DNA of 64,000 bases. Source: Marinobacter bryozoorum (GTDB lineage: Bacteria; Pseudomonadota; Gammaproteobacteria; Pseudomonadales; Oleiphilaceae). The position numbers and the translations under genes are program-made. Under the pieces are notes generated by a model, which worked only from the letters and a program-made list of their open reading frames with translations, searched no databases and was not told where the DNA came from. The stretch covers positions 1 to 64,000 of the forward strand of contig NZ_JAKZAH010000009.1 in the NCBI RefSeq assembly GCF_023156245.1, read 5' to 3'. Numbering within the stretch: the first letter of the stretch is position 1; each line of letters opens with the position of its first letter. Shown one piece after another: positions 1 through 64,000 of this stretch.

Positions 1-76
1 TGGCATGAGCCGTATACGTGGTCCGTATGTACGGTTCTGTGAGAGGGATGAGGCGGTGACGCCTCACCCTACTCGT
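1..76 (+). mobile_element. 3' end of a group II intron (domains V and VI), truncated by window start
   Basis: Bases 7-37 fold as a domain V hairpin: GAGCCGTA (7-14) pairs with TACGGTTC (30-37), a two-base bulge lies at 28-29, and the upper stem is 15-18 with 24-27. The conserved AGC triad is at 8-10. Domain VI follows: GGG (45-47) pairs with CCC (67-69) and TGAGGCG (49-55) with CGCCTCA (60-66), loop GTGA, with unpaired A48 or A66 as possible branch adenosine. The run CCCTACTC at 67-74 resembles the usual 3' end. The upper domain V stem and loop are shorter than usual and lack a GNRA tetraloop, so the copy may be degenerate. The rest of the intron, including any reverse transcriptase, would lie left of the window. 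It ends about 15 bases past the ppa stop, antisense to ppa. Confidence 0.7.
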
Positions 77-91
77 TGTGGCAGGGTGGAA

Positions 92-622
92 TTAGTTGCC
101 CTGGTAGGCGTCCACTGCCGCCTTGACGGCCTTGCGAGCGGCCTCGGCATTCTCCCAGTTCTGTACCTTGACCCACTTGCCGGGCTCGAGGGTCTTGTAG
201 TTCTCGAAGAAGTGCCGGATCTGGTCCCGCAGCAGCTGGGGAACGTCTTCGATGTCCTTAACCTCGGTGTACGCCTTGGTAAGCTTGTCATGGGGTACTG
301 CTACCAGCTTGGCATCACCGCCGGCTTCGTCTTCCATGTTCAGAACGCCTACCGGACGACAGCGGATGACAGAGCCTGGCTGGACCGGGTAGGGGGTGAT
401 GACCAGCACATCCAGCGGATCGCCGTCATCAGCCAAGGTGTGCGGGATGAAGCCATAGTTCGCCGGATAGAACATCGGGGCAACCATGAAGCGGTCGACC
501 ATGACGGCGCCCATGTCCTTGTCGATTTCATATTTGACCGGAGAGCCATTGGCCGGAATCTCGATCGCCACGTAGATGTCTTCGGGCGGGTTCTTGCCGG
601 CGGGGATGTGATCAAAGTTCAT
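92..622 (-). CDS. ppa: Inorganic pyrophosphatase
   Basis: Soluble family I pyrophosphatase of 176 residues, the same length as the E. coli enzyme. It hydrolyses pyrophosphate to two phosphates in the cytoplasm with Mg2+ and so pulls nucleotide, amino-acyl-tRNA and polymer synthesis forward. The family signature DGDPLDVLV, which holds the metal-binding aspartates, is present near residues 66-74. The ATG at 622 follows AAGGACC at good spacing. A TATAAT at 680-685 on the same strand could be its -10. The gene ends at 92, right beside the 3' end of a group II intron on the other strand, so its original terminator may have been displaced. Confidence 0.96.
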
Positions 623-679
623 GTCGGGTCCTTTTCTGGGAAAGTGAAATTAAGACATTGCGGTGAAAAAGTGCGCGAC

Positions 680-685
680 ATTATA
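680..685 (-). promoter_or_regulatory. Putative -10 element of the ppa promoter
   Basis: The minus strand reads TATAAT here, preceded by CCG, about 58 bases upstream of the ppa start codon. No good -35 is seen at 17 bases spacing (TTTCGG only), so it could be an extended or activator-assisted promoter. Inferred from consensus match only. Confidence 0.4.
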
Positions 686-734
686 CGGATATCGCGGCGC
701 AACCGAAATACAACCAGAGTCGGTAGGGCGGATA

Positions 735-1415
735 TCAGGCACCGTCCCGTTCAATGGTTCTGACCCCGTCGGCGGTGCCCAGCAGTAATACGTCCGCAGG
801 GCGTCGCGCGAACAACCCGTTGGTGACTACGCCGACTATCTGGTTCAGCCGCTCCTCGACGTCAATGGGGCGAGACAGATCCATGTTGTGAATATCGATA
901 ATAATGTTGCCGTTATCGGTGGTCACCCCTTCCCGGTAGACCGGGTCACCGCCCAGCTTCACGATCTGGCGACCAACGTGGCTGCGAGCCATGGGGATGA
1001 CTTCCACTGGCAGCGGGAAGGCGCCAAGGATATCCACGCGCTTGGACTCGTCAGCAATGCAGACGAAGGTCCTGGCCACGGCTGCGACAATTTTTTCCCG
1101 GGTCAGCGCTGCGCCGCCACCCTTGATCAGCTCCAGGTTGTCGTTGGTTTCATCGGCGCCGTCGACGTAAAACTCCAGTTCGGCCACGGCGTTGAGGTCG
1201 TAAACCGGGATCCCGTGCTGCCTCAGCCGCTCGGCGGTCGCTTCCGAGCTGGCGACGGCGCCGTCAAAGTCGTTTCGTACTTCGGCCAGGTAATCGATGA
1301 AGTAGTTGGCGGTACTGCCGGTGCCCACGCCGATCACGCTGTCCCGGTCCAGTCGTGGTGCGACGTGGTCCAGTGCGGCCCTGGCCACGGCTTGCTTGAG
1401 TTCGTCCTGTGTCAT
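735..1415 (-). CDS. rpiA: Ribose-5-phosphate isomerase A
   Basis: Interconverts ribose 5-phosphate and ribulose 5-phosphate in the non-oxidative pentose phosphate pathway. The 226-residue length is close to E. coli RpiA (219). Typical blocks are visible: the phosphate-binding loop [11 protein letters not shown] near residue 30, the catalytic segment [19 protein letters not shown] near residues 86-104, and [12 protein letters not shown] near 121-132. It lies divergent from ilvA, a pairing also known in pseudomonads. The start at 1415 is preceded by TTCCGGAGGCC on the minus strand, a convincing ribosome binding site. Confidence 0.97.
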
Positions 1416-1602
1416 CTTGGCCTCCGGAAGGGAGAGAGTGTCTGAGTTGGCGCAGCGCCGGGCAGGCGCAGGGGCATTATTATAGCCCTGTGAAGGCGCC
1501 GGGTTATAGACGCGGGCGGTGCAAAGTTCCTACACTGTACGTTTGCCCCGCCACCGGGGTAGCTCTTTTTTCGCCTCCCAATCAGACCGGACATAACGCA
1601 CC

Positions 1603-3132
1603 ATGCCGCAACGCTACATCAAAAAGATTCTTGATGCGCGGGTTTACGATGTGGCCATCGAAACCCCGCTGACCGAAGCCCGCAGTCTCAGCAAGCGCCT
1701 GGGCAACCAGATTCTGCTCAAGCGTGAAGACCTGCAACCGGTATTTTCTTTCAAGATTCGTGGTGCCTATAACCGGATTGCCCAGTTGTCCGATACCCAG
1801 AAGGACAAGGGGGTCATCTGTGCGTCGGCGGGAAACCATGCCCAGGGTGTGGCCCTGGCGGCAAAGAAGCTGGGTATCAGGGCGGTTATTGTGATGCCCC
1901 AGACCACGCCTGACATCAAAGTGAAGTCGGTACGTGACCGGGGCGCAAAGGTGGTACTCAAAGGTGACGCCTTTGACGAGGCTGCGGCCCATGCCCAGGA
2001 GCTGATCGCAAAGCACGGTTACACCTATATCCCACCCTACGATGATCCCGATGTGATTGCCGGGCAGGGCACCGTGGCCATGGAGATGATGTGGCAGTAC
2101 TCCCACAACCTGCACGCGGTGTTTATCCCGGTGGGTGGTGGAGGCCTGGTAGCGGGTATGGCGGCCTACATCAAGTACCTGCGCCCGGAGATCAGGGTCA
2201 TCGGCGTGGAGCCGGAAGATTCCAACTGCCTGCAGGCCGCCCTGGCCGCTGGTGAACGGGTCGTCCTCGACGAAGTGGGTATCTTTGCCGACGGTGTGGC
2301 CGTGAAACAGATCGGTGAGGCACCCTGGGAAATCTGCAAGGACAACGTGGACGAAGTCATCACCGTATCCACGGATGAAATCTGTGCGGCCATCAAGGAC
2401 ATTTTCGAGGATACCCGCTCCATCAGCGAACCCGCCGGTGCACTATCCGTGGCGGGTATGAAAAAGTATGTGGAGCGGGAGCAGCTGGAAGGCGAGACGC
2501 TGGCCGGTATCCTCAGTGGCGCCAACATGAACTTTGACCGCCTGCGCTATATTTCGGAGCGCACCGAGGTAGGTGAGAAGCGTGAGGCCATCCTGGCAGT
2601 CACCATTCCGGAGCGCCCCGGTGCGTTCAAGACCTTTATCAACGCGTTGCACAAGCGCAGCATCACCGAGTTCAACTACCGGTATTCCGATGCCGAGGCG
2701 GCCCGGATCTTCGTAGGCATCCAGGTACAGGCCGGTGGCCATGGACGGGAAGAGCTGGTGCAAAGCCTGCGGGAAGACGGCTACCAGGTAGCGGATCTGA
2801 CCGACAGTGACCTGGCCAAGCAGCATATTCGCCACATGGTGGGCGGCCATGCGCCATCTGTCGCCAACGAGAAAGTGTTCCAGTTCGAATTCCCGGAGCG
2901 CCCCGGTGCCCTGCTGAAATTCCTGATGTCGCTGGGCACTCGCTGGAACATCTCCATGTTCCACTATCGTAATCACGGTGCCGCCTACAGCCGGGTGCTG
3001 ATGGGGGCTCAGGTCATGGACAGCGAGCTGGGCGATTTCGAGGCCATGCTGGATCGCGTCGGCTTCCGTTATACCAATGAAACCAACAACGAGGCATACA
3101 GCCTGTTCCTGGGTGCAGGCAACGGTCACTAG
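1603..3132 (+). CDS. ilvA: Threonine ammonia-lyase, biosynthetic
   Basis: PLP enzyme that deaminates threonine to 2-oxobutanoate, the first committed step of isoleucine synthesis. At 509 residues it matches E. coli IlvA (514). The PLP lysine is K51 in FSFKIRGAYN; the substrate loop SAGNHAQG and the phosphate-binding glycine loop VGGGGLVAG follow. The C-terminal third (about 320-509) holds two ACT-like regulatory domains, each starting with a PERPGA motif (near 336 and 429), as expected for the isoleucine-inhibited, valine-activated biosynthetic form and not the short catabolic form. It is monocistronic as far as I can see. No attenuator or leader peptide is evident upstream. Confidence 0.97.
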   Translation: MPQRYIKKILDARVYDVAIETPLTEARSLSKRLGNQILLKREDLQPVFSFKIRGAYNRIAQLSDTQKDKGVICASAGNHAQGVALAAKKLGIRAVIVMPQTTPDIKVKSVRDRGAKVVLKGDAFDEAAAHAQELIAKHGYTYIPPYDDPDVIAGQGTVAMEMMWQYSHNLHAVFIPVGGGGLVAGMAAYIKYLRPEIRVIGVEPEDSNCLQAALAAGERVVLDEVGIFADGVAVKQIGEAPWEICKDNVDEVITVSTDEICAAIKDIFEDTRSISEPAGALSVAGMKKYVEREQLEGETLAGILSGANMNFDRLRYISERTEVGEKREAILAVTIPERPGAFKTFINALHKRSITEFNYRYSDAEAARIFVGIQVQAGGHGREELVQSLREDGYQVADLTDSDLAKQHIRHMVGGHAPSVANEKVFQFEFPERPGALLKFLMSLGTRWNISMFHYRNHGAAYSRVLMGAQVMDSELGDFEAMLDRVGFRYTNETNNEAYSLFLGAGNGH

Positions 3133-3200
3133 CGGTCTCGGGGCGGGGTCTCGGTAACGGTTAAAAAGCGCGCTTGTTACCCGCTGAAACACGTTGAGTT

Positions 3201-3241
3201 GCGATATTTACAAATTGTAATTTTCAGGAATTGTAAATCGC
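3201..3241. repeat. Imperfect inverted repeat with three TTGTAA-type half sites
   Basis: Left arm GCGATATTTACAA (3201-3213) is the reverse complement of right arm TTGTAAATCGC (3231-3241) except for a two-base insertion. A further ATTGTAA half site lies between them (3214-3220). The AT-rich symmetry in GC-rich DNA, upstream of the small gene at 3374, suggests an operator or an RNA hairpin. No poly-T follows, so it is not a standard terminator for ilvA. Confidence 0.45.
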
Positions 3242-3373
3242 TGCATAAGTGTTACCCTTTCGTCAATTCTCGAAGTTGTCAGCAGGCGCCTGTTTTTGTG
3301 GAGAAAGCGGGCGTTTAAAACAACAATAACAGTAGCTGTATTGGGCAGTCAGCTCATGAGTGGGGGATACGCA

Positions 3374-3541
3374 ATGAGGCGCAAGCCGGACATGATTCGT
3401 ACGGTGGTTCTGTTATTCGTAATAGGGCTGGCCGCGACCGGGCTGACGTCTTTCGGGAGCTCTGACGAAGAGCCCCGTGCCATTCCCGCTGAGATAAGCT
3501 CCCAGGGGCAATGGTTCAATGGGCAGCGCAGCGAAGGCTGA
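3374..3541 (+). CDS. Small single-pass membrane or secreted peptide, hypothetical
   Basis: 55-residue product with a basic start (MRRKPDMIR), one hydrophobic segment of about 19 residues (TVVLLFVIGLAATGLTSFG), then a short polar tail. This is either a membrane anchor or a signal peptide with a very short mature part. I chose the ATG at 3374 because GGGGGA precedes it at good spacing; the same frame stays open upstream to a TTG at 3296, but that extension has no clear ribosome binding site. It sits between ilvA and fau. I do not recognise the family and no function is proposed. Confidence 0.55.
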   Translation: MRRKPDMIRTVVLLFVIGLAATGLTSFGSSDEEPRAIPAEISSQGQWFNGQRSEG

Positions 3542-3554
3542 AGCGCTTCCAGAT

Positions 3555-4187
3555 CTACCCCGTCCTGTAGACCTTCCGATCTGTCACCACCGCATCCAGC
3601 GGTATATCCCAGGGTTCCACCGATAGCTTTTCCACCTTCTGAAGTTCATGGGCCAGCCCGATCAGGGCAGGGCGTAACCGTGGGCGTATCCGGGTAAAGG
3701 CAAAGCTGCGGTCGTAGAACCCGCCCCCCATCCCCAGGCGGCCGCCTTCCTCATCAAACCCCACCAGCGGCATCAGCACCACATCCAGCGACCAGGCCGG
3801 GCGAATGCGGCGGCTATGGAACACGGGCTCGGGGATTCCGAATCGGTTGGGTGCCATGGGGGTGTTCGCGTCGTAACGACAGAAAGCCAGCTGCCCCGAA
3901 TGTATGGGGTGCAGTACCGGCAGGTAGAAGTGCATGCCCCGCCGCTGGCTCTGGGCCATGAACAGGCCGGGGTCAATCTCGCCGTCGTTGGGCAGGTAAA
4001 GGGCAATGTGCCGGGCGCCCATCACCCGGGGGTGCTTGCGCAATGCGTTGGCCAGGCCAATGGCGGCCTCTTGTTGCTGCTGCGGGTTCAGTTGGCGGCG
4101 GGCCTGACGCAGTTGCCGTCTCAGGGCCTTGCGGTCCCGGGCAGTGTCTGGCTCGAAATCTGAAAGATTCTGGAGGGAGTGCGTCAC
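3555..4187 (-). CDS. fau: 5-formyltetrahydrofolate cyclo-ligase
   Basis: YgfA/Fau family enzyme that uses ATP to convert 5-formyl-THF to 5,10-methenyl-THF, returning stored folate to one-carbon metabolism. At 210 residues it is a normal length. The hallmark glycine-rich segment GRLGMGGGFYDRSF (about residues 150-163) and the N-terminal basic helix with repeated KALRRQLRQARRQL are visible. It lies immediately downstream of 6S RNA on the same strand, the conserved ssrS-fau arrangement in which the 6S transcript can read into fau. In E. coli this operon is tied to stationary phase and persister formation. Confidence 0.93.
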   Translation of the reverse strand: MTHSLQNLSDFEPDTARDRKALRRQLRQARRQLNPQQQQEAAIGLANALRKHPRVMGARHIALYLPNDGEIDPGLFMAQSQRRGMHFYLPVLHPIHSGQLAFCRYDANTPMAPNRFGIPEPVFHSRRIRPAWSLDVVLMPLVGFDEEGGRLGMGGGFYDRSFAFTRIRPRLRPALIGLAHELQKVEKLSVEPWDIPLDAVVTDRKVYRTG

Positions 4188-4211
4188 GTTAACGGCAGGT
4201 TTGAATGAAAT

Positions 4212-4392
4212 AAGCTTCCCGAGCTGCCGTTATCGGATGTGGCCCTTGAACCCAGAGTTCAAGGTGGTGGCCGCTGTGACATATTAGGCTTTCCCCTTCG
4301 CGGGGGACTTGCTCACAATGCCCTGAAGTAGCCACCTGGGTATTGCGCATCGGCTCGAGGACGTATCCGACCAGCGAACAGCCCAGGAAGTT
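4212..4392 (-). ncRNA. ssrS: 6S RNA
   Basis: Located between zapA and fau, the conserved position of ssrS in gammaproteobacteria. The minus-strand transcript begins around CTTCCTGGGCTG (4390-4379) and ends around CAGCTCGGGAAG (4226-4215), which pair to form the closing stem. Inside are the CTCGAGCCGATGCG and ACCTTGAAC...GGTTCAAGG blocks that I recognise from Pseudomonas and E. coli 6S RNA, flanking the large central bubble that mimics an open promoter. The RNA binds sigma-70 RNA polymerase holoenzyme and represses it in stationary phase. Estimated length is about 181 bases; the ends are approximate. Confidence 0.92.
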
Positions 4393-4398
4393 GGACCC

Positions 4399-4429
4399 AT
4401 TATACGGGTACAAACCGGGGCGGATGCAA
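4399..4429 (-). promoter_or_regulatory. Promoter of 6S RNA (-10 TATAAT)
   Basis: The minus strand has a perfect TATAAT at 4404-4399, placing the start near 4392, just before the closing stem of 6S RNA. A weak -35 candidate TTGCAT at 4429-4424 is 19 bases away. The strong -10 fits the high expression of this RNA. Confidence 0.65.
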
Positions 4430-4440
4430 CCGTTAACGGT

Positions 4441-4770
4441 TTAATTTCTGTTATCAGCGCTATTGTCGGAATCTGTTGCAGGCTGGCTGCCGCCAAGTGC
4501 GTTGTCCAGCTTTTCGTCCATGGACCTTAGCAGGCTGTCGGCGGCGCCGGACATGCTGGCGTCTTCCAGTAATTCATGGGTAATGTTGAGAGCAGCCATA
4601 ACCGCGATGCGCTCGGTGCCCAGCACCTTTCCGGTGGTGCGGATTTCCCGCATCTTGCTGTCCAGGTGACGGGCGGCGCGGCGCAGGGCGTCCTGCTGGT
4701 CTTCGGGGCAGGCGACCAGGTAATCCTTGTCGAGAATACTGACTTCGACCGTGGTGGGAGACTTCGACAT
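4441..4770 (-). CDS. zapA: Cell division protein ZapA
   Basis: 109-residue ZapA family protein. It binds FtsZ filaments in the cytoplasm, bundles them and stabilises the Z ring. The N-terminal beta segment TVEVSILDKDYLVACPEDQ followed by a long helical region (AARHLDSKMREIR..., then a coiled coil to the end) is typical. Its start codon overlaps the stop of the upstream ZapB-like gene, so the two are translated together. 6S RNA and fau follow on the same strand. Confidence 0.93.
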   Translation of the reverse strand: MSKSPTTVEVSILDKDYLVACPEDQQDALRRAARHLDSKMREIRTTGKVLGTERIAVMAALNITHELLEDASMSGAADSLLRSMDEKLDNALGGSQPATDSDNSADNRN

Positions 4771-4982
4771 CAGTGGTGCTCCAGGGCCCGAAGGCGGCCG
4801 ATCATGGCTTCGATGCGGTTCTTGGCGAGGTCATTGCGCTGGATGAGCTGGGCGCGTTCCCGGTGCCATTCATCCTGAAGCTCACGCATGGCTGCGTTAT
4901 CCTGCTCCAGCTTGCGACAGCGCTCAATAAGGCGGTCCAGCTTGTCCGCCATGGCCTGCAAATCTGACTGTTCCATAGACAT
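4770..4982 (-). CDS. ZapB-like coiled-coil protein (TIGR02449 family)
   Basis: 70-residue, highly charged, almost fully helical protein with heptad spacing (LQAMADKLDRLIERCRKLEQD...). This matches the small TIGR02449 family found directly upstream of zapA in pseudomonads and relatives. It resembles ZapB in size and coiled-coil character, and co-translation with zapA (start of zapA overlaps its stop at 4770) supports a role at the division ring, but that function is inferred. A sigma-70 promoter at 5070-5098 should drive the pair. Confidence 0.85.
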   Translation of the reverse strand: MSMEQSDLQAMADKLDRLIERCRKLEQDNAAMRELQDEWHRERAQLIQRNDLAKNRIEAMIGRLRALEHH

Positions 4983-5041
4983 TCCGCTACGTGAGGGGGC
5001 ATTTGGTCACCGGTGGCCCCTTTCGGTCTGGCCGTTCATCA

Positions 5042-5061
5042 GGTGGTGCCGTTGCACCACC
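5042..5061. repeat. Perfect 8-bp hairpin in the leader of the zapA operon
   Basis: GGTGGTGC (5042-5049) and GCACCACC (5054-5061) are perfect inverted repeats around CGTT. On the minus strand this hairpin would sit at the extreme 5' end of the transcript starting near 5063. It has no T tract and is unlikely to terminate; it could protect the 5' end or be an operator. Confidence 0.55.
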
Positions 5062-5069
5062 CTTGGCCA

Positions 5070-5098
5070 ACTATAAGTGGGCTATCGAAACGGGTCAA
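5070..5098 (-). promoter_or_regulatory. Sigma-70 promoter of the zapB-like/zapA operon
   Basis: Minus-strand -35 TTGACC (5098-5093) and -10 TATAGT (5075-5070) are separated by exactly 17 bases, close to consensus. The predicted start near 5063 leaves a leader of about 80 bases before the ATG at 4982. Confidence 0.7.
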
Positions 5099-5154
5099 TT
5101 TGCCAATCTGTCATCATGGTGTGACACCTGTCCCATCCCTGATGCCTGGATCGC

Positions 5155-6423
5155 CTATTGGGCCCCCCAGCCGGACGCCCTGTTGCCAAGTTGCCAGGCC
5201 TTGAAGGCGGGTATGGCACCCACGGCAAGGCCAGCGAGGGGTACCGAGGCCAGCAACAGGCCTTCCGCGACTGTCAGGCGGCGCAGGTTGATGGCGATGC
5301 CCCAGACATCCAGTAGCCAGGGCGCGACGGCCAGCAGCAACAGGTACCAGAGACCGGTGGCCAGCACGGTGGCGGTGACGGCAAGCCCGGTACACTCCAG
5401 CAGGTAGAGGCTGCCGATCAGGGAAGGCGATGCGCCATTGGCTCTCAGCACCGCGATTTCCTGGTGGCGGTGGGTTTGCAGGGTCAGTAATACCGTCACC
5501 AGGCCTGCCAGGCTGATCACAACCACGAAAGTCGTTATGCCCAGCAGAAGCAGTTCGAACTGCTCGAGCACCTGCCACAGCTGGGCCAGCGCAACCCCCG
5601 GAAGAATGGCGGACAATGGCTCCCCGCCATACTGGTTAATGTCCCGCTGCACCTGGAAGGTGAGTATTTGCCGCTTGATTCCGGTCAGGGCGGCGGTAAT
5701 GGTGTCCGGCGTCAGTTCCCGGTTGCGTGCGGCGTCCGCCGAAAGCGTGCGCCCGGGGGCGGGTACTCCGGCTTCCCAGCCGATGTGAATGGCTTCCAGC
5801 CCCTCCAGGCTCACATAGACGCCCCGGTCCACCGGGGTCCCGGTAGCGGCAAGGATGCCGCTCACCCGGAATGGATGCTGATCATGTTTCACGAAGCTGG
5901 TGCGTCCCCCTCCATGGGACAGGACGATCTCGTCGCCGGTCCGGTGACCGAGGGTACGCGCTACCTGGGCGCCCAGTACAACGTCGAATACGTCGCTGAA
6001 CCACCGGCCTTTCGCCAGTTGCAGCGGCTGGTCGTCGCCGTACTGGTAGTGCTCCAGGAAGCGACTATCCGTGCCCACCACGCGATGGCCCCGGTAACTG
6101 TCCCCCAGGGACAGCGGGATCAACCAGTCGATGCGCCCGTCTTTCTGCAGCTCCTGGAACGAGTTCCAGCCCAGGTTGTTGGTGGCATGGCCGATATGGA
6201 ACACGCTATACAGCAGCAGGTTCAGCTCACCACTGCGGGCCCCGATAATCAGGTCGGTGCCGGACACCGCACTGTTGAAGGACTGGCGAACCTCTGTGCG
6301 CAGGTACTGGACGCCGAGGAGGAGTGAAACGCTGAGGGTCAGTGTCAGTGTGACCAGTAACAGAATGCGACGGCGATGCCATAGGCTGGCCATGGCCAGT
6401 GACAGGGCCAGGGAGAGCTTCAT
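5155..6423 (-). CDS. ABC transporter permease, FtsX/MacB type (zinc-uptake cluster)
   Basis: 422-residue inner-membrane protein with one N-terminal transmembrane helix (about 20-40), a large extracytoplasmic MacB-like domain (about 45-280) and three C-terminal helices (about 290-400, starting ELLLLGITTFVVVISLAGLV). Its start overlaps the stop of the ATPase gene by four bases, so the two form one unit. FtsX/MacB-type permeases usually power lipoprotein or periplasmic work, not classic import. However, the neighbours (DUF3299 and a Zur-box-controlled DUF2796 protein) match the zinc-acquisition Zrg system described in Vibrio. I assign it as the Zrg-type permease by context. Confidence 0.8.
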   Translation of the reverse strand: MKLSLALSLAMASLWHRRRILLLVTLTLTLSVSLLLGVQYLRTEVRQSFNSAVSGTDLIIGARSGELNLLLYSVFHIGHATNNLGWNSFQELQKDGRIDWLIPLSLGDSYRGHRVVGTDSRFLEHYQYGDDQPLQLAKGRWFSDVFDVVLGAQVARTLGHRTGDEIVLSHGGGRTSFVKHDQHPFRVSGILAATGTPVDRGVYVSLEGLEAIHIGWEAGVPAPGRTLSADAARNRELTPDTITAALTGIKRQILTFQVQRDINQYGGEPLSAILPGVALAQLWQVLEQFELLLLGITTFVVVISLAGLVTVLLTLQTHRHQEIAVLRANGASPSLIGSLYLLECTGLAVTATVLATGLWYLLLLAVAPWLLDVWGIAINLRRLTVAEGLLLASVPLAGLAVGAIPAFKAWQLGNRASGWGAQ

Positions 6424-7094
6424 GGGTTCGCCTCCGTGTCGGTCAGCAACTCCAGGTGGTTGCCGAAGTGGCTGGCCAGGGCGGGGTCGTGACTGACGAA
6501 TACAACACTGGAACCGGTGCCGGCGGCCTGCTCCAGCAACAGCGCCACGAACCGGTCACGGTTTACCACGTCCAGCGCCGAGGTGGGCTCATCGGCGAGG
6601 ATCAGTGGTGGCGCCCCGATCAGGGCCCGGGCTGCGGCGACCCGCTGTTGCTGACCGGTACTCAGTTCCGGAGCCTTGCGGTTGAAGGTTTCCCCGGGGA
6701 GTCCGAGAGCGGTCATCAGCTGACGGGCTGCCACTGCGGGATCGCCCGCCTGTTGCCGGCGGCGTCCGGACAGCCGACAGGGCAGGGTGGCGTTGTCCAG
6801 GGCGGACAGGTAGGGCACCAGGTTAAACTGCTGGAAGATGACACCGGTGCGGTCCGCCCGCAGCCGGTCGCGGCCGCCGCCGGACAGTCGGGCCAGGTCC
6901 TGACCATGAACCCGGATGCTGCCCAGGGTGGCCCGGTTCAGACCACTGAGCAGACTCAGCAGGGTGGTCTTGCCGCTGCCGCTGGGCCCGTGAATAAACA
7001 GATGCTCGCCGGCCGGCAGCGAGATATCCGGAAACCGGAGCTGGGCGGACTGCCCCGGCCACTGCCAGCCAAGGTTGGTGGTCTTGATGATCAT
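6420..7094 (-). CDS. ABC transporter ATP-binding protein (LolD/MacB type, zinc-uptake cluster)
   Basis: 224-residue cytoplasmic ATPase. Walker A GPSGSGKTTLLSLL lies near residues 34-47, the signature LSTGQQQRVAAARAL near 132-146, and Walker B LILADEPTSALD right after. The signature has STGQ where most have SGGQ, which is common in the LolD/MacB branch. It partners the overlapping permease gene downstream. The promoter is not evident: no Zur box is visible in 7095-7219, so either the whole cluster is not Zur-controlled or this part is driven by something else. Confidence 0.85.
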   Translation of the reverse strand: MIIKTTNLGWQWPGQSAQLRFPDISLPAGEHLFIHGPSGSGKTTLLSLLSGLNRATLGSIRVHGQDLARLSGGGRDRLRADRTGVIFQQFNLVPYLSALDNATLPCRLSGRRRQQAGDPAVAARQLMTALGLPGETFNRKAPELSTGQQQRVAAARALIGAPPLILADEPTSALDVVNRDRFVALLLEQAAGTGSSVVFVSHDPALASHFGNHLELLTDTEANP

Positions 7095-7219
7095 CGGTGT
7101 CGGGAACCTGTTTTCCGTTCAATGGTCATGGGAAGCATGGTGTCGCCGTGGCATGATACCCCGGCTGGCCGGCGGTTGAGATCGCCCGGCTGTTTTCCGT
7201 TAATAGCAGGAGATTTTTC

Positions 7220-7756
7220 ATGCAGGGGTCGTTCAAAAACGCCTGGCTGCCCTGGGTTGTCGCCCTGGCGCTGCTGGCTGGCACGGGCGCAGCACATGCC
7301 GAATGGCGAGAGCTGGACTGGCTCGAGCTGATGCCTGAGGAGGACCTCCGGCTGCTGGAAAGCCTGCCGGAAATCGAGCACGAGGGTGATGGCCCGGTGG
7401 AGCTCCCGGACGAGATCATGACCGGTCGGGTGGTGCCTGAAATGGACGGCGTTGAAGCCCGCATCCCGGGTTTCGTAGTACCTCTCAAAACCGTGGGGAG
7501 CGACCAGCGTATCGTGGAGTTCTTCCTGGTGCCCTACTACGGTGCCTGTATCCACGTGCCACCTCCACCGCCGAACCAGATTATCCATGTCACCTACAAG
7601 CCCGGTTTTACCCTTGGTGCGCTCTATGAGCCAGTCTGGGTTCAGGGCACCCTCAAGACCGAGTCCGTGGAAAACGATATTGCCGCCGCATCCTACACGC
7701 TGGTCAGCGAAGAGGTAGAGCTGTACGAAATGGACGACGCTGACAGTATGTTATAG
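7220..7756 (+). CDS. DUF3299 periplasmic protein of zinc cluster
   Basis: 178 residues with a clear signal peptide (about 1-27, cleavage after AHA). The mature part carries the DUF3299 pattern: IPGFVVPLK, then FFLVPYYGACIHVPPPPPNQI, with a conserved Cys and His in the second block (about residues 110-130). The family often sits beside FtsX-type ABC transporters and zinc-regulated DUF2796 proteins, as here. A periplasmic metal-handling or transporter-assisting role is inferred. It is transcribed divergently from the ATPase gene and convergently with the DUF2796 gene. AGGAG precedes the start. Confidence 0.85.
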   Translation: MQGSFKNAWLPWVVALALLAGTGAAHAEWRELDWLELMPEEDLRLLESLPEIEHEGDGPVELPDEIMTGRVVPEMDGVEARIPGFVVPLKTVGSDQRIVEFFLVPYYGACIHVPPPPPNQIIHVTYKPGFTLGALYEPVWVQGTLKTESVENDIAAASYTLVSEEVELYEMDDADSML

Positions 7757-7799
7757 GCCGGTCCTGTGTCCCGGCCGGCTCCTGCGCCGGATGGGGGCT

Positions 7800-8375
7800 T
7801 TATCGTGACAGGGTAAGACCGGTTTCACCCGCTTCCAGCTCGCTGTGCCCCTGACCGGTGGATGTAATCCAGTCCACTGACAGACTGTCGATGCCGGGAA
7901 AGCGTTCCATCAGCGGTACTGACAAGGTTCCCGACAATTCACTGTCGCAGTCGAGCCTCTGGGTGACCTCGAAGTCGCTGTGACCGTTTTCTTTCGGGGC
8001 ATTGCTGTCACTGTGGCCGTGATCGTGGTCGTGCCCATGGTCATGGTCCACTCCCCCCATCTGGTGGATGGTGCCGGCACTGACCGTGCAGTCATTGGCT
8101 GGCGTCTGGATCACTGCACTGGTTTCCAGCCATTGAACGACCTCGTGTCGAATCGCCTCCTGCCCGGAGTCCCGGGGTACGTGATCGAAGCCAAGCAGGT
8201 TGGCCGCCGGTGAGCGCAGGATCAGCTCGGCGGTCTTGCCTTCGATAGCCACCTGCAGCTCGGCTGCCCCGTGGACATGGGCTCTCTGGCCATCCTGCCC
8301 ATAGCCGGTAACCGGTAGCAGCAGGGAGGACAGCGTGAAGGTAAGGACGAGCTTTCTGACGGTAGGCATGGCCAT
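7800..8375 (-). CDS. Zinc-regulated DUF2796 (ZrgA-like) periplasmic protein
   Basis: About 191 residues from the ATG at 8375 (a second ATG at 8369 is equally possible; the frame is open further upstream without support). A signal peptide covers about residues 1-25. The mature protein begins with AHVHGAAELQVAIEG, the DUF2796 hallmark, and has a His/Asp stretch (VDHDHGHDHDHGHSD) that should bind zinc. DUF2796 proteins include ZrgA, the periplasmic zinc-binding part of the Vibrio Zrg system. A strong Zur box lies 18-39 bases upstream of the start, so zinc starvation should induce it. It is the likely substrate-capture component for the neighbouring ABC pair. Confidence 0.88.
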   Translation of the reverse strand: MAMPTVRKLVLTFTLSSLLLPVTGYGQDGQRAHVHGAAELQVAIEGKTAELILRSPAANLLGFDHVPRDSGQEAIRHEVVQWLETSAVIQTPANDCTVSAGTIHQMGGVDHDHGHDHDHGHSDSNAPKENGHSDFEVTQRLDCDSELSGTLSVPLMERFPGIDSLSVDWITSTGQGHSELEAGETGLTLSR

Positions 8376-8392
8376 GGAACCGGTTCCGAATT

Positions 8393-8414
8393 GAAATGTT
8401 ATAACGTAATTTAC
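8393..8414. promoter_or_regulatory. Zur box
   Basis: GAAATGTTATAACGTAATTTAC matches the gammaproteobacterial Zur operator (half site GAAATGTTATA with a mirrored half). It is placed just upstream of the DUF2796 gene start (8375), where bound Zur would block transcription when zinc is plentiful. Consensus match by eye. Confidence 0.75.
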
Positions 8415-8516
8415 TGATGTATGGATTCGGGTCAAGGAATTTTGCCCGGATGTGCCGCAGTCCCGGCGGAAATGGTAGGATTGGAAACCCACTCAGCGAA
8501 CAGGTAAAGCGCTTTA

Positions 8517-9128
8517 ATGACTGATAACACAGCCCCGGGCTCCCGTACCGACGATTTCGAAGGCTGGGCGAATCTGTTCACCCGTTGCCGGGCGTTCAGC
8601 CACCCCTCTGAACTTCACGGCGGCCTCTGCGGCCGGCTGGCGGCTGGTGCCCGGCTCAGTGAGCAGCAATGGCTGGAAGTGGTTTGTGAGCACGTGGGTA
8701 TCGCCCCGGATGCACTGACCAGCGATGATGACCTGCCGCCGGAGTTGCCGGCCTTTATGGACGAGGCCTATCGCCAGACCCTGGATCATTTGCGTGCTAC
8801 GGACATGGCGTTCCAGCCGCTGCTGCCGGAAGATGACTATGCGTTTGACCAGCGCCTTCAGGCCCTTTCCGCGTGGGTGCGGGGCTTTCTCGAAGGGATG
8901 GCCCTCGCCGCCGGTCAGCGCCTTGGCGAAGCCCCCGAGGAAATCCGTGAGCTGATCGAGGACCTGGTGGCTATCAGTCAGGTAGAAGATGCCGACGATG
9001 GTGACGAGGCCTCCGAAGTCCAGCTCAACGACATCACCGAGTACGTCCGCCTGGGAGTGATTTCCGTATTTACCGAGTTCAATCCCCCGGAGCAGACACC
9101 GCCTTCCGCAGGCCAGACCCTGCACTGA
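8517..9128 (+). CDS. ygfB: UPF0149 family protein (YgfB)
   Basis: 203-residue YgfB/YecA family protein, acidic and helical, without the C-terminal SEC-C zinc motif found in YecA. It stands upstream of pepP-ubiH-ubiI, the conserved neighbourhood of ygfB. In Pseudomonas aeruginosa YgfB has been linked to control of ampDh3 and beta-lactam resistance; whether that holds here is unknown. The Zur box of the divergent DUF2796 gene lies about 100 bases before its start. Translation start is the ATG at 8517. Confidence 0.9.
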   Translation: MTDNTAPGSRTDDFEGWANLFTRCRAFSHPSELHGGLCGRLAAGARLSEQQWLEVVCEHVGIAPDALTSDDDLPPELPAFMDEAYRQTLDHLRATDMAFQPLLPEDDYAFDQRLQALSAWVRGFLEGMALAAGQRLGEAPEEIRELIEDLVAISQVEDADDGDEASEVQLNDITEYVRLGVISVFTEFNPPEQTPPSAGQTLH

Positions 9129-9149
9129 CAGCCCGTACCAGGAGACCCT

Positions 9150-10472
9150 ATGAGTCCGTGGATTCCGATGAGTGAACACGCCGAGCGCCGGCGCCGGCTG
9201 ATGGAGCTGATGGCGAAGGACAGCATTGCCATCCTGCCAGCTGCCCCGGAGTGTACCCGCAACCGGGACGTGCTCTTCCCGTTCCGCCAGGACAGCGATT
9301 TCCAGTACCTGACCGGCTTTGGTGAGCCCGAGGCTGTAGTGGTGCTGATTCCCGGGCGTGAGCACGGCGAGTCGGTTCTCTTCTGTCGGGAGCGCAATCC
9401 GGAGAAGGAGCAATGGGATGGCTCCATTACCGGTCCCGACGGCGCTATCGAACACTACGGCCTGGACGACGCCTTCCCGATCGCCGATATCGATGACATC
9501 CTGCCGGGCATGATCGAGGGTCGCAGCCGGGTCTATTACCCCCTGGGGCGGGACCAGGCATTTGATGCCCGGGTCATGGACTGGGTCAAGCTGATCCGCA
9601 GCAAGGTGCGGGCAGGGGCCCAGCCCCCTGGGGAATTCGTGGCCCTGGAACACCTGCTCCACGATCTGCGCCTCTACAAGAGCGCCAATGAGATCAAGGT
9701 CATGGCCAGGGCCGGCCAGATCAGTGCCGAGGCCCACTGCAGGGCCATGAAACGCGCCCGCAAGGGCGGTTATGAATACCAGCTGGAAGCGGAACTGATC
9801 CATACCTTTATGGAACACGGCGCCCGCAACACCGCCTATCCGTCCATTGTCGGCAGCGGTGCCAACGGGTGTGTGCTTCACTACATCGAGAACAGCGCTC
9901 CCCTGAATGAGGGGGACCTGGTACTGATCGATGCCGGTTGTGAGCTGGACTGCTATGCCTCGGATATCACCCGCACCTTCCCGGTGAGTGGCACCTTCAG
10001 CGAGCCCCAGCGTGCTCTGTACGAAGTGGTGCTGGAAGCCCAGTATGCCGCCATTGATGCGGTTCGCCCGGGCAACCACTGGAACATGCCCCACGAGGCG
10101 GCACTGGAGGTCCTGACCCAGGGCCTGATCGACCTCGGCCTGATTCAGGGGCCGCTGGCCGAAGCCCTGGATAAGGAAGCCTACCGTCCCTTTTTCATGC
10201 ACCGTACCGGCCACTGGCTGGGTATGGACGTGCATGATGTGGGCGATTACAAAGTCGGCGACGCCTGGCGGGTACTGGAGCCGGGCATGGTACTTACCGT
10301 GGAGCCAGGGCTGTATGTCGCCCCGGACAATATGGAGGTAGACCCCCAATGGCGTGGTATCGGTATCCGTATCGAAGACGACGTGGCTGTCACCAGGGAG
10401 GGCTGTCGTGTGCTCACGGATGCGGTACCCAAGAATATCGCCGAAGTGGAAGCCCTGATGGCAGAGGCCTGA
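9150..10472 (+). CDS. pepP: Xaa-Pro aminopeptidase P
   Basis: 440 residues, as in E. coli PepP (441). It removes N-terminal residues preceding proline, using two Mn2+ ions in a pita-bread (M24) fold. The five metal ligands are visible: the two aspartates in LIDAGCELDCYASDITRTF, the histidine in HRTGHWLGMDVHDVG, the glutamate in VLTVEPGLYV and the glutamate in GIRIEDDVAV. An N-terminal creatinase-like domain (about 1-170) precedes. It follows ygfB by 21 bases and precedes ubiH, probably one operon. Confidence 0.96.
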   Translation: MSPWIPMSEHAERRRRLMELMAKDSIAILPAAPECTRNRDVLFPFRQDSDFQYLTGFGEPEAVVVLIPGREHGESVLFCRERNPEKEQWDGSITGPDGAIEHYGLDDAFPIADIDDILPGMIEGRSRVYYPLGRDQAFDARVMDWVKLIRSKVRAGAQPPGEFVALEHLLHDLRLYKSANEIKVMARAGQISAEAHCRAMKRARKGGYEYQLEAELIHTFMEHGARNTAYPSIVGSGANGCVLHYIENSAPLNEGDLVLIDAGCELDCYASDITRTFPVSGTFSEPQRALYEVVLEAQYAAIDAVRPGNHWNMPHEAALEVLTQGLIDLGLIQGPLAEALDKEAYRPFFMHRTGHWLGMDVHDVGDYKVGDAWRVLEPGMVLTVEPGLYVAPDNMEVDPQWRGIGIRIEDDVAVTREGCRVLTDAVPKNIAEVEALMAEA

Positions 10473-10518
10473 TGGCGTCGGTTTAATAGCACAGTGACTG
10501 GAGCCGGACCGGAACCCC

Positions 10519-11799
10519 ATGCAGACCTTTGATACTGACATACTGATTGCCGGTGGCGGGCTGGCCGGTGCCACCCTGGCGCTGGCAGTTGCCCGCCTGA
10601 TTCCGGAGTACCGGGTGACGGTGGTGGAAGCATTTCCACTGTCAGAGCAACCTGCCCCGACGGATTACCAGCCCAGTTACGACGCCCGCTCCACGGCACT
10701 TTCCTGGGGCTCCCGTCAGATCTTCGAACATCTCGGCCTGTGGTCGGCCATCGAGAAACAGGCCGCAGCCATTCGTCATATCCACGTGTCCGAGCGTGGG
10801 CGCCTGGGGGTTACCCGACTGGCGGCCGAGGAACATCACCAGCCTGCGTTGGGCTATGTAGCGGACAACCGCTGGCTTGGCCTCTGCCTGATGGATGCCC
10901 TGCGCGCGGAGCCGGCGATCCGATGGCTGGCGCCGGCCCGGGCTACCTCGGTGACTACCCGGGAGGGCGGTGTCCAGGTCAGCGTAAGGCAGGGAAACCA
11001 AGGCGACGACGGGCAGGAGGAAACCCTCAACGCCCGCTGCCTGGTGGTCGCTGATGGCGGCCGCTCCGGCCTGCGTGAAGCCCTGGGTATTGAGACAACC
11101 CGGGAAGACTACGACCAGGTTGCCCTGATCGCCAACGTCAGCACCGAACTCCCTCACCAGGGCACCGCCTGGGAGCGCTTTACCGACCGGGGGCCCATGG
11201 CACTCCTGCCCCAGGTGGGCGGCCCTGAGCCCGGTCACCGTTCGGCGCTGGTGTGGACGCTGTCACCGGTGGAGCTGGAAGACATTCTTGCGCTGGACGA
11301 TGCCACACGTTGCCAGCGCCTGCAGGCGGCCTTCGGCTGGCGGCTGGGGCGTTTCACCCGCTTTGGCGAGCCTCACCATTATCCCCTGTCGCTGACCCTG
11401 GCCCGCGAGACCATTCGCCCCGGTGTGGCGCTTGTGGGTAACGCCGCCCATTCCCTGCACCCGGTGGCCGGCCAGGGTTTCAACCTGGCATTGCGGGGGT
11501 TGATGGCCCTGGTGGAGGCTTTCCGGTTTGCCCGGCAGACTGGCCGCTCCCCCGGCGACCTTCAGGTCCTGGCCCGTTACCAGCAGGCCCATACGGCTGA
11601 CCAGCGTCAGACGGTTGGCTTCTCGGACACCCTGGTGCGCCTGTTCGGTGGCGAGTATCCGGCCCCTGGCATTGCCCGCAGTGCCGGCCTGGCCGGGCTG
11701 GATATCGTGCCTGGCGCCAAGCGCTGGTTTGCCCGCCAGGCCATGGGCCTGGGGGTGAGTGGCAAAGCGGCTGATCGCAGGGAGGAGCACTGGCAATGA
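10519..11799 (+). CDS. ubiH: 2-octaprenyl-6-methoxyphenyl hydroxylase (UbiH)
   Basis: FAD monooxygenase of ubiquinone synthesis, 426 residues. The N-terminal dinucleotide motif DILIAGGGLAGATLALAVA (residues 7-25) and the second FAD motif VGNAAHSLHPVAGQGFNLAL (about 311-330) are intact. By family knowledge UbiH hydroxylates C1 of the ring. Its stop overlaps the next hydroxylase start by four bases (ATGA), indicating coupled translation. The two enzymes are paralogues, and distinguishing UbiH from UbiI rests on order and similarity. Confidence 0.92.
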   Translation: MQTFDTDILIAGGGLAGATLALAVARLIPEYRVTVVEAFPLSEQPAPTDYQPSYDARSTALSWGSRQIFEHLGLWSAIEKQAAAIRHIHVSERGRLGVTRLAAEEHHQPALGYVADNRWLGLCLMDALRAEPAIRWLAPARATSVTTREGGVQVSVRQGNQGDDGQEETLNARCLVVADGGRSGLREALGIETTREDYDQVALIANVSTELPHQGTAWERFTDRGPMALLPQVGGPEPGHRSALVWTLSPVELEDILALDDATRCQRLQAAFGWRLGRFTRFGEPHHYPLSLTLARETIRPGVALVGNAAHSLHPVAGQGFNLALRGLMALVEAFRFARQTGRSPGDLQVLARYQQAHTADQRQTVGFSDTLVRLFGGEYPAPGIARSAGLAGLDIVPGAKRWFARQAMGLGVSGKAADRREEHWQ

Positions 11800-13010
11800 G
11801 CCATTTCGACATCGTCGTGGTCGGCGGCGGCATGACCGGTAGCGCCCTGGCCCTGGGTGCAGCGGCCCAGGGCTGGCGGGTGGCACTGGTGGAAACTGCG
11901 CCACTGTCATCCCTGACCGCAACACCGGCCGAAGCAGCAGGCGTGGATGACTTTGAGCCGAGGGTCAGCGCTATCTCCCAGGCCAGTCAGCGCCTGCTGG
12001 AGCAGCTGGGCGCCTGGCAAAGGGCCTCCGAAACCCGCCATTGTCCCTACACCGCCATGGATGTGTGGGATGGCGAGGCCATTGGGCGTATCCGCTTCGA
12101 GGCAGATGAACTGGGCGCTCCCTCACTGGGTACCATTATCGAGAATCGTAACCTGGTCAGGGGGCTGTTCCTGCAGGTGGAAGCATCTGAGCTAAACTGT
12201 TTCGACGGCCAGTCGGTGACCGGCATGGCAAGCTGTGAGCAGGGATGGCAGCTGAAGCTGTCCGGCGGTGAGCAATTGACCGCAGCCCTGGTCGTGGGGG
12301 CTGACGGTGCCCATTCCAGAATCCGCCAATGGGCCGGGCTGCCCACCCGGGAGTGGGACTACGACCAGGAAGCCATCGTCTGCACGGTGCGGACCGAACG
12401 GTCCCATGAGAATACCGCCTGGCAGCGCTTCACCGCTACGGGTCCACTGGCGTTCCTGCCCCTGCGAAGTGATGACGCTAACGATAGCGGACACTTCTGC
12501 TCCATCGTCTGGTCCCAGGATACAGGCCGCGCCCGGGAACTGCTGTCCCTGGAGGACGGACCCTTCTGCACAGCATTGGGTCGGGCCCTCGAGGGGCGGC
12601 TGGGTGCGGTGGAAGCCGTCTCAAAGCGCCATGCCTTTCCCCTGCGCCAGCGCCACAGCAAACAATATGTCCGGCCCGGGCTTGCCCTGATCGGTGACGC
12701 TGCCCATACCATCCATCCGCTGGCGGGGCAGGGGGCGAACCTCGGCTATGGTGACGTGATCGCCTTGCTGGCCGAGCTGCAACGGGCCATGGAACGGCAG
12801 GAATCGCCGGGCGACCTGATGCTGCTGCAGCGCTATCAGCGTCGCCGCAAGGGCGAGAACCTGGCGATGATGGCGGCGATGGAGGGTTTCAAACAGCTCT
12901 TTGCCCGCAATGAACTGCCCCTGCGCTGGTTGCGCAGCACTGGCATGCGCTGGCTGGACAGGGCAGCGCCATTGAAAAACCAGGTTGCAGCCCGCGCAAT
13001 GGGATTATGA
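11796..13010 (+). CDS. ubiI: UbiI/VisC-type ubiquinone hydroxylase
   Basis: 404-residue FAD monooxygenase, paralogue of the preceding ubiH and translationally coupled to it. FAD motifs: DIVVVGGGMTGSALALGAA at residues 4-22 and IGDAAHTIHPLAGQGANLGY around 299-318. UbiI hydroxylates C5 of the benzene ring in the oxygen-dependent ubiquinone pathway; UbiF-type activity on C6 cannot be excluded from sequence alone. It ends the ygfB-pepP-ubiH-ubiI block. A separate gene follows after about 100 bases. Confidence 0.9.
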   Translation: MSHFDIVVVGGGMTGSALALGAAAQGWRVALVETAPLSSLTATPAEAAGVDDFEPRVSAISQASQRLLEQLGAWQRASETRHCPYTAMDVWDGEAIGRIRFEADELGAPSLGTIIENRNLVRGLFLQVEASELNCFDGQSVTGMASCEQGWQLKLSGGEQLTAALVVGADGAHSRIRQWAGLPTREWDYDQEAIVCTVRTERSHENTAWQRFTATGPLAFLPLRSDDANDSGHFCSIVWSQDTGRARELLSLEDGPFCTALGRALEGRLGAVEAVSKRHAFPLRQRHSKQYVRPGLALIGDAAHTIHPLAGQGANLGYGDVIALLAELQRAMERQESPGDLMLLQRYQRRRKGENLAMMAAMEGFKQLFARNELPLRWLRSTGMRWLDRAAPLKNQVAARAMGL

Positions 13011-13111
13011 TGATCAAACGGATCGCACGGGATTGATTTGTCCCGGTCGACTCACTGACATGCACGCCCTGTCCGTCACCGGATGTGGTGCTTTGAAAGG
13101 AGATCACTGCC

Positions 13112-14020
13112 ATGGCCGGTGCCAGCCTGCTTACCCTGCTTGATGACGTCGCTGCCGTCCTCGACGACGTCAGCGTAATGACCAAGGTCGCTGCCAAGAA
13201 GACCGCCGGTGTACTGGGCGATGACCTGGCGCTGAATGCCCAGCAGGTGACCGGTGTCAGGCCGGCCCGGGAACTGCCGGTGGTCTGGGCCGTGGCGAAG
13301 GGTTCGGCCATCAACAAGGTCATCCTGGTCCCCCTGGCGCTGGCTATCAGTTTCTTCCTGCCCTGGTTGATTACGCCGTTACTGATGCTCGGTGGGGCCT
13401 TCCTCTGTTATGAAGGCTTCGAAAAGCTGGTCCACAAGTGGTTGCACAGCAAGCAAGAGGCCGAGCACCGGGAGGCGCTACGTGAAGCGGTCGCCGACCC
13501 GGGTAAGGACCTGAAAGCCCTGGAGAAGGACAAGATCAAGGGTGCGATTCGCACGGACTTTATCCTGTCCGCCGAAATCATTGCCATCACCCTGGGTACC
13601 GTGAGTGATCAGCCGATAACCATGCAGCTGGCGGTACTGGTGGTCATCGCGGTGGCGGTTACGGTTGGGGTATATGGACTGGTGGCAGGCATCGTCAAGC
13701 TCGATGACCTTGGGGTGCACCTGTCTGAAAAAGCCTCCTCCGCCGCACAGACCATCGGGTCGGGCATCCTGACCGCCGCACCATGGTTGATGAAAGGCCT
13801 CTCAGTGGTAGGCACCGCCGCCATGTTCCTGGTAGGCGGTGGTATCCTGGTGCACGGTATACATCCGCTTTACGCCTGGATCCGCGGATTCACTGACGGG
13901 CTCGGGCCTGTCATGGCCACCATCGGGCCCATACTGGCCGATGGCATCGTCGGTGTGCTGGCGGGTGCGGTGCTGGTCGCCGTTTTCACGATTATTGGAC
14001 GACTGCGTTCATCTAATTAG
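13112..14020 (+). CDS. DUF808 (YedI) family inner-membrane protein
   Basis: 302 residues, DUF808 family. The start [44 protein letters not shown] is almost invariant in the family. Seven or so hydrophobic stretches follow (for example [39 protein letters not shown] and [14 protein letters not shown]). Function unknown; E. coli YedI is the named relative. A good AAAGGAGATCACTGCC site precedes the ATG. A small CGAG/CTCG hairpin followed by TGTTTTT at 14041-14059 may terminate it. Confidence 0.9.
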
Positions 14021-14040
14021 TCTTGGGGTGATGGGGCAGG

Positions 14041-14059
14041 CGAGTTGACTCGTGTTTTT
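14041..14059 (+). terminator. Possible weak terminator after the DUF808 gene
   Basis: CGAG (14041-14044), loop TTGA, CTCG (14049-14052), then TGTTTTT. The stem is only four to five pairs, so this is tentative. Confidence 0.35.
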
Positions 14060-14073
14060 CCCTTGTTTGTAAC

Positions 14074-14835
14074 CTACCGCATCCGCTCTTTGCGATGAAC
14101 GCCGCAGGTGCCGCAATAACCACCTTCCGGCAGAAGGTATTTCAGGCAGCAACCCCTGCGCTGCGGAATGGCGCAGCGCTGCTGGCTGAAGTGAGTCGGA
14201 ATCCAGTCGATATACCGGTTCGCCTCACATTCGAACCGGGTCAGCCAGCCGCTGGCCTGCCGGCACAGCTCATCTGCATCGACCTGGTTCCATACCAGCG
14301 AATAGGGCGCACCCAGGGCCAGACCCACACTGCTCCAGTAGGACCCCGGACTGACACCAAAATGCTGTCGGAAAACGGGGTACCAGTGCTGCATTTGATT
14401 GCTCAGCACCCTGATGAATTCGTCGGGCTCCAGACGTTCCTGGCTACCGGCAGCATGGTGCCAGCGGGAATGCCCTTCAACCGATGAATCTTCCCGGCAC
14501 AGGAGGATCCGTTCCGGATTCAGCTCAATACTGGAGCCATCGCGGAACAGCTGGATGACCAGCGGCCCGATAATCTGCAGGGCAAGGCTCTGGTGCAGTA
14601 CAGAGACCCTTGCCCTGTGCAGTCGGGGGTGCTCAGTTTCCGGATAATCTTCCAGTACCTGCTTTGCCAGCAGCGATGGATTGGCCAGTAGCTGGGCGAG
14701 GGAAAACAGTGCCGGTTGCTGGCGGTTGGCCGCCGACAAAGTGCGCTTCAGCAATGCGTTACGGTCAAGGTGATGACGGGCGAGCAGGTTGTGGTAATCC
14801 GCCAGCCGGTCTGTACCTGCCTCAGCCCTGGCCAT
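14074..14835 (-). CDS. fhuF: FhuF-like siderophore-iron reductase
   Basis: About 253 residues from the ATG at 14835, which has AGGAAGAGAGG upstream (the frame is open 24 codons further without a better site). The C-terminus carries CC-X10-C-X2-C (RGCCLKYLLPEGGYCGTCG), the unusual [2Fe-2S] ligand pattern of FhuF. FhuF reduces ferric iron in hydroxamate siderophores in the cytoplasm to release it. It lies directly after the FhuC-type ATPase gene on the same strand, fitting the last step of this uptake cluster. A Fur box at 15697-15717 should control both. Confidence 0.9.
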   Translation of the reverse strand: MARAEAGTDRLADYHNLLARHHLDRNALLKRTLSAANRQQPALFSLAQLLANPSLLAKQVLEDYPETEHPRLHRARVSVLHQSLALQIIGPLVIQLFRDGSSIELNPERILLCREDSSVEGHSRWHHAAGSQERLEPDEFIRVLSNQMQHWYPVFRQHFGVSPGSYWSSVGLALGAPYSLVWNQVDADELCRQASGWLTRFECEANRYIDWIPTHFSQQRCAIPQRRGCCLKYLLPEGGYCGTCGVHRKERMR

Positions 14836-14885
14836 TACGGGCCTCTCTTCCTGCAACGTACAGCCCGACCACCAGGGCACAGGAG

Positions 14886-15659
14886 CTAGTGGACATAGGA
14901 AATCCATTGCCCGGGCGCACGCTCCATGACGCCCATGGGTACGCTGTAGATGGATTCCAGAACCTGGCTGTCCATGATCTGGGCCGGTGCGCCATCGGCC
15001 ACTACCTGACCGGCCTTCAGGGCCACCAGGCGGTCACAGAAGCGGGAAGCGAGATCGACATCATGCAGTACCACGATCACCGTCAGTTCACGCTGATTCG
15101 CCAGGCGCTGGACCAGGCGCAGGGTTTCCACCTGGTGTTTTACATCCAGGGCAGAGATGGGTTCATCCAGCAGCAGGCAGCGGGTCTGCTGGGCCAGCAG
15201 CATGGCGATCCAGGCGCGCTGGCGTTCCCCGCCGGACAGGGTGTCCACAGAACGGTGTGCGAAGGGTTTGAGGTCGGTGTCAGTAATGGCCTGGTCAACC
15301 AGCGCATGGTCCTCTTCGCTGTAACGGCCCAGAGGACCGCGCCAGGGGTAGCGGCCCAGGGCTACGAGTTCCCGAACGGTCAGGCCATCGGTGCCAGGAG
15401 GGTGCTGGGGCAGATAGCCCACCACCCGGGCAAAGGCGCGGGCGCCCAGGCCTTTGGCAGACTGGCCTTCCAGCAGGACCTCACCGGCGCTGGCGGGGAT
15501 TTGCCTGGCAAGCGCTTTGAGTAAGGTGGATTTGCCCGAGCCGTTGTGTCCAAGCAGGGCGGTTACCTGGCCTTCGTTAAAGGCCAGGTCGATGCCGTGG
15601 AGAATGGCGGTATCACCGATACGGACGGCAAGGTTGCGGACATCAAAAAACGCAGGCAT
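14886..15659 (-). CDS. fhuC: Ferric siderophore ABC transporter ATPase (FhuC/FecE type)
   Basis: 257-residue cytoplasmic ATPase. Walker A GHNGSGKSTLLKAL lies near residues 38-51, signature LSGGERQRAWIAMLLAQ near 140-156, Walker B CLLLDEPISALDV just after. It is of the FepC/FhuC class that powers FecCD-type permeases, so its partner is the FhuB-like protein encoded at 17614-19611. The exporter-type ABC gene lies between them. A Fur box sits 38 bases upstream of its start and overlaps the stop of that gene. Confidence 0.9.
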   Translation of the reverse strand: MPAFFDVRNLAVRIGDTAILHGIDLAFNEGQVTALLGHNGSGKSTLLKALARQIPASAGEVLLEGQSAKGLGARAFARVVGYLPQHPPGTDGLTVRELVALGRYPWRGPLGRYSEEDHALVDQAITDTDLKPFAHRSVDTLSGGERQRAWIAMLLAQQTRCLLLDEPISALDVKHQVETLRLVQRLANQRELTVIVVLHDVDLASRFCDRLVALKAGQVVADGAPAQIMDSQVLESIYSVPMGVMERAPGQWISYVH

Positions 15660-15696
15660 TCAGATTCCCCTGTTCGTGTGGAAGGCAGCATAATCT

Positions 15697-15717
15697 AAAT
15701 GCGAATAACTATCAATT
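15697..15717. promoter_or_regulatory. Fur box upstream of fhuC
   Basis: AAATGCGAATAACTATCAATT fits the common gammaproteobacterial Fur operator form (TGCGAATAATTATCA-like). It overlaps the last codons of the exporter-type ABC gene, pointing to an independent iron-repressed promoter for fhuC-fhuF. Confidence 0.65.
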
Positions 15718-17529
15718 CATATCGGGAGGCGAGGCAGCGCCTCCGGCCTGGCCGGTTTGCACCCGCCATTGGGCGGCATAGGGGCCGTTCTTATGGATGA
15801 GGCTGTTGTGGTCGCCTTCCTCGACAATCCGTCCGTTTTCGACCACGGCGATGGTATCGGCATCTACGATCGTTGAAAGCCGGTGGGCAATCATGATCAC
15901 CGTACGGTTGTGCCCAATACGCCTGAGGGAGCGCTGGATGGCAGCCTCGGTTTCGTTATCCACGGCACTGGTTGCCTCGTCCAGCACCAGGACAGGCGGA
16001 TTCTTCAGCAGCGCCCGGGCCAGGGATAACCGCTGGCGCTGGCCACCGGAGAGGCGAATGCCCCGTTCACCCACCGGTGTGTCCAGCCCTTCCGGCAGCG
16101 CCGAAATGAATGACCAGGCTTCCGCTGTCCGTGCCGCCTCGATGATTTCCTCTTCGGTGGCGTCGGGTTTGCCGTAGGCCAGGTTGTCGCGGATGCTGCC
16201 CTCAAACAGGTAGACATCCTGGCTGACCAGGCCAATGGCATCCCGCAGCGATTTCAGGCTCACTTCATGGACCGGCTGGCCGTCGATGCGGATGTCGCCA
16301 TGGGACGGGTCGTAGAAGCGCAGCAGCAGTTTGATCAATGTGGACTTGCCGGACCCGGTCGCGCCCACCAGGGCCAGTGTGTTGCCGGCGGGAACCTGCA
16401 GGGTAATGTGTTCAACACCAGCGCCACTGCCGGTGTAATGGAAACTCACCCGATTGAACGCGACCTCGCCACGCACAGGCTGTTTCAGGGGAGTTCCCGC
16501 GACGTCAGGAATAGTCACCGGCTCTGCCAGCAAATCCAGAATCCGACGGGTGCTGGCCATGGCCCGCTCGAACAGGTCGATGACCGCTGCCAGACCGGTC
16601 AGCGGCCAGAGCAGGCGCTGGGTGAGGAATACCAGCACGCCATAGGCGCCGACGTTCAGGTTGCCTTCCAGGGCCATCATGCCGCCGACCGTGAAAGTGG
16701 CCAGGAAGCCGGCCAGGATCGCCATGCGAATGACCGGAATAAACGCCGAACTGATGCGGATGGCGCGCCGGTTGGCATCCACGTAGGCTTCGCTGGCCTC
16801 TTTCAGGCGCCGGGCTTCCCGTTGCTCGGCGGTGAAGCTCTTGATGGTGGCGATGCCGCCCAGGTTATTGGCCAGGCGGCTGGACAGGTCACCCACCTTC
16901 TTCCGCACATCGGCGTAGAGTGGGCCGGCTTTGCGCTGGAAGTAGAAGGCACCCCAGATAATCAGGGGAATCGGCGTAAAAGCCAGTAACGCAATGAGCG
17001 GTGACAGCACGAAGAACACGGCGCCCACTGCCACCACTGTCACACCCACCTGGATCATGGCGTTGGCGCCGCCGTCCAGAAAACGCTCCAGCTGGTTCAC
17101 GTCATCGTTCATGGTGGCCACCAGCTGACCGGAGCTGTTGGCTTCGAAGAAGCTCATATCCAGGCGCTGGGCGTGTTCGTAGGCGTCCTGGCGAAGGTCC
17201 GACTGCAGGCGCTGGGCCAGGTTGCGCCAGAGAATCTGGAACAGGTACTCGAACAGCGATTCCCCGGCCCAGATAAAGAACGTCAGCACCGCCAGGATTG
17301 TGATCTGTTCCTGCGCTGTCTCAAAGCCCAGTCCGGCAACGAAGCTCTCTTCCTGGTTCACCACCACATCAATGGCAACACCGATAAGGATCTCGGGGGC
17401 AATGTCGAAGAGCTTGTTGATGATGGAGCAGGTGGTGGCCGCAATGATCTGTCGGCGATAACCGCGGGCGTATCGAAGCAGCCGGCCGAGGGCGGCGAAG
17501 CTGCTGGTGTGCCGGTCGCTTGAAGTCAT
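15712..17529 (-). CDS. Exporter-type ABC transporter, fused permease-ATPase
   Basis: About 605 residues from the ATG at 17529 (AGGAAGCCCACC upstream). An N-terminal type-IV exporter membrane domain of six helices (about 25-330) is fused to an ATPase domain with Walker A VGATGSGKSTLIKLLLRF, signature IRLSGGQRQRLSLARAL and Walker B VLVLDEATSAVDNE. It works as a homodimer half-transporter by family rule. Inside a siderophore-uptake cluster this type has two precedents: siderophore export, and YbtPQ/IrtAB-like import. Which applies is not decidable here. A TATAAA about 60 bases upstream hints at its own promoter. Confidence 0.9.
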   Translation of the reverse strand: MTSSDRHTSSFAALGRLLRYARGYRRQIIAATTCSIINKLFDIAPEILIGVAIDVVVNQEESFVAGLGFETAQEQITILAVLTFFIWAGESLFEYLFQILWRNLAQRLQSDLRQDAYEHAQRLDMSFFEANSSGQLVATMNDDVNQLERFLDGGANAMIQVGVTVVAVGAVFFVLSPLIALLAFTPIPLIIWGAFYFQRKAGPLYADVRKKVGDLSSRLANNLGGIATIKSFTAEQREARRLKEASEAYVDANRRAIRISSAFIPVIRMAILAGFLATFTVGGMMALEGNLNVGAYGVLVFLTQRLLWPLTGLAAVIDLFERAMASTRRILDLLAEPVTIPDVAGTPLKQPVRGEVAFNRVSFHYTGSGAGVEHITLQVPAGNTLALVGATGSGKSTLIKLLLRFYDPSHGDIRIDGQPVHEVSLKSLRDAIGLVSQDVYLFEGSIRDNLAYGKPDATEEEIIEAARTAEAWSFISALPEGLDTPVGERGIRLSGGQRQRLSLARALLKNPPVLVLDEATSAVDNETEAAIQRSLRRIGHNRTVIMIAHRLSTIVDADTIAVVENGRIVEEGDHNSLIHKNGPYAAQWRVQTGQAGGAASPPDMN

Positions 17530-17613
17530 GGTGGGCTTCCTTTGTGCCGTCTGGCCTGAGGGTCGGGAAGGGTAGCGAATTCTTTTCGATTTATAAAACA
17601 TAGTGATGTCCAC

Positions 17614-19611
17614 TCAGCCCGGCGTCCGGTACATCCGGAACAGGAAGTAGCCACCGCCAATCAGTGTGGCCACCAGTCCGGCAGGAAGTTCGTAGGGATA
17701 GACCAGCGAGCGGGCCAGCCAGTCGGCCCAGAGCATCAGCAGGCTGCCAATGATAAAGGCTGCCAGCAGTTGCGGCAGCGCTTTCTGGTAGCCCAGTAGG
17801 CGGGCCAGGTGAGGTGCCATCAGGCCGACGAAGGATAACGGTCCCACCACCAGGGTGGCCGCTGCGGTCATGACCGCAGCCAGGAGCAGGAGCAGCAGCC
17901 GTACCGGGGCAAGCGGGAGGCCCAGTGACCTGGCCGCACTGTCACCAAGGGGCATCAGGTCCAGCCACCGGCTCGCCAGCAATGCAAGCAGGGCCAGCAC
18001 CGGTGTCAGGATGATCAACGCCAGGGCATCTGTCTGGCCGGACAGCCAGGTGGAGCCAGACAACCAGTTGAGCAGGGTTACCGCCTGGGCATCGCCCATC
18101 GCCAGCACCATGCGAATACCCGCGTCCAGCAGCGCCGAGACCGCAATACCGCCCAGCAGCAGGCGCTGGGGTGAAAATTCACTGCGCCGGCTGAGGGCCA
18201 GCAGGGCCAGCAGCACCAGTGTTCCTCCCAGCCCGCCGGCCAGTATCTGCAGGGCGCGGTTGCCATTGCCCACGGTGAGCACCAGCAACACCATGCCCAT
18301 GGCCGCGCCGGTGCTGATGCCCAGCAATTCGGGACTGGCCATGGGGTTACGGGTCAGGCGCTGCACGATCACGCCGGCACCGGCGAGTAATGCTCCTGCC
18401 AGAAGTGCCGTCGTCATCCGTGGTACCCGCATGGCCAGGATGGCGGTTTCTCCGCCGGGCAGGGTCCATTGCCAGCCCTGCCAGGTCGGACCTAGCGTCA
18501 GCGTAACGACCAGGCTGAGGAGGGTGAGAATGGTCAGGCCGACTACGCCCGCCCGTGAGAACTTGCGGCGGGAGGACGCCATGACGACATCCTGGCGGGA
18601 AGGTGGTGACATCAAGCGGTTACGGGTCAGTACCCACAGCAGTATCGGCCCGCCGATCAATGCCGTTGCTGCGCCAGTGGGGAACAACAGATGGCCAAAC
18701 GCGAGTGTCAATTGTTGGGCCAGTCCATCGGCCACCAGACACAACAGCGCGCCGGTCAGGGCACTGGCCAGCAGGCGCTGCCGGAGGGTGCGGGCGCCCA
18801 GCATGCGGACGATGGCCGGTGCCGCCAGGCCAATAAAACCCACCACCCCCACGTGACTGACCGTCAGTGCAGTCAGGTATACCGCCAACGCGAGGGCCAG
18901 GGTGCGGATGGTGCCGGGGGACAACCCAAGGGAGCGAACACCCTCCGTACCCAGGTCCAGCGCCTGTAACGGGCGCCAGAGCACCAGCACAATACCACTG
19001 GCCAGCAGCAGGCGGGGAATCAGGGAGAGGGTGCTGGCCCAATCGTTCTGGCTGAGTTCACCGGCGCCCCAGATAAACAGCCCCGCCAGCTGCTCCTGAT
19101 TGAACAGCAGGATGACCGTGTTGATCGCGCCCAGGTACAGGCTGACGATGAGGCCGCACAGTGTCAGCGTCAATGGGTCAAACCCGCGCCTTGCGCCCAT
19201 CATCAGTACCAGTCCCAGCGCCCCCAGGCCGCCCGCCATGGCCCAGGCTTCCCGCCATAACAGCAGGCCCGGTGCCAGTAACATGACCAGGCCAAGCACC
19301 AGTTGGGCACCGGCTGCCACCCCGAGGGTTGTCGGGGCTGCCAGTGGGTTGCGGAGCACCTGCTGCACCAGGGTGCCGGCAAAGCCCAGGGCGGCGCCGA
19401 CAAGCAGCGCCATGGTAAGCCTTGGTAGCAGTGTGAAGTGAAGCACGGCCTGGTCGAAGGAGGCCGAGGCGGACAACAGCAAGGCCCCCGGCAAGCGGTC
19501 AAGGTTGTCGTGGCTGGTAGCCGGGGAGAGTAGTAGCCCGGCGACCAGCAGTAAAAGGGCGGTCAGACCAAACTTGGCCCAGGGGCGATTCTTTGCGAAT
19601 GTCGTACTCAT
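17614..19611 (-). CDS. fhuB: Ferric hydroxamate ABC permease, fused double FecCD (FhuB type)
   Basis: About 665 residues from the ATG at 19611, which overlaps the stop of fhuD (ATGA); the frame stays open 29 codons upstream inside fhuD but the overlap start is convincing. Two homologous FecCD permease halves are fused (about 10-335 and 345-665), giving some twenty transmembrane helices, as in E. coli FhuB (660). Each half has the GFAGTLVQQVLRNPLA / GAGVIVQRLTRNPMAS type motif and the PHLARLLG or PAIVRMLG coupling segment. It moves ferric hydroxamate siderophore across the inner membrane with FhuC and FhuD. Confidence 0.94.
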   Translation of the reverse strand: MSTTFAKNRPWAKFGLTALLLLVAGLLLSPATSHDNLDRLPGALLLSASASFDQAVLHFTLLPRLTMALLVGAALGFAGTLVQQVLRNPLAAPTTLGVAAGAQLVLGLVMLLAPGLLLWREAWAMAGGLGALGLVLMMGARRGFDPLTLTLCGLIVSLYLGAINTVILLFNQEQLAGLFIWGAGELSQNDWASTLSLIPRLLLASGIVLVLWRPLQALDLGTEGVRSLGLSPGTIRTLALALAVYLTALTVSHVGVVGFIGLAAPAIVRMLGARTLRQRLLASALTGALLCLVADGLAQQLTLAFGHLLFPTGAATALIGGPILLWVLTRNRLMSPPSRQDVVMASSRRKFSRAGVVGLTILTLLSLVVTLTLGPTWQGWQWTLPGGETAILAMRVPRMTTALLAGALLAGAGVIVQRLTRNPMASPELLGISTGAAMGMVLLVLTVGNGNRALQILAGGLGGTLVLLALLALSRRSEFSPQRLLLGGIAVSALLDAGIRMVLAMGDAQAVTLLNWLSGSTWLSGQTDALALIILTPVLALLALLASRWLDLMPLGDSAARSLGLPLAPVRLLLLLLAAVMTAAATLVVGPLSFVGLMAPHLARLLGYQKALPQLLAAFIIGSLLMLWADWLARSLVYPYELPAGLVATLIGGGYFLFRMYRTPG

Positions 19612-20543
19612 GGGTGTTGCGTCCCGTTCGCCTGGATCAGTTGGTCGGCCAGCATCCTGGCCATGCGGGGCACACTGGCGACGCCGCCAAAGGTCCATAC
19701 CGGACCGACACCGGTGACCCGTTCGTGACGGGCCATGGGCAGCCAGGGCCAGAGATCGCTGGACTGTACCCGTTGCTGGTCGGCTTCCGGCCAGGGTTCG
19801 ATATAGATCAGCCAGGCGTCCGGGTGGCCGCCCAGGTCAGCCAGGGTTCCGGGGGTGAAGCCCCAAAGGTTGGTGGGGCGGTTCCAGACGTTACGCAGTC
19901 CGGCCAGCTCCAGGGCCTGGTTGAGCATGGAAGTGTCGCCGTGGATACGGAGCCGGCGGTCGTCCAGGAAACGCACCAGGAAGGCTGGTTGACCCACCAG
20001 TCCGGCGTGGGCCAGTCGCTGGCGGGTTTGGGCTATATTCTGTTCGGCCTCGGTGATGACCTGGCGGGCCTTTGCCTCCCGGTCCAGTACCTTGCCAAGG
20101 GTGACCAGGTGCTCCCGGGCCCGGTCCCACGGATTGCTACCGGCCGCGTAGGTGGTCTGTACCAGGGTGGGGGCGATGGCTTCCAGAGCCGGCACTGCCG
20201 CCATCAGGTGACCGGACACCAGGATCAGATCCGGCTCCAGGGCGCGGATCGCTTCCAGGTTCGGGGACTGCCGTCGGCCGATGGACTTTACACCCTCCGG
20301 CAGGGATGGCTCGGCCACCCACTTCTGGTAACCCTCGGCTTCGGCGACGCCGACAGGCTCCACCCCAAGCGCCAGCAGATGTTCCACCAGCCACCAGTTC
20401 AGAGCCACAACCCGCTGCGGAGTCTGCTCCAGACGCAGTTCGCCGGCGTCGTGTTTGACCACGACACCGGCGCTGGCGGAGAGGCTGAACAGCATCAGAA
20501 ACAGGGCCCACAAGGCGGGCCCCGGGTGTTTGCCTTTCAGCAT
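19608..20543 (-). CDS. fhuD: Iron-siderophore periplasmic binding protein (FhuD type)
   Basis: 311 residues with an N-terminal signal peptide (cleavage near SASAG, residue 26) and no lipobox cysteine, so soluble in the periplasm. The TroA/FhuD-type fold is indicated by QRVVALNWWLVEHLLALGVEPVGVAE near residues 44-69 and the SPNLEAIRALEPDLILVSG segment. NWWLVE resembles FhuD of E. coli (EWLPVE). It is translationally coupled to fhuB and separated by four bases from the receptor gene, so receptor, binding protein and permease form one operon. Confidence 0.92.
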   Translation of the reverse strand: MLKGKHPGPALWALFLMLFSLSASAGVVVKHDAGELRLEQTPQRVVALNWWLVEHLLALGVEPVGVAEAEGYQKWVAEPSLPEGVKSIGRRQSPNLEAIRALEPDLILVSGHLMAAVPALEAIAPTLVQTTYAAGSNPWDRAREHLVTLGKVLDREAKARQVITEAEQNIAQTRQRLAHAGLVGQPAFLVRFLDDRRLRIHGDTSMLNQALELAGLRNVWNRPTNLWGFTPGTLADLGGHPDAWLIYIEPWPEADQQRVQSSDLWPWLPMARHERVTGVGPVWTFGGVASVPRMARMLADQLIQANGTQHP

Positions 20544-20547
20544 GCCA

Positions 20548-22725
20548 TTAATAGTCCACGGAGTAGGTCAGGGAGTAGGTGCGGCCCTGGCCCTTGAAAT
20601 CGAACAGGTCCTCGAAACCGTAGAACAGTTGCGCCCGCTGACCCCAGACGGTGTCGTACTGCTCATCCAGCAGGTTGGTGACGGCGAAGTTCAGGCGACC
20701 AAGGGGCAGTTGCCGTGCCGCGAGCAGGTCGAAGGTGGTGTAACCGTCAATCTCGTCACCGGCGTCGTCATCAATATCGAAGGCTTTTGAGCCCTGCAGG
20801 CGCACCGAGTTGAGGTCGTCCCGCCAGCGAACGAAGGCGGTGGCGTTGGGCAGGCTTGCCGCCGTGACCACGTTCTTCTCCCAGTCACCGTCTTCGTCCT
20901 CAACTTCCGAACGGACATAGTGACCGGTGCCTCCGAATGCCCAGTTGTCCGTGGCTCGCCAGGTCACGGCACCTTCCACGCCATAATCCCGGGACTTATT
21001 GTCTTCCACGTCCACCGTCAGGGTGGTGCGGTTGGTCACCGCTTCCTTGTCAGACCAGGTGTAGTAGGCGGCAACCTGGGCATCCCAGCGAGCCTGGTAG
21101 GTTCGCCAGCCGAGTTCGACCTGGTTGGTCTCCAGCCCCGGGATCGGGTTGTCGTCGATATTGAGGGAGTCGGTCAGTACGTAGCGACCGCCCTGTTCTT
21201 CATAGGTGCCCCGTCCAGCGACCTTGCCCGGATCCGGGATTTCAAAGCCCTGGCTGACATTGGCCCAGACCTGGTGGTCATCGCTGAGGTTATAGATGGC
21301 GCCGGCGTTCAGGAGGGTGACATCATAGTTGCTGTCGCCACCGGGGATGGCGTCAGCGCCGGTGACCAGGCCACGCTCGGCCTCCACCGCCTGCTGTGTG
21401 CCTACGAAGTCTTCCATTTCAAGGCGGGCGTAGCGCTGGCGAATGCCGGCATTGAGCTGGAGCTTGTCGGTGACATCCCACTCTCCCTGCAGGAAGGCGG
21501 CGATGCCCTCAACCCGGTAGTCCGGATAGCGATCAACGGTGAACTCTTCATCGAATACCAGGCCCCCGCTGGGGAGTGAGGTGCTGTTGTCGAAAATCAT
21601 CTGTGATGCCGAGAAGTCTTCCCGGTCCAGGTCGATGCCGTAGTTGAGCCTGGCGCTTCCGAAATCCTTGGCCAGCAAGCCCTTGATCAGATACTGGCGA
21701 GTCTCCTGGCTGGACGCACCGAAGTAACTCTGGGGCAGGGTAGCCCGCTGGTAGGGGTAGGGATGGAATGCCGACTCTTCGTTACGCATGGAAGCTTGCA
21801 GGTAGGCGGTCTGCCCCAGGAAGTCCCGGTGCTGGTACGACAGGTTGAACATATACCGATCTGTCTCAGGGTCCCGGTCGCTGGAAAAGCCGTCACGGAT
21901 CTCCGGGCTGTTAATCTCGGTCAGGTAAGGCCCCAGCCAGACACCGTCATCGCCCTCATAGCGGGAACGGTAAAGCTGTGCCGTCAGGTCCAGGCTCTGG
22001 TTGTCATCGAGGCGGATCCGGGTGCTGCCCAGCACGTCGACGCTGCGGTTGTATTGCAGGTCGGTCTGGGAAATGTCCGGCATGATGCGTTCGCCGTCTC
22101 CATCGTACATGGCACCATTGTCCTGGGCGGCGATGGCAAGCCGACCCTTGATGGTGTCGTTGCCCCCGGCGATGGACTGACCCACCCGGAACTTGCGATC
22201 CTCGGTGTTGTTGAAGCCGCTGGCAGCGCCCAGTTCGGTGCTGAAACGGGCATCGCCTTGCTCACCCTTTTTGGTGATGATGTTGACGATGCCGCCTGTG
22301 CTGCCGCCACCGTAGATTGCCGTGGCACCGGAGAGCACTTCAATCCGCTCCACGTTGAACGGATCGATGGAGTCAAACTGACGACTCAGCCCCCGGGAGC
22401 CGTTCAGGGAAACGCCGTCGATCATGACCAGTACGCTGCGCCCCCGCATATTCTGGCCGTAGTTGGTGCGGGTTTCAGGTGCCAGGTCCATGCCGGGTAC
22501 CAACTTGCCGACAACGGTTTTCAGGTCCTGCCCTGAGCGGAGTTGTTCTTCCAGGTCCTCACCCTCCAGTACCCAGACCGTCCCGGGTACCTGGCTGATC
22601 TGCGCTGGCGAGCGGCTACCGACGACGACCAGTTCGTCCAGCGACTGGGGAGCTGCATGCAGTGTCAGGGGGGCGGCGACCGCCAGCGACAGCAGGGTTC
22701 GTTGTGCAAACATTGGTACCGGCAT
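20548..22725 (-). CDS. TonB-dependent ferric siderophore receptor, IutA-like
   Basis: About 725 residues from the ATG at 22725, which has AAGGAGAAA upstream. A signal peptide ends near residue 24, followed by the TonB box region LDELVVVGS and a plug domain (to about 165), then a 22-strand barrel ending in an aromatic-rich terminus (SLTYSVDY). Long stretches follow the aerobactin receptor IutA as I remember it: NMRGRSVLVMIDGVSLN, SRQFDSIDPFNVERIEV, SGATAIYGGGSTGGI, SQGFEIPDPGK and VWGQRAQLFY. A citrate-hydroxamate siderophore of the aerobactin class is therefore the likely ligand. In E. coli aerobactin also enters through FhuBCD, matching the genes here. Confidence 0.92.
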   Translation of the reverse strand: MPVPMFAQRTLLSLAVAAPLTLHAAPQSLDELVVVGSRSPAQISQVPGTVWVLEGEDLEEQLRSGQDLKTVVGKLVPGMDLAPETRTNYGQNMRGRSVLVMIDGVSLNGSRGLSRQFDSIDPFNVERIEVLSGATAIYGGGSTGGIVNIITKKGEQGDARFSTELGAASGFNNTEDRKFRVGQSIAGGNDTIKGRLAIAAQDNGAMYDGDGERIMPDISQTDLQYNRSVDVLGSTRIRLDDNQSLDLTAQLYRSRYEGDDGVWLGPYLTEINSPEIRDGFSSDRDPETDRYMFNLSYQHRDFLGQTAYLQASMRNEESAFHPYPYQRATLPQSYFGASSQETRQYLIKGLLAKDFGSARLNYGIDLDREDFSASQMIFDNSTSLPSGGLVFDEEFTVDRYPDYRVEGIAAFLQGEWDVTDKLQLNAGIRQRYARLEMEDFVGTQQAVEAERGLVTGADAIPGGDSNYDVTLLNAGAIYNLSDDHQVWANVSQGFEIPDPGKVAGRGTYEEQGGRYVLTDSLNIDDNPIPGLETNQVELGWRTYQARWDAQVAAYYTWSDKEAVTNRTTLTVDVEDNKSRDYGVEGAVTWRATDNWAFGGTGHYVRSEVEDEDGDWEKNVVTAASLPNATAFVRWRDDLNSVRLQGSKAFDIDDDAGDEIDGYTTFDLLAARQLPLGRLNFAVTNLLDEQYDTVWGQRAQLFYGFEDLFDFKGQGRTYSLTYSVDY

Positions 22726-22759
22726 TACGTGTTTCTCCTTATGCAAATAAAGCGCAAGT

Positions 22760-22778
22760 GTAAATGATTCTCATAAAG
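22760..22778. promoter_or_regulatory. Fur box of the receptor operon
   Basis: The 19-mer containing AAATGATTCTCAT matches the Fur consensus at about 12 of its 17 core positions. It lies 35-53 bases before the receptor start, the expected place for iron repression. Confidence 0.7.
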
Positions 22779-22879
22779 ATTCAATACAATTGGCTTTGAG
22801 TCGAAGGAGAAACGGACGGTTTGCCATGACCGGAAGGGCAACAGGTAGAAGGCTTGGGGGGGCGCTATCAGGGACCGGA

Positions 22880-23599
22880 TTACTGGCAGGGGTCGTACAA
22901 ACGGCTGACCAGTACAGGCACGGCAGTTTCCACCCGCAGGATCCGCGGGCCAAGGTGTATGCCCTCGCAGCCTGCCTCTATCAGCTTGTCCACTTCATAG
23001 GGAATGAAGCCGCCTTCCGGGCCGATACACAGAGTAGCGGGTCGGTCCAGGTTAACCGGGCAGGGTGTGCGGGTGCCCGGATGGGCGACCAGCCCCGGGC
23101 GGCCGGTGAGCAATGCAGGTAACTCGTCCTCCACAAAGGGCTTGAAGCGCTGGCGGATATGCACCCGGGGCATCGCGGTATCCATCGCCTGCTCAAGGCC
23201 CAGGGTGAGATTCTCCCGCAGGTGATCCGGTTGCAGCCAGGGGGTTTGCCAGAAGCTTTTTTCCACCTTGTAGCTGTTGATCAGCCAGATATCCTTGATA
23301 CCGAGGGACGCTACGGTCTGGAGTACCCGCCGGAACATCTTGGGGCGGGGCATGGCCAGTACCAGGGTCAGGGGCAGGGGTGTCGGTGCAGACTGGTCGA
23401 GGTTCAGGGCGAGTTCAGCGGCCTCATCGGTGAGCCGCGTAATGGTGCCGGTTCCCATGGGCCCGTCTTCCAGCCCGACAGGCAGGGTGTCGCCTTCGCT
23501 GGCCTTGAGGACAGTTACCAAGTGGTCACGGCGCCGCCCGGTCAGCCGCGCCGAATGCTCGCCGGTCAGGTCACCGGCGGACAGCAGGGCCAGGTTCAT
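22880..23599 (-). CDS. rsmE: 16S rRNA (uracil1498-N3)-methyltransferase
   Basis: 239-residue SPOUT-class methyltransferase that methylates U1498 of 16S rRNA in the 30S decoding centre. The C-terminal knot motif CIGPEGGFIPYEVDKL followed by HLGPRILRVETA is diagnostic; the N-terminal PUA-like segment includes RRRDHLVTVLKASEGD. Its start overlaps the tatC stop by four bases, so it is the last gene of the tat transcription unit. Confidence 0.95.
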   Translation of the reverse strand: MNLALLSAGDLTGEHSARLTGRRRDHLVTVLKASEGDTLPVGLEDGPMGTGTITRLTDEAAELALNLDQSAPTPLPLTLVLAMPRPKMFRRVLQTVASLGIKDIWLINSYKVEKSFWQTPWLQPDHLRENLTLGLEQAMDTAMPRVHIRQRFKPFVEDELPALLTGRPGLVAHPGTRTPCPVNLDRPATLCIGPEGGFIPYEVDKLIEAGCEGIHLGPRILRVETAVPVLVSRLYDPCQ

Positions 23600-24375
23600 A
23601 CGTCGTCAGGGTAGCCGTCATCCGGCCGGTGACGAACGGCCAGGTAGCCGAACAGAATACCAATCTCGAACAGCAGCCACATGGGTACCGCCAGCAGCGT
23701 CTGGGAAATCAGGTCCGGTGGTGTCAGCAGCATGCCGATAATAAAACAGCCGACCACCACGTAGGGACGCTTGGCGGCGAGGTCCCTGGGCGTTGTGGCA
23801 CCGGACAGGATCATCAGGATGGTCGCGATGGGTATTTCGAAGGCGACGCCAAAGGCAAAGAACATCTTCAGCACGAAATTCAGGTAGCTGGTGATATCCG
23901 GCAGCTCAACAATGCCTTCCGGGCCGATGGCAGTAAAGAAGTTGAACACCAGCGGAAACACCACGTAGTAGGCGAACACGGCGCCCAGATAGAACAGCAG
24001 TATCGACGAGAACAGGATGGGAAACGCCAGCTTTTTCTCGTGGGCGTACAAGCCGGGGGCAATAAAGGCCCAGAGCTGGTAAAGAATGACCGGGATGGCC
24101 ACAAACACGGCCAGCACCAGCGCCAGCTTCATGGGCGCAAAGAACGTGGCGGTAATGTCGGTGGCAATCATGCTCTGGCCCACCGGCAGCAGTTCCATCA
24201 ACGGGCCGGCCATAATCAGGTAGAGCTCGTTGCGGAACGGAAACAGCACCGCAAAGCACAGCAGCACGGCGAGGACCATCTTCAACAGACGGTTACGCAG
24301 TTCCAGCAGGTGCTCGATCAGGGGCATTTCCTGCTGTTCTTCAGGTGGTAACTGGCCCGGGGAGGCTGAACTCAT
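23596..24375 (-). CDS. tatC: Sec-independent protein translocase subunit TatC
   Basis: 259 residues, the multi-spanning core of the twin-arginine translocase. It binds the RR signal peptide together with TatB. The N-terminal cytoplasmic motif MPLIEHLLELRNRLLK is typical, and six transmembrane helices follow (first at LAVLLCFAVLFPF). The conserved periplasmic loop with WAFIAPGLYAHEKK and FGVAFEIPIA are present. Start overlaps the tatB stop (ATGA). Confidence 0.96.
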   Translation of the reverse strand: MSSASPGQLPPEEQQEMPLIEHLLELRNRLLKMVLAVLLCFAVLFPFRNELYLIMAGPLMELLPVGQSMIATDITATFFAPMKLALVLAVFVAIPVILYQLWAFIAPGLYAHEKKLAFPILFSSILLFYLGAVFAYYVVFPLVFNFFTAIGPEGIVELPDITSYLNFVLKMFFAFGVAFEIPIATILMILSGATTPRDLAAKRPYVVVGCFIIGMLLTPPDLISQTLLAVPMWLLFEIGILFGYLAVRHRPDDGYPDDV

Positions 24376-24914
24376 GAATGGCGTTCCGGTTTGTCGTTCG
24401 GTGTTTCCCCGTTTCCGTCGTCAGAGCCGTGGGAGGGTGATGCCGGGGGCTGCTGGTCTTTCCGGATCACGGCGTGGGGGTCATGACCTGCCTCAGGGGG
24501 CTGCCAGTCACGTGTGCGCTGACGGTCGTCCGCGGTAGCATCGTCCTTTGCGGTGATCTCGCTGGAATCTCCGGCCGTGTCGGCCATTCTGCGTTTTGCC
24601 GGTGCGGAGCGGGCCTTGCCGGTGTCCTTGTCCGAGAGAATCATCTTCTCGTATTCCTTCGCTTCGTCCAGGGCACCCCGCACGCTTTTTTCCACGTCTT
24701 CCAGGCCAATATCACCCGCCTTTCGGAGCTCCTTGCGCAGTTCATCGGCCTTGAGCTGGCGGTCCAGTTCAGTGGTGAACTGGCTGACCATGCGACGGGC
24801 ACTGCCAACCCATCGACCGGCGGTGCGGGCAGCCACGGGCAAACGCTCCGGCCCCAGGACCAGCAAGGCGATGATGGCGCAGATCACCAGCTCAATAAAG
24901 CCGATATCGAACAT
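24372..24914 (-). CDS. tatB: Sec-independent protein translocase subunit TatB
   Basis: 180 residues: an N-terminal membrane helix FDIGFIELVICAIIALLVLGPERLP (with the TatB-type conserved glutamate in the helix start and the GPERLP turn), an amphipathic helix, then a long acidic, disordered tail to the end. TatB joins TatC in the receptor complex. It lies 11 bases after tatA and overlaps tatC. Confidence 0.95.
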   Translation of the reverse strand: MFDIGFIELVICAIIALLVLGPERLPVAARTAGRWVGSARRMVSQFTTELDRQLKADELRKELRKAGDIGLEDVEKSVRGALDEAKEYEKMILSDKDTGKARSAPAKRRMADTAGDSSEITAKDDATADDRQRTRDWQPPEAGHDPHAVIRKDQQPPASPSHGSDDGNGETPNDKPERHS

Positions 24915-24925
24915 GCAGCGACGAC

Positions 24926-25162
24926 TCAGCTATGGGTTTTTTCGTCAGATTTCTCGGCGCTGGCGCTGTAGGCCTTGGACTCCTCACCTTTTTCAAGGGA
25001 GTCAGTCTTTTCTGTCTGGCCGTCGTCGTCATCGTTCATGGACTTCTTGAAGCCCCGGATGGCACCACCAAGGTCAGTGCCGATATTGCGCAGCTTCTTG
25101 GTTCCGAACAACAGAATCACAATGCCCAGAACAATCAGAAGTTGCCAGATACTAATACCCAT
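24926..25162 (-). CDS. tatA: Sec-independent protein translocase subunit TatA
   Basis: 78 residues, with the TatA layout: short N-terminus MGISIWQ, transmembrane helix [25 protein letters not shown] with the FGTKKLR hinge, and an amphipathic helix [11 protein letters not shown]. TatA oligomerises to form the translocation path. First gene of tatABC here, 99 bases after hisE. Confidence 0.96.
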
Positions 25163-25261
25163 CTCTCAGGACCCCTTTGGTTAACTTGCCTGAACTCAAT
25201 TGTACGCCAACGGCGCAGGTATCCGAACACCCCAGAAGGAGTACTCCGGTGTCTTGTTTGA

Positions 25262-25591
25262 TTACTGATCCCGGCTGGCTTTCTCTTCCAGCCCCGACAG
25301 GTCGAAGCGTCGGCTCAATTCTCCAAGGATATCATCAGCTCCGAGTCCAAACCGTGACAGCATGACCAGTGTATGGAACCACAGATCGGTGGTTTCGTAG
25401 ACCAGGTCGTCGGTCTTGCCGGAATGCTCGGCGTCCTTGGCGGCGATCAGGGTCTCGGTACATTCCTCGCCCACCTTCTCGAGGATCTTGTTGAGGCCCT
25501 TGGCGTGGAGGCTGGCCACGTAGGAGCTGTCCGGGTCGGCAGCCTTGCGGGCTTCCAGTACCCGGCTCAGTTGTTCCAGTACATCACTCAT
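25262..25591 (-). CDS. hisE: Phosphoribosyl-ATP pyrophosphatase
   Basis: 109-residue HisE. It hydrolyses PR-ATP to PR-AMP, the second step of histidine synthesis. MazG-like all-alpha fold with the metal-binding motif [15 protein letters not shown] (residues 36-50). It is a separate protein, not fused to HisI as in enterobacteria, and overlaps the hisI stop by eight bases, so the two successive steps are co-translated. Confidence 0.95.
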
Positions 25592-26024
25592 GGTTGTTGT
25601 GGCCTCCTGTTCCGTAAATGCTGTCCGGGTCTTTCAGAACCGGGTCGGTAGCGACCCACTGGCCGCCATCCAGTACCCGGTAGAAGCAGCTGCGACGCCC
25701 GGTATGACAGGCAATGCCGCCGCGTTGTTCTACCTTCAGCAGGATCACGTCTTCGTCGCAATCCAGGCGGATCTCCCGCACCCGTTGTTCATGCCCCGAG
25801 CTCTCACCCTTGCGCCAGAGCTTGCCCCGGGAGCGGGACCAGTAGATGGCCTGCTGTTCCCGGGCGGTCAGTTCCAGGGACTCCCGGTTCATCCAGGCCA
25901 TCATCAGGATATCACCCGTGTCGGCGTCCTGTGCGATGGCAGGGGCCAGCCCGTCATCGTTCCAGCGGATGGTATCAAGCCAGTCGGATGCCGTTACGCT
26001 ATTGGTTGAATCTTGCATTTTCAT
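25584..26024 (-). CDS. hisI: Phosphoribosyl-AMP cyclohydrolase
   Basis: 146-residue HisI that opens the adenine ring of PR-AMP, third step of histidine synthesis, zinc and Mg dependent. Visible motifs are [28 protein letters not shown], the Mg-binding [10 protein letters not shown] and the zinc-binding [12 protein letters not shown]. An inner ATG at 26018 is also possible; neither has a strong ribosome binding site. It stands between ubiB and hisE, away from the main his genes. Confidence 0.95.
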
Positions 26025-26062
26025 GACGTCTGTAAAGTTAAGTTTGACCGTGATGGGACAGG

Positions 26063-27709
26063 TCAGCGCCGGCCACCCCTGGCCACCAGCCAGGTTGCAC
26101 CGGCCACCATGGCCCAGCCGTACCAGGGCATGTCCTGCGCCATTGGCTCCAGTTGCCCCGTGGCGCCCAGCCAGGCACCGGCCACCAGTAACGCAGCGGC
26201 TACCAGCCGTCGCCAGCGTCGGTCGTTGCGTCGTGCGCGGGCCTTTTCGGCGGCGCGGATTTCCTGCCGGATCGGCTGGCCGCTGCCGGCATTACGCAAC
26301 TGTACCAGCGTGTCATGCACCAGTTGCGGCATTTCCGGGGACTGCTCGAGCCAGGAAGGCAGCCGTGACTGCAGGGTCTGGAACAGGCCGGTGGGTCCGA
26401 TGCGCTTGCGCATCCAGTTTTCCAGGAAGGGCTGCGCCGTGCTCCACAGGTCCAGTTCCGGGTATAGCTGGCGCCCCAGGCCCTCCACATTGAGCAGGGT
26501 TTTCTGCAACAACACCAGCTGGGGCTGGACTTCCATATTGAAGCGTCGGGCGGTCTGGAACAAGCGCAGCAGGAAGTGGCCGAAGGAAATGTCTTTCAGT
26601 GGCCGCTCGAAAATGGGCTCACACACGGTGCGGATGGCCGCTTCGAACTCGTTGACCCGGGTTTCCGGCGGCACCCAGCCGGACTGGATGTGCAGCTCTG
26701 CCACCTGGCGGTAGTCCCGGCGGAAGAAGGCGAGCAGGTTACGGGCCAGGTAGCTGAGGTCATCCGGTGCCAGGGTGCCGACAATACCGAAGTCGATGGC
26801 GATATAACGGGGATCGGCAGGGTTGCTCGCATCTACGAATATATTGCCCGGGTGCATATCGGCATGGAAGAAGCTGTCCCGGAAGACCTGGGTAAAGAAG
26901 ATTTCTACACCCTTTTCCGCCAGTACCTTCATATCCACGCCGGCGGCGCGTAGGGCCTCCACGTCGGCAATGGGGATACCACTGATACGTTCCATGACCA
27001 GCACCCGCTTGGTGGTGTAGTCCCAGTCGATGGTGGGAATGTAGATCAGCGGTGAGCCCTCGAAGTTACGGCGCAGTTGGCTGGCGTTGGCGGCCTCCCG
27101 CTGCAGGTTCAGCTCGTCATAGATGGTGGTCTTGTAGTCTTCCACCACATCCACCGGGTGCAGGCGACGGCCTTCGGACCAGTATTTTTCCAGCAGCCGG
27201 GCCATCATGAACATCAGTGCCAGGTCCTGGTGGATCACCCGGTCGATGTCCGGGCGGATGACCTTGACCACCACGCGGCGGCCGTCCGGCATGGTGGCGG
27301 CGTGTACCTGTGCCACCGAGGCCGAGGCCATGGGGTCCCGGGAAAACTCGGCGAACAGCGCATCCACCGACTGGCCGAGGGAGTCCTCGATGATCGCCCG
27401 GGCGGTATCGCTGGAGAATGGGGGGACGTTGTCCTGCAGCCGCCGCAGGGACTCCGCCATGTCGTCCGGCAGCAGGTCGCGACGGGTCGACAGTATCTGC
27501 CCGAACTTGACGAACACCGGCCCGAGTTCTTCCAGGGCCAGGCGCAAACGGTCACCCCGGCTGTGCTGGCCCTTGGGAAAGAAATGCCAGGGCGCGAACA
27601 GGAAGAACAGCTTGAGGGGGCCGGGCAGCTCGGCGATGGGCAGGAAGGTATCCAGCCGGTACTTGCAGAAAACCCAGGCGATGCGGAACAGGCGTTGCAG
27701 TCGGATCAC
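26063..27709 (-). CDS. ubiB: Ubiquinone biosynthesis regulatory kinase-like ATPase UbiB
   Basis: 548 residues, ADCK/UbiB family of atypical kinases. The invariant KxGQ motif is in [15 protein letters not shown] (near residues 69-83), the A-rich nucleotide loop [14 protein letters not shown] near 125-138, the catalytic-loop region [10 protein letters not shown] and the metal-binding DFGIVG. Two C-terminal hydrophobic helices (about 500-545) anchor it to the inner membrane. UbiB has ATPase activity and is thought to help extract ubiquinone intermediates. Overlaps the ubiJ stop by four bases. Confidence 0.95.
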
Positions 27710-28359
27710 GATGTCTCCGTTCCGGTTGGGTCAGGGGTGGCTCGGGAGGGCTGTTCCAGTCGGCGGATGCGGGCTTCCAGGCGCTCGGTGGCCAGGCTCA
27801 GCTGGTCGATGGCCTCGAAGGTAGGCTCCAGCTCCCGGTGGCCGGGCAGGGCGCCGGTTTCCTCGTGGATGTATTCCTCGACGCTGGCACTGATAGAACC
27901 CATGGCCTGCCGGCTCCAGCGCACCCCGCTGCGAATCCGCTGGCCAAGGAAATGGGCCGGGATATCGCCGGTATAACGGGCCAGGGCGGCCTCCCAGTCC
28001 GGATCGAGCCTTGCCAGCACTTGTTGGAACTGCTGTGCAAGGCCGGTATCGCCCTCCACCGACAGGCGGCCATCATGGATCGCCCCTTCGTCCCCCAGGG
28101 CAAGGGCCGCGAGCGCCAGTGGACGGCCACGAATGACCAGTACCGGGTCATCGGGCACCAGGCCGGAAACCGTAACACCACGACCGCTACCCCGCAGGCA
28201 GATCGCCATGTTCACCGGCTCACTGACCTGGAAGCAGACCGGTCCGGTCAGCGCCCGCAGCAGGTCACGGCGGCCGGCCGGGTCCAGCTCCAGCGCCCGG
28301 TTCAGGGCCAGTTCCAGTGTGCCGGTGATGGCCGCGTGAACGGTGGGAATCCGTGACAT
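27706..28359 (-). CDS. ubiJ: Ubiquinone biosynthesis accessory factor UbiJ (SCP2 domain)
   Basis: 217 residues. The N-terminal half is an SCP2-type lipid-binding domain ([22 protein letters not shown]... then [16 protein letters not shown]), and the C-terminal part ends in a coiled-coil segment ([17 protein letters not shown]). UbiJ holds hydrophobic ubiquinone intermediates in the soluble Ubi complex together with UbiK. It lies between ubiE and ubiB with overlapping ends, as in E. coli. Confidence 0.92.
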
Positions 28360-29165
28360 CAGGGCTTGGTTCCCACATGCAGTGCCACGATACCGCCGGT
28401 CATGTTGTAGTAGCGGCAGTTGACCAGCCCGGCATCTTCCATCATGCCCTTGAGGGTCTCCTGGTCCGGGTGCATGCGGATGGATTCGGCCAGGTAACGG
28501 TAGCTCTCGGCATCGCCGGCAAACAGCTGGCCCATGAGTGGCAGGGCGCTGAAGGAGTAGGTGTCATAGGCCTTGCTGAGCAGCGGGTTGGTCGGTGTGG
28601 AGAACTCCAGCACCATGACCTTGCCGCCGGGTTTGAGCACCCGGGCCATGTCCCGCAGGGCCTGGTCCTTGTCGGTCACGTTGCGCAGTCCGAAGGCGAT
28701 GCTCACCACATTGAAGGTACTGTCCGGGAAGGGCAGGTGTTCGGCGTCTGCCTGGACGTACTCGATATTACCGGCGTAGCCCCGATCGGTGAGCCGGTCG
28801 CGGCCCACCTGGAGCATGGAGGCGTTGATATCGGCCAGAACCACCCGGCCCGCCGGACCCACCAGGTCGGAGAACTTCATGGTGAGATCGCCAGTGCCGC
28901 CGGCGATGTCCAGCACCTGCTGGCCGGGCCGGACGCCGCTGAGCTCGATGGTGAAACGTTTCCACAGCCGGTGGATGCCCATGGACATCAGGTCGTTCAT
29001 CAGGTCGTACTTGCCCGCCACCGAATGAAACACGTTGGCCACCTGGCTGGCCTTCTGGCTTTTTGGTACCTGCCGGAAGCCGAAGTGGGTGTTCTCATCC
29101 TGCACGCCGTTATCCCGGGTGGGGGTTTCCGGGGCAGAGGTGGGGGCTGACTGCTGTTCGCTCAT
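28359..29165 (-). CDS. ubiE: Ubiquinone/menaquinone C-methyltransferase UbiE
   Basis: About 268 residues from the ATG at 29165 (AGGATG upstream). SAM-dependent C-methylation in ubiquinone synthesis. Family motifs: [21 protein letters not shown] motif [13 protein letters not shown], and [20 protein letters not shown]. The first 25 or so residues are low complexity and extend beyond E. coli UbiE (251). First gene of ubiE-ubiJ-ubiB. Confidence 0.96.
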
Positions 29166-29369
29166 GGGGCATCCTGTGAAATCGGGCCGTTGGTAGCCTG
29201 CTTCCACGCCGTCACAAACAGCGGGGAAGGGAGTCGTACGGGCCCCTATTCTAGGGAACCTCCGGGCAAGTCTAAAGTTTTTTGGCTGCCAATGGGCGAA
29301 CCGGTACTGGTCTGCAGGCGCCCGGGGCCATAAACTTGCACCAAATCAACTTCCGGAGGTATTTCTGCC

Positions 29370-29645
29370 ATGTCATCCATCGATGTTCGCCGTGCTCATT
29401 CCCTGGACCAGGCCCATGCCCGCGAGGCGGCGGAATCCCTGGCACAGGACCTGTCCCGCAAGTTCGATGTGGACTATGAGTGGGACGGCGACCTGATGCG
29501 TTTTCGCCGTTCCGGCGTCAAGGGGCACCTGGACATTTCGCCCAGTGAACTGCACGTGCACCTGGAGCTCGGCATGATGCTGCGGCCCTTCAAGGGGCGC
29601 ATTGAAGAAGAAATCCACACCCAGCTGGACAAGATTATCGCCTGA
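29370..29645 (+). CDS. Polyhydroxyalkanoic acid system family protein
   Basis: 91 residues of the family annotated as PHA system / granule region protein (TIGR02610 type): SIDVRRAHSLDQAHAREAAE at the start, DGDLMRFRRSGVKGHLDI in the middle and ELGMMLRPFKGRIEEEI near the end. The role is unclear; homologues are often near pha genes or ubiE, and here it lies divergent from ubiE. TCCGGAGGTATTT precedes the start. No PHA synthase is present in the window. Confidence 0.85.
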   Translation: MSSIDVRRAHSLDQAHAREAAESLAQDLSRKFDVDYEWDGDLMRFRRSGVKGHLDISPSELHVHLELGMMLRPFKGRIEEEIHTQLDKIIA

Positions 29646-29646
29646 G

Positions 29647-30582
29647 TCAGGCTCCGGCGGCGCCGGGTTCGCCGGAACAGGCAGGGTCATCCAGCCCCGG
29701 GATCAGTGAGCGGTCATCCAGGGCGATGAAGTGGCTGGGTGCGTTTGTTTCCAGGATGGTCATGGTCTTGCAGGCCCGGGCGCTGGCCAGCATGGCTTCC
29801 TTGTCGAGGATGCGGTCAGTGCCGGGGACCAGGAAACAGCCGTGGCTTACGTGCCGGTAGATATCGGTGGGGGTCTGCTCCATCCATGCCAGTACGTCTT
29901 CCAGGTTGCGCACGATGGTGAGCTGGTCGCGGGTGGAAGAGAACAGCTTGCCGAGCAGCTTTTTCTTGCGCGGATTCATGCGTCCGAAGAACGTCTGCCC
30001 GTAGACCGACGACGGTGCGCCGTTGATCAGGCGGATCAGCCAGGGCCACATGCCGTGGCTCACCGGCTCCAGCATCATGGCCACCAGGGCATGGGTCTTT
30101 CCCTGGGGCAGTGCCGGGGCCTCCAGCAGTAATTCCACATCACGGAACAGGTCCGGGCGGCGACTGGCCGCCTCAAGGATGACGGCGCCACCACGGGAGT
30201 GGCCGTGAATCCGCACCTGTTCGGTGGTCGGCAGGTTGGCCAGCACCTGGATCAGCAACTCGGCGTCGTAGGCTATCGTACCTTCGGTTTCCTCGATGGG
30301 AGACTGCCATGGGGCGTCTTCCGGCGTCACGCCGTTCACGGGAATGTGATAGTTGCTGCAGGTCAGCAGGATCAGTTCGGTGGTGGGGGCATCGTAGGCC
30401 TGGGTAAAGTAGCAGTGGTTTTCCAGGTAGCCATGCACGCCAATCACCGTATGGGTGGCCGCACTGCTGTGGTTGCGTACGGAAACCGCACCCTTGCCCA
30501 CCCGGTATACCTGCCCGGAAAACATCTCCGAGTAGGCAATTTCGATGGGTTTGATCAGCTTGCGAACATGGCTGGCCTTCAT
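29647..30582 (-). CDS. Alpha/beta hydrolase
   Basis: About 311 residues from the ATG at 30582 (CCGGAGGTAAAACC upstream). The nucleophile elbow is GHSRGG near residue 128, the oxyanion region IGVHGYLENH near 50, and a late His (APSHFIAL) with SLIPGLDDP at the C-terminus completes the likely triad. No signal peptide, so cytoplasmic. The substrate is unknown; the neighbouring wax ester synthase (divergent) raises the possibility of an ester or lipid substrate, which is inference. It converges with the PHA-system gene. Confidence 0.8.
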   Translation of the reverse strand: MKASHVRKLIKPIEIAYSEMFSGQVYRVGKGAVSVRNHSSAATHTVIGVHGYLENHCYFTQAYDAPTTELILLTCSNYHIPVNGVTPEDAPWQSPIEETEGTIAYDAELLIQVLANLPTTEQVRIHGHSRGGAVILEAASRRPDLFRDVELLLEAPALPQGKTHALVAMMLEPVSHGMWPWLIRLINGAPSSVYGQTFFGRMNPRKKKLLGKLFSSTRDQLTIVRNLEDVLAWMEQTPTDIYRHVSHGCFLVPGTDRILDKEAMLASARACKTMTILETNAPSHFIALDDRSLIPGLDDPACSGEPGAAGA

Positions 30583-30899
30583 GGTTTTACCTCCGGGCGA
30601 AACATGCCCCTGACCCGAGTATACGACCGGGTCGCTGTGAATGTGCAGTGCCTGCATGCCTTGTTAATGTCCGGAACTTGCCTCTCCTGTACCCTGATAC
30701 TGCCTGTACATTAACCCTTGCGTCAGGGCGGGCGCCATAGCGGGTACTGCAGGGGCTGCTAACAGAGTATTGTAGAAAGTGGAGCAGATTTCCTGCCTCT
30801 GTCACAATGCCGGGGATCGGTAACCGGGACCTTGTGCCGGGCCGGTAGCGAAATATCAGACCTCCATCACACCGATCCAGACCGCCAGGGCCGAACACT
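30583..30899. other. Divergent intergenic region, hydrolase / wax ester synthase
   Basis: Some 317 bases without a convincing gene. I see no clear sigma-70 promoter, operator or RNA structure beyond short GC-rich repeats such as CCGGGACC...GCCGGGCCGG. It must hold the promoters of the two divergent genes. Confidence 0.5.
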
Positions 30900-32339
30900 T
30901 TGAGTGACGCTGCCAACGACAGGGAACCGCTGCGATTGCTGCCGATGGATGCGGCATGGCTGAACCTCGAAAGTCCCCAGAACCCACTGACCATCACCGT
31001 ACTGATGCGGGTCTCAGGCCTTACCCTGTCGGAACTGCGTGCCTTTATCCAGCGTTACTGGCTGCCGTGGGAGCGCTTCCGTATGCGCCCGGTACAACGA
31101 AGCTGTGGCTGGTGCTGGGAGTGGGACCGGAAGTTCGACCTGGCCAACCACCTGTTCCAGGTGCCGGAAGCCATGGATGAAGTTCGCCTGCAGCAATGGG
31201 TCTCTGCGCGCCTGAACCAGCCCCTCAGGCAGGACCGGCCCCGGTGGGGGTTCTGGCTGGTGCCCAACGCCGAGAGGGGTACCGCCCTGTTGTTCCGCAT
31301 TCATCACTGTTACGGCGATGGCATGTCGTTGCTGGATGTGTTCGACAGCATTTGCACCCGCTCGCCTGGTGAGCATCCGCAAAGTTATGGCAACAAGGAA
31401 CGCTATACCGCCCGTCGCTGGCCAAAGGTGATGCAGGCCTGCCGAGAGGCTTTCAGCGCAGGACTGCAGGGCGGTAAGGTGCCCCGTGGCGAGGGCACGG
31501 TCGGTCCTGGCCCGGCCTCGGCAAGCACTGACGATATCCCGGAGCACCAGGCCGGTGGTTTCGAAAAGAGTCTGATGACCAGCCTTCGGGCCATCAACGA
31601 AATGACCGGCATGGTTACCGAGCCGGAAGACACCCCCTCGCACCTCAAACGCCCACTGCTCGGTCGCCGCCACTGCCGCTGGTCGGGCCCGGTACCGGTG
31701 CGCAGCTTCCTGACCCTGGCCCGGCGTTCCGGCTGCAGTATCAATGACGTGTTGCTCAGTTGCGTGGCCGCCGCCATGCGCGATGCCATGGGGGTGTCTG
31801 GCAGTGCCCTTAAACAATCGGTGGTGCATGCTGCCGTGCCGGTGGATATACGCCGGGCATTGCCCGAGGCCCTGCGTCCGGTCAGACACATGCCCGGTAA
31901 TTATTTCGGCACCATCTTTGTGCCCATGCCGGTGGACGGTGGCTTCGCCCTGGAGCGCCTCTGGCGTATCAAGCACGAAACCCGTCGTCTCAAACGCAGC
32001 TGGCAACCGCTGATGGGCTGGGGGCTCAGTGGCCTGGCGTCGCTGTTGCCGGCATCATTACGGCAGCCCATTTCCGACCTGTTTTTCCGCAAGGCCAGCG
32101 CCGTAGTCTCCAACGTGCCCGGCACCCGTGAGCCCCGGTACCTGGCCGGCCACCAGATTACTGAGCAGATGTTCTGGGTGCCCCAGGCGGGTGAGATCGG
32201 CCTGGGGGTCAGTATTGTCAGTTACGCCGGCAATGTTCAGTTCGGGGTGGTGGCAGACGAAGCCATTGTGCCGGATCCCGACCGCTTCCTGGCCCGGTGC
32301 GTCAGGGAACTGGACGAGCTGGGGGATGCTCTGCTGTAA
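30900..32339 (+). CDS. Wax ester synthase / diacylglycerol acyltransferase (WS/DGAT)
   Basis: 479 residues. The active-site motif HHxxxDG is present as RIHHCYGDGMSLL (near residue 138), and the second conserved block INDVLLSCVAAAMRDAM appears around 280. Such enzymes join fatty acyl-CoA to fatty alcohol or diacylglycerol to make storage lipid, a known trait of Marinobacter. The frame begins with TTG at 30900 with no strong ribosome binding site; the first in-frame ATG is at codon 16 (MDAAWLNLE), which would still keep the family N-terminus. It is followed 36 bases later by the FIST gene. Confidence 0.88.
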   Translation: MSDAANDREPLRLLPMDAAWLNLESPQNPLTITVLMRVSGLTLSELRAFIQRYWLPWERFRMRPVQRSCGWCWEWDRKFDLANHLFQVPEAMDEVRLQQWVSARLNQPLRQDRPRWGFWLVPNAERGTALLFRIHHCYGDGMSLLDVFDSICTRSPGEHPQSYGNKERYTARRWPKVMQACREAFSAGLQGGKVPRGEGTVGPGPASASTDDIPEHQAGGFEKSLMTSLRAINEMTGMVTEPEDTPSHLKRPLLGRRHCRWSGPVPVRSFLTLARRSGCSINDVLLSCVAAAMRDAMGVSGSALKQSVVHAAVPVDIRRALPEALRPVRHMPGNYFGTIFVPMPVDGGFALERLWRIKHETRRLKRSWQPLMGWGLSGLASLLPASLRQPISDLFFRKASAVVSNVPGTREPRYLAGHQITEQMFWVPQAGEIGLGVSIVSYAGNVQFGVVADEAIVPDPDRFLARCVRELDELGDALL

Positions 32340-32375
32340 TTCGAAGATACCCATAAGAACAAAACAGGCATTTCC

Positions 32376-33542
32376 ATGCATGCCACCGCTTTCGCCAGGC
32401 CCCGCACCGACGGTGCGCCCGTGGTCACCGCCAGTACCTCTGCACGTGACCCGGTGATCGCCGTTGCCGAGCTGAAACAGGCCCTGCAGTCGCCCACGCT
32501 GGGGGCTGTCCTCTTTTTCTGTTCCGCAGAATATGACCTGAACCGACTGGCCGAAGCCATGGCCGATGGATTTCAGGGTATTACCCTGTCCGGCTGCACG
32601 TCCGCCGGTGAGATCACGCCCCGGGGATACGAGCGGGGATCCATCGCGGCGATCGGCCTTGATCGTCGCTGGTTCTCGGTCCAGGCCGCGCTGATTGAAG
32701 GCCTGGAGGACTTTGACCTGCCCCGTGCCCAGCACCTTGTGGATGACCTGCTCCATCGCTGCCGTCAGTCCGACCTGGCGCCAGTGCGGGATAACACCTT
32801 TGCGGTGACGCTGCTGGATGGTCTTTCCAGCCGGGAGGAACTGGTGCTCTCGTCCCTTAACGCGGCGCTTGGAGCGATCCCCCAGTTTGGTGGTTCCGCC
32901 GGTGACGATGAGCGCCTGGCGAACACCCACGTGTTCCATGACGGTCGCTTCCATACCTCAGCCGCCACCGTGCTGTTGGTCAACACCCCGCTGAACTTCC
33001 AGGTGTTCACCACCCATCACCTGGTGCCCACAGACCGCAAGCTGGTGGTGACAGCGGCGGACTGCCAGACCCGTACGGTACATGAGCTAAATGCCGAACC
33101 GGCCGCCGTGGCCTACGCCCGGGCGGTGGGTGTCTCACCGGAGCAGCTTTGCCGGGAGGTTTTTGCCCTCAAACCCATGGCGGTCCGTATTGGTGATCGC
33201 TACTTCGCCCGGTCCGTGCAGCGGGTGAACGCCGACCAGAGCCTCACCTTTTACTGTGCCGTCGAGACTGGCATCGTGCTGACGCCCATGACGCCGGGCT
33301 CGCTGCGGGAGGACCTGCGCCGGCGCCTGGAAGAGGCCGAGGCGACGGTGGGCAAACCGATGGTAACCATCGGCTGCGACTGTTTTCTCCGGCGACTTGA
33401 AGCAGAGCAGGCCGGTGAGGTGGCCAGGATATCCGACTTCCTTGAACAGCACCGTGTACTGGGCTTCAGCACCTACGGTGAGCAGTTTGATGGTGTTCAC
33501 CTGAACCAGACCTTCACCGGCGTGGTTATTGGTCAGCCATGA
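32376..33542 (+). CDS. FIST-domain sensory protein
   Basis: 388-residue cytoplasmic protein made of FIST_N (about 15-225; SGCTSAGEITPRGYERGSIA, then FGGSAGDDERLANTHVF) and FIST_C (about 235-370; ending EQHRVLGFSTYGEQFDGVHLNQTFTG, a family hallmark). FIST proteins are proposed small-ligand (amino-acid-like) sensors paired with signalling proteins. Its stop overlaps the histidine kinase start (ATGA), so it probably feeds its signal to that kinase. Confidence 0.9.
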   Translation: MHATAFARPRTDGAPVVTASTSARDPVIAVAELKQALQSPTLGAVLFFCSAEYDLNRLAEAMADGFQGITLSGCTSAGEITPRGYERGSIAAIGLDRRWFSVQAALIEGLEDFDLPRAQHLVDDLLHRCRQSDLAPVRDNTFAVTLLDGLSSREELVLSSLNAALGAIPQFGGSAGDDERLANTHVFHDGRFHTSAATVLLVNTPLNFQVFTTHHLVPTDRKLVVTAADCQTRTVHELNAEPAAVAYARAVGVSPEQLCREVFALKPMAVRIGDRYFARSVQRVNADQSLTFYCAVETGIVLTPMTPGSLREDLRRRLEEAEATVGKPMVTIGCDCFLRRLEAEQAGEVARISDFLEQHRVLGFSTYGEQFDGVHLNQTFTGVVIGQP

Positions 33543-34492
33543 CGGAAGCACACGTGCCTGATACGACCTTGGCTGAGGCCAGAATCCGTGAGCTGGAAGC
33601 GGAAAACACCCGCCTGCGCAAGATCCGCGATGCCCTGATTGCCCACGTGGAATCCGGCTCGAGCCGGGCGCCGGACCCTTATGCCGTGTTCGAGCACTCG
33701 GTGATGCTGGCGGAGCAGGTGCGGGAGCGTACCGAGGCCCTGAACCAACTGATGGATGACCTGCGGGAGAGCAACAGTGCCCTGGAACAGGCCCGGGCCG
33801 AGGCAGAACAGGCGAACCATTCCAAGTCCCGCTTTCTCGCAGCGGTCAGCCATGACCTGCTGCAGCCCCTGAACGCGGCCCGGCTGTTTACCGGTGCACT
33901 GACCGAAGAGGGGCTGGAGGGCAGGGCCGCCGGGCTGGTGCGCTCCCTGGGGTCGTCGCTGGAAGCGGTGGATCACCTGCTGGGTACCCTGGTGGACATA
34001 TCACGGCTGGATGCCGGGGTCATCGAACCTGATCCGTCCAGCTTTGACCTTACCGACCTGCTGGACAACCTGGCGCGGGAGTTCAGCCAGCTGGCGGCAG
34101 ACAAGGGCCTGGATTTCCGGTACGTGGCCCTGGATGGCCGGGTCTGGACGGATTCACGCTTGCTGGCCCGGGTGCTGCGTAATTTTTTCAGCAATGCGCT
34201 GCGCTATACGGATGCTGGCGGCATCCTGCTCGGTTGCAGGCGCCGTGACCGGCAACTGGAAATCCAGATGTGGGATACCGGGCCGGGCATCGAAGCCCAT
34301 CAACTGGCAGACATTTTCCAGGAGTTCCGCCGGGTGCGGCCCGGTGATGCCCCGCCGGATGCTGGCCTGGGGCTGGGCCTGGCCATCGTGGACCGCATCG
34401 CCACCCTGCTTGACCATCCGGTGACCGTGGTATCCCGTCCCGGAAAGGGCTCCCGCTTCGCTATCGCTGTACCGCTGATAACGTCGGACTGA
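33539..34492 (+). CDS. Soluble sensor histidine kinase (ErcS'/NahK-like)
   Basis: 317 residues, no membrane helix. The N-terminus is coiled coil (about 10-100, including VMLAEQVRERTEALNQLMDDLRE). H box FLAAVSHDLLQPLNAARLF (His near 104), N box RNFFSNALRYTDAGG, G1 WDTGPGI and G2 GLGLGLAIV are all present. There is no receiver domain and no PAS domain, so input likely comes from the coupled FIST protein. It resembles ErcS'/NahK-type kinases of the Pseudomonas ethanol-oxidation regulatory network. It converges with the LuxR-type regulator downstream. Confidence 0.9.
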   Translation: MTEAHVPDTTLAEARIRELEAENTRLRKIRDALIAHVESGSSRAPDPYAVFEHSVMLAEQVRERTEALNQLMDDLRESNSALEQARAEAEQANHSKSRFLAAVSHDLLQPLNAARLFTGALTEEGLEGRAAGLVRSLGSSLEAVDHLLGTLVDISRLDAGVIEPDPSSFDLTDLLDNLAREFSQLAADKGLDFRYVALDGRVWTDSRLLARVLRNFFSNALRYTDAGGILLGCRRRDRQLEIQMWDTGPGIEAHQLADIFQEFRRVRPGDAPPDAGLGLGLAIVDRIATLLDHPVTVVSRPGKGSRFAIAVPLITSD

Positions 34493-34505
34493 GCAGACCT
34501 GGCGG

Positions 34506-35183
34506 CTACTCCCTGTGCCGGGCCTTGCGGTCTTCCAGCCATTCCCCGGCGGCCAGTATGGCCTGCACCCGGTTGTTCACCCCCAGCTTGCCAAGGATCG
34601 CCGAAACATGGGTTTTTACCGTGGTCTCGGTGATGTTCAGGGCCCAGGCGATCTGTTTGTTACTTTCCCCCAGGGCCATTCGCTCCAGTACCCGCAACTG
34701 GCGCTCTGTCAGGCGGTTCAGGGCGTCTTCGGAGATCGGCGTTGTATGCCCGGATCCCGGTCCGCCCGGGGTACTGCCCCGGATAATGTCCGGTGGCAGG
34801 TAGATGTTTCCGTCAAGCACCTGCCTCAGGGCCTGCCGCATCCGCTCCCGCGGTGCAGACTTGGTGATAAAACCCATCGCGCCCGCATTGATGGCCTGCA
34901 GGATAAGTTGCTTGTCTTCTTCGGCGGAGATGATGACTACCGGAGCTTCGGGCGCTGTAGCGCTCACCTGAGCCAGGCCTTCCAGTCCGTGTACGCCAGG
35001 CAGGTTCAGGTCCAGCAGTACCAGGTCGGGCACCGGTCCGCTGGTGAGGCACTCTACCGCAGCGGGGAGGGTGCTGGCTTCGCTCAGCTGCGCGCCGGGG
35101 AGCTCGGTGGTGATGACCAGTGCCATGGCCTCCCGGAACAGGGGATGGTCATCCACGATGAGGATCTTTGGTGACGGGTTCAT
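34506..35183 (-). CDS. LuxR/NarL-family response regulator (ErbR/AgmR-like)
   Basis: About 225 residues from the ATG at 35183 (GGAAGGGCGC upstream). Receiver domain (about 5-120) with phosphoacceptor Asp in LVLLDLNLPGV near residue 55 and Lys in GFITKSAPR. A GerE-type HTH follows (LTERQLRVLERMALGESNKQ, then ITETTVKTHVSAILGKLGV) at about 155-215. It is close to ErbR/AgmR, which activates PQQ-alcohol dehydrogenase and related oxidation genes in Pseudomonas. It is divergent from the aldehyde dehydrogenase gene, a probable target. Confidence 0.88.
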   Translation of the reverse strand: MNPSPKILIVDDHPLFREAMALVITTELPGAQLSEASTLPAAVECLTSGPVPDLVLLDLNLPGVHGLEGLAQVSATAPEAPVVIISAEEDKQLILQAINAGAMGFITKSAPRERMRQALRQVLDGNIYLPPDIIRGSTPGGPGSGHTTPISEDALNRLTERQLRVLERMALGESNKQIAWALNITETTVKTHVSAILGKLGVNNRVQAILAAGEWLEDRKARHRE

Positions 35184-35422
35184 CAAAGCGCCCTTCCAGT
35201 GGTTTTTATCGTTATTGGCGTCGTCGGATATCGGGCCTGACCGACCACTCACGGGGAGAATACCTCGAAACCTGTGTTCCTGGCAGCCCACAAGGTGGGA
35301 TGTGACCAAGGGTCTACGACCAAAGAAGGAGGCCGGACAAGGCGAAGGCACCATACCCGGACGTCTTCACCCGGACTATGGTGATTGCTGGCATATCAAG
35401 CCACAACAACAAGGTGACAGCC

Positions 35423-36943
35423 ATGATCTACGCACAACCCGGCAAGGACGGCTCTGTCGTCTCCTACAAGCAGCAATACGAGAATTACATCGGCGGTGAA
35501 TGGGTCGCCCCGGTCAAGGGCCAGTACTTCGACAACATTACCCCGGTGACTGGTGAGGCTTTCTGCCGCATTCCCCGCTCTACCGCAGAAGATATCGACC
35601 TGGCGCTGGACGCCGCCCACAAGGCCGCGCCGGCCTGGGGCAAGACTTCCGTGCAGGAGCGCTCCAACATCCTGCTGAAAATCGCCGACCGCATGGAGCA
35701 GAACCTGGAAAAACTGGCCGTGGCCGAGACCTGGGACAACGGCAAGGCGGTGCGGGAAACCCTCAATGCCGATATTCCCCTGGCGGTGGATCACTTCCGG
35801 TATTTCGCCGGTTGCATCCGGGCCCAGGAAGGTCACCTGGGTGAGATCGACGCCAACACGGTGGCCTACCATTTCCACGAACCCCTGGGTGTGGTGGGCC
35901 AGATTATCCCCTGGAACTTCCCCCTGCTGATGGCCACCTGGAAGCTGGCACCCTGCCTGGCCGCCGGTAACTGCACGGTACTCAAACCGGCAGAGCAGAC
36001 CCCGGCCTCCATCCTGGTGCTGATGGAGCTGATCGGTGACCTGCTGCCACCGGGCGTGCTCAACGTGGTCAACGGCTATGGTGCCGAAGCGGGCCAGGCC
36101 CTGGCGTCCAGCCAGCGTATCGCCAAGATCGCCTTCACCGGCTCCACCCCGGTGGGTGCTCACATCATGAAGTGCGCCGCCGAGAACATCATTCCCTCCA
36201 CCGTAGAGCTGGGCGGCAAGTCTCCGAACATCTACTTCTCCGACATCATGCAGGCAGAGCCGGACTTTATCGACAAGGCGGCGGAAGGCCTGGTGCTGGC
36301 GTTCTTCAACCAGGGTGAAGTATGTACCTGTCCCTCCCGGGCGCTGATCCAGGAAGACATCTATGATGAGTTTATTGCCCGGGTGATTGAACGCACCAAG
36401 ACCATCAAACGCGGCAATCCCCTGGACACCGACGTGCAGGTGGGTGCCCAGGCCAGCAAGGAGCAGTTCGACAAGATCATGTCCTACCTGGCCATCGGCC
36501 GGGAAGAGGGCGCCCAGGTGCTGATCGGCGGTGACAAGGAAGACCTGGGTGTGGAGTTCAACAGCGGCTTCTATATCCAGCCCACCCTGCTCAAGGGTGA
36601 GAACAGCATGCGGGTGTTCCAGGAGGAAATCTTCGGGCCAGTGGTGGGTGTCACCACCTTCAAGGATGAGGCGGAAGCGCTGGCCATTGCCAACGACACC
36701 GAGTTTGGTCTAGGCGCCGGCGTCTGGACCCGGGACACCAACCGGGCCTATCGCATGGGGCGTGGCATCCAGGCAGGCCGGGTGTGGATGAACTGCTACC
36801 ACGCCTATCCCGCCCATGCGGCCTTCGGTGGCTACAAGAAGTCCGGTGTCGGCCGTGAAACCCACAAGATGGTGCTGGAGCACTACCAGCAGACCAAGAA
36901 CATGCTGGTCAGCTACGACATCAACCCGCTGGGCTTTTTCTGA
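35423..36943 (+). CDS. NAD-dependent aldehyde dehydrogenase (ExaC/AldB type)
   Basis: 506 residues from the ATG at 35423 (AAGGTGACAGCC upstream), the usual length of ExaC/AldB. The catalytic Cys is in [15 protein letters not shown], the general base Glu in [13 protein letters not shown], the NAD loop in [12 protein letters not shown]-terminal [17 protein letters not shown] is typical of acetaldehyde-type enzymes. It oxidises short-chain or medium-chain aldehydes to acids, plausibly those from alcohol or alkane oxidation. The divergent regulator and the sensor pair suggest alcohol-induced control. A strong terminator follows at 37007-37054. Confidence 0.94.
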
Positions 36944-37006
36944 CAGCCTGACAATTTAACGAACCACCTCGGGCAGGACGCGATGGCCTGTCCGGTGGTA
37001 CTCCCT

Positions 37007-37054
37007 GGCCGACCGGCCCCTGTATGAACGCAGGGGCCGGTATCGGCCTTTTTT
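37007..37054 (+). terminator. Rho-independent terminator after the aldehyde dehydrogenase
   Basis: A 10-bp perfect stem (CCGGCCCCTG at 37013-37022 with CAGGGGCCGG at 37031-37040) is extended by GGCCGA/TCGGCC and followed by six T (37049-37054). Confidence 0.9.
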
Positions 37055-37141
37055 GTTTGCAGGGTTGCGGTTGCCTCCACTGATCCCAATGTCTAAAAGT
37101 ATGCGTATGGATGAAAAGCACACCACGTCAGGAGGCAAGGT

Positions 37142-38521
37142 ATGAGCGACACCAGGATCGAAAAAGACAGTCTGGGTGAGGTAAGGGTGCCCGCGAACGC
37201 ACTGTGGGGCGCCCAGACCCAGAGGGCCGTCGACAATTTCCCGGTGAGCGGCCAGCCCATGCCCCCGGGCTTTATCGAAGCCGTGGTGCTGGTCAAGAAA
37301 GCCGCCGCGGAAGCCAACCATCGCCTGAACCTGCTGGATGGTGACCGCTACACTGCCATCACCTCGGCCTGCGACCGGGTCCTACAGGGTGGACTGGATG
37401 ACCAGTTCCCGGTGGACCGCTACCAGACAGGCTCCGGCACCAGCACCAACATGAACGTCAACGAGGTTCTGGCGAGGCTGGCCAGTACCGAAGAACTGGA
37501 AGTGAACCCCAACGACCACGTCAACATGAGCCAGAGCTCCAACGACGTGATCCCAACGGCTATCCATGTGAGTGCGGTGAAGTCGCTGCAGGCATCCGTG
37601 CTGCCGGCGTTGACCCATTTGCAGGGCATCATCTACGAGCGGGAGAACCTTTTGCTCGGCCAGGTCAAGACCGGTCGAACCCACCTGATGGATGCCATGC
37701 CGGTCACCCTTGGCCAGGAACTGCGAACCTGGCGTGAGCAGCTTGAAGGTGCCGGGCGGCGCCTGGAACACAGCAGCGAGGAGCTGCTGGCTATTCCGCA
37801 AGGCGGCACCGCCGTGGGCACGGGCGTCAACGCTGATACCCGCTTCGCCGGCGAGTTCGCAAAGGTCATGCATCAGCTCACCGGCTTCCGTTTCCGGGAG
37901 ATGGAACACAAGTTCGTGAGCCAGAGCGCCATCGATGGCCCCGTGAACCTGTCTGCCCAGTTCCGGGGCATGGCTATCGTGCTGATGAAAATCGCCAACG
38001 ACCTGCGCTGGATGAACAGCGGTCCGATTCACGGCCTGGCGGAAATCAGCCTGCCGGCGTTGCAACCGGGCAGCTCCATCATGCCTGGCAAGGTCAACCC
38101 GGTGATTCCCGAGTCCGTTGCCATGGCCTCGGCCCAGGTCATGGGGTTGGACAGCGCGGTGGCGATTGCCGGCCAGTCCGGGAATTTCCAGCTCAATGTG
38201 ATGCTGCCACTGGTGGGAGCCAACCTGCTGGATATGGGGAACCTGCTTGCCAACAGCGCCCGTTTGCTGGGCGACAAGGCGATCGCAGGCTTCACCGTGA
38301 ACGAAGCCACCCTGGACGAGGCGGTAGGCCGGAACCCGGTACTGGTCACCGCGCTGAATCCCGAGATCGGTTATGCCAAAGCGGCGGAAATCGCCAAGGA
38401 GGCCTACGCCAGCGGTCGCTCTATCATTGACGTGGCCGAGGAAAGGAGTGGCCTGAGCCGTGAGCGACTGCAGCAACTGCTGGACCCGATCGCGTTAACC
38501 CGCGGCGGCATTGGCAACTGA
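37142..38521 (+). CDS. fumC: Class II fumarate hydratase
   Basis: 459 residues, oxygen-stable, iron-free fumarase of the TCA cycle. The superfamily signature GSSIMPGKVNPV is at about 315-326; other active-site blocks are GSGTSTNMNVNEV, SSNDVIPTAIHV and GRTHLMDAMPVTLGQE. GGAGGCAAGGT precedes the ATG. FumC commonly serves under oxidative stress or iron limitation when class I fumarases fail, consistent with the iron-scavenging genes in this window, though no Fur box is evident in its upstream region. Confidence 0.96.
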   Translation: MSDTRIEKDSLGEVRVPANALWGAQTQRAVDNFPVSGQPMPPGFIEAVVLVKKAAAEANHRLNLLDGDRYTAITSACDRVLQGGLDDQFPVDRYQTGSGTSTNMNVNEVLARLASTEELEVNPNDHVNMSQSSNDVIPTAIHVSAVKSLQASVLPALTHLQGIIYERENLLLGQVKTGRTHLMDAMPVTLGQELRTWREQLEGAGRRLEHSSEELLAIPQGGTAVGTGVNADTRFAGEFAKVMHQLTGFRFREMEHKFVSQSAIDGPVNLSAQFRGMAIVLMKIANDLRWMNSGPIHGLAEISLPALQPGSSIMPGKVNPVIPESVAMASAQVMGLDSAVAIAGQSGNFQLNVMLPLVGANLLDMGNLLANSARLLGDKAIAGFTVNEATLDEAVGRNPVLVTALNPEIGYAKAAEIAKEAYASGRSIIDVAEERSGLSRERLQQLLDPIALTRGGIGN

Positions 38522-38541
38522 TAGCGGAGATAGGCCGATCC

Positions 38542-39021
38542 ATGATCACAGTCTGGCTGCTGTTTTTGCTGGTCCTGGCCAATGGTGCTCCAGTGGTGGC
38601 GGCCAGGCTGTTGCATGATCGCCTTTCGGCACCGCTGGACGGCGGGATGCGGCTTGGTGATGGCCAGCCGCTGTTCGGGCGCAGCAAGACCTGGCGAGGC
38701 CTGGTATCCGGGGTGCTTGCCTGTGCGGTGCTTGCCCCGGTGATGGGGTTGGGCGTCCTGTTCGGCGTTGCCTTCGCGGCCCTGGCACTGGGCGGTGACC
38801 TGCTCAGCAGTTTTATCAAACGGCGTATGGCGCTGGAGCCCAGTGCCCGGGCCTCGGGGCTTGACCAGTTGCCGGAGTCAGTTCTCCCTGTCGGGTATGC
38901 CTGGTGGCAACGGGACTTCCCGCTCTGGCAGGCCACAGGCGTCGTGCTGCTGTTCGTGACCGCCAATATGGTGTTTTCCCCCTTGCTGTATCAGCTGGGT
39001 ATCCGCAAACAACCCCACTGA
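38542..39021 (+). CDS. CDP-archaeol synthase-like membrane protein (CarS family, DUF46)
   Basis: 159 residues with four to five hydrophobic helices. The segment DGGMRLGDGQPLFGRSKTWRG (DG..L.DG..L.G..KTWRG) and LGGDLLSSFIKRRM follow the CDP-archaeol synthase/CdsA-like pattern, including the conserved Lys-Thr and Asp residues. Archaeal CarS makes CDP-archaeol. Bacterial homologues occur in many gammaproteobacteria and must act on something else, perhaps a CDP-lipid; function unknown. Only 20 bases separate it from fumC, so they may be co-transcribed. Confidence 0.8.
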   Translation: MITVWLLFLLVLANGAPVVAARLLHDRLSAPLDGGMRLGDGQPLFGRSKTWRGLVSGVLACAVLAPVMGLGVLFGVAFAALALGGDLLSSFIKRRMALEPSARASGLDQLPESVLPVGYAWWQRDFPLWQATGVVLLFVTANMVFSPLLYQLGIRKQPH

Positions 39022-39028
39022 CGACACG

Positions 39029-40000
39029 CTAATCCGGCCCCCGGGTCAGGGTGTGGATGGTGACTTCCGGCGGACAGTTCAGGCGCACATTGACCACCGA
39101 GGTACCCGCGCCCGGAGAGGTATAACCCTGCATGCCGTTATGGCGCCAGTAGCCGCGCCCAAGGGCCCGGGGGCAGTCGGCATCCAGGGTGACGGGCAAC
39201 CCACCCGGCAGGCAGATTTGGCCGCCATGGGTGTGCCCGCACAGGAACAGGTCATAGCCGGCGTGGGCCGCCTCCCGCCAGATCTCCGGGGTATGGCTCA
39301 GCAACAGGGAGACGGCTCCCTCAGGAATCTCATCCCCGGCCCTTTGCAGATTGTGGACCTTGTAGAAATGGGCATCATCCACGCCAGCAATATAAATGGC
39401 CTGGTCGCCCCGCTTGATGGCGTGGTGCTCGTTCAGCAGTAGCCGGTAGCCCATATCCTCCAGTGCCGGCACCATGCGGATACTGTCATGGTTGCCCAGA
39501 ACCGTCAGCGCATCGCCCTGAATCGCTTCCCGGAGCCGCGCCATGCCTTCCAGCGCGGCGTCCACCGGGCCCCAGGTCAGCTTTCTGTAATCCCCGGTCA
39601 ACACACAGAGGTCATACTCCAGGGGCGCGATCTGCCGAATAACCGCTTCCAGGTTGGCGGGGTCCATGTCCACATGGAGGTCCGTCAAATGAAGGATGCG
39701 GAAGCCGTCAAAGGCAGCGGGCAGTGAGGTGAGGGGGAAGCGGTGCTCAACCGTGCGCAGGCGCCGGCTGTTGCTTTGCCCCCGCTTCAGCAGGCCGGAC
39801 AGTTTCAGGCAGGTGCGGATGAAGCCGTGGGCACTATACAGGTTCTCCAGGTGAAACGAGCGGTGGTCACGGCCGGTGACCCGCTGCTCCGACTCCTGTT
39901 CGATGCTGAGTCGCTGTCGGGCATGGACTGCCCCCAGCCTGAGGCTGAGTCGATAACGCAGCCAGTCATCATCCTTGGGTATGGGAGCCTGTGCGGTCAT
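39029..40000 (-). CDS. Metallophosphoesterase (YkuE/YaeI type)
   Basis: 323 residues. All five calcineurin-like metal motifs are present: LHLTDLHVD, LTGDY, LGNHDS, LLSHTPEIW and CGHTHGGQICLP. The dimetal site is therefore intact. There is no signal peptide or membrane helix. The closest named relatives are YkuE/YaeI-type phosphodiesterases, some of which act on UDP-diacylglucosamine or similar lipids; the substrate here is not known. It converges with the CarS-like gene and diverges from chrA. Confidence 0.88.
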   Translation of the reverse strand: MTAQAPIPKDDDWLRYRLSLRLGAVHARQRLSIEQESEQRVTGRDHRSFHLENLYSAHGFIRTCLKLSGLLKRGQSNSRRLRTVEHRFPLTSLPAAFDGFRILHLTDLHVDMDPANLEAVIRQIAPLEYDLCVLTGDYRKLTWGPVDAALEGMARLREAIQGDALTVLGNHDSIRMVPALEDMGYRLLLNEHHAIKRGDQAIYIAGVDDAHFYKVHNLQRAGDEIPEGAVSLLLSHTPEIWREAAHAGYDLFLCGHTHGGQICLPGGLPVTLDADCPRALGRGYWRHNGMQGYTSPGAGTSVVNVRLNCPPEVTIHTLTRGPD

Positions 40001-40124
40001 GTCTGGTTGTCCGAGCCATTGTTGTCAGGGGCCATGAAACAGTATGGTCCCTCAGGCCCGACCCGTAAATACGACGTATCCTTAATGTCTGTGTCATGTC
40101 GTTTTCAAGAAGAGGAAATACCGA

Positions 40125-41288
40125 GTGAGTGAGAACGCATCCTTCAGGGAAGTCTTTGCCGTATTCCTGCGCCTGGGCCTGACCTCCTTTGGCGGTCCGG
40201 CGGCTCACCTGGGCTACTTCCACGATGAATTTGTCCGTCGTCGTCGCTGGCTGAGCGAAAGCGCCTATGGCGAGGTGGTTGCCCTTTGTCAGCTGCTGCC
40301 GGGGCCAGCTTCCAGCCAGACCGGGCTGGCGATCGGCTTCCTGCGTGGGCACTATGCCGGGGCACTGGCCGCCTGGCTGGCGTTTACCCTGCCGTCAGCC
40401 ATTCTCATGGCGCTGTTCGCGTTCGGGTTGACCCTGTGGCCGGATGCGGCGCAAGGGGGCTGGGTCACCGGGCTGAAGCTCTTTGTGGTCGCCGTGGTGG
40501 GGCATGCGGTGTGGCAGATGGGGCGTAATCTTTGCCCCGACCCCCTGCGCCAGGGGCTTGCGCTGATGGTTGCCGTTATTTTGTTACTGGCCAGCTCTGC
40601 ACTGGTGCAACTGGCGGCCCTGAGCCTGGCCGGGTTAGTCGGGTTCGTAATGCGGGTGCCCCCGGGCAAGGGCGCAGAATCATTATCATTGCCAGTGCAG
40701 GGTCGCCGTCCAATGGTGTTCGCCGTGGTGTTCGCACTGCTGTTGCTGGCGTCGTTCCTGCCTGCAGACGCTGGCTCGCTGCGGTGGCTGGTGGCAGAGA
40801 TGTATCGCTCCGGCGCCCTGGTCTTCGGCGGTGGCCATGTGGTCCTGCCCTGGCTGGAGGAGGGGTTCGTGGCTTCCGGGCAGGTGTCAGCGGATACCTT
40901 CCTGGCCGGGTACGGAGCCGCCCAGGCGGTGCCCGGTCCCCTGTTCACCTTTTCGGCGTTCCTGGGGGGCGTTTCAGGCGGTTTGCCTGGTGCAGCCCTG
41001 GCCTTGCTGGCCGTGTTCCTGCCGGGGGTGTTGCTGGTGTTTGCCGGTCTGCCCCTGTGGCAATGGTTGCGTCGCCATGAGCGGGCCCGCTCAGTGCTTG
41101 CCGGGGTCAATGCCGGAGTCGTAGGCTTGCTGCTGGCAGCCCTGTATGATCCTGTGTGGACGTCTGCCGTAGGTTCTCCGGCGGGACTGGCCTTTGTGCT
41201 TGCCACCTGGTGGGCGCTGGCGGTAGTGCGCGTGCCGGTCTGGATACTGGCGCCGGCCAGTGCGATCCTGGGAGCCCTGTTGTTCTGA
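40125..41288 (+). CDS. chrA: Chromate efflux transporter ChrA
   Basis: 387 residues, CHR family, long form with two homologous CHR domains (about 5-180 and 200-385) and ten or so helices. The N-terminal motif FLRLGLTSFGGPAAHLGYF and the repeat FGGGHVVLPWLEE are family hallmarks. It exports chromate, a sulfate analogue, using the proton motive force. GTG start at 40125 with AGAGGAAATACC upstream. No chrB regulator is nearby. Confidence 0.93.
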   Translation: MSENASFREVFAVFLRLGLTSFGGPAAHLGYFHDEFVRRRRWLSESAYGEVVALCQLLPGPASSQTGLAIGFLRGHYAGALAAWLAFTLPSAILMALFAFGLTLWPDAAQGGWVTGLKLFVVAVVGHAVWQMGRNLCPDPLRQGLALMVAVILLLASSALVQLAALSLAGLVGFVMRVPPGKGAESLSLPVQGRRPMVFAVVFALLLLASFLPADAGSLRWLVAEMYRSGALVFGGGHVVLPWLEEGFVASGQVSADTFLAGYGAAQAVPGPLFTFSAFLGGVSGGLPGAALALLAVFLPGVLLVFAGLPLWQWLRRHERARSVLAGVNAGVVGLLLAALYDPVWTSAVGSPAGLAFVLATWWALAVVRVPVWILAPASAILGALLF

Positions 41289-41348
41289 AAAGGCCGCGCA
41301 GACTCCGGGCCCGTTGTCCATAATGTCTGAGAAAGGAGGGTGCCGTCG

Positions 41349-41975
41349 ATGAGCACATCTTGCAGTGTTTCCGGAATGAACATTCCCCGTGACCGCTTCC
41401 CGGTCCCCGGGCATGACCTCGCACCAGAAGGCCAGGGCCTGCAGAAGGTGACCTTGGCGGGTGGGTGTTTCTGGTGTGTGGAGGCCGTCTTTCTGACGCT
41501 TGACGGTGTTCATAAAGTGATCTCGGGCTATGCCGGGGGCGATGCCGATACCGCGAATTACGAGGCGGTATGTACCGGTCAGACCGGCCACGCCGAGGCC
41601 GTGGAAATCGAATACGACCCTGCGGTCATCAGTTACGGTGAGCTGCTGCGGGTGTTTTTCTCGGTGGCCCACGACCCCACACAGCTGAACCGTCAGGGCA
41701 ACGACCAGGGGTCGCAATACCGCTCGGCCATTTTCTATGCAACACCTGAGCAAAGGCAGGTCGCAGAAGACTATATCCGCCAGATTGACGAAGCCGGTGT
41801 TTTCCCGGACCCTGTGGTCACCAGCCTCGAGCCGCTCCGGGCTTTCTACGCGGCGGAGGAGTATCATCAGAACTTTGCCGGCAGGAATCCCCGGCAGCCC
41901 TACATCATGGCGGTCGCCGAGCCCAAGCTGAAGAAAGTCAGGGAAGTGTATCCGGACAGGCTGAAACCGGTCTGA
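41349..41975 (+). CDS. msrA: Peptide methionine (S)-S-oxide reductase
   Basis: About 208 residues from the ATG at 41349 (AAAGGAGGGTGCCGTCG upstream; a GTG nine bases earlier is less likely). The nucleophilic Cys is in LAGGCFWCVEAVF, followed by VISGYAGG and the YEAVCTGQTGHAEAVEI substrate block. It repairs oxidised methionine in the cytoplasm with thioredoxin. msrB follows after 50 bases, giving repair of both sulfoxide diastereomers. Confidence 0.96.
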   Translation: MSTSCSVSGMNIPRDRFPVPGHDLAPEGQGLQKVTLAGGCFWCVEAVFLTLDGVHKVISGYAGGDADTANYEAVCTGQTGHAEAVEIEYDPAVISYGELLRVFFSVAHDPTQLNRQGNDQGSQYRSAIFYATPEQRQVAEDYIRQIDEAGVFPDPVVTSLEPLRAFYAAEEYHQNFAGRNPRQPYIMAVAEPKLKKVREVYPDRLKPV

Positions 41976-42025
41976 CCGGCTTCAGCCTTTAAGCACGGCC
42001 GCCGCCCCGTTCCGGAGGTTTGTCC

Positions 42026-42448
42026 ATGACCACATCTGAAGCAGGCTACGACCTGACGCCACTTTCTCCCGCGGAGATCGACCGACTCGCGGCCGACCTG
42101 AGCCCTGAGGAGCGCACGGTATTGCTTGACCATGGCACGGAGCGCCCCTTTTGCGGCACATTGCTGGACAACAAGCAGGACGGTGTCTATCACTGCCGCC
42201 TGTGTGACCTGCCGTTGTTCAGTTCGTCTTCCAAGTTTGATTCAGGCACCGGGTGGCCGAGCTTTTTCGAGCCTTTTGACAAGGACCATATCCGCTACCT
42301 GGAAGACAGCAGCCTCGGCATGACCCGCACCGAGGTCCGGTGCCCCCGCTGTGACAGCCACCTGGGCCACGTATTCCCGGACGGCCCGCCTCCCACTGGC
42401 CAGCGTTATTGCCTCAACTCGGTAGCCTTGACCTTTCGCACTGAATGA
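42026..42448 (+). CDS. msrB: Peptide methionine (R)-S-oxide reductase
   Basis: About 140 residues from the ATG at 42026 (CCGGAGGTTTGTCC upstream). Zinc ligands CRLC and CPRC are present, with the family block [12 protein letters not shown] and the catalytic Cys in [11 protein letters not shown]. It reduces the R diastereomer of methionine sulfoxide and complements the adjacent msrA. Confidence 0.96.
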
Positions 42449-42457
42449 GAACGGCTG

Positions 42458-42492
42458 ATACCCGGGCATTCCAGTTCCGGTAATCCGGGTAT
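42458..42492 (+). repeat. Inverted repeat downstream of msrB
   Basis: ATACCCGG (42458-42465) pairs with CCGGGTAT (42485-42492) around a 19-base loop. No T tract follows. It may stabilise the 3' end of the msr transcript or act as a weak terminator. Confidence 0.4.
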
Positions 42493-42613
42493 CCCTGCGG
42501 CGCAGATTGCTGCGTACCGTCCGCATTCCGGCACCTGCAATTTGCGTCGCGCCAGGCCCGGGGCGCTATAATCCGCCGCTTTGTCCCACTGAACCGATGG
42601 AGCCCGGACCTGC

Positions 42614-43375
42614 ATGATTCGACTCAGAGCCAACCCACTTACCGAATCAGCGACCCTGTTGCGGCGAGTTGCCGTCATCCTGGGGTCCTTCGGCCTGACC
42701 GCGATCTACAGTCTGCTGGTGCTTGGCAGGGCGGCAGTGAGGCGACTGGACCGGAGCACCGTGGACGCATACACCCGGGGTTGGTCCACCACCCTGTTAC
42801 GGATGGTCCGGGCCAACTTGACGGTCAGGGGTGAGGTACCGGACTTTGGTGATGGCCGGCGCTATATCATCGTGAGTACGCACGCCAGCCATTACGATAT
42901 CCCGATCACCTTCGTGTCCATGCCCGGTTCCATTCGCATGCTGGCCAAGAAGGAGCTGTTCAGGATCCCCTTGCTGGGTGGCGCCATGAAGGCGGCGGAA
43001 TTCCCGTCCATTGACCGCCATAACCGCAACCGGGCAGTGCAGGACCTGGCCCGCGCCAGGGCAATGATGGAAAGCGGGATCGTACTCTGGGCAGCCCCGG
43101 AGGGTACCCGCTCCAGTGATGCCCGCCTACAACCGTTCAAGAAGGGCTGCTTTCACCTGGCCCTGGATACCGAGGCGGTGGTGGTCCCCATGGCCATTCG
43201 CGGGGTTCACCATGTGCTGCAGGCCCGAAGCTGGAAGATCAACCTGGGCCAGCCGGTCGAGGTTCAGGTGGGCACGCCCATTGATACATCCGGTATGACG
43301 AAGGAGCAGTTACCGGAGCTGATGACGCAGGTACGACGCCAGCTGGAAGAATTACTGGGCGACGGTGAGGCCTGA
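42614..43375 (+). CDS. 1-acyl-sn-glycerol-3-phosphate acyltransferase (PlsC family)
   Basis: 253 residues with one N-terminal membrane helix (about 15-40). The acyltransferase HX4D motif is HASHYD in STHASHYDIPITFV, and the second block PEGTRSSD is present, with FPSIDRHNRNRA between. It should place a second acyl chain on lysophosphatidate, or act on a related lysolipid. GGAGCCC lies upstream of the ATG. Paralogues of PlsC are common, so this need not be the essential copy. Confidence 0.88.
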   Translation: MIRLRANPLTESATLLRRVAVILGSFGLTAIYSLLVLGRAAVRRLDRSTVDAYTRGWSTTLLRMVRANLTVRGEVPDFGDGRRYIIVSTHASHYDIPITFVSMPGSIRMLAKKELFRIPLLGGAMKAAEFPSIDRHNRNRAVQDLARARAMMESGIVLWAAPEGTRSSDARLQPFKKGCFHLALDTEAVVVPMAIRGVHHVLQARSWKINLGQPVEVQVGTPIDTSGMTKEQLPELMTQVRRQLEELLGDGEA

Positions 43376-43403
43376 TAGGGGGCAGGCCTCACCGTCGAGC
43401 CGG

Positions 43404-44405
43404 TTACAGGCCTGGCACGCCGCTGGCCCTTGCGGCACTGACCACTGTACTGGCCAGGTAACCGGTGTAGCCGATGTAAACGGCCACCAGCACCGCACCT
43501 TCCCAGCGCCGGATCAACCGCTTGGCGCCAAACAGGCCGAAGGCCATCAGGAACAGGCCCAGGGTAACCGCCGCCATAACGGACCAGTCCCGGTAGAGGA
43601 TGGTGCTCTCAGCAGCCATCGGCTCGATAGCCGCGGCCATGCCGACTACGGCCAGGGTATTGAAGATGCCTGAGCCAAGAATGTTGCCGAGGATCAGGTC
43701 GTGTTCGTTCTTGCGAACGGAGGCAATACCCGCGGCCAGCTCCGGCAGTGACGTGCCGATGGCCACGATGGTCAGCCCGATGATCAGGTCGCTGACGCCC
43801 AGCGCCTGGGCCACGTAGACCGCGCCCCATACCAGCATGCGGGAGCTGACCAGCAGCAGCACCAGGCCAATCACCAGCCACATCAGCGCCCGTTTCAGGG
43901 GCATGGGATGTGAAGCGAGCTCTGACTCGGTTTCGCCCCCGAGTGCATCACCCTTACCCCGGATACCCTGCACGATGGACCAGCCCATCACTACGGCGAA
44001 CACGGCCAGCAGTATCCAGCCATCCAGCCTGGACAGGTTGCCATCCAGTAGCTGCCAGCCGGCCAGCAGGGTAATGCCGATAAGGATCGGCAGTTCCTTG
44101 TGCAGGATCTGGGAGTGAACCTGGATCGGACTGATCAGCGCCACCAGGCCCACAATCAGGGCAATGTTGGTAATGTTGGAGCCGTAGGCGTTACCCAGGG
44201 CCAACCCGGGGTTACCGTCGGTCGCGGCAATGGCAGACACCGCGAGCTCTGGCGCCGAGGTGCCAAAGCCGATCACCACCATACCGATCAGCAGGGGCGA
44301 CATTCCCAGGTGGGCGGCGGTGGCCGCAGCGCCATCCACGAAACGGTCAGCACTCCAGACCAGCAGGACCAGGCCGGCAGCAATGGCGAGCAGGGCAAGC
44401 AACAT
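43404..44405 (-). CDS. Calcium/sodium antiporter (YrbG type)
   Basis: About 333 residues from the ATG at 44405 (GAGGAAT upstream). CaCA superfamily with two inverted halves, each with an alpha-repeat: GFGTSAPELAVSAIA (about 45-60) and AIGTSLPELAAGIAS (about 215-230), each followed by GN..GSNI or GN..GSGIFN. The acidic residues (PE) that bind the cation are intact. Ten or so membrane helices. It probably exchanges Ca2+ for Na+ or H+ at the inner membrane. Confidence 0.92.
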   Translation of the reverse strand: MLLALLAIAAGLVLLVWSADRFVDGAAATAAHLGMSPLLIGMVVIGFGTSAPELAVSAIAATDGNPGLALGNAYGSNITNIALIVGLVALISPIQVHSQILHKELPILIGITLLAGWQLLDGNLSRLDGWILLAVFAVVMGWSIVQGIRGKGDALGGETESELASHPMPLKRALMWLVIGLVLLLVSSRMLVWGAVYVAQALGVSDLIIGLTIVAIGTSLPELAAGIASVRKNEHDLILGNILGSGIFNTLAVVGMAAAIEPMAAESTILYRDWSVMAAVTLGLFLMAFGLFGAKRLIRRWEGAVLVAVYIGYTGYLASTVVSAARASGVPGL

Positions 44406-44780
44406 CCGATATTCCTCAGCAGGGAAAACAACAGTGGCCATGACTGAACGGGGCCGTCGTCCCGTTCGTATCCACGCGGGCGTGGACGTTACCGCAAAAC
44501 GGTTTCAAAGGTAAGCACCCGGTAATCCCCTATGGCTGTGACGGCGCTTTTACCTCAATATCCGACTAAAGTTGCGGTGACTGCGTACGGGATAGTGCGC
44601 ATCATAATGCCGCAAATACCATCAGAATTCCCGCGAGTCTGCCACTTCAAGGTTTGAATAGTTGGCATGCTCAGCATTTTATTATCCCCGCCAAAACGGG
44701 GATAATGTCACACTTTCCGGGCAGTGCTGCTGATCGTGGCGGGCCCGACAGGTTCAATAACTCGCTAAGGTGACTAGCAA
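44406..44780. other. Divergent intergenic region, yrbG / mqo
   Basis: 375 bases without a convincing gene. It contains the palindrome at 44681-44706 and a ribosome binding site AAGGTGACTAGCAA for mqo. The left part shows no clear feature. Confidence 0.5.
44681..44706. promoter_or_regulatory. 10-bp perfect palindrome upstream of mqo
   Basis: ATTATCCCCG (44681-44690) and CGGGGATAAT (44697-44706) are exact inverted repeats around CCAAAA. The right arm ends in GATAAT, a possible -10 for mqo 75 bases upstream of its start, so a protein bound here would occlude the promoter. It has no T tract, which argues against a terminator. Confidence 0.5.
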
Positions 44781-46274
44781 ATGGCTGTAAGAAAGGCAGA
44801 CGTAGTGCTGGTCGGCGGTGGCGTCATGAGCGCCACTCTCGGCATGATGCTCAGGCAGCTGGATCCGTCCCTGGACATCGTCATGGTGGAGCGTCTCGAT
44901 CACGTGGCCCATGAAAGTACTGACGGATGGAATAACGCCGGTACCGGCCACGCCGGCTACTGCGAACTCAACTACACCCCGGAAACCGACGATGGCGACG
45001 TGAGCATTGATCGCGCACTGACCATCAACTCGTCCTTCGAAATATCCCTGCAACTGTGGTCGTGGCTGGTGGAGCAGGGCATGCTGCCGGAGCCCAGGAG
45101 CTTTATCAACCGCACGCCCCATATGAGCTTTGTCTGGGGTGACGATGGCGTGGCCTTCCTCAAGCGCCGTTACGAAAAGCTCAAGGCCCACTACCTGTTC
45201 CGGGAGATGGAATATACCGAGTCCCCGGAAACCCTGCAGGAGTGGATGCCGCTGGTGGTCAAGAACCGTGACCCCATGCAGCGAGTGGCAGCCACCCGTA
45301 TTGGTCACGGCGCCGATGTGGATTTCGGCTCGTTGACCCGCAGCATGGTCAAGTACCTGGAAGGCACTCCCAACTTTGAACTGATGCTGAGCTGCCCGGT
45401 ACAGGATCTGAGCCGCAAGGAAGGCAAGGGCCCCTGGAAGATCCGGGTCAAGAACCAGAAGACCGGTGCCGTCCAGAAGATTCAGTCGGACTTTGTCTTC
45501 CTGGGTGCGGGTGGCGGTGCGCTACCCATGCTGCAGAAGTCCGATATTGACGAGGCCCATGGTTACGGCGGTTTCCCGGTCAGTGGCCAGTGGCTGGTTT
45601 GCCAGAAGCAGGACATCGTGACCCAGCACCATGCCAAGGTCTACGGCAAGGCGCCGATCGGTGCACCGCCCATGTCCGTGCCGCACCTGGATACACGTAT
45701 CATCAACGGCGAGCCGGCCCTGCTGTTTGGCCCCTTTGCAGGCTTCACCACCCGGTTCCTCAAACAGGGTTCCATCTTCGATTTGTTCGGTTCGGTGAAC
45801 CCCACCAACCTGCGCCCCATGCTGTCTGTCAGTCGCACCAATATGGACCTGACTCGTTACCTGATTGGCGAAGTGTTCCAGTCCCACAGTGACCGGGTAG
45901 CGTCGCTGCGCAACTTCTTCCCGGATGTCCGTGAGGAAGACTGGAAGCTGCAGAACGCTGGTCAGCGGGTGCAGATTATCAAGAAGACCAAGGAAGGCGG
46001 CGGCAAACTGGAGTTCGGCACCGAGATCGTTGCCGCGAAGGACGGCTCCCTGGCGGCCCTGCTGGGTGCCTCCCCGGGCGCCTCCACCGCGGCCCACGCG
46101 ATGCTGGATGTGATTCACCGGTGCTTCGGCGAACGGGCGCAAAGCGCCGAGTGGCAGGAACGCCTGAGGGAGATTATCCCGTCCTACGGGCAGTCCCTGG
46201 TGGATGATGAGGCGCTACTCAACAAGGTGCGTGAACGGACGTTGTCGACCCTGGGCCTTAAAGAACAAGCCTGA
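44781..46274 (+). CDS. mqo: Malate:quinone oxidoreductase
   Basis: 497 residues, FAD-dependent peripheral membrane enzyme that oxidises malate to oxaloacetate and passes electrons to quinone. FAD-binding start ADVVLVGGGVMSATLGMML, then the Mqo signature HESTDGWNNAGTGHAGYCEL, and LFGPFAGFTTRFLKQGS further on. AAGGTGACTAGCAA precedes the ATG. It bypasses NAD-malate dehydrogenase and, with fumC at 37142, gives two successive TCA steps in this window, though the genes are separate. A perfect palindrome sits in its promoter region. Confidence 0.96.
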   Translation: MAVRKADVVLVGGGVMSATLGMMLRQLDPSLDIVMVERLDHVAHESTDGWNNAGTGHAGYCELNYTPETDDGDVSIDRALTINSSFEISLQLWSWLVEQGMLPEPRSFINRTPHMSFVWGDDGVAFLKRRYEKLKAHYLFREMEYTESPETLQEWMPLVVKNRDPMQRVAATRIGHGADVDFGSLTRSMVKYLEGTPNFELMLSCPVQDLSRKEGKGPWKIRVKNQKTGAVQKIQSDFVFLGAGGGALPMLQKSDIDEAHGYGGFPVSGQWLVCQKQDIVTQHHAKVYGKAPIGAPPMSVPHLDTRIINGEPALLFGPFAGFTTRFLKQGSIFDLFGSVNPTNLRPMLSVSRTNMDLTRYLIGEVFQSHSDRVASLRNFFPDVREEDWKLQNAGQRVQIIKKTKEGGGKLEFGTEIVAAKDGSLAALLGASPGASTAAHAMLDVIHRCFGERAQSAEWQERLREIIPSYGQSLVDDEALLNKVRERTLSTLGLKEQA

Positions 46275-46483
46275 CGGGTTATCCGCCCGGAATCTGCGTG
46301 GTCGAGGCTGCGCAGGTTCCGCCGGACCCCGTCCCCCATCAGCATATTCGATTCCGATCTGTTTCAGTTGTTTTAAGACCTAATCGGTCTGCCTCTGTTC
46401 TCACCCGATAATTTCTTTATATTCCAGCAAGTTGTCTGTCAACTCACCGTGCAAGGCGGTGAACTTCTCTGATCGTTGACGAG

Positions 46484-46489
46484 TATACT
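46484..46489 (+). promoter_or_regulatory. Putative -10 element of the ATP-grasp operon
   Basis: TATACT lies 45 bases before the ATG at 46529, which would put transcription start near 46496, at the edge of the TGTGA-N6-TCACA palindrome. The -35 is weak (TGAACT at 18 bases). Confidence 0.4.
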
Positions 46490-46498
46490 CTTTAGAAA

Positions 46499-46514
46499 TG
46501 TGAAATATCTCACA
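46499..46514. promoter_or_regulatory. Perfect CRP/Vfr-type palindrome overlapping the start region
   Basis: TGTGA-N6-TCACA, an exact core match to the CRP/Vfr operator, ends 14 bases before the ATG at 46529 and two bases before the ribosome binding site AAGGAG. In this place a bound protein would block initiation instead of recruiting polymerase. The match is seen directly; the regulator is inferred. Confidence 0.6.
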
Positions 46515-46528
46515 CTCAAGGAGTGATC

Positions 46529-47767
46529 ATGGCAAAGCGTGAACGCAAGTTTAATCCCGACAAGGGCTATGTGGCGTTACTGGGGTGGAGCCTCAACGCG
46601 GTGGAAGCGGCTGAATCCTTTGATCGCCAGTATGTGGTGGTCGCGCCGGACTGGGCGGAACCCTACTGCGAAGAACACGATATTCCCTACGTGCCCTGGA
46701 ACTTCGAGCGCCTCAATGACCGCTCGGTAGAGATTGCCCAGACCCTGAAAGACATGGGTGTCAATGTGGCCATCCCCCTGTTCGAGGAAACCGTGGAGTG
46801 GGCCGGCGCCATCAACTCGGTGCTGCTGGATAACCCCCGCCTGTTCGGCCAGGCCATGCTGTTGCGGGACAAGGCGCTGATGAAGCGTCGCGCCCAGCTG
46901 GGCGGTATCCGGGTGGGCATCTTCGAGGAAGCCCACGACCGGGAAGACGTCATCCGCTTTCTCAAGCGCGTGAACCAGACCCTGCTGAAACTGGACGGCG
47001 ACCCCAACGACCCGATCCACTTGAAGGCCTTCGACAAGGCCGGCTGCCTTGGTCACCGTGTTATCCGGACTCCTGACGAGGTGGATACCATCCCCGAGGA
47101 AGAATTCCCGGTGCTGATGGAGTCCCACCTGGACGGCTGGGAGTTTGCGGTAGAAGCGTGGATTCATAACGGCAAGATCCGTTTCCTGAACATCTCCGAG
47201 TACGTCACTCTGGGCTACTCGGTGTTTGTGCCGGCGACCCCGGACCTTGAAAAGTACCGCTCACAGATCACGGCCGAGATCGAAAAACTGATCAAGACCT
47301 TCGATATCGACTTTGGCTTTGTGCACCCCGAGTACTTTGTGACCAGCGACGGCACTATGTATTTCGGCGAGGTAGCCTATCGCCCACCGGGCTTCAAGGT
47401 GTTCGAGCTGCTCGAGCGGGCCTACGGTTTCAACGCCTACCAGGGCCTGATCCTGGCCTTCGATCCGAAAACCACGGATGAAGAGATTACCGCTTTCTTC
47501 CCGAAAGAAGTGGTGGATGCCAAGGGCTACGCAGGGTGCTTTGGCGTCTATCCCCGCCGCCGTGTGGTCAGCCGCCTGGAAATGCCGGAAGAGACCGAAG
47601 ACCACGAATACTTCGAGTCCCACGAGCTGACGCCGCCGATGGAAGAAACCGTCACCAAGCGAACCGCCTTTGGTACCCACTGGGGGCTGATCTACTTCTT
47701 TGGTGATGATCCCTATCGCATGCGGGATCTGCTGAAACATCAGGAAGACCTGGACTTCTATGTATAA
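46529..47767 (+). CDS. ATP-grasp carboxylate-amine ligase of unknown substrate
   Basis: 412 residues from the ATG at 46529 (AAGGAG seven bases upstream). Residues 1-95 look like a pre-ATP-grasp Rossmann domain (GYVALLGWSLNAVEAA). The ATP-grasp core follows: RDKALMKRRAQLG (about 115), lysine in LKAFDKAGCLG, the adenine-side LMESHLDGWEFAVEAWI, and the metal/phosphate segment YFGEVAYRPPG with Glu281 and Arg285. This organisation belongs to ligases that make an acyl phosphate and join it to an amine. The last 100 residues are acidic and unfamiliar. I do not recognise a named family. The gene 45 bases downstream encodes a papain-like protein, and the two probably work as a pair. Confidence 0.85.
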   Translation: MAKRERKFNPDKGYVALLGWSLNAVEAAESFDRQYVVVAPDWAEPYCEEHDIPYVPWNFERLNDRSVEIAQTLKDMGVNVAIPLFEETVEWAGAINSVLLDNPRLFGQAMLLRDKALMKRRAQLGGIRVGIFEEAHDREDVIRFLKRVNQTLLKLDGDPNDPIHLKAFDKAGCLGHRVIRTPDEVDTIPEEEFPVLMESHLDGWEFAVEAWIHNGKIRFLNISEYVTLGYSVFVPATPDLEKYRSQITAEIEKLIKTFDIDFGFVHPEYFVTSDGTMYFGEVAYRPPGFKVFELLERAYGFNAYQGLILAFDPKTTDEEITAFFPKEVVDAKGYAGCFGVYPRRRVVSRLEMPEETEDHEYFESHELTPPMEETVTKRTAFGTHWGLIYFFGDDPYRMRDLLKHQEDLDFYV

Positions 47768-47812
47768 TCAACCTGAACTGGCTACGGGCTGCGCGCCCTG
47801 AGGATTTCGGGT

Positions 47813-49843
47813 TTGACTGACAATAACGAACAGGCCGCTTCCGGTGACGTGGCAAGGAAGCTCGCCGTCAGGGTCAAGCGTCTGGATGACGCTGTTGAGC
47901 TGGTAGCGGCAAGCCCCGAGTTTACCCGGTTGTCGAAGATACCCCGCCTGCTGGACAGTGCCCGGCAGGTGCTGATGGTTGATGGTGGGTGCGCCGAGGC
48001 AGAGGCACGGGCCGAGGCAATCGAGCAGTGCGGCGTTTTTGAGGGTTCCGACTGGGCCTACCCGCAGATCCTGATTCCGTCACTGACCAGCCACTCCCTG
48101 CGCAGCCCGCAGATGGAGACTGTGGTCGTCGAGGCGCTCAGTGAACTGAGATTACTTGCGGTGGCCAAGGGGCTCTACCTGCATCCCCATATCTCGAAGG
48201 AGCAGGCCCACCACTACCTGGCGCAGGTGCTGGCTATCAACCTGGAGCTGCTGTTTGGTGTCCCGTCTGAAGCGGAGCGCGAGCAGCAGGGAAAACTGGC
48301 CACCATCAGCCGCAACGTCATTCGCCACCTGGCCGAACGTATCGGCTATGAGCACGTCATCGATCAGTTAATCGACGAGATCTGGCGGATGCTCAACCAG
48401 CGTCCCATCCAGGTGGGTGATGTCCGGCAGATGATTACCCAGATTGCTGTCTGCCGCGCCAACCCCGAAATTGACCTGGGCGGCAGTGGCCAGGGTGCGG
48501 ACCGGCTGATCAGCAGCCTGTTTGGCCCGACCCAGGCCTGTCGGGAAGACCCCGGTGTGGAGGTTTACCAGGAGCACCTGCGCACCATGGACTCGGTGGC
48601 CCTGCAAAGCGAAGCCACGGGCTGTGCCCGGGCCATGCACGATACTGGCCTGGTTTCGCCCTATCATGCGGTGCTTATACGGTACCTGCTGAACACCAGT
48701 CCCAGCCTGGTGGGCGAGGCCCTTGGCCTGTCCAGTACCGGGCGGGACTGCCTGCTGTGCTACCAGGACCTGGTGCATGCCCTGATCCACGAAGGCATTC
48801 ATCCGGAAACCTGTCAGGGCGTGTACGGCCTGGCGCTGATGCTTGAGCGTGGCATCCTGTACCAGCCCCCCGTCGCACCGGCGCTCTGGCGCCAGGTGCT
48901 GCTGCCGGTATCGCCTTATTCCGAGGAGCGCTTGCGAATGGCCTTTGGCCCGGCACCGGGGCCCCGGGCCTGGCTGATCCAGGGTGTGTTGTCGATGCTG
49001 GGCCAGCCGCTGGGTGTGGGGCAGGGGAATAACCCCACCTGCCAGTCGGCGCGGGCCCTGTCCATGTGGGCCTACAATGACCCGGATTACCTGCTGCAGA
49101 TGGTTGCCTGGGCCGCCAGGGATGACGAAATCATCATGCATTTTGAAGGGCAGCCGGTGTCCTCAAGGCTGAGCGAGTCCGGCGTTGCGACGGAAGTCAC
49201 CCTCGACCTGGACCCGGTGTCCCTGCTGGTGGTGCCCCACCTGGACCGTATCTACGCAGAAATGGGGCGCATGTGCATCGGTCGGGAAGGGGACCCCCAT
49301 CGCTGGGTAAACCCTGAATTCCATGGCTGGTGGTCCGGCCGGGGCTTCCGTATCAATGTCGATGTGGCGACGGGTCAGCTGGATGACCTGGACGGATTTC
49401 TCCGCCACTTCTACGTCAGCTACCACCCCTATTACAACGGCAACCAGCCCTTGATCCACCCCCAGCCGGCAGGCATCGCCGTCACCGACAGTGCAGCCCG
49501 GTTTATCGGCTGGCATGCCATTACCATATTGCGGGTCGGGCTGGATCAGCAGGATGAGATGCGGGTGTACTTCTTCAACCCCAATAACGACAGTGGTCAG
49601 AACTGGGGTGACGAGATCGTGGTGAGTACGTCGGGTAACGGGGAGCGTTTCGGGGAGGCCTCCCTGCCGTTCGGGGAGTTCGCCTCGCGGCTGTACATCT
49701 TCCACTTCGACCCGCTGGAGCGTGGCGACCCGGAGGCTGTCCCTGCGGAGGACATCCAGGGTATCAGCGAGATGGTCTATCGCAGCTGGGGTGCAGACCG
49801 GGTGCCAGGGGCTGCCCTGCAGGCGGACAGCGGGCCGGGCTGA
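47813..49843 (+). CDS. Large protein with C-terminal papain-like thiol hydrolase domain, novel
   Basis: 676 residues, TTG start at 47813 (TGAGGA upstream); no signal peptide. Residues 1-380 are mainly helical and unfamiliar. From about 390 the sequence fits a papain-like core: Gln404 and Cys410 in GQGNNPTCQSARALS (the six-residue Gln-Cys spacing equals papain), His568 in FIGWHAITILRVGL, and Asn589 in YFFNPNNDSGQNWG, where the later NWG resembles the NSWG region. Cys, His, Asn and oxyanion Gln are thus all present in order. It probably cleaves or transfers an amide or peptide. The upstream ATP-grasp ligase suggests a make/break pair comparable in logic to glutathionylspermidine synthetase/amidase. 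Substrate unknown. Confidence 0.75.
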   Translation: MTDNNEQAASGDVARKLAVRVKRLDDAVELVAASPEFTRLSKIPRLLDSARQVLMVDGGCAEAEARAEAIEQCGVFEGSDWAYPQILIPSLTSHSLRSPQMETVVVEALSELRLLAVAKGLYLHPHISKEQAHHYLAQVLAINLELLFGVPSEAEREQQGKLATISRNVIRHLAERIGYEHVIDQLIDEIWRMLNQRPIQVGDVRQMITQIAVCRANPEIDLGGSGQGADRLISSLFGPTQACREDPGVEVYQEHLRTMDSVALQSEATGCARAMHDTGLVSPYHAVLIRYLLNTSPSLVGEALGLSSTGRDCLLCYQDLVHALIHEGIHPETCQGVYGLALMLERGILYQPPVAPALWRQVLLPVSPYSEERLRMAFGPAPGPRAWLIQGVLSMLGQPLGVGQGNNPTCQSARALSMWAYNDPDYLLQMVAWAARDDEIIMHFEGQPVSSRLSESGVATEVTLDLDPVSLLVVPHLDRIYAEMGRMCIGREGDPHRWVNPEFHGWWSGRGFRINVDVATGQLDDLDGFLRHFYVSYHPYYNGNQPLIHPQPAGIAVTDSAARFIGWHAITILRVGLDQQDEMRVYFFNPNNDSGQNWGDEIVVSTSGNGERFGEASLPFGEFASRLYIFHFDPLERGDPEAVPAEDIQGISEMVYRSWGADRVPGAALQADSGPG

Positions 49844-49872
49844 CCCGAGCCGCTGCAGGACAGGTCACCCGA

Positions 49873-51003
<1,131 letters not shown>

Positions 51004-51124
51004 TCAATTTTGGGATTACCCGCAAGGATAGAGGAGAAAGCCGGTTTTGTATCACTTGAAAGGGCAGTAATTTCCGTAAAAAGGGGATTGCCGCCGGAAC
51101 AGAGGGCCCCGGCGGCAATGGGCT

Positions 51125-53017
51125 TCAGGTCAGGCGAAAGCCCGAGGAGGCCTGGTTGAGGGACTCCGAGCAGTTACCAAGGGCCCTGGCGTGATCCTCC
51201 AGGTGGCCGCGGATGGTGCGGGATTCCAGGGCGCTGCCGTGGATGTGTTCCACCTTCTGGGCGATCTCTTCAGTGGTGGTGGAAATGCCCTCGACCGAGG
51301 ACACTACCTGTTCCATGTCGCCAGCCAGGGACTGGATTGACTGGGTAATCCGTTCGATGACCGCCACTGCTTCGCCCGCACTCTCTTCACCGGCGTTGGC
51401 CTGTTGCAGGCCCTGCTCCATCAGGGAGCCGATTTCCCGGGTCTCACGGTTCAGGGCGTCGACGATGTCGGCGATGCCTGCGGTTGCGGAAACGGTCTTC
51501 TCCGCAAGGGAGCGCACCTCATCGGCGACGACCGAGAAGCCCCGGCCAGCTTCGCCGGCACGGGCGGCCTCGATGGCCGCGTTCAGGGCCAGCAGGTTGG
51601 TCTGTTCCGCCAGGCTGTTGATGGTGTCAACAATGGTATTCACCTTCTCGCCGGTCTTGCTCAGGCTCTTCACCTGCTCGTGGGTCTGGCGGATCTTGCC
51701 GGAAAGGTCCTGCATGATTTCGCCATTGCTACGAACCACCGTGGCGCCATGACTGGCGGCCTCGTTGGCCTGTTGGGTGGACTCGTTCACCGTATTGGTC
51801 AGCTTGGCGATGTCGGAGGCGGTATGGGAGATTTCCTGAACGGCCGCGGCAGCCTGCTCGGTCTGGGCTTCCACCTGTTCGCTGTTGGCGCTCATCTGGC
51901 TGACCAGTTGCTGCAGTTCGCCCTGCAGTCGGTCCAGGTCCCGGTTGCCGTCGAGTACCTCCCGGATAACACCGGAAACGTCCTCTACCATCTGATTGGA
52001 TGCACCCCCAAGGGCGTTGAACTCGTCATTGGTATTGTGGCCTACACGCAGGCGCTCACTCAGATCACCGGCGGCGACCCGGGTCAGCAGCCTGGCCGCA
52101 TCCTTGAGCCGGCCTACCAGCGTGCGGGAGGCCTGGGTAAGGGTGACGATCAGTACAACCAGCACCACGGCAGAGACGATGATCACCAGCCAGGCGGAGG
52201 CGTCCCTTGCCTGCTCGGCACGGGCGGTGGTGCTGGCTACGAGTCCGGTCTCCAGTGACTGGTTCTGGCGCTCAATCACCGCTTCGAGCTCGCCGCCAAG
52301 GGTCGCCAGCTGCTGCTGGGTGTCCTGGATGGCGTTGATCTGGCTTTCTGCCCGCTCGAAGGCTTTCGCAAACGTCTTCACCGCCAGGCCGAGATCATTC
52401 TCCTCCCAGTCCATGTTCGTGATGACTTCCTGCATGCCATCAATGGCCTGGTGGGTCTGCTCGGCGGATTCCGGGGTAAAGTTGTTCAGGTAATCGGAAT
52501 AGGTTGTCATGGCCAGCTCGATATCCTCATTCATTATCGAGATACTGATCTGGCGCAGCCCTTCATCCATGGCCTTGGTCAGCTCGCCGTGGATGCCCGA
52601 CGATGAGTCAAGGCCCAGGGCCTGACGTTGTTCCAGCCACTGGCGGCGCAGAGCGACATAGGCAGACACCTGTTCGCGGATCTCGGTGGCTGTCGCCTGG
52701 ATGCCCTCATCCGAGATGACTTCTGCCTGGGCCACCAGTTGCCTGGCCTGGCTTTCCAGTGCATCCAGCTGTCCCTGGTACTGGTCAACCTCATCTGCGA
52801 CCAGCCCGTTACTCAGTGTTTCTACCCGCAACCATTCGCCCCAGAGGGTAAGGGAGGCATTCTGATACTGGTTGGCCGATGACCGGTCTTCATAGGACTC
52901 GGAGACCTGGTCCAGCCCTCGCAAGGCGGCCAGCGCCACCAGGACCAGCCCAATCAGGGTGCCCGCAATCAACAACCCGAATTTCTGTCGCCACGACAGG
53001 GAAAGGAAACGCTTCAC
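51125..53017 (-). CDS. Methyl-accepting chemotaxis protein
   Basis: About 630 residues from the GTG at 53017 (GGAGTCCCCCT upstream; the frame is open 20 codons further without a site). First membrane helix about 12-32, an entirely helical periplasmic domain (about 33-270, resembling the HBM/four-helix type), second helix [24 protein letters not shown] domain ([20 protein letters not shown]), then the signalling domain with the hairpin tip [20 protein letters not shown]. No C-terminal CheR-binding pentapeptide (ends SSGFRLT). Ligand unknown. Confidence 0.94.
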
Positions 53018-53143
53018 AGGGGGACTCCAGATTCTGTTGTTATCAGTGATGACCACTATAGAGAAGCGTAACGGCAAGCGGGTGTATTTCTTGACACCGT
53101 TTGGTTACGAAGTGTTTCTGTCCAGGTGAGGTGGCGGTCCCTT

Positions 53144-53181
53144 GCCAGTGGGCAAGTGTGGGGCCAGTGGGTAAGTGTGGG
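53144..53181. repeat. Tandem duplication of a 19-base unit
   Basis: GCCAGTGGGCAAGTGTGGG (53144-53162) is followed immediately by the same unit with one change, C to T at its tenth base (53163-53181). It lies between the chemoreceptor gene and the tmRNA terminator, outside any gene. Confidence 0.75.
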
Positions 53182-53201
53182 TATCGGGAAGGCCTGAAAC
53201 G

Positions 53202-53225
53202 AAAAAAGCCCCGGAGGTCCGGGGC
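53202..53225 (-). terminator. Rho-independent terminator of tmRNA
   Basis: Stem GCCCCGG (53208-53214) with CCGGGGC (53219-53225), loop AGGT; on the minus strand six T follow (53207-53202). On the plus strand TTTT follows at 53226-53229, so it may also act in that direction. Confidence 0.88.
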
Positions 53226-53239
53226 TTTTCGCGGTTGTT

Positions 53240-53598
53240 TGGTGGAGGCGGCGGGAATTGAACCCGCGTCCGCCAGTACTCTGCCTTGAGATCTACATGT
53301 TTAGTGTCCTTCTATTCGTTTAACCTTGAGCGACCCGAAGGTCAGGGTGCAAAAGGCGAGCTCTTTGAATCTTAGCCTTCAACCAGTGAGCTCTGGTTAA
53401 AGGAGCAGCCTGTTAGCTATGACGTCCTGAAATACCCGTTTACAGGCACCCGGGTCAGGACGACCAGCGGCTTACGCCGCCAGTGCGTAGTTGTCGTCGT
53501 TTGCGACTATTGCTTGCAGCTTTGGATTAACGAGATTGGCTGCCATCTCGACATGCACCCAAGGGTTCGCTACCAGCGTCGAAGCCATGTCGCCCCCC
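53240..53598 (-). ncRNA. ssrA: Transfer-messenger RNA (tmRNA)
   Basis: The minus strand begins GGGGGGCGACATGG and ends in the T-arm and acceptor GGGTTCAATTCCCGCC...CCACCA, with CCA encoded. The tag reading frame GCA AAC GAC GAC AAC TAC GCA CTG GCG GCG TAA encodes ANDDNYALAA, one residue different from the E. coli tag (ANDENYALAA). It rescues ribosomes stalled on broken mRNAs together with SmpB, encoded just upstream. The 5' end is approximate by a base or two. Confidence 0.97.
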
Positions 53599-53608
53599 TT
53601 GTGTGATC

Positions 53609-53638
53609 AGTATATGGGGCCGGTTGGCCGGACTTCAA
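53609..53638 (-). promoter_or_regulatory. Promoter of ssrA
   Basis: Minus-strand -35 TTGAAG (53638-53633) and -10 TATACT (53614-53609) are 18 bases apart. The start would fall a few bases before the mature tmRNA 5' end, which RNase P would then trim. Confidence 0.65.
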
Positions 53639-53691
53639 GCTCTTTCCGCAAAAGCCCGTTGGTAGTTACCCCTAACCGTGTTGCCCGCCAT

Positions 53692-54168
53692 TTATGTGTG
53701 GTCCCGCATGATGCGCTGCTTCTGGCGGTTCCAGTCCCGCTCTTTCTCGGTAGCGCGCTTGTCGTACAGCTTCTTGCCTTTTACCAGGGCAATCTCGCAC
53801 TTCACCTTGTTCTTTTTCCAGTACAGGGCAAGGGGCACGCAGGTATGGCCGACCTGTTCCGCCTTGCCCACCAGTCGTGCGATTTCCTTGGCGTGCAGCA
53901 GCAGCTTGCGGGTGCGGGTCGGGTCGGCAATCACATGGGTGGAAGCCGTGTTCAGGGGCGTAATCTGGGCGTTGAAAAGAAACGCCTCGCCTTCACGGAA
54001 CAGCACGTAGGCCTCGGTGATCTGGCCCTTGCCTTCCCGTAGTGATTTGACCTCCCAGCCCAGCAACTGCACACCGGCTTCGATGCGCTCTTCAATGTGG
54101 TACTCGTGCCGGGCTTTCTTGTTGAGGGCGATGGTGCCCCCGGAGTTTGCCGGTTTTTTCTTGCTCAT
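53692..54168 (-). CDS. smpB: SsrA-binding protein
   Basis: About 158 residues from the ATG at 54168 (GGAAAGA upstream). It binds tmRNA and delivers it to stalled ribosomes. Family blocks: [53 protein letters not shown], and the basic C-terminal tail ending [17 protein letters not shown] that occupies the empty mRNA channel. An IS200/IS605 element begins about 80 bases upstream, with tnpB in the same orientation, so the native promoter region may be altered. Confidence 0.96.
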
Positions 54169-54257
54169 GAAGTCTTTCCGTTGGATATTCGGTGTCTGGC
54201 TGTGGGATCGATCCGGCTGCAGACAAGTGGCGAATTTTGACATCCTTGCCCACCTAA

Positions 54258-54272
54258 AGGAAGGCGATTCCT
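54258..54272 (-). repeat. Right-end hairpin of the IS200/IS605 element
   Basis: AGGAA (54258-54262) and TTCCT (54268-54272) pair around five bases, a little beyond the tnpB stop. In this family the transcript through this end forms the reRNA/omega RNA that guides TnpB, with the guide coming from the DNA just past the end, here the smpB upstream region. Confidence 0.55.
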
Positions 54273-54284
54273 ACCGTGTTCAGC

Positions 54285-55505
54285 CTACAGGGCTGACTCA
54301 CCTCGGTGGGTTCCTGCTGCTGGCGACCTTGTAGCATTGCTCACTTCACAGGCGAACCGGGCGTGCCCCGCCCTTAATACATTGATCGCGCCAACCGTGT
54401 CGGCGTTTTCCTTAAAGCCGCAATCCAAGCAGTGGAACTGCGCTTGTGTCTGGCGGTTGTCCGCCGACACATGGCCGCAGGCCGGGCAGGTGCGGCTGGT
54501 GTTGCGTGGTGGCACGGCCACCAGCCAACCGCCGTTCCATTGGAGCTTGTAGTCCAACTGGCGGCGGAACTCGAACCAGCCCTGATCCAGAATACTTCGG
54601 TTTAATCCAGATTTGGGTCGAACGCTTCTTCCCGGCTGATCAACCGTGCCTGCCGCCGACGTCGACATATTCCGCACCTTTAAATCCTCGATACACACCA
54701 TCGCGTGGTTTTGGCTGATCGTGGTCGTGGCTTTGTGCAGATAGTCGCGGCGGGCATGGCCGATCCGGGCGTGAATGCGCTGGACACGGGCTTTGGCTCT
54801 TTTCCAGTTGTTGCTGAATTTGGTCTTACGGCTCAGTGCCTGCTGCGCTTTGCGCAGCCGGTCCTGATGCGTCTTGAAGCTGTTAAGGGGGTTCAGGTGG
54901 TCATCGCCCTCAAACGCTGGCAGGGGCCGGTCAAATGAGGCGAAACGGGCTACGCCCATATCGATGCCAATGGCATCGCCCTTGGGCACGGGCTGTTCAA
55001 CTTCACGCTCGGTCTGGATCGAGACAAACCACTTGCCACACGACTGGCTGACGGTGATGTTCTTCACCGTACCCAGAACCTCACGGCTGTTGCGGTACCG
55101 CAACCAGCCGAGCTTTGGCAGAAACAAACGGCTGTTGGCCTGTTCCAGTTTTGTGCCTTGTGGGTAGCGAAAGCTGTCAGACATTCCCTTTTTCTTGAAG
55201 CAAGGAAACTCGGCTCGCCGGGCAAAGAAGTTGGCGTAGGCGCGGTCCAGGTCCTTCAGGCTTTGCTGCAAAGCCTGCGAAGGCGTTTCACCTAACCATT
55301 CGGTTTTGCTGTCCAGCTTCCATTGCGTGAGCTGCTTGCACAATCCGGCGTAACCCAGCTTTTTGTCCCCTTGCTCGTAACGCTCTTTCTGCAACGCCAA
55401 CGCCTTGTTAAACACGAACCGACAGGAGCCAGCGAAACGGCGCATAAGGCGCTGTTGCCGGCCGTTGGGTCTGAGTTCGTATTTAAAGGCTTGTAGACGT
55501 TGCAT
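54285..55505 (-). CDS. tnpB: RNA-guided endonuclease TnpB
   Basis: About 406 residues from the ATG at 55505. All RuvC residues appear present: Asp in AIGIDMGVARFASF, Glu in MVCIEDLKVRNMS, and the last Asp in NADTVGAINVLRAG. The zinc ribbon is intact (CPACG and CLDCG). The N-terminus MQRLQAFKYELRPNGRQQRL, then CRFVFNKAL, is typical of the family. TnpB cleaves DNA guided by an RNA from the element's right end and promotes retention of the IS. No frameshift seen, so this copy may be active. Confidence 0.93.
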   Translation of the reverse strand: MQRLQAFKYELRPNGRQQRLMRRFAGSCRFVFNKALALQKERYEQGDKKLGYAGLCKQLTQWKLDSKTEWLGETPSQALQQSLKDLDRAYANFFARRAEFPCFKKKGMSDSFRYPQGTKLEQANSRLFLPKLGWLRYRNSREVLGTVKNITVSQSCGKWFVSIQTEREVEQPVPKGDAIGIDMGVARFASFDRPLPAFEGDDHLNPLNSFKTHQDRLRKAQQALSRKTKFSNNWKRAKARVQRIHARIGHARRDYLHKATTTISQNHAMVCIEDLKVRNMSTSAAGTVDQPGRSVRPKSGLNRSILDQGWFEFRRQLDYKLQWNGGWLVAVPPRNTSRTCPACGHVSADNRQTQAQFHCLDCGFKENADTVGAINVLRAGHARFACEVSNATRSPAAGTHRGESAL

Positions 55506-55526
55506 AACCACACTATAGTTTGGTCT

Positions 55527-55943
55527 ATGAAACAAAGCAACGATATAAGAAAAGGTCGCCACTGCATTTTTGTGATGCACGTTCACTTGGTCTTTGTGGC
55601 CAAATACCGCAAAACCGTCTTCGACAAGGACGCCATAGATCGCTTGCGGGAGCTGTTCACAAACATCTGTGCCGGTTTTGATGCAGAACTAAAGGAAATG
55701 GATGGCGAGGCCGATCATGTTCACCTGCTGGTGAATTATCCGCCCAAGGTGGCGGTATCATCTCTGGTGAACAGCTTAAAGGGCGCTTCCAGTCGCGTAC
55801 TACGAAAGGAGCGACCCGATATCGCGTCGAGGTTCTATTACAAAGGCGTCCTCTGGTCGCCGTCTTACTTTGCATCCAGTTGTGGTGGCGCGCCGATAGA
55901 GATCATTCGCCAGTACATCGAGCAACAGCAAACACCACATTGA
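55527..55943 (+). CDS. tnpA: IS200/IS605 transposase TnpA (HUH Y1 type)
   Basis: 138 residues from the ATG at 55527. The HUH motif is HVH in GEADHVHLLVNYPP, and the catalytic Tyr is likely in IIRQYIEQQQ near the C-terminus. FVMHVHLVFVAKYRKTVF is the usual N-terminal strand. Full length, no stop or frameshift. It cuts and joins single-stranded IS ends at hairpins. Divergent from tnpB, as in the IS605 group. Confidence 0.94.
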   Translation: MKQSNDIRKGRHCIFVMHVHLVFVAKYRKTVFDKDAIDRLRELFTNICAGFDAELKEMDGEADHVHLLVNYPPKVAVSSLVNSLKGASSRVLRKERPDIASRFYYKGVLWSPSYFASSCGGAPIEIIRQYIEQQQTPH

Positions 55944-55949
55944 CCCATG

Positions 55950-55997
55950 GAGCGGCGATGCCGCTCTCACCTTATATCCCCGCCATGAATGACCGGG
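55950..55997 (-). repeat. Left-end hairpins of the IS200/IS605 element
   Basis: GAGCGGC/GCCGCTC with loop GAT (55950-55966) begins seven bases after the tnpA stop; a second hairpin (55978-55997) contains CATGAATG, a pattern I recall from related elements. Confidence 0.5.
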
Positions 55998-56152
55998 CTT
56001 TACGGTGTGGTGGATAACCCAGTTGGCGATATGGGGTCACCAGCCGGGCCCCGGCCGGCGGAATTCAGCTACAATCCCCTGTGCCTTCTCCGGCGACAAG
56101 GTCCAGATGGCCGGAGAGAGGACTGATGTCGACGTAGTCAACAAGGATGCCA

Positions 56153-57628
56153 ATGCCAACACCACCAAAGACAACACTGGGGCTCTGGTCCGGGCGCAGT
56201 ACCTTCTTCTGGGCAGCTGCGGCCGCAACCATCGGTCTGGGTAATCTCTGGCACTTCCCGTGGCTGGCCAGTCAGTTTGGCGGCGGTTACTTTGTGCTGC
56301 TTTACCTTTTCTTCTTGCTGGTCATTACCCTTCCTTTACTGCTGGCAGAAGCCGCACTGGGGCGCCGGCACCGGCATAACCTGGTGCTTGCCTTGCGCTC
56401 GGAAACCCGGGATCGCTACCTGTCCCCCCGCTGGCGGTGGCTGGGCCGGGTGAGTGTGCTGTCCGGCTTCCTGGTTCTGTCGATTACCCTGGTGATTGGT
56501 TCTATCTGTCTGGCCTATGTGTTCTATGGTGCCTTCGGCCGGTTTGGTAATGCCACGCCCCTGTCCATGACGGGCATGCTGGCAGAGCTGGTGGAGAGCC
56601 CCTATGACTATCGCGGTTTTATGGCCTGGCACCTGTTTTTCATTATCCTTGTGGGAGCGGTGGCGTTCCGGCAGGAGCTGGTCGAGCGGGCGTTCCGACT
56701 GGTCATGCCGGCGTTCCTGGCCTTGCTGCTTGGCCTGTTGTGGTGGAGCTGGGAGCGGGGTGTCGGGCCCGCTGCGCTGGAATCCGTGGCCGGCTTCCGG
56801 TGGCAGGACGTCAGCAGTGACACGGCCTGGTTTGCGTTGTCCCACGCGTTTTACACCCTGGGTATCGGGCTGGGCATCTGGGCGGTTCTGGGGGCGTTGA
56901 TGGCCCCGGGCTCCCCGTTCAAACGTTCGGTGTTCGGTGTCGCCCTGCTGGATACCGCCGTGGGTGTGCTGGCGGGCGTGGTGATCTACGGAATTGCCGA
57001 GTCGTTCGACGGCTCCGGTGATGTGCGGGGGTTCGGGCTGGTGTTCGTGGCCCTGCCGGTGGGCCTTGGAGGCCTGGAGCATCACCAGTTACTGGCGACG
57101 GCAGTGTTTACCCTGATTATGCTGGTGGCCTGGACCTCGGCACTGGTACTGGCGGAGACGGTTGTCAGCTGGCTGCGGGAGTGGGTGATCGCTCCGCGCC
57201 CGGTCTCGGTGCTGCTGGTGCTTGTGTGTGCGTGGCTGGCGGGACTGGTTACGCTGTATTCCTTCAATATATGGGCAGATTTCCAGGTGGCGGGACTGAC
57301 GCCCTTCCGCTGGATCGAGCTGCTGACCAGTGGCATTTTGATACCGGCCGTCGCGGCTGGCCTGGCAATATTCCTGGGGTGGATGACACCGGTGAACTAC
57401 CTGACCGGTTTGCTTGGTGATACGCAGGACTGGCTGGTCACCATGTGGCGCTTTGCCTTGCGCTACCTGTTGCCCTTGATTGTGATTGGGGTGGGCGTCG
57501 GCTACTCCGTAATGTCGCTGAAGTTGTTGTGTGACGATGGCGAGCTGGGCTGGTGTACGCCGTCAGCACATGAGCTGCCGGCTGAGGACGAGAAGCGCAG
57601 AGGGCCGGGTAAGGCCGCAGAGTACTGA
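56153..57628 (+). CDS. Sodium-dependent transporter, NSS/SNF family
   Basis: About 491 residues from the ATG at 56153 (AAGGA at better spacing than for the ATG at 56147). The first-helix signature GLGNLWHFPWLASQFGGGYF with the Na-binding Gly-Asn is present, and about 12 membrane helices follow. LeuT-fold Na+ symporters of this family usually take up amino acids; the substrate here cannot be told. It lies beside the IS element and before ratA. Confidence 0.9.
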   Translation: MPTPPKTTLGLWSGRSTFFWAAAAATIGLGNLWHFPWLASQFGGGYFVLLYLFFLLVITLPLLLAEAALGRRHRHNLVLALRSETRDRYLSPRWRWLGRVSVLSGFLVLSITLVIGSICLAYVFYGAFGRFGNATPLSMTGMLAELVESPYDYRGFMAWHLFFIILVGAVAFRQELVERAFRLVMPAFLALLLGLLWWSWERGVGPAALESVAGFRWQDVSSDTAWFALSHAFYTLGIGLGIWAVLGALMAPGSPFKRSVFGVALLDTAVGVLAGVVIYGIAESFDGSGDVRGFGLVFVALPVGLGGLEHHQLLATAVFTLIMLVAWTSALVLAETVVSWLREWVIAPRPVSVLLVLVCAWLAGLVTLYSFNIWADFQVAGLTPFRWIELLTSGILIPAVAAGLAIFLGWMTPVNYLTGLLGDTQDWLVTMWRFALRYLLPLIVIGVGVGYSVMSLKLLCDDGELGWCTPSAHELPAEDEKRRGPGKAAEY

Positions 57629-57737
57629 GTTCCGGTTCTGGTATCAGGAAGTGCCACGACTGCCGCAACCGGCACGAAATCGGATATCATGGGCTCAGTA
57701 TATTCAGAAAGAAGTCACTGCAAGACTCCGAGGTTTC

Positions 57738-58190
57738 ATGGCCCATCAGATCGATAAAAGCGCCCTGGTGATGCATTCTGCCGAGCGCATGTTTGCCCTG
57801 GTTGACGATATCGCCCGCTATCCTGACTTCCTGCCCTGGTGCGCCGGTGCAGAGATACATGAACGTACCGGTGCCGAGGTCCTGGCGTCGCTGGAGGTGG
57901 CCAAGGGCGGTATGCGCCATCGCCTCACCACACGTAACGAATTACTGTCACCACAGCGTATCGACATGAAGCTGGTGGATGGACCATTCCGTGACTTGCA
58001 GGGGCGCTGGCATTTCAAGCCACTGGATGAGAATGCCTGCAAGGTAACCTTGCAGCTGGATTTCGAGTTCTCGGGCTCGCTGGCGCGCATGACGTTCGGG
58101 CCGGTGTTCAGCCAGGCTGCGAATACCCTGGTAGAGGCGTTTTGTCGCCGGGCGAATGAAGTCTATACCGATGCCCTGGTGAACCGCTGA
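57738..58190 (+). CDS. ratA: RatA-like START/cyclase family protein
   Basis: About 150 residues from the ATG at 57738 (CCGAGGTTTC upstream; the frame stays open upstream into the transporter gene). Coenzyme Q-binding/COQ10-START fold: IDKSALVMHSAERMFALVDD, then YPDFLPWCAGAEIHE, ending FVEAFCRRANEVY-like. E. coli RatA was reported to inhibit 70S ribosome formation, while yeast Coq10 homologues chaperone ubiquinone, so the cellular role is open. Its stop overlaps the rnfH start by one base. Confidence 0.9.
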   Translation: MAHQIDKSALVMHSAERMFALVDDIARYPDFLPWCAGAEIHERTGAEVLASLEVAKGGMRHRLTTRNELLSPQRIDMKLVDGPFRDLQGRWHFKPLDENACKVTLQLDFEFSGSLARMTFGPVFSQAANTLVEAFCRRANEVYTDALVNR

Positions 58191-58477
58191 TGCGTGTGGA
58201 AGTAGCCTACGCAACACCGGAACGCCAGGAAATCATTCCTGTCGAAGTGGAAGAGGGGACGACGATGCTGGATGCTGTGCGTCGTTCCGGAATTGAATCG
58301 CACTTCTCCGGGCTGGATCCAGAGCAGACGGACATGGGTATCTTCGGTAAGGTGGTCAAGTCGTCCGCGGAACATGTACTGCGGGACGGGGATCGGGTCG
58401 AGCTGTATCGACCGCTCAAGATTGATCCCAAGCAGGCCCGGTTGAACCGGGCCCGAAAGAAGCAGGGCGAGGGCTGA
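58190..58477 (+). CDS. rnfH: RnfH family protein (RatB)
   Basis: 95-residue ubiquitin-like (beta-grasp) protein of UPF0125: MRVEVAYATPERQEIIPVEVEEGTTM at the start and the end DRVELYRPLKIDPKQARLNRARKK with the conserved YRPL-DPK motif. It is always paired with ratA, here overlapping by one base. The function is not established. Confidence 0.9.
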   Translation: MRVEVAYATPERQEIIPVEVEEGTTMLDAVRRSGIESHFSGLDPEQTDMGIFGKVVKSSAEHVLRDGDRVELYRPLKIDPKQARLNRARKKQGEG

Positions 58478-58499
58478 CCAGGGCCCTGTACGGCAGGAA

Positions 58500-58835
58500 T
58501 CAGTAAGCTGGCAGATCGTCCAGCAGCTGTTTCTCCATATGGGTGAAGGTGTCGCCATCGTAATGGACGATAACCTTCTGTTCCCGTATCTCGCCGCCGG
58601 CTTCCTGGAACGTGTAGGTATAGTACTCGACCGAAGTGTCTGCCGGGTTCAGCATCATCGGGGTGCCCAGCACAGAGCGCACCTGGGAACGAGACATGCC
58701 CGGTTCCAGCTGGCTAAGTTCTTCCTCGGAAATGATGTTACCTTGCTGGACATTGATCTTGTAGACACCGGGGAATACGCAGCCGGCAAGCATGGTCAGC
58801 AGGAGTACGGGGGCAAGTCTGGTAAGAAGGTGCAT
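58500..58835 (-). CDS. bamE: Outer membrane protein assembly factor BamE
   Basis: 111 residues. Lipoprotein signal with lipobox LAGC (Cys near residue 19), then the SmpA/OmlA domain with the hallmark GMSRSQVRSVLGTPMM. It is the small lipoprotein of the BAM complex that helps insert beta-barrels into the outer membrane. It converges with rnfH and diverges from fur, a gene order conserved in pseudomonads and relatives. Confidence 0.95.
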   Translation of the reverse strand: MHLLTRLAPVLLLTMLAGCVFPGVYKINVQQGNIISEEELSQLEPGMSRSQVRSVLGTPMMLNPADTSVEYYTYTFQEAGGEIREQKVIVHYDGDTFTHMEKQLLDDLPAY

Positions 58836-58895
58836 CAGGGACAGATGTCCTTTTTTGGCTGGAAATGAAACGGTTTATGAGTCGCAATATGGCGC

Positions 58896-58901
58896 TATAA
58901 T
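58896..58901 (+). promoter_or_regulatory. Putative -10 element of fur
   Basis: A perfect TATAAT lies 39 bases before the fur ATG. The -35 candidate (TTTATG) is weak. No Fur box is evident, so autoregulation is not supported. Confidence 0.45.
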
Positions 58902-58939
58902 ACCGGAAGCACTGAACACACCAAAGAGCGAACAGCATT

Positions 58940-59353
58940 ATGTCATCTGAAAACGCCGAACTGCGCAAAGTGGGCCTGAAGGTCACGCTGCCCAGGGTAA
59001 AGATCTTCAATATCCTGGAAAATGCGGAAGAACACCACCTCAGCGCTGAAGACGTGTACAAGAAGCTGCTGGAGCAGGGTGATGATGTGGGGTTGGCAAC
59101 TGTCTACCGGGTGCTGACCCAGTTTGAAGCGGCCGGGTTGGTTCTCCGCCACAACTTCGAGGGCGGGCATGCCGTGTTCGAGATGGCTGGTGATGATCAC
59201 CATGACCACATGGTATGCACCCAGACCGGCGACGTCATTGAGTTCGTCGACGAGGTGATCGAGGAGCGTCAGAAGAAGATCGCCGAAGAGCATGGCTACG
59301 AAATCGTGGACCACAGCCTGATCCTTTACGTGAAGCCGCTGCAAAAGTCCTGA
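58940..59353 (+). CDS. fur: Ferric uptake regulator
   Basis: 137 residues. Winged helix N-terminus (KVGLKVTLPRVKIFNILE, then DVGLATVYRVLTQFE recognition helix) and the metal-binding C-terminus with DDHHDHMVC. The second cysteine of the enterobacterial CxxC zinc site is replaced (CTQT), and the C-terminal Cys pair is missing (ends VKPLQKS), as in Pseudomonas Fur. It should repress the receptor operon and fhuC via the boxes at 22760 and 15697 when iron is plentiful. Confidence 0.96.
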   Translation: MSSENAELRKVGLKVTLPRVKIFNILENAEEHHLSAEDVYKKLLEQGDDVGLATVYRVLTQFEAAGLVLRHNFEGGHAVFEMAGDDHHDHMVCTQTGDVIEFVDEVIEERQKKIAEEHGYEIVDHSLILYVKPLQKS

Positions 59354-59426
59354 ACCTGCCAATAGCGCTCGGTAACCTGAGGGTGGCCGGGCGTACCTCC
59401 TGTCTTTGCTTTTTGTTTCCTGTAAC

Positions 59427-59452
59427 AAAAAAAGAGCGCCGGGGCGGCGCTC
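59427..59452 (-). terminator. Rho-independent terminator between fur and recN
   Basis: GAGCGCC (59434-59440) and GGCGCTC (59446-59452) pair around GGGGC. On the minus strand (recN) seven T follow at 59433-59427; on the plus strand (fur) AAAAAG follows, so it mainly serves recN. Confidence 0.85.
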
Positions 59453-59539
59453 AAAAAGCTCTCAGGTGAGAAGGGAATCTGTGAGAGCCGAAGGAAGCTA
59501 TTCTCCTGGCTTGGCGGTTACCGCCGCATGGACCGTGAT

Positions 59540-61216
59540 TCAGTGATGGGTCGCCTGACCCTTGGTGTACATTTCCCGGGCATGGGCCAGGGTCTGCTCG
59601 GTCATGTCCACGCCACCAAGCATCCGGGCCACTTCACTGATACGGCCCTGATCATTGAGTGCTTCAATCCTTGAGAAAGTCGCGTCGGCTTCCGTGAACT
59701 TGCTGACAAACAGGTGCTGATGGCTCTGGGCTGCCACCTGTGGCAGGTGGGTGACGCAGATGATCTGCCCGCTTTCGCCCAGGGACCGTAGCAGCCGCCC
59801 GACCACTTCCGCCGTACCGCCGCCGATGCCTACGTCCACCTCGTCGAATACCAGTGTGGGAGTGGTTGAGGTCTGGGCAACGACCACCTGGATGGCAAGG
59901 CTGATCCGTGACAGTTCGCCGCCGGAGGCGACCTTGGCCAGCGGGCGGGCCGGCTGGCCGGGGTTGGCGCTGATCAGGAATTCAACCTCCTCGTTACCGG
60001 TGGCGCTGGGCTCCCCGTTGCTGGCATCCAGGTGACTGATGAACTGCATGGTCGGCATTCCCAGCTCTGCCAGCTCGGTGGCTACCCGCTGGTCCAGGGT
60101 GGCGGCGCCCTCGCGGCGGGCTTCTGACAGTTTGTCTGCGACGGTCTGGTAAGCCTTGCGGTAGTTCTCTACGTCAGCTTCCATTTGCTCCAGGCTGCCT
60201 TCGTTGTCGTCCAGCTCGGCCAGTTCGTCACTCAGGCGCATATGAAGCTCGGTCAGTTCTTCAGGCTGTACCCGGTGCTTGCGGGCCAGCTGGTAGATGG
60301 CGCTGAGTCGCTCCTCCACTTCCTGCAGGCGTTGCGGGTCCGCCTCATAGTCCTCCACGAAGTGCACCAGGTTGCTGCCAGCTTCCGTTAGCTGGATCTG
60401 CGCCTCGTTCAGCATCTGCAGCGTATCCGCCAGGGCAGGGACTTCCACTGGTAGCTGTTCCAGTTGGGACAGGGCCTGGCGCACCAGGTCTGCGGCGCTG
60501 GTTTCATCCTCGGAGCAGAGCATGGCCGCCTGGTGACTGGCCTGGCGCACAGTTTCCGCGTGGCTAAGCTGCTCCTGTTCCTGTTCCAGGGTGGCCTGTT
60601 CGCCTTCTTGCAACGCCAGGCGGTCGAGTTCTTCCACCTGGTAACGCAGCAGTTGCAGGCGGGCCTCGGTTTCATCAGCATTCTGCTGCCGGCTCAGTAG
60701 CCGTTCCCGGGCCTGGTGCCATTGTTTCCAGGCCAGGCGGGTCTTGATGGCAAGGTCTTCTGCACTGGAGAACTCATCCAGCAGGCGTCGGTGGGTGTCC
60801 TTTTTCAGCAGTGACTGATGCTGGTGCTGGCTGTGGATGTCCATCAGTGTCGCGCCCAGCTCCTTGAGCTGGTTCAGGGGGCAGGGCTGGCCATTTATGT
60901 AGGCCCTGGAGCGTCCGTCACGGCCAATGACCCGGCGCAGGATGCAGTCATTACCGTCATCCAGGTCCTGGTCTTCCAGCCAGTCACGGGCTTCATCGAT
61001 GCGGCTGATATCAAAGCTGGCGGTAATGTCGGCACGCTTGGCGCCATGGCGAACAGCGCTGGCATCGCCGCGGCCTCCCATGGCCAGCCCCAGGGCATCC
61101 AGCACAATGGATTTGCCGGCGCCGGTTTCACCGGTCAGGGCGGTCATGCCCTGCTGGAATTGCAGTTCCACCCTTTCGGCGATGGCGTAATTGGAAACCG
61201 TGAGTTGAGTCAGCAT
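59540..61216 (-). CDS. recN: DNA repair protein RecN
   Basis: About 558 residues from the ATG at 61216 (E. coli RecN is 553); the frame stays open upstream but the family N-terminus MLTQLTVSNYAIAERVELQF begins here. SMC-like ATPase: Walker A TGETGAGKSIVLDAL, long coiled coils (about 160-340), signature KVASGGELSRISLAI and Walker B TLVFDEVDVGIGG. It tethers broken DNA ends for recombination repair. Two LexA boxes and a third weak one lie upstream, so it should be strongly SOS-induced. Confidence 0.96.
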   Translation of the reverse strand: MLTQLTVSNYAIAERVELQFQQGMTALTGETGAGKSIVLDALGLAMGGRGDASAVRHGAKRADITASFDISRIDEARDWLEDQDLDDGNDCILRRVIGRDGRSRAYINGQPCPLNQLKELGATLMDIHSQHQHQSLLKKDTHRRLLDEFSSAEDLAIKTRLAWKQWHQARERLLSRQQNADETEARLQLLRYQVEELDRLALQEGEQATLEQEQEQLSHAETVRQASHQAAMLCSEDETSAADLVRQALSQLEQLPVEVPALADTLQMLNEAQIQLTEAGSNLVHFVEDYEADPQRLQEVEERLSAIYQLARKHRVQPEELTELHMRLSDELAELDDNEGSLEQMEADVENYRKAYQTVADKLSEARREGAATLDQRVATELAELGMPTMQFISHLDASNGEPSATGNEEVEFLISANPGQPARPLAKVASGGELSRISLAIQVVVAQTSTTPTLVFDEVDVGIGGGTAEVVGRLLRSLGESGQIICVTHLPQVAAQSHQHLFVSKFTEADATFSRIEALNDQGRISEVARMLGGVDMTEQTLAHAREMYTKGQATHH

Positions 61217-61241
61217 GAGGCGTCTCCCTGAGTCTCGAACA

Positions 61242-61300
61242 CTGTTGGCGTATACAGTATCTGTGAATATATACAGCAAAAAGGCTGTATGCAAACCCAG
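61242..61300. promoter_or_regulatory. Tandem LexA boxes of recN
   Basis: CTGT-N8-ACAG occurs exactly at 61242-61257 and 61261-61276, and a weaker CTGT-N8-CCAG at 61285-61300. The spacing puts them over the recN promoter, as for E. coli recN, which also has multiple sites. Confidence 0.8.
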
Positions 61301-61326
61301 TAGTTCAGTTTCTGTGAATTCGGGGT

Positions 61327-61355
61327 GGTTGAAAGCGATGGTTTGGGCCCCATAT
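61327..61355 (+). promoter_or_regulatory. Sigma-32 heat-shock promoter of grpE
   Basis: The -35 GGTTGAAA (61327-61334) and the -10 CCCCATAT (61348-61355) are separated by 13 bases, nearly the textbook sigma-32 consensus (CTTGAAA, CCCCATNT). Start is about 65 bases before grpE. Confidence 0.85.
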
Positions 61356-61427
61356 CCGTTGCAAGTTTTCACCATCATTGGGTATGGCGCGGCCAGCCGC
61401 GCACACAGAAACAAGCGGGAGTAGCTG

Positions 61428-62030
61428 ATGAGCGCTGACGAGAATCGCAACGAGAAAGTCGATGAAGAAATGAAGGCGGAAGAGCGCGCCGGTGAGCCGG
61501 TGTCTGAGACGCAGGAAGGGGAAACCCCGGACCCTGAAAACGATGCGGACTCCATGGAAGCCCGCATGCAGGAAATGCAGGATCAGATGCTGAGAACACA
61601 GGCCGAGATGCAGAACGTGCGTCGCCGTGCCGAAATCGATGTGGAGAAGGCTCACAAGTTTGCGCTGGAAAAGTTCGTCAAGGAACTGCTGCCGGTGGCC
61701 GACAGCCTGGAAAAGGCGGTCGAGAGCACCGAGAACCAGCAAAGCAGCGACGAGCTGGTTGTTTCCATCCGTGAAGGGGTGGAAATGACCCTGGACCTGT
61801 TCATGAAGAGCCTGGGCAAGTTCAACGTTCAGCAGGTCAATCCGGTGGGTGAGCCGTTTGATCCCCAGCTGCACGAAGCCATGTCCATGGTGCCGGCGCC
61901 GGATGCGGAACCGAACTCCGTAGTGGCAGTGGTGCAGAAGGGTTACACCCTGAACGAACGCCTGGTTCGTCCGGCCATGGTAGTGGTCGCCAAGGCCGAG
62001 GATGCGCGAAAAATCGATGAGCAGGCTTGA
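61428..62030 (+). CDS. grpE: Nucleotide exchange factor GrpE
   Basis: 200 residues: an acidic, disordered N-terminus, a long paired helix (about 40-110; [29 protein letters not shown]) and the C-terminal beta domain with the signature [21 protein letters not shown]. It accelerates ADP release from DnaK. dnaK follows at 62155. Transcription should start at the sigma-32 promoter. Confidence 0.96.
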
Positions 62031-62154
62031 AAAGTCGTCATCGGCGCCAATATAGGCAGGTAACAGTCAACAAGCCGGCACTCTCGCCGGCACCGAATCA
62101 GAACAAGCCGGACTGCAAGGCATTTCGGACTGAATAGCTAACTGGAGTGATTTC

Positions 62155-64000
62155 ATGAGCAAAATTATCGGTATCGACCTGGGTACGACCAACTCCTGTG
62201 TTGCCATCATGGATGGCGACAAGGTCAAGGTGATCGAAAACGCCGAAGGCGACCGCACCACGCCGTCCATCATCGCCTACACCGACGATGGTGAGACCCT
62301 GGTCGGTCAGTCTGCGAAGCGCCAGGCGGTCACCAACCCCCACAATACCCTTTACGCCATCAAGCGTCTGATCGGTCGTCGTTTCGAGGACGACGTCGTC
62401 CAGAAAGACATCGAGATGGTGCCCTATAAAATCGCCAAGGCTGACAACGGTGATGCCTGGGTAGAAGTGAAGGGCGAGAAGATGGCGCCGCCGCAGGTAT
62501 CTGCGGAAGTGCTCAAGAAGATGAAGAAGACGGCCGAGGACTACCTGGGCGAGAAAGTGACCGAGGCGGTAATCACCGTACCGGCCTACTTCAACGACAG
62601 CCAGCGCCAGGCCACCAAGGACGCGGGCAAGATCGCGGGCCTCGAAGTTAAGCGGATTATCAACGAGCCGACCGCTGCAGCCCTGGCTTACGGCATGGAC
62701 AAGCAGAGCGGTGACCGCACCGTGGCTGTCTATGACCTGGGCGGTGGTACTTTCGACCTGTCTATCATCGAGATTGCCGACGTGGACGGTGAGCACCAGT
62801 TTGAAGTGCTGGCCACCAACGGTGACACCTTCCTGGGTGGTGAAGACTTCGACCTGAAGGTTATCGAGTACCTGGCGGACCAGTTCAAGAAGGACAGCGG
62901 TATCGACCTGCGTGGCGACTCCCTGGCCATGCAACGCCTGAAGGAAGCCGCCGAGAAAGCCAAGATCGAGCTGTCCAGCAGCCAGCAGACCGACGTTAAC
63001 CTGCCGTACATCACGGCTGACCAGAGCGGTCCCAAGCACATGAACGTCAAGCTGACCCGGGCCAAACTCGAGTCGCTGGTAGAGGAACTGGTCGAACGCA
63101 GCCTTGAGCCCTGTAAGGTGGCCCTGAAGGATGCTGGCCTGTCCGCTAACGAAGTGGACGAGGTTATCCTGGTGGGCGGGCAGACCCGTATGCCGCTGGT
63201 TCAGGAGAAGGTGAAGAACTTCTTCGGTAAGGAAGCCCGCAAGGATGTTAACCCGGACGAGGCCGTTGCTGTTGGTGCAGCTATCCAGGGCGCGGTACTT
63301 TCCGGTGATGTGAAAGACGTACTGCTGCTGGACGTGACCCCGCTGACCCTGGGCATCGAGACTATGGGTGGAGTGGCCACGCCGCTGATCGACAAGAACA
63401 CCACCATTCCGACCAAGAAGTCGCAGACGTTCTCCACGGCTGATGACAACCAGACCGCGGTAACCATCCACGTGGTCCAGGGTGAGCGCAAGCAGGCGTC
63501 CCAGAACAAGTCACTGGGCCGCTTCGACCTGGCGGATATCCCGCCGGCGCCACGCGGTGTGCCGCAGATTGAGGTGACCTTCGATATCGATGCCAACGGT
63601 ATCCTCAACGTGTCCGCCAAGGACAAGGCCACCGGCAAGGAGCAGTCCATCGTGATCAAGGCCTCTTCCGGTCTGAACGATGACGAAATCGAGAAGATGG
63701 TGAACGACGCCGAGGCCAACGCCGAGGAAGATCGCAAGTTCGAGGAGCTGGTGCAGGCCCGTAACCAGGGTGACGCCATGGTTCACACCGTGCGCAAGAC
63801 CCTGAACGATGCCGGTGACAAGGTCACGGATAGCGAGAAGGAAACCATCGAGGCTGCTATCAAGGAACTCGAAGAAGCGCTGGAAGGCTCTGACAAGGAC
63901 GACATCGAGGCCAAGACCCAGAAGCTGACCGAGGCTTCCGGTGAGCTGGCCCAGAAGATGTACGCCGAGCAGGGCGAGCAGGCTCAGCAGGCTGGCGGCG
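62155..64000 (+). CDS. dnaK: Molecular chaperone DnaK (Hsp70), 3' end beyond window
   Basis: 615 codons are visible of a usual length near 640; the gene runs off the right edge. ATG at 62155 with CTGGAG upstream. The ATPase domain begins [19 protein letters not shown], with phosphate loop [13 protein letters not shown] and [12 protein letters not shown]; the linker [15 protein letters not shown] and the peptide-binding domain follow. The final visible part is the helical lid and the start of the disordered tail. DnaJ would be expected just past the edge. Works with GrpE encoded 125 bases upstream. Confidence 0.98.

Follow-up and report, generated by a model that had tools for sequence, protein, structure and literature searches.

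The 64,000-nucleotide window from Marinobacter bryozoorum analysed here carries a gene for an ATP-grasp protein followed by one for a papain-like protein. In the sets tested the two families occur in identical genomes, a distinct clade of HDAC-fold deacetylases occurs only together with the pair, and among 58 relatives a GNAT acetyltransferase occurs only together with the HDAC clade. Considered together, the pair and the HDAC clade point to an undescribed cycle in which a group is attached to an amine and then removed. We put the probability that the pair forms the core of an amide-conjugation system with three to four genes, working through the steps proposed below, at roughly 45%.

The two genes and their products

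Both open reading frames of the pair lie on the forward strand in the arrangement described in an earlier note on this DNA. The first, encoding a predicted amide ligase of 412 residues, has an ATG start and extends from 46529 to 47767. It is followed by a 45-base intergenic stretch (47768 to 47812), in which a ribosome-binding-like GAGGA (47800-47804) stands upstream of the TTG start of the 676-residue papain-like frame (47813 to 49843). The residues that the note had singled out, Glu281 and Arg285 in the first protein and Gln404, Cys410, His568 and Asn589 in the second, were all located at these positions. A perfect TGTGA-N6-TCACA palindrome just 5' of the ATP-grasp start was considered as a regulator site, a reading that was dropped because the palindrome is not conserved, and searches of the locus for repeats and Rfam RNAs returned none. 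Beyond the pair, the neighbour in Marinobacter is mqo, and in Halomonas relatives the neighbours are genes that we take to be MscK-like and TlyA-like. This wider neighbourhood was set aside as uninformative about function.

Nine residues of the ATP-grasp protein (Lys115, Lys166, Glu198, Glu205, Glu209, Glu268, Glu281, Ala283 and Arg285) are invariant in all 124 sequences collected, so that Glu281 and Arg285 are not chance occurrences. The protein has the ATP-grasp core with its nucleotide, metal and phosphate residues, which places it in the superfamily, and residues 195-283 match Pfam ATP-grasp_4 with an E-value of 6.4e-5, under that family's curated cut-off. Its motif reads E-V-A-Y-R, the invariant Ala283 replacing the usual Asn of E-x-N-x-R, a variant known from PurK-like ATP-grasp enzymes. 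As the note had found, it could be assigned to no named family, none of whose cut-offs it passes. By sequence, the nearest enzymes are the L-amino acid ligases. Those of the BL00235 type are the closest among solved structures (E = 0.005 for 3vot in a phmmer alignment), but the E-values are just 0.004-0.06 and the similarity is confined to the ATP-grasp core; to our knowledge, no papain-like partner of L-amino acid ligases has been reported. AlphaFold modelled this protein with low confidence (pLDDT 49.9), and the model was left out of the analysis.

The papain-like protein consists of a helical half (residues ~1-370) and a predicted papain/calpain-type domain (~372-634). Its Gln404, Cys410, His568 and Asn589 recur without exception in all 142 distinct family sequences, too consistently to be attributed to chance; they correspond to the catalytic Cys, His and Asn and the oxyanion Gln of clan CA, in the expected order, and the Q-x5-C spacing of Gln404 and Cys410 is that of papain. 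A named family could again not be found, with no match in Pfam, NCBIfam, PHROG or PADLOC. The AlphaFold model (pLDDT 82.6, with loop 403-408 below 50) was compared to known structures with VIA-align, which superimposed residues 372-634 onto the cores of calpain-1 and calpain-3 with Z = 8.1, middling by the tool's own grading, and with r.m.s.d. values of 4.3-4.5 over 201-209 aligned residues. The top 18 rows were all calpains, the next unrelated row had a Z-score of 6.3, and staphopains were also listed. Against this likeness to the clan CA calpain/papain peptidases stand several differences. Foldseek returned no significant match to the PDB or to viral structures (best E = 0.25); no peptidase profile of Pfam, calpain C2 and papain C1 included, was matched by the protein itself at E-values up to 1 or by any of 39 family members at E-values up to 10; and the helical N-terminal half is unrelated to these peptidases. 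The papain-type fold proposed in the note is thus favoured by the structural comparison and the invariant residues and lacks a Foldseek or profile match; as judged from the model, it is supported but not proven.

Distribution of the pair and its companion genes

The note had also taken the two genes to be a unit that makes and breaks, or makes and trims, one amide or peptide product, and in the sets tested the two always occur together. Both families are present in an identical 34 of 58 relatives and in an identical 13 of 369 gammaproteobacteria, and a phylum set of 398 genomes added six further genomes with both. The pair and the HDAC clade are both absent from four same-genus relatives (G005, G012, G013 and G031; 99-100% complete). 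Full-length ATP-grasp copies number one or two in most genomes and three in G014, and up to five full-length papain-like copies plus a fragment are found in one genome (G006), the extra copies being unpaired. Across genomes, unpaired papain-like copies adjoin many unrelated genes. These surplus copies make a strict one-to-one make-and-trim pair too simple. Nor is the pair an obligatory operon, since 30 of the 142 distinct papain-like sequences lie more than 2.5 kb from any ATP-grasp frame in the stretch examined (the three labelled convergent include one overlong-frame artefact, L238). Among plasmids, one 1.8 Mb Halomonas replicon carries both genes; the other 28 records hold ATP-grasp proteins only, at less than 60% identity (22-26% among those listed). 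A phage origin is not supported, as none of 70 peptide-pattern stretches in viral contigs encodes a relative and no PHROG family matches, and neither is a role in anti-phage defence, the ATP-grasp protein, the papain-like protein and the HDAC all being without a PADLOC model.

The pair alone is nevertheless incomplete, for it is accompanied by the HDAC clade and, in some genomes, by an acetyltransferase. The HDAC was first spotted through adjacency to the pair in G014, G237, G316, G403 and G596; its clade is present in 42 of 52 pair-positive genomes and missing from 10, and it remains in 37 of 47 when these five discovery genomes are removed. Among the relatives it was found in 27 of 34 pair-positive and 0 of 24 pair-negative genomes (E of at most 1e-60), in the class set in 12 of 13 and 0 of 356, respectively (at least 334 bits), and in four of the six extra pair-positive genomes of the phylum set. 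Counted by genus, the association gives a Fisher p of 5e-16, with genera that are not fully independent. The gene adjoins the pair in G237, L104, G316, G403, G596 and G010 and lies 3.2 kb away in G014, in several gene orders and different families; in most genomes, including the source genome (contig C35:47156-48253), it is unlinked.

The clade is monophyletic (support 100/97). Its members are identified as HDAC-fold deacetylases by the zinc-site motif, the catalytic Tyr and matches to PF00850, which reached E = 4e-90 or better in each of four proteins scanned. Like bacterial classical HDAC-fold deacylases they retain RPPGHH, D-W-D-x-H and EGGY (35 of 35 sequences), motifs that Graf 2024 (PMC11532494) ties to deacetylation and not to long-chain deacylation; RPPGHH and EGGY are also kept by generic HDACs. 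In contrast to those deacylases, they form a separate clade in which ~24-30 residues are added ahead of the HPE motif and the gatekeeper loop is altered, being neither of the polyamine type described in PMC11532494 nor of the D-P-L/M type of generic HDACs. A search with the G596 enzyme scored HDAC15 at 233 bits, HDAH at 214 and a single HDAC6 domain at ~204; HDAC6 was rejected as nearest relative, since its top rank resulted from the summing of its two domains. Polyamine enzymes scored lower (HDAC10, 162 bits; acetylpolyamine aminohydrolase, 117).

Two acetyltransferases are associated with this clade. GNATa was found in 9 of the 58 relatives, all nine HDAC-positive, with its gene directly upstream of the HDAC; the source genome has no match to the GNAT searched. 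Its best structure matches are N-terminal acetyltransferases. GNATb, adjoining the HDAC in one genus, matches a spermine/spermidine acetyltransferase (E = 8e-12), and the best NCBIfam match of both is rimI, far under cut-off. A further hint of polyamines comes from unpaired papain-like genes near potFGHI in three relatives, with an opposite-strand gene intervening in two of them. These three cases may represent a single event, and the same may hold for the GNATb link.

A proposed conjugation cycle and its alternatives

In our best reading of these observations, one amine undergoes both amide conjugation and acetylation, each of them reversible. The ATP-grasp enzyme would use ATP to activate a carboxylate, probably on an amino acid or a short peptide, for coupling to an amine, most likely a polyamine or a lysine-type amine. 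Cys410 of the papain-like enzyme would attack the resulting amide, leading to hydrolysis or transfer, so that, as we infer, the pair would make and break one amide. The dedicated HDAC-fold deacetylase would strip an acetyl group from the same amine, which in some genomes the GNAT enzyme would acetylate. A more specific form of this proposal, in which acetylation gates the attachment and removal of an acyl or peptidyl group by the ligase and a helical-scaffold, calpain-like deconjugase, with the HDAC and in some lineages a GNAT, is more tentative. Several observations count against the proposed conjugation cycle. The helical half hints at a partner of large size, the HDAC is mostly unlinked and not always present, and unpaired papain-like copies have many unrelated neighbours. 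The HDAC scores favour protein deacetylases or HDAC-like amidohydrolases over polyamine enzymes, the gatekeeper loop is unlike the polyamine type, and the best matches of the acetyltransferases are rimI and, for GNATa, N-terminal acetyltransferase structures.

These same features bear on a reversible protein tagging, which we consider rather unlikely. Here, the ATP-grasp enzyme would place an amino acid on a protein lysine or terminus, papain-like paralogues would deconjugate different targets, and the HDAC would deacetylate the same lysines. The helical, repeat-like half of the papain-like protein, the excess of papain-like over ATP-grasp copies in several genomes and the top HDAC scores, which belong to class II protein deacetylases, would fit such a role; however, no candidate target gene conserved by the pair across genera was found, and the L-amino acid ligases that the ATP-grasp protein resembles act on small molecules. 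This resemblance would suit a small peptide-like solute or signal, for which the ligase would form a dipeptide-like, possibly acetylated compound (e.g. a compatible solute) that the papain-like protein and the HDAC recycle. The genera named in the best 80 of at least 576 loci are marine, halophilic or soda-lake organisms, but this habitat bias may reflect the cut-off. With all three genes absent from four same-genus relatives, and with a 676-residue enzyme with a helical half being big for dipeptide recycling, this explanation is unlikely. It is quite improbable that the pair is a real unit whose HDAC and GNAT links stem from common lifestyle or descent and not from a common pathway: the HDAC gene is unlinked in most genomes and the counts come from related, non-independent genomes, but the clade is absent from every pair-negative relative and class-set genome, and its physical linkage recurs across gene orders and families.

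The proposed amide conjugation has a precedent in glutathionylspermidine synthetase/amidase and trypanothione synthetase, in which ATP-grasp-type synthesis of a polyamine amide is coupled to its cleavage by a papain-like thiol amidase, and by analogy the system would act like glutathionylspermidine synthetase/amidase. The latter is a single fusion protein whose amidase is of the CHAP type, whereas here two separate genes encode a ligase closest to L-amino acid ligases and a predicted calpain/papain-type domain with a helical half, associated with the HDAC clade; neither protein matched the glutathionylspermidine synthetase/amidase profiles of Pfam and NCBIfam (E up to 1). The amidase of that enzyme is mentioned in PMC10318531. 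A second system, RimK (RLAN-RimK) with GNAT-DUF3335, likewise places the gene of an ATP-grasp ligase next to that of a papain-like (peptidase C39-like) protein and is also present in the source genome (contig C61). Its proteins, however, belong to different Pfam families: the DUF3335 and RimK-type domains matched neither window protein, and hhalign against single RimK and DUF3335 proteins gave probabilities of 0.2% for the papain-like and 0.5% for the ATP-grasp side. In the literature covered, we found no description of these components in combination.

The proposed cycle would provide a functional context for papain-like and ATP-grasp families that are nameless in the libraries searched, and for a bacterial HDAC clade. 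The dependency of GNAT on HDAC and of HDAC on the pair leads to the prediction that the HDAC substrate would derive from, or feed, the product of the ligase.

The gene pair and its products

The pair consists of two open reading frames on the plus strand, an ATP-grasp gene (positions 46529-47767, 412 residues) and a papain-like gene (47813-49843, 676 residues, with a TTG start preceded by GAGGA), separated by 45 bases. A malate:quinone oxidoreductase gene lies upstream, and a convergent zinc alcohol dehydrogenase gene follows downstream. The residues singled out in the earlier note (Glu281 and Arg285 in the first protein; Gln404, Cys410, His568 and Asn589 in the second) were all located correctly when checked against the sequence. 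A perfect TGTGA-N6-TCACA palindrome (46499-46514) is found 14 bases before the ATP-grasp start; it differs by one base in M. segnicrescens and is absent from the remaining upstream regions scanned. The window also contains, at 54285-55943, an IS200/IS605-type element in which the gene for a TnpB-like protein (OrfB_IS605, Cas12f1-like domain) on the minus strand overlaps that for an IS200-like Y1 transposase on the plus strand.

A Pfam search with the ATP-grasp protein returned a weak match to ATP-grasp_4 (E = 6.4e-5), under the curated cut-off. Among solved structures, L-amino acid ligases come closest to it, with E values of 0.005 and 0.06 for the single protein and of 0.004 and 0.008 for the family profile. 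The papain-like protein had no match in Pfam, NCBIfam, PHROGs or PADLOC, and nothing significant among PDB sequences (best E values 0.28 and 0.12). Comparison of 39 aligned relatives with Pfam gave some stray weak matches (best E = 0.002), with no peptidase family among them.

An AlphaFold model of the papain-like protein, with an alignment of 39 sequences of its own family as input, reached a pLDDT of 82.6, falling below 50 in the loop 403-408. When VIA-align was applied, residues 372-634 aligned with calpain protease cores (Z = 8.1, values near 8 being middling for this tool; r.m.s.d. 4.3-4.5 over 201-209 residues). The 18 best rows were calpains, the next unrelated row had a Z-score of 6.3, and staphopains and another bacterial cysteine peptidase appeared lower in the same list. 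Residues 57-237 show only a loose resemblance to helical repeat proteins (TOG, HEAT, armadillo). Gln404, Cys410, His568 and Asn589 are invariant in all 142 family sequences. Foldseek gave no significant match (best E = 0.25), although papain-type peptidases turned up repeatedly among its results. Taking the calpain alignment and the four invariant residues together, we regard the predicted papain-type fold as supported, though short of proof.

Co-occurrence and copy number

The expectation that the two genes would accompany each other in related genomes held. Among 58 relatives, the papain-like family and a strong ATP-grasp match are present in the same 34, and a 35th genome (G039) has a weak ATP-grasp match only. 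The class set, 369 evenly drawn gammaproteobacteria, contains both in the same 13 genomes, with weak, distant ATP-grasp matches in two more. In the phylum set, the papain-like family occurs in 11 of 398 genomes, and in all six of these that are new an ATP-grasp gene lies beside it. A scan of named genomes identified at least 576 papain-like relatives, and the neighbourhoods of the best 80 were analysed: in 74, the ATP-grasp gene immediately precedes the papain-like gene on the same strand. Represented among these 80 are Marinobacter, Halomonas and allies, Marinimicrobium, Haliea, Saccharospirillum, Guyparkeria, Oceanimonas and Ectothiorhodospiraceae, the best named locus among them being that of M. 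segnicrescens (papain-like protein 93% identical).

Papain-like genes multiply, genome G006 carrying five full-length copies and one fragment; extra copies in the window's genus are 52-57% identical to the window protein. Full-length ATP-grasp copies number one or two per genome, and three in G014. In 5 of the 11 extracted loci with a second ATP-grasp clade (75-78%), the ATP-grasp gene and a papain-like paralogue are arranged head to head. The papain-like gene that faces the second ATP-grasp gene in G010 (L277) is split into two frames. Three genomes (G004, G015, G026) have only fragments of the ATP-grasp gene beside an intact main papain-like gene, together with an intact ATP-grasp copy elsewhere. 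In loci L065 and L067, unpaired papain-like genes precede a gene for a GCS2-like ligase and another gene, which we take to be AstE-like and for which no family match was found.

An HDAC clade associated with the pair

In some genomes, a gene for an HDAC-fold deacetylase adjoins the pair; all four members scanned match PF00850 with E values of 4e-90 or lower. The order is ATP-grasp, papain-like, HDAC in G237 and in the MAG locus L104, there ended by the contig edge; papain-like, HDAC, ATP-grasp in G316; and papain-like, ATP-grasp, HDAC in G403. Arrangements in G596 and G010 are convergent, and in G014 the HDAC gene is 3.2 kb from the pair. A genome-wide test with the G596 protein as query detected HDAC in 27 of 34 pair-positive and none of 24 pair-negative relatives (E 1e-60). 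In the class set, the 12 genomes scoring at least 334 bits are 12 of the 13 pair-positive ones, and all others score at most 272 bits. Four of the six new phylum-set genomes have HDAC, one being the query's own. In this search, the pair-positive genomes G796 and G436 (phylum set) and G217 (class set) had no member of the clade, and four complete pair-negative genomes of the window's genus had distant HDACs only (at most 169 bits). Overall, the clade is present in 42 of 52 pair-positive genomes, or 37 of 47 when G014, G237, G316, G403 and G596, where HDAC was first seen by adjacency, are excluded. Fisher tests, which include these five genomes and overstate independence, gave p values of 1e-21 when genomes are counted, 5e-16 when genera are counted and 2e-10 within the relatives.

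In a tree with labels assigned by bit score and six rows below 150 bits excluded, the 35 HDACs of this type from the extracted loci form one clade against 22 generic HDACs (support 100/97). The first motif and the HPE motif are 24-36 residues apart in the 33 scorable clade rows (at least 29 in all but one), compared to 5-6 in 11 of 12 scored generic rows, the twelfth giving 112 through an apparently misplaced match. The loop after SAGFD is likewise altered in the clade. All 35 clade rows retain RPPGHH, D-W-D-x-H and EGGY, and all 22 generic ones retain RPPGHH and EGGY; Graf and colleagues assign these motifs to enzymes removing acetyl, not long acyl, groups (PMC11532494).

Two different acetyltransferase genes adjoin HDAC. 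GNATa lies directly upstream on the same strand in all nine of the 58 relatives that carry it, every one HDAC-positive; this search did not find it in the window's genome. In G227 and G335, of one genus, GNATb immediately follows HDAC. In the genomes compared, the genes are thus nested, GNAT within HDAC within pair. A TENA/THI-4 family gene and a relative sharing 89% identity with it were seen in two genomes (L077:7034-7702 and L265:9021-9686), the first beside a papain-like gene without an ATP-grasp partner, the other beside the HDAC gene.

A possible amide cycle

Read most simply, this nesting would mean that the substrate of HDAC and GNAT exists only in genomes with the pair. A polyamine is suggested as the amine by GNATb of G335, which matches spermine/spermidine acetyltransferase structures (E = 8e-12), and by three relatives whose unpaired papain-like genes are close to potFGHI (with an opposite-strand gene in between in L062 and L070), although each link possibly reflects one event. 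Against a polyamine, HDAC scores are higher for class II protein deacetylases and HDAC-like amidohydrolases than for polyamine deacetylases, and both GNATs have rimI as their top NCBIfam match, with scores far under the cut-off. The main alternative is that the amine would be lysine or protein lysine.

The literature searched yielded no paper on the pair or the triple, and a mention in a 2009 amidoligase survey is possible. The window's genome has a second ATP-grasp/papain-like arrangement, the known RimK and GNAT-DUF3335 (contig C61, locus L227), and profile comparison detected no relation between it and the pair. Glutathionylspermidine synthetase/amidase follows the same logic as the cycle proposed here, and no Pfam or NCBIfam profile ties either protein to it. 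Judging from the anatomy of the system, the ATP-grasp enzyme would form an amide at the expense of ATP, the papain-like enzyme would cleave or transfer it in a thiol-dependent manner, and the same amine would be reversibly N-acetylated; we tentatively put the probability of this general cycle at about 0.45.
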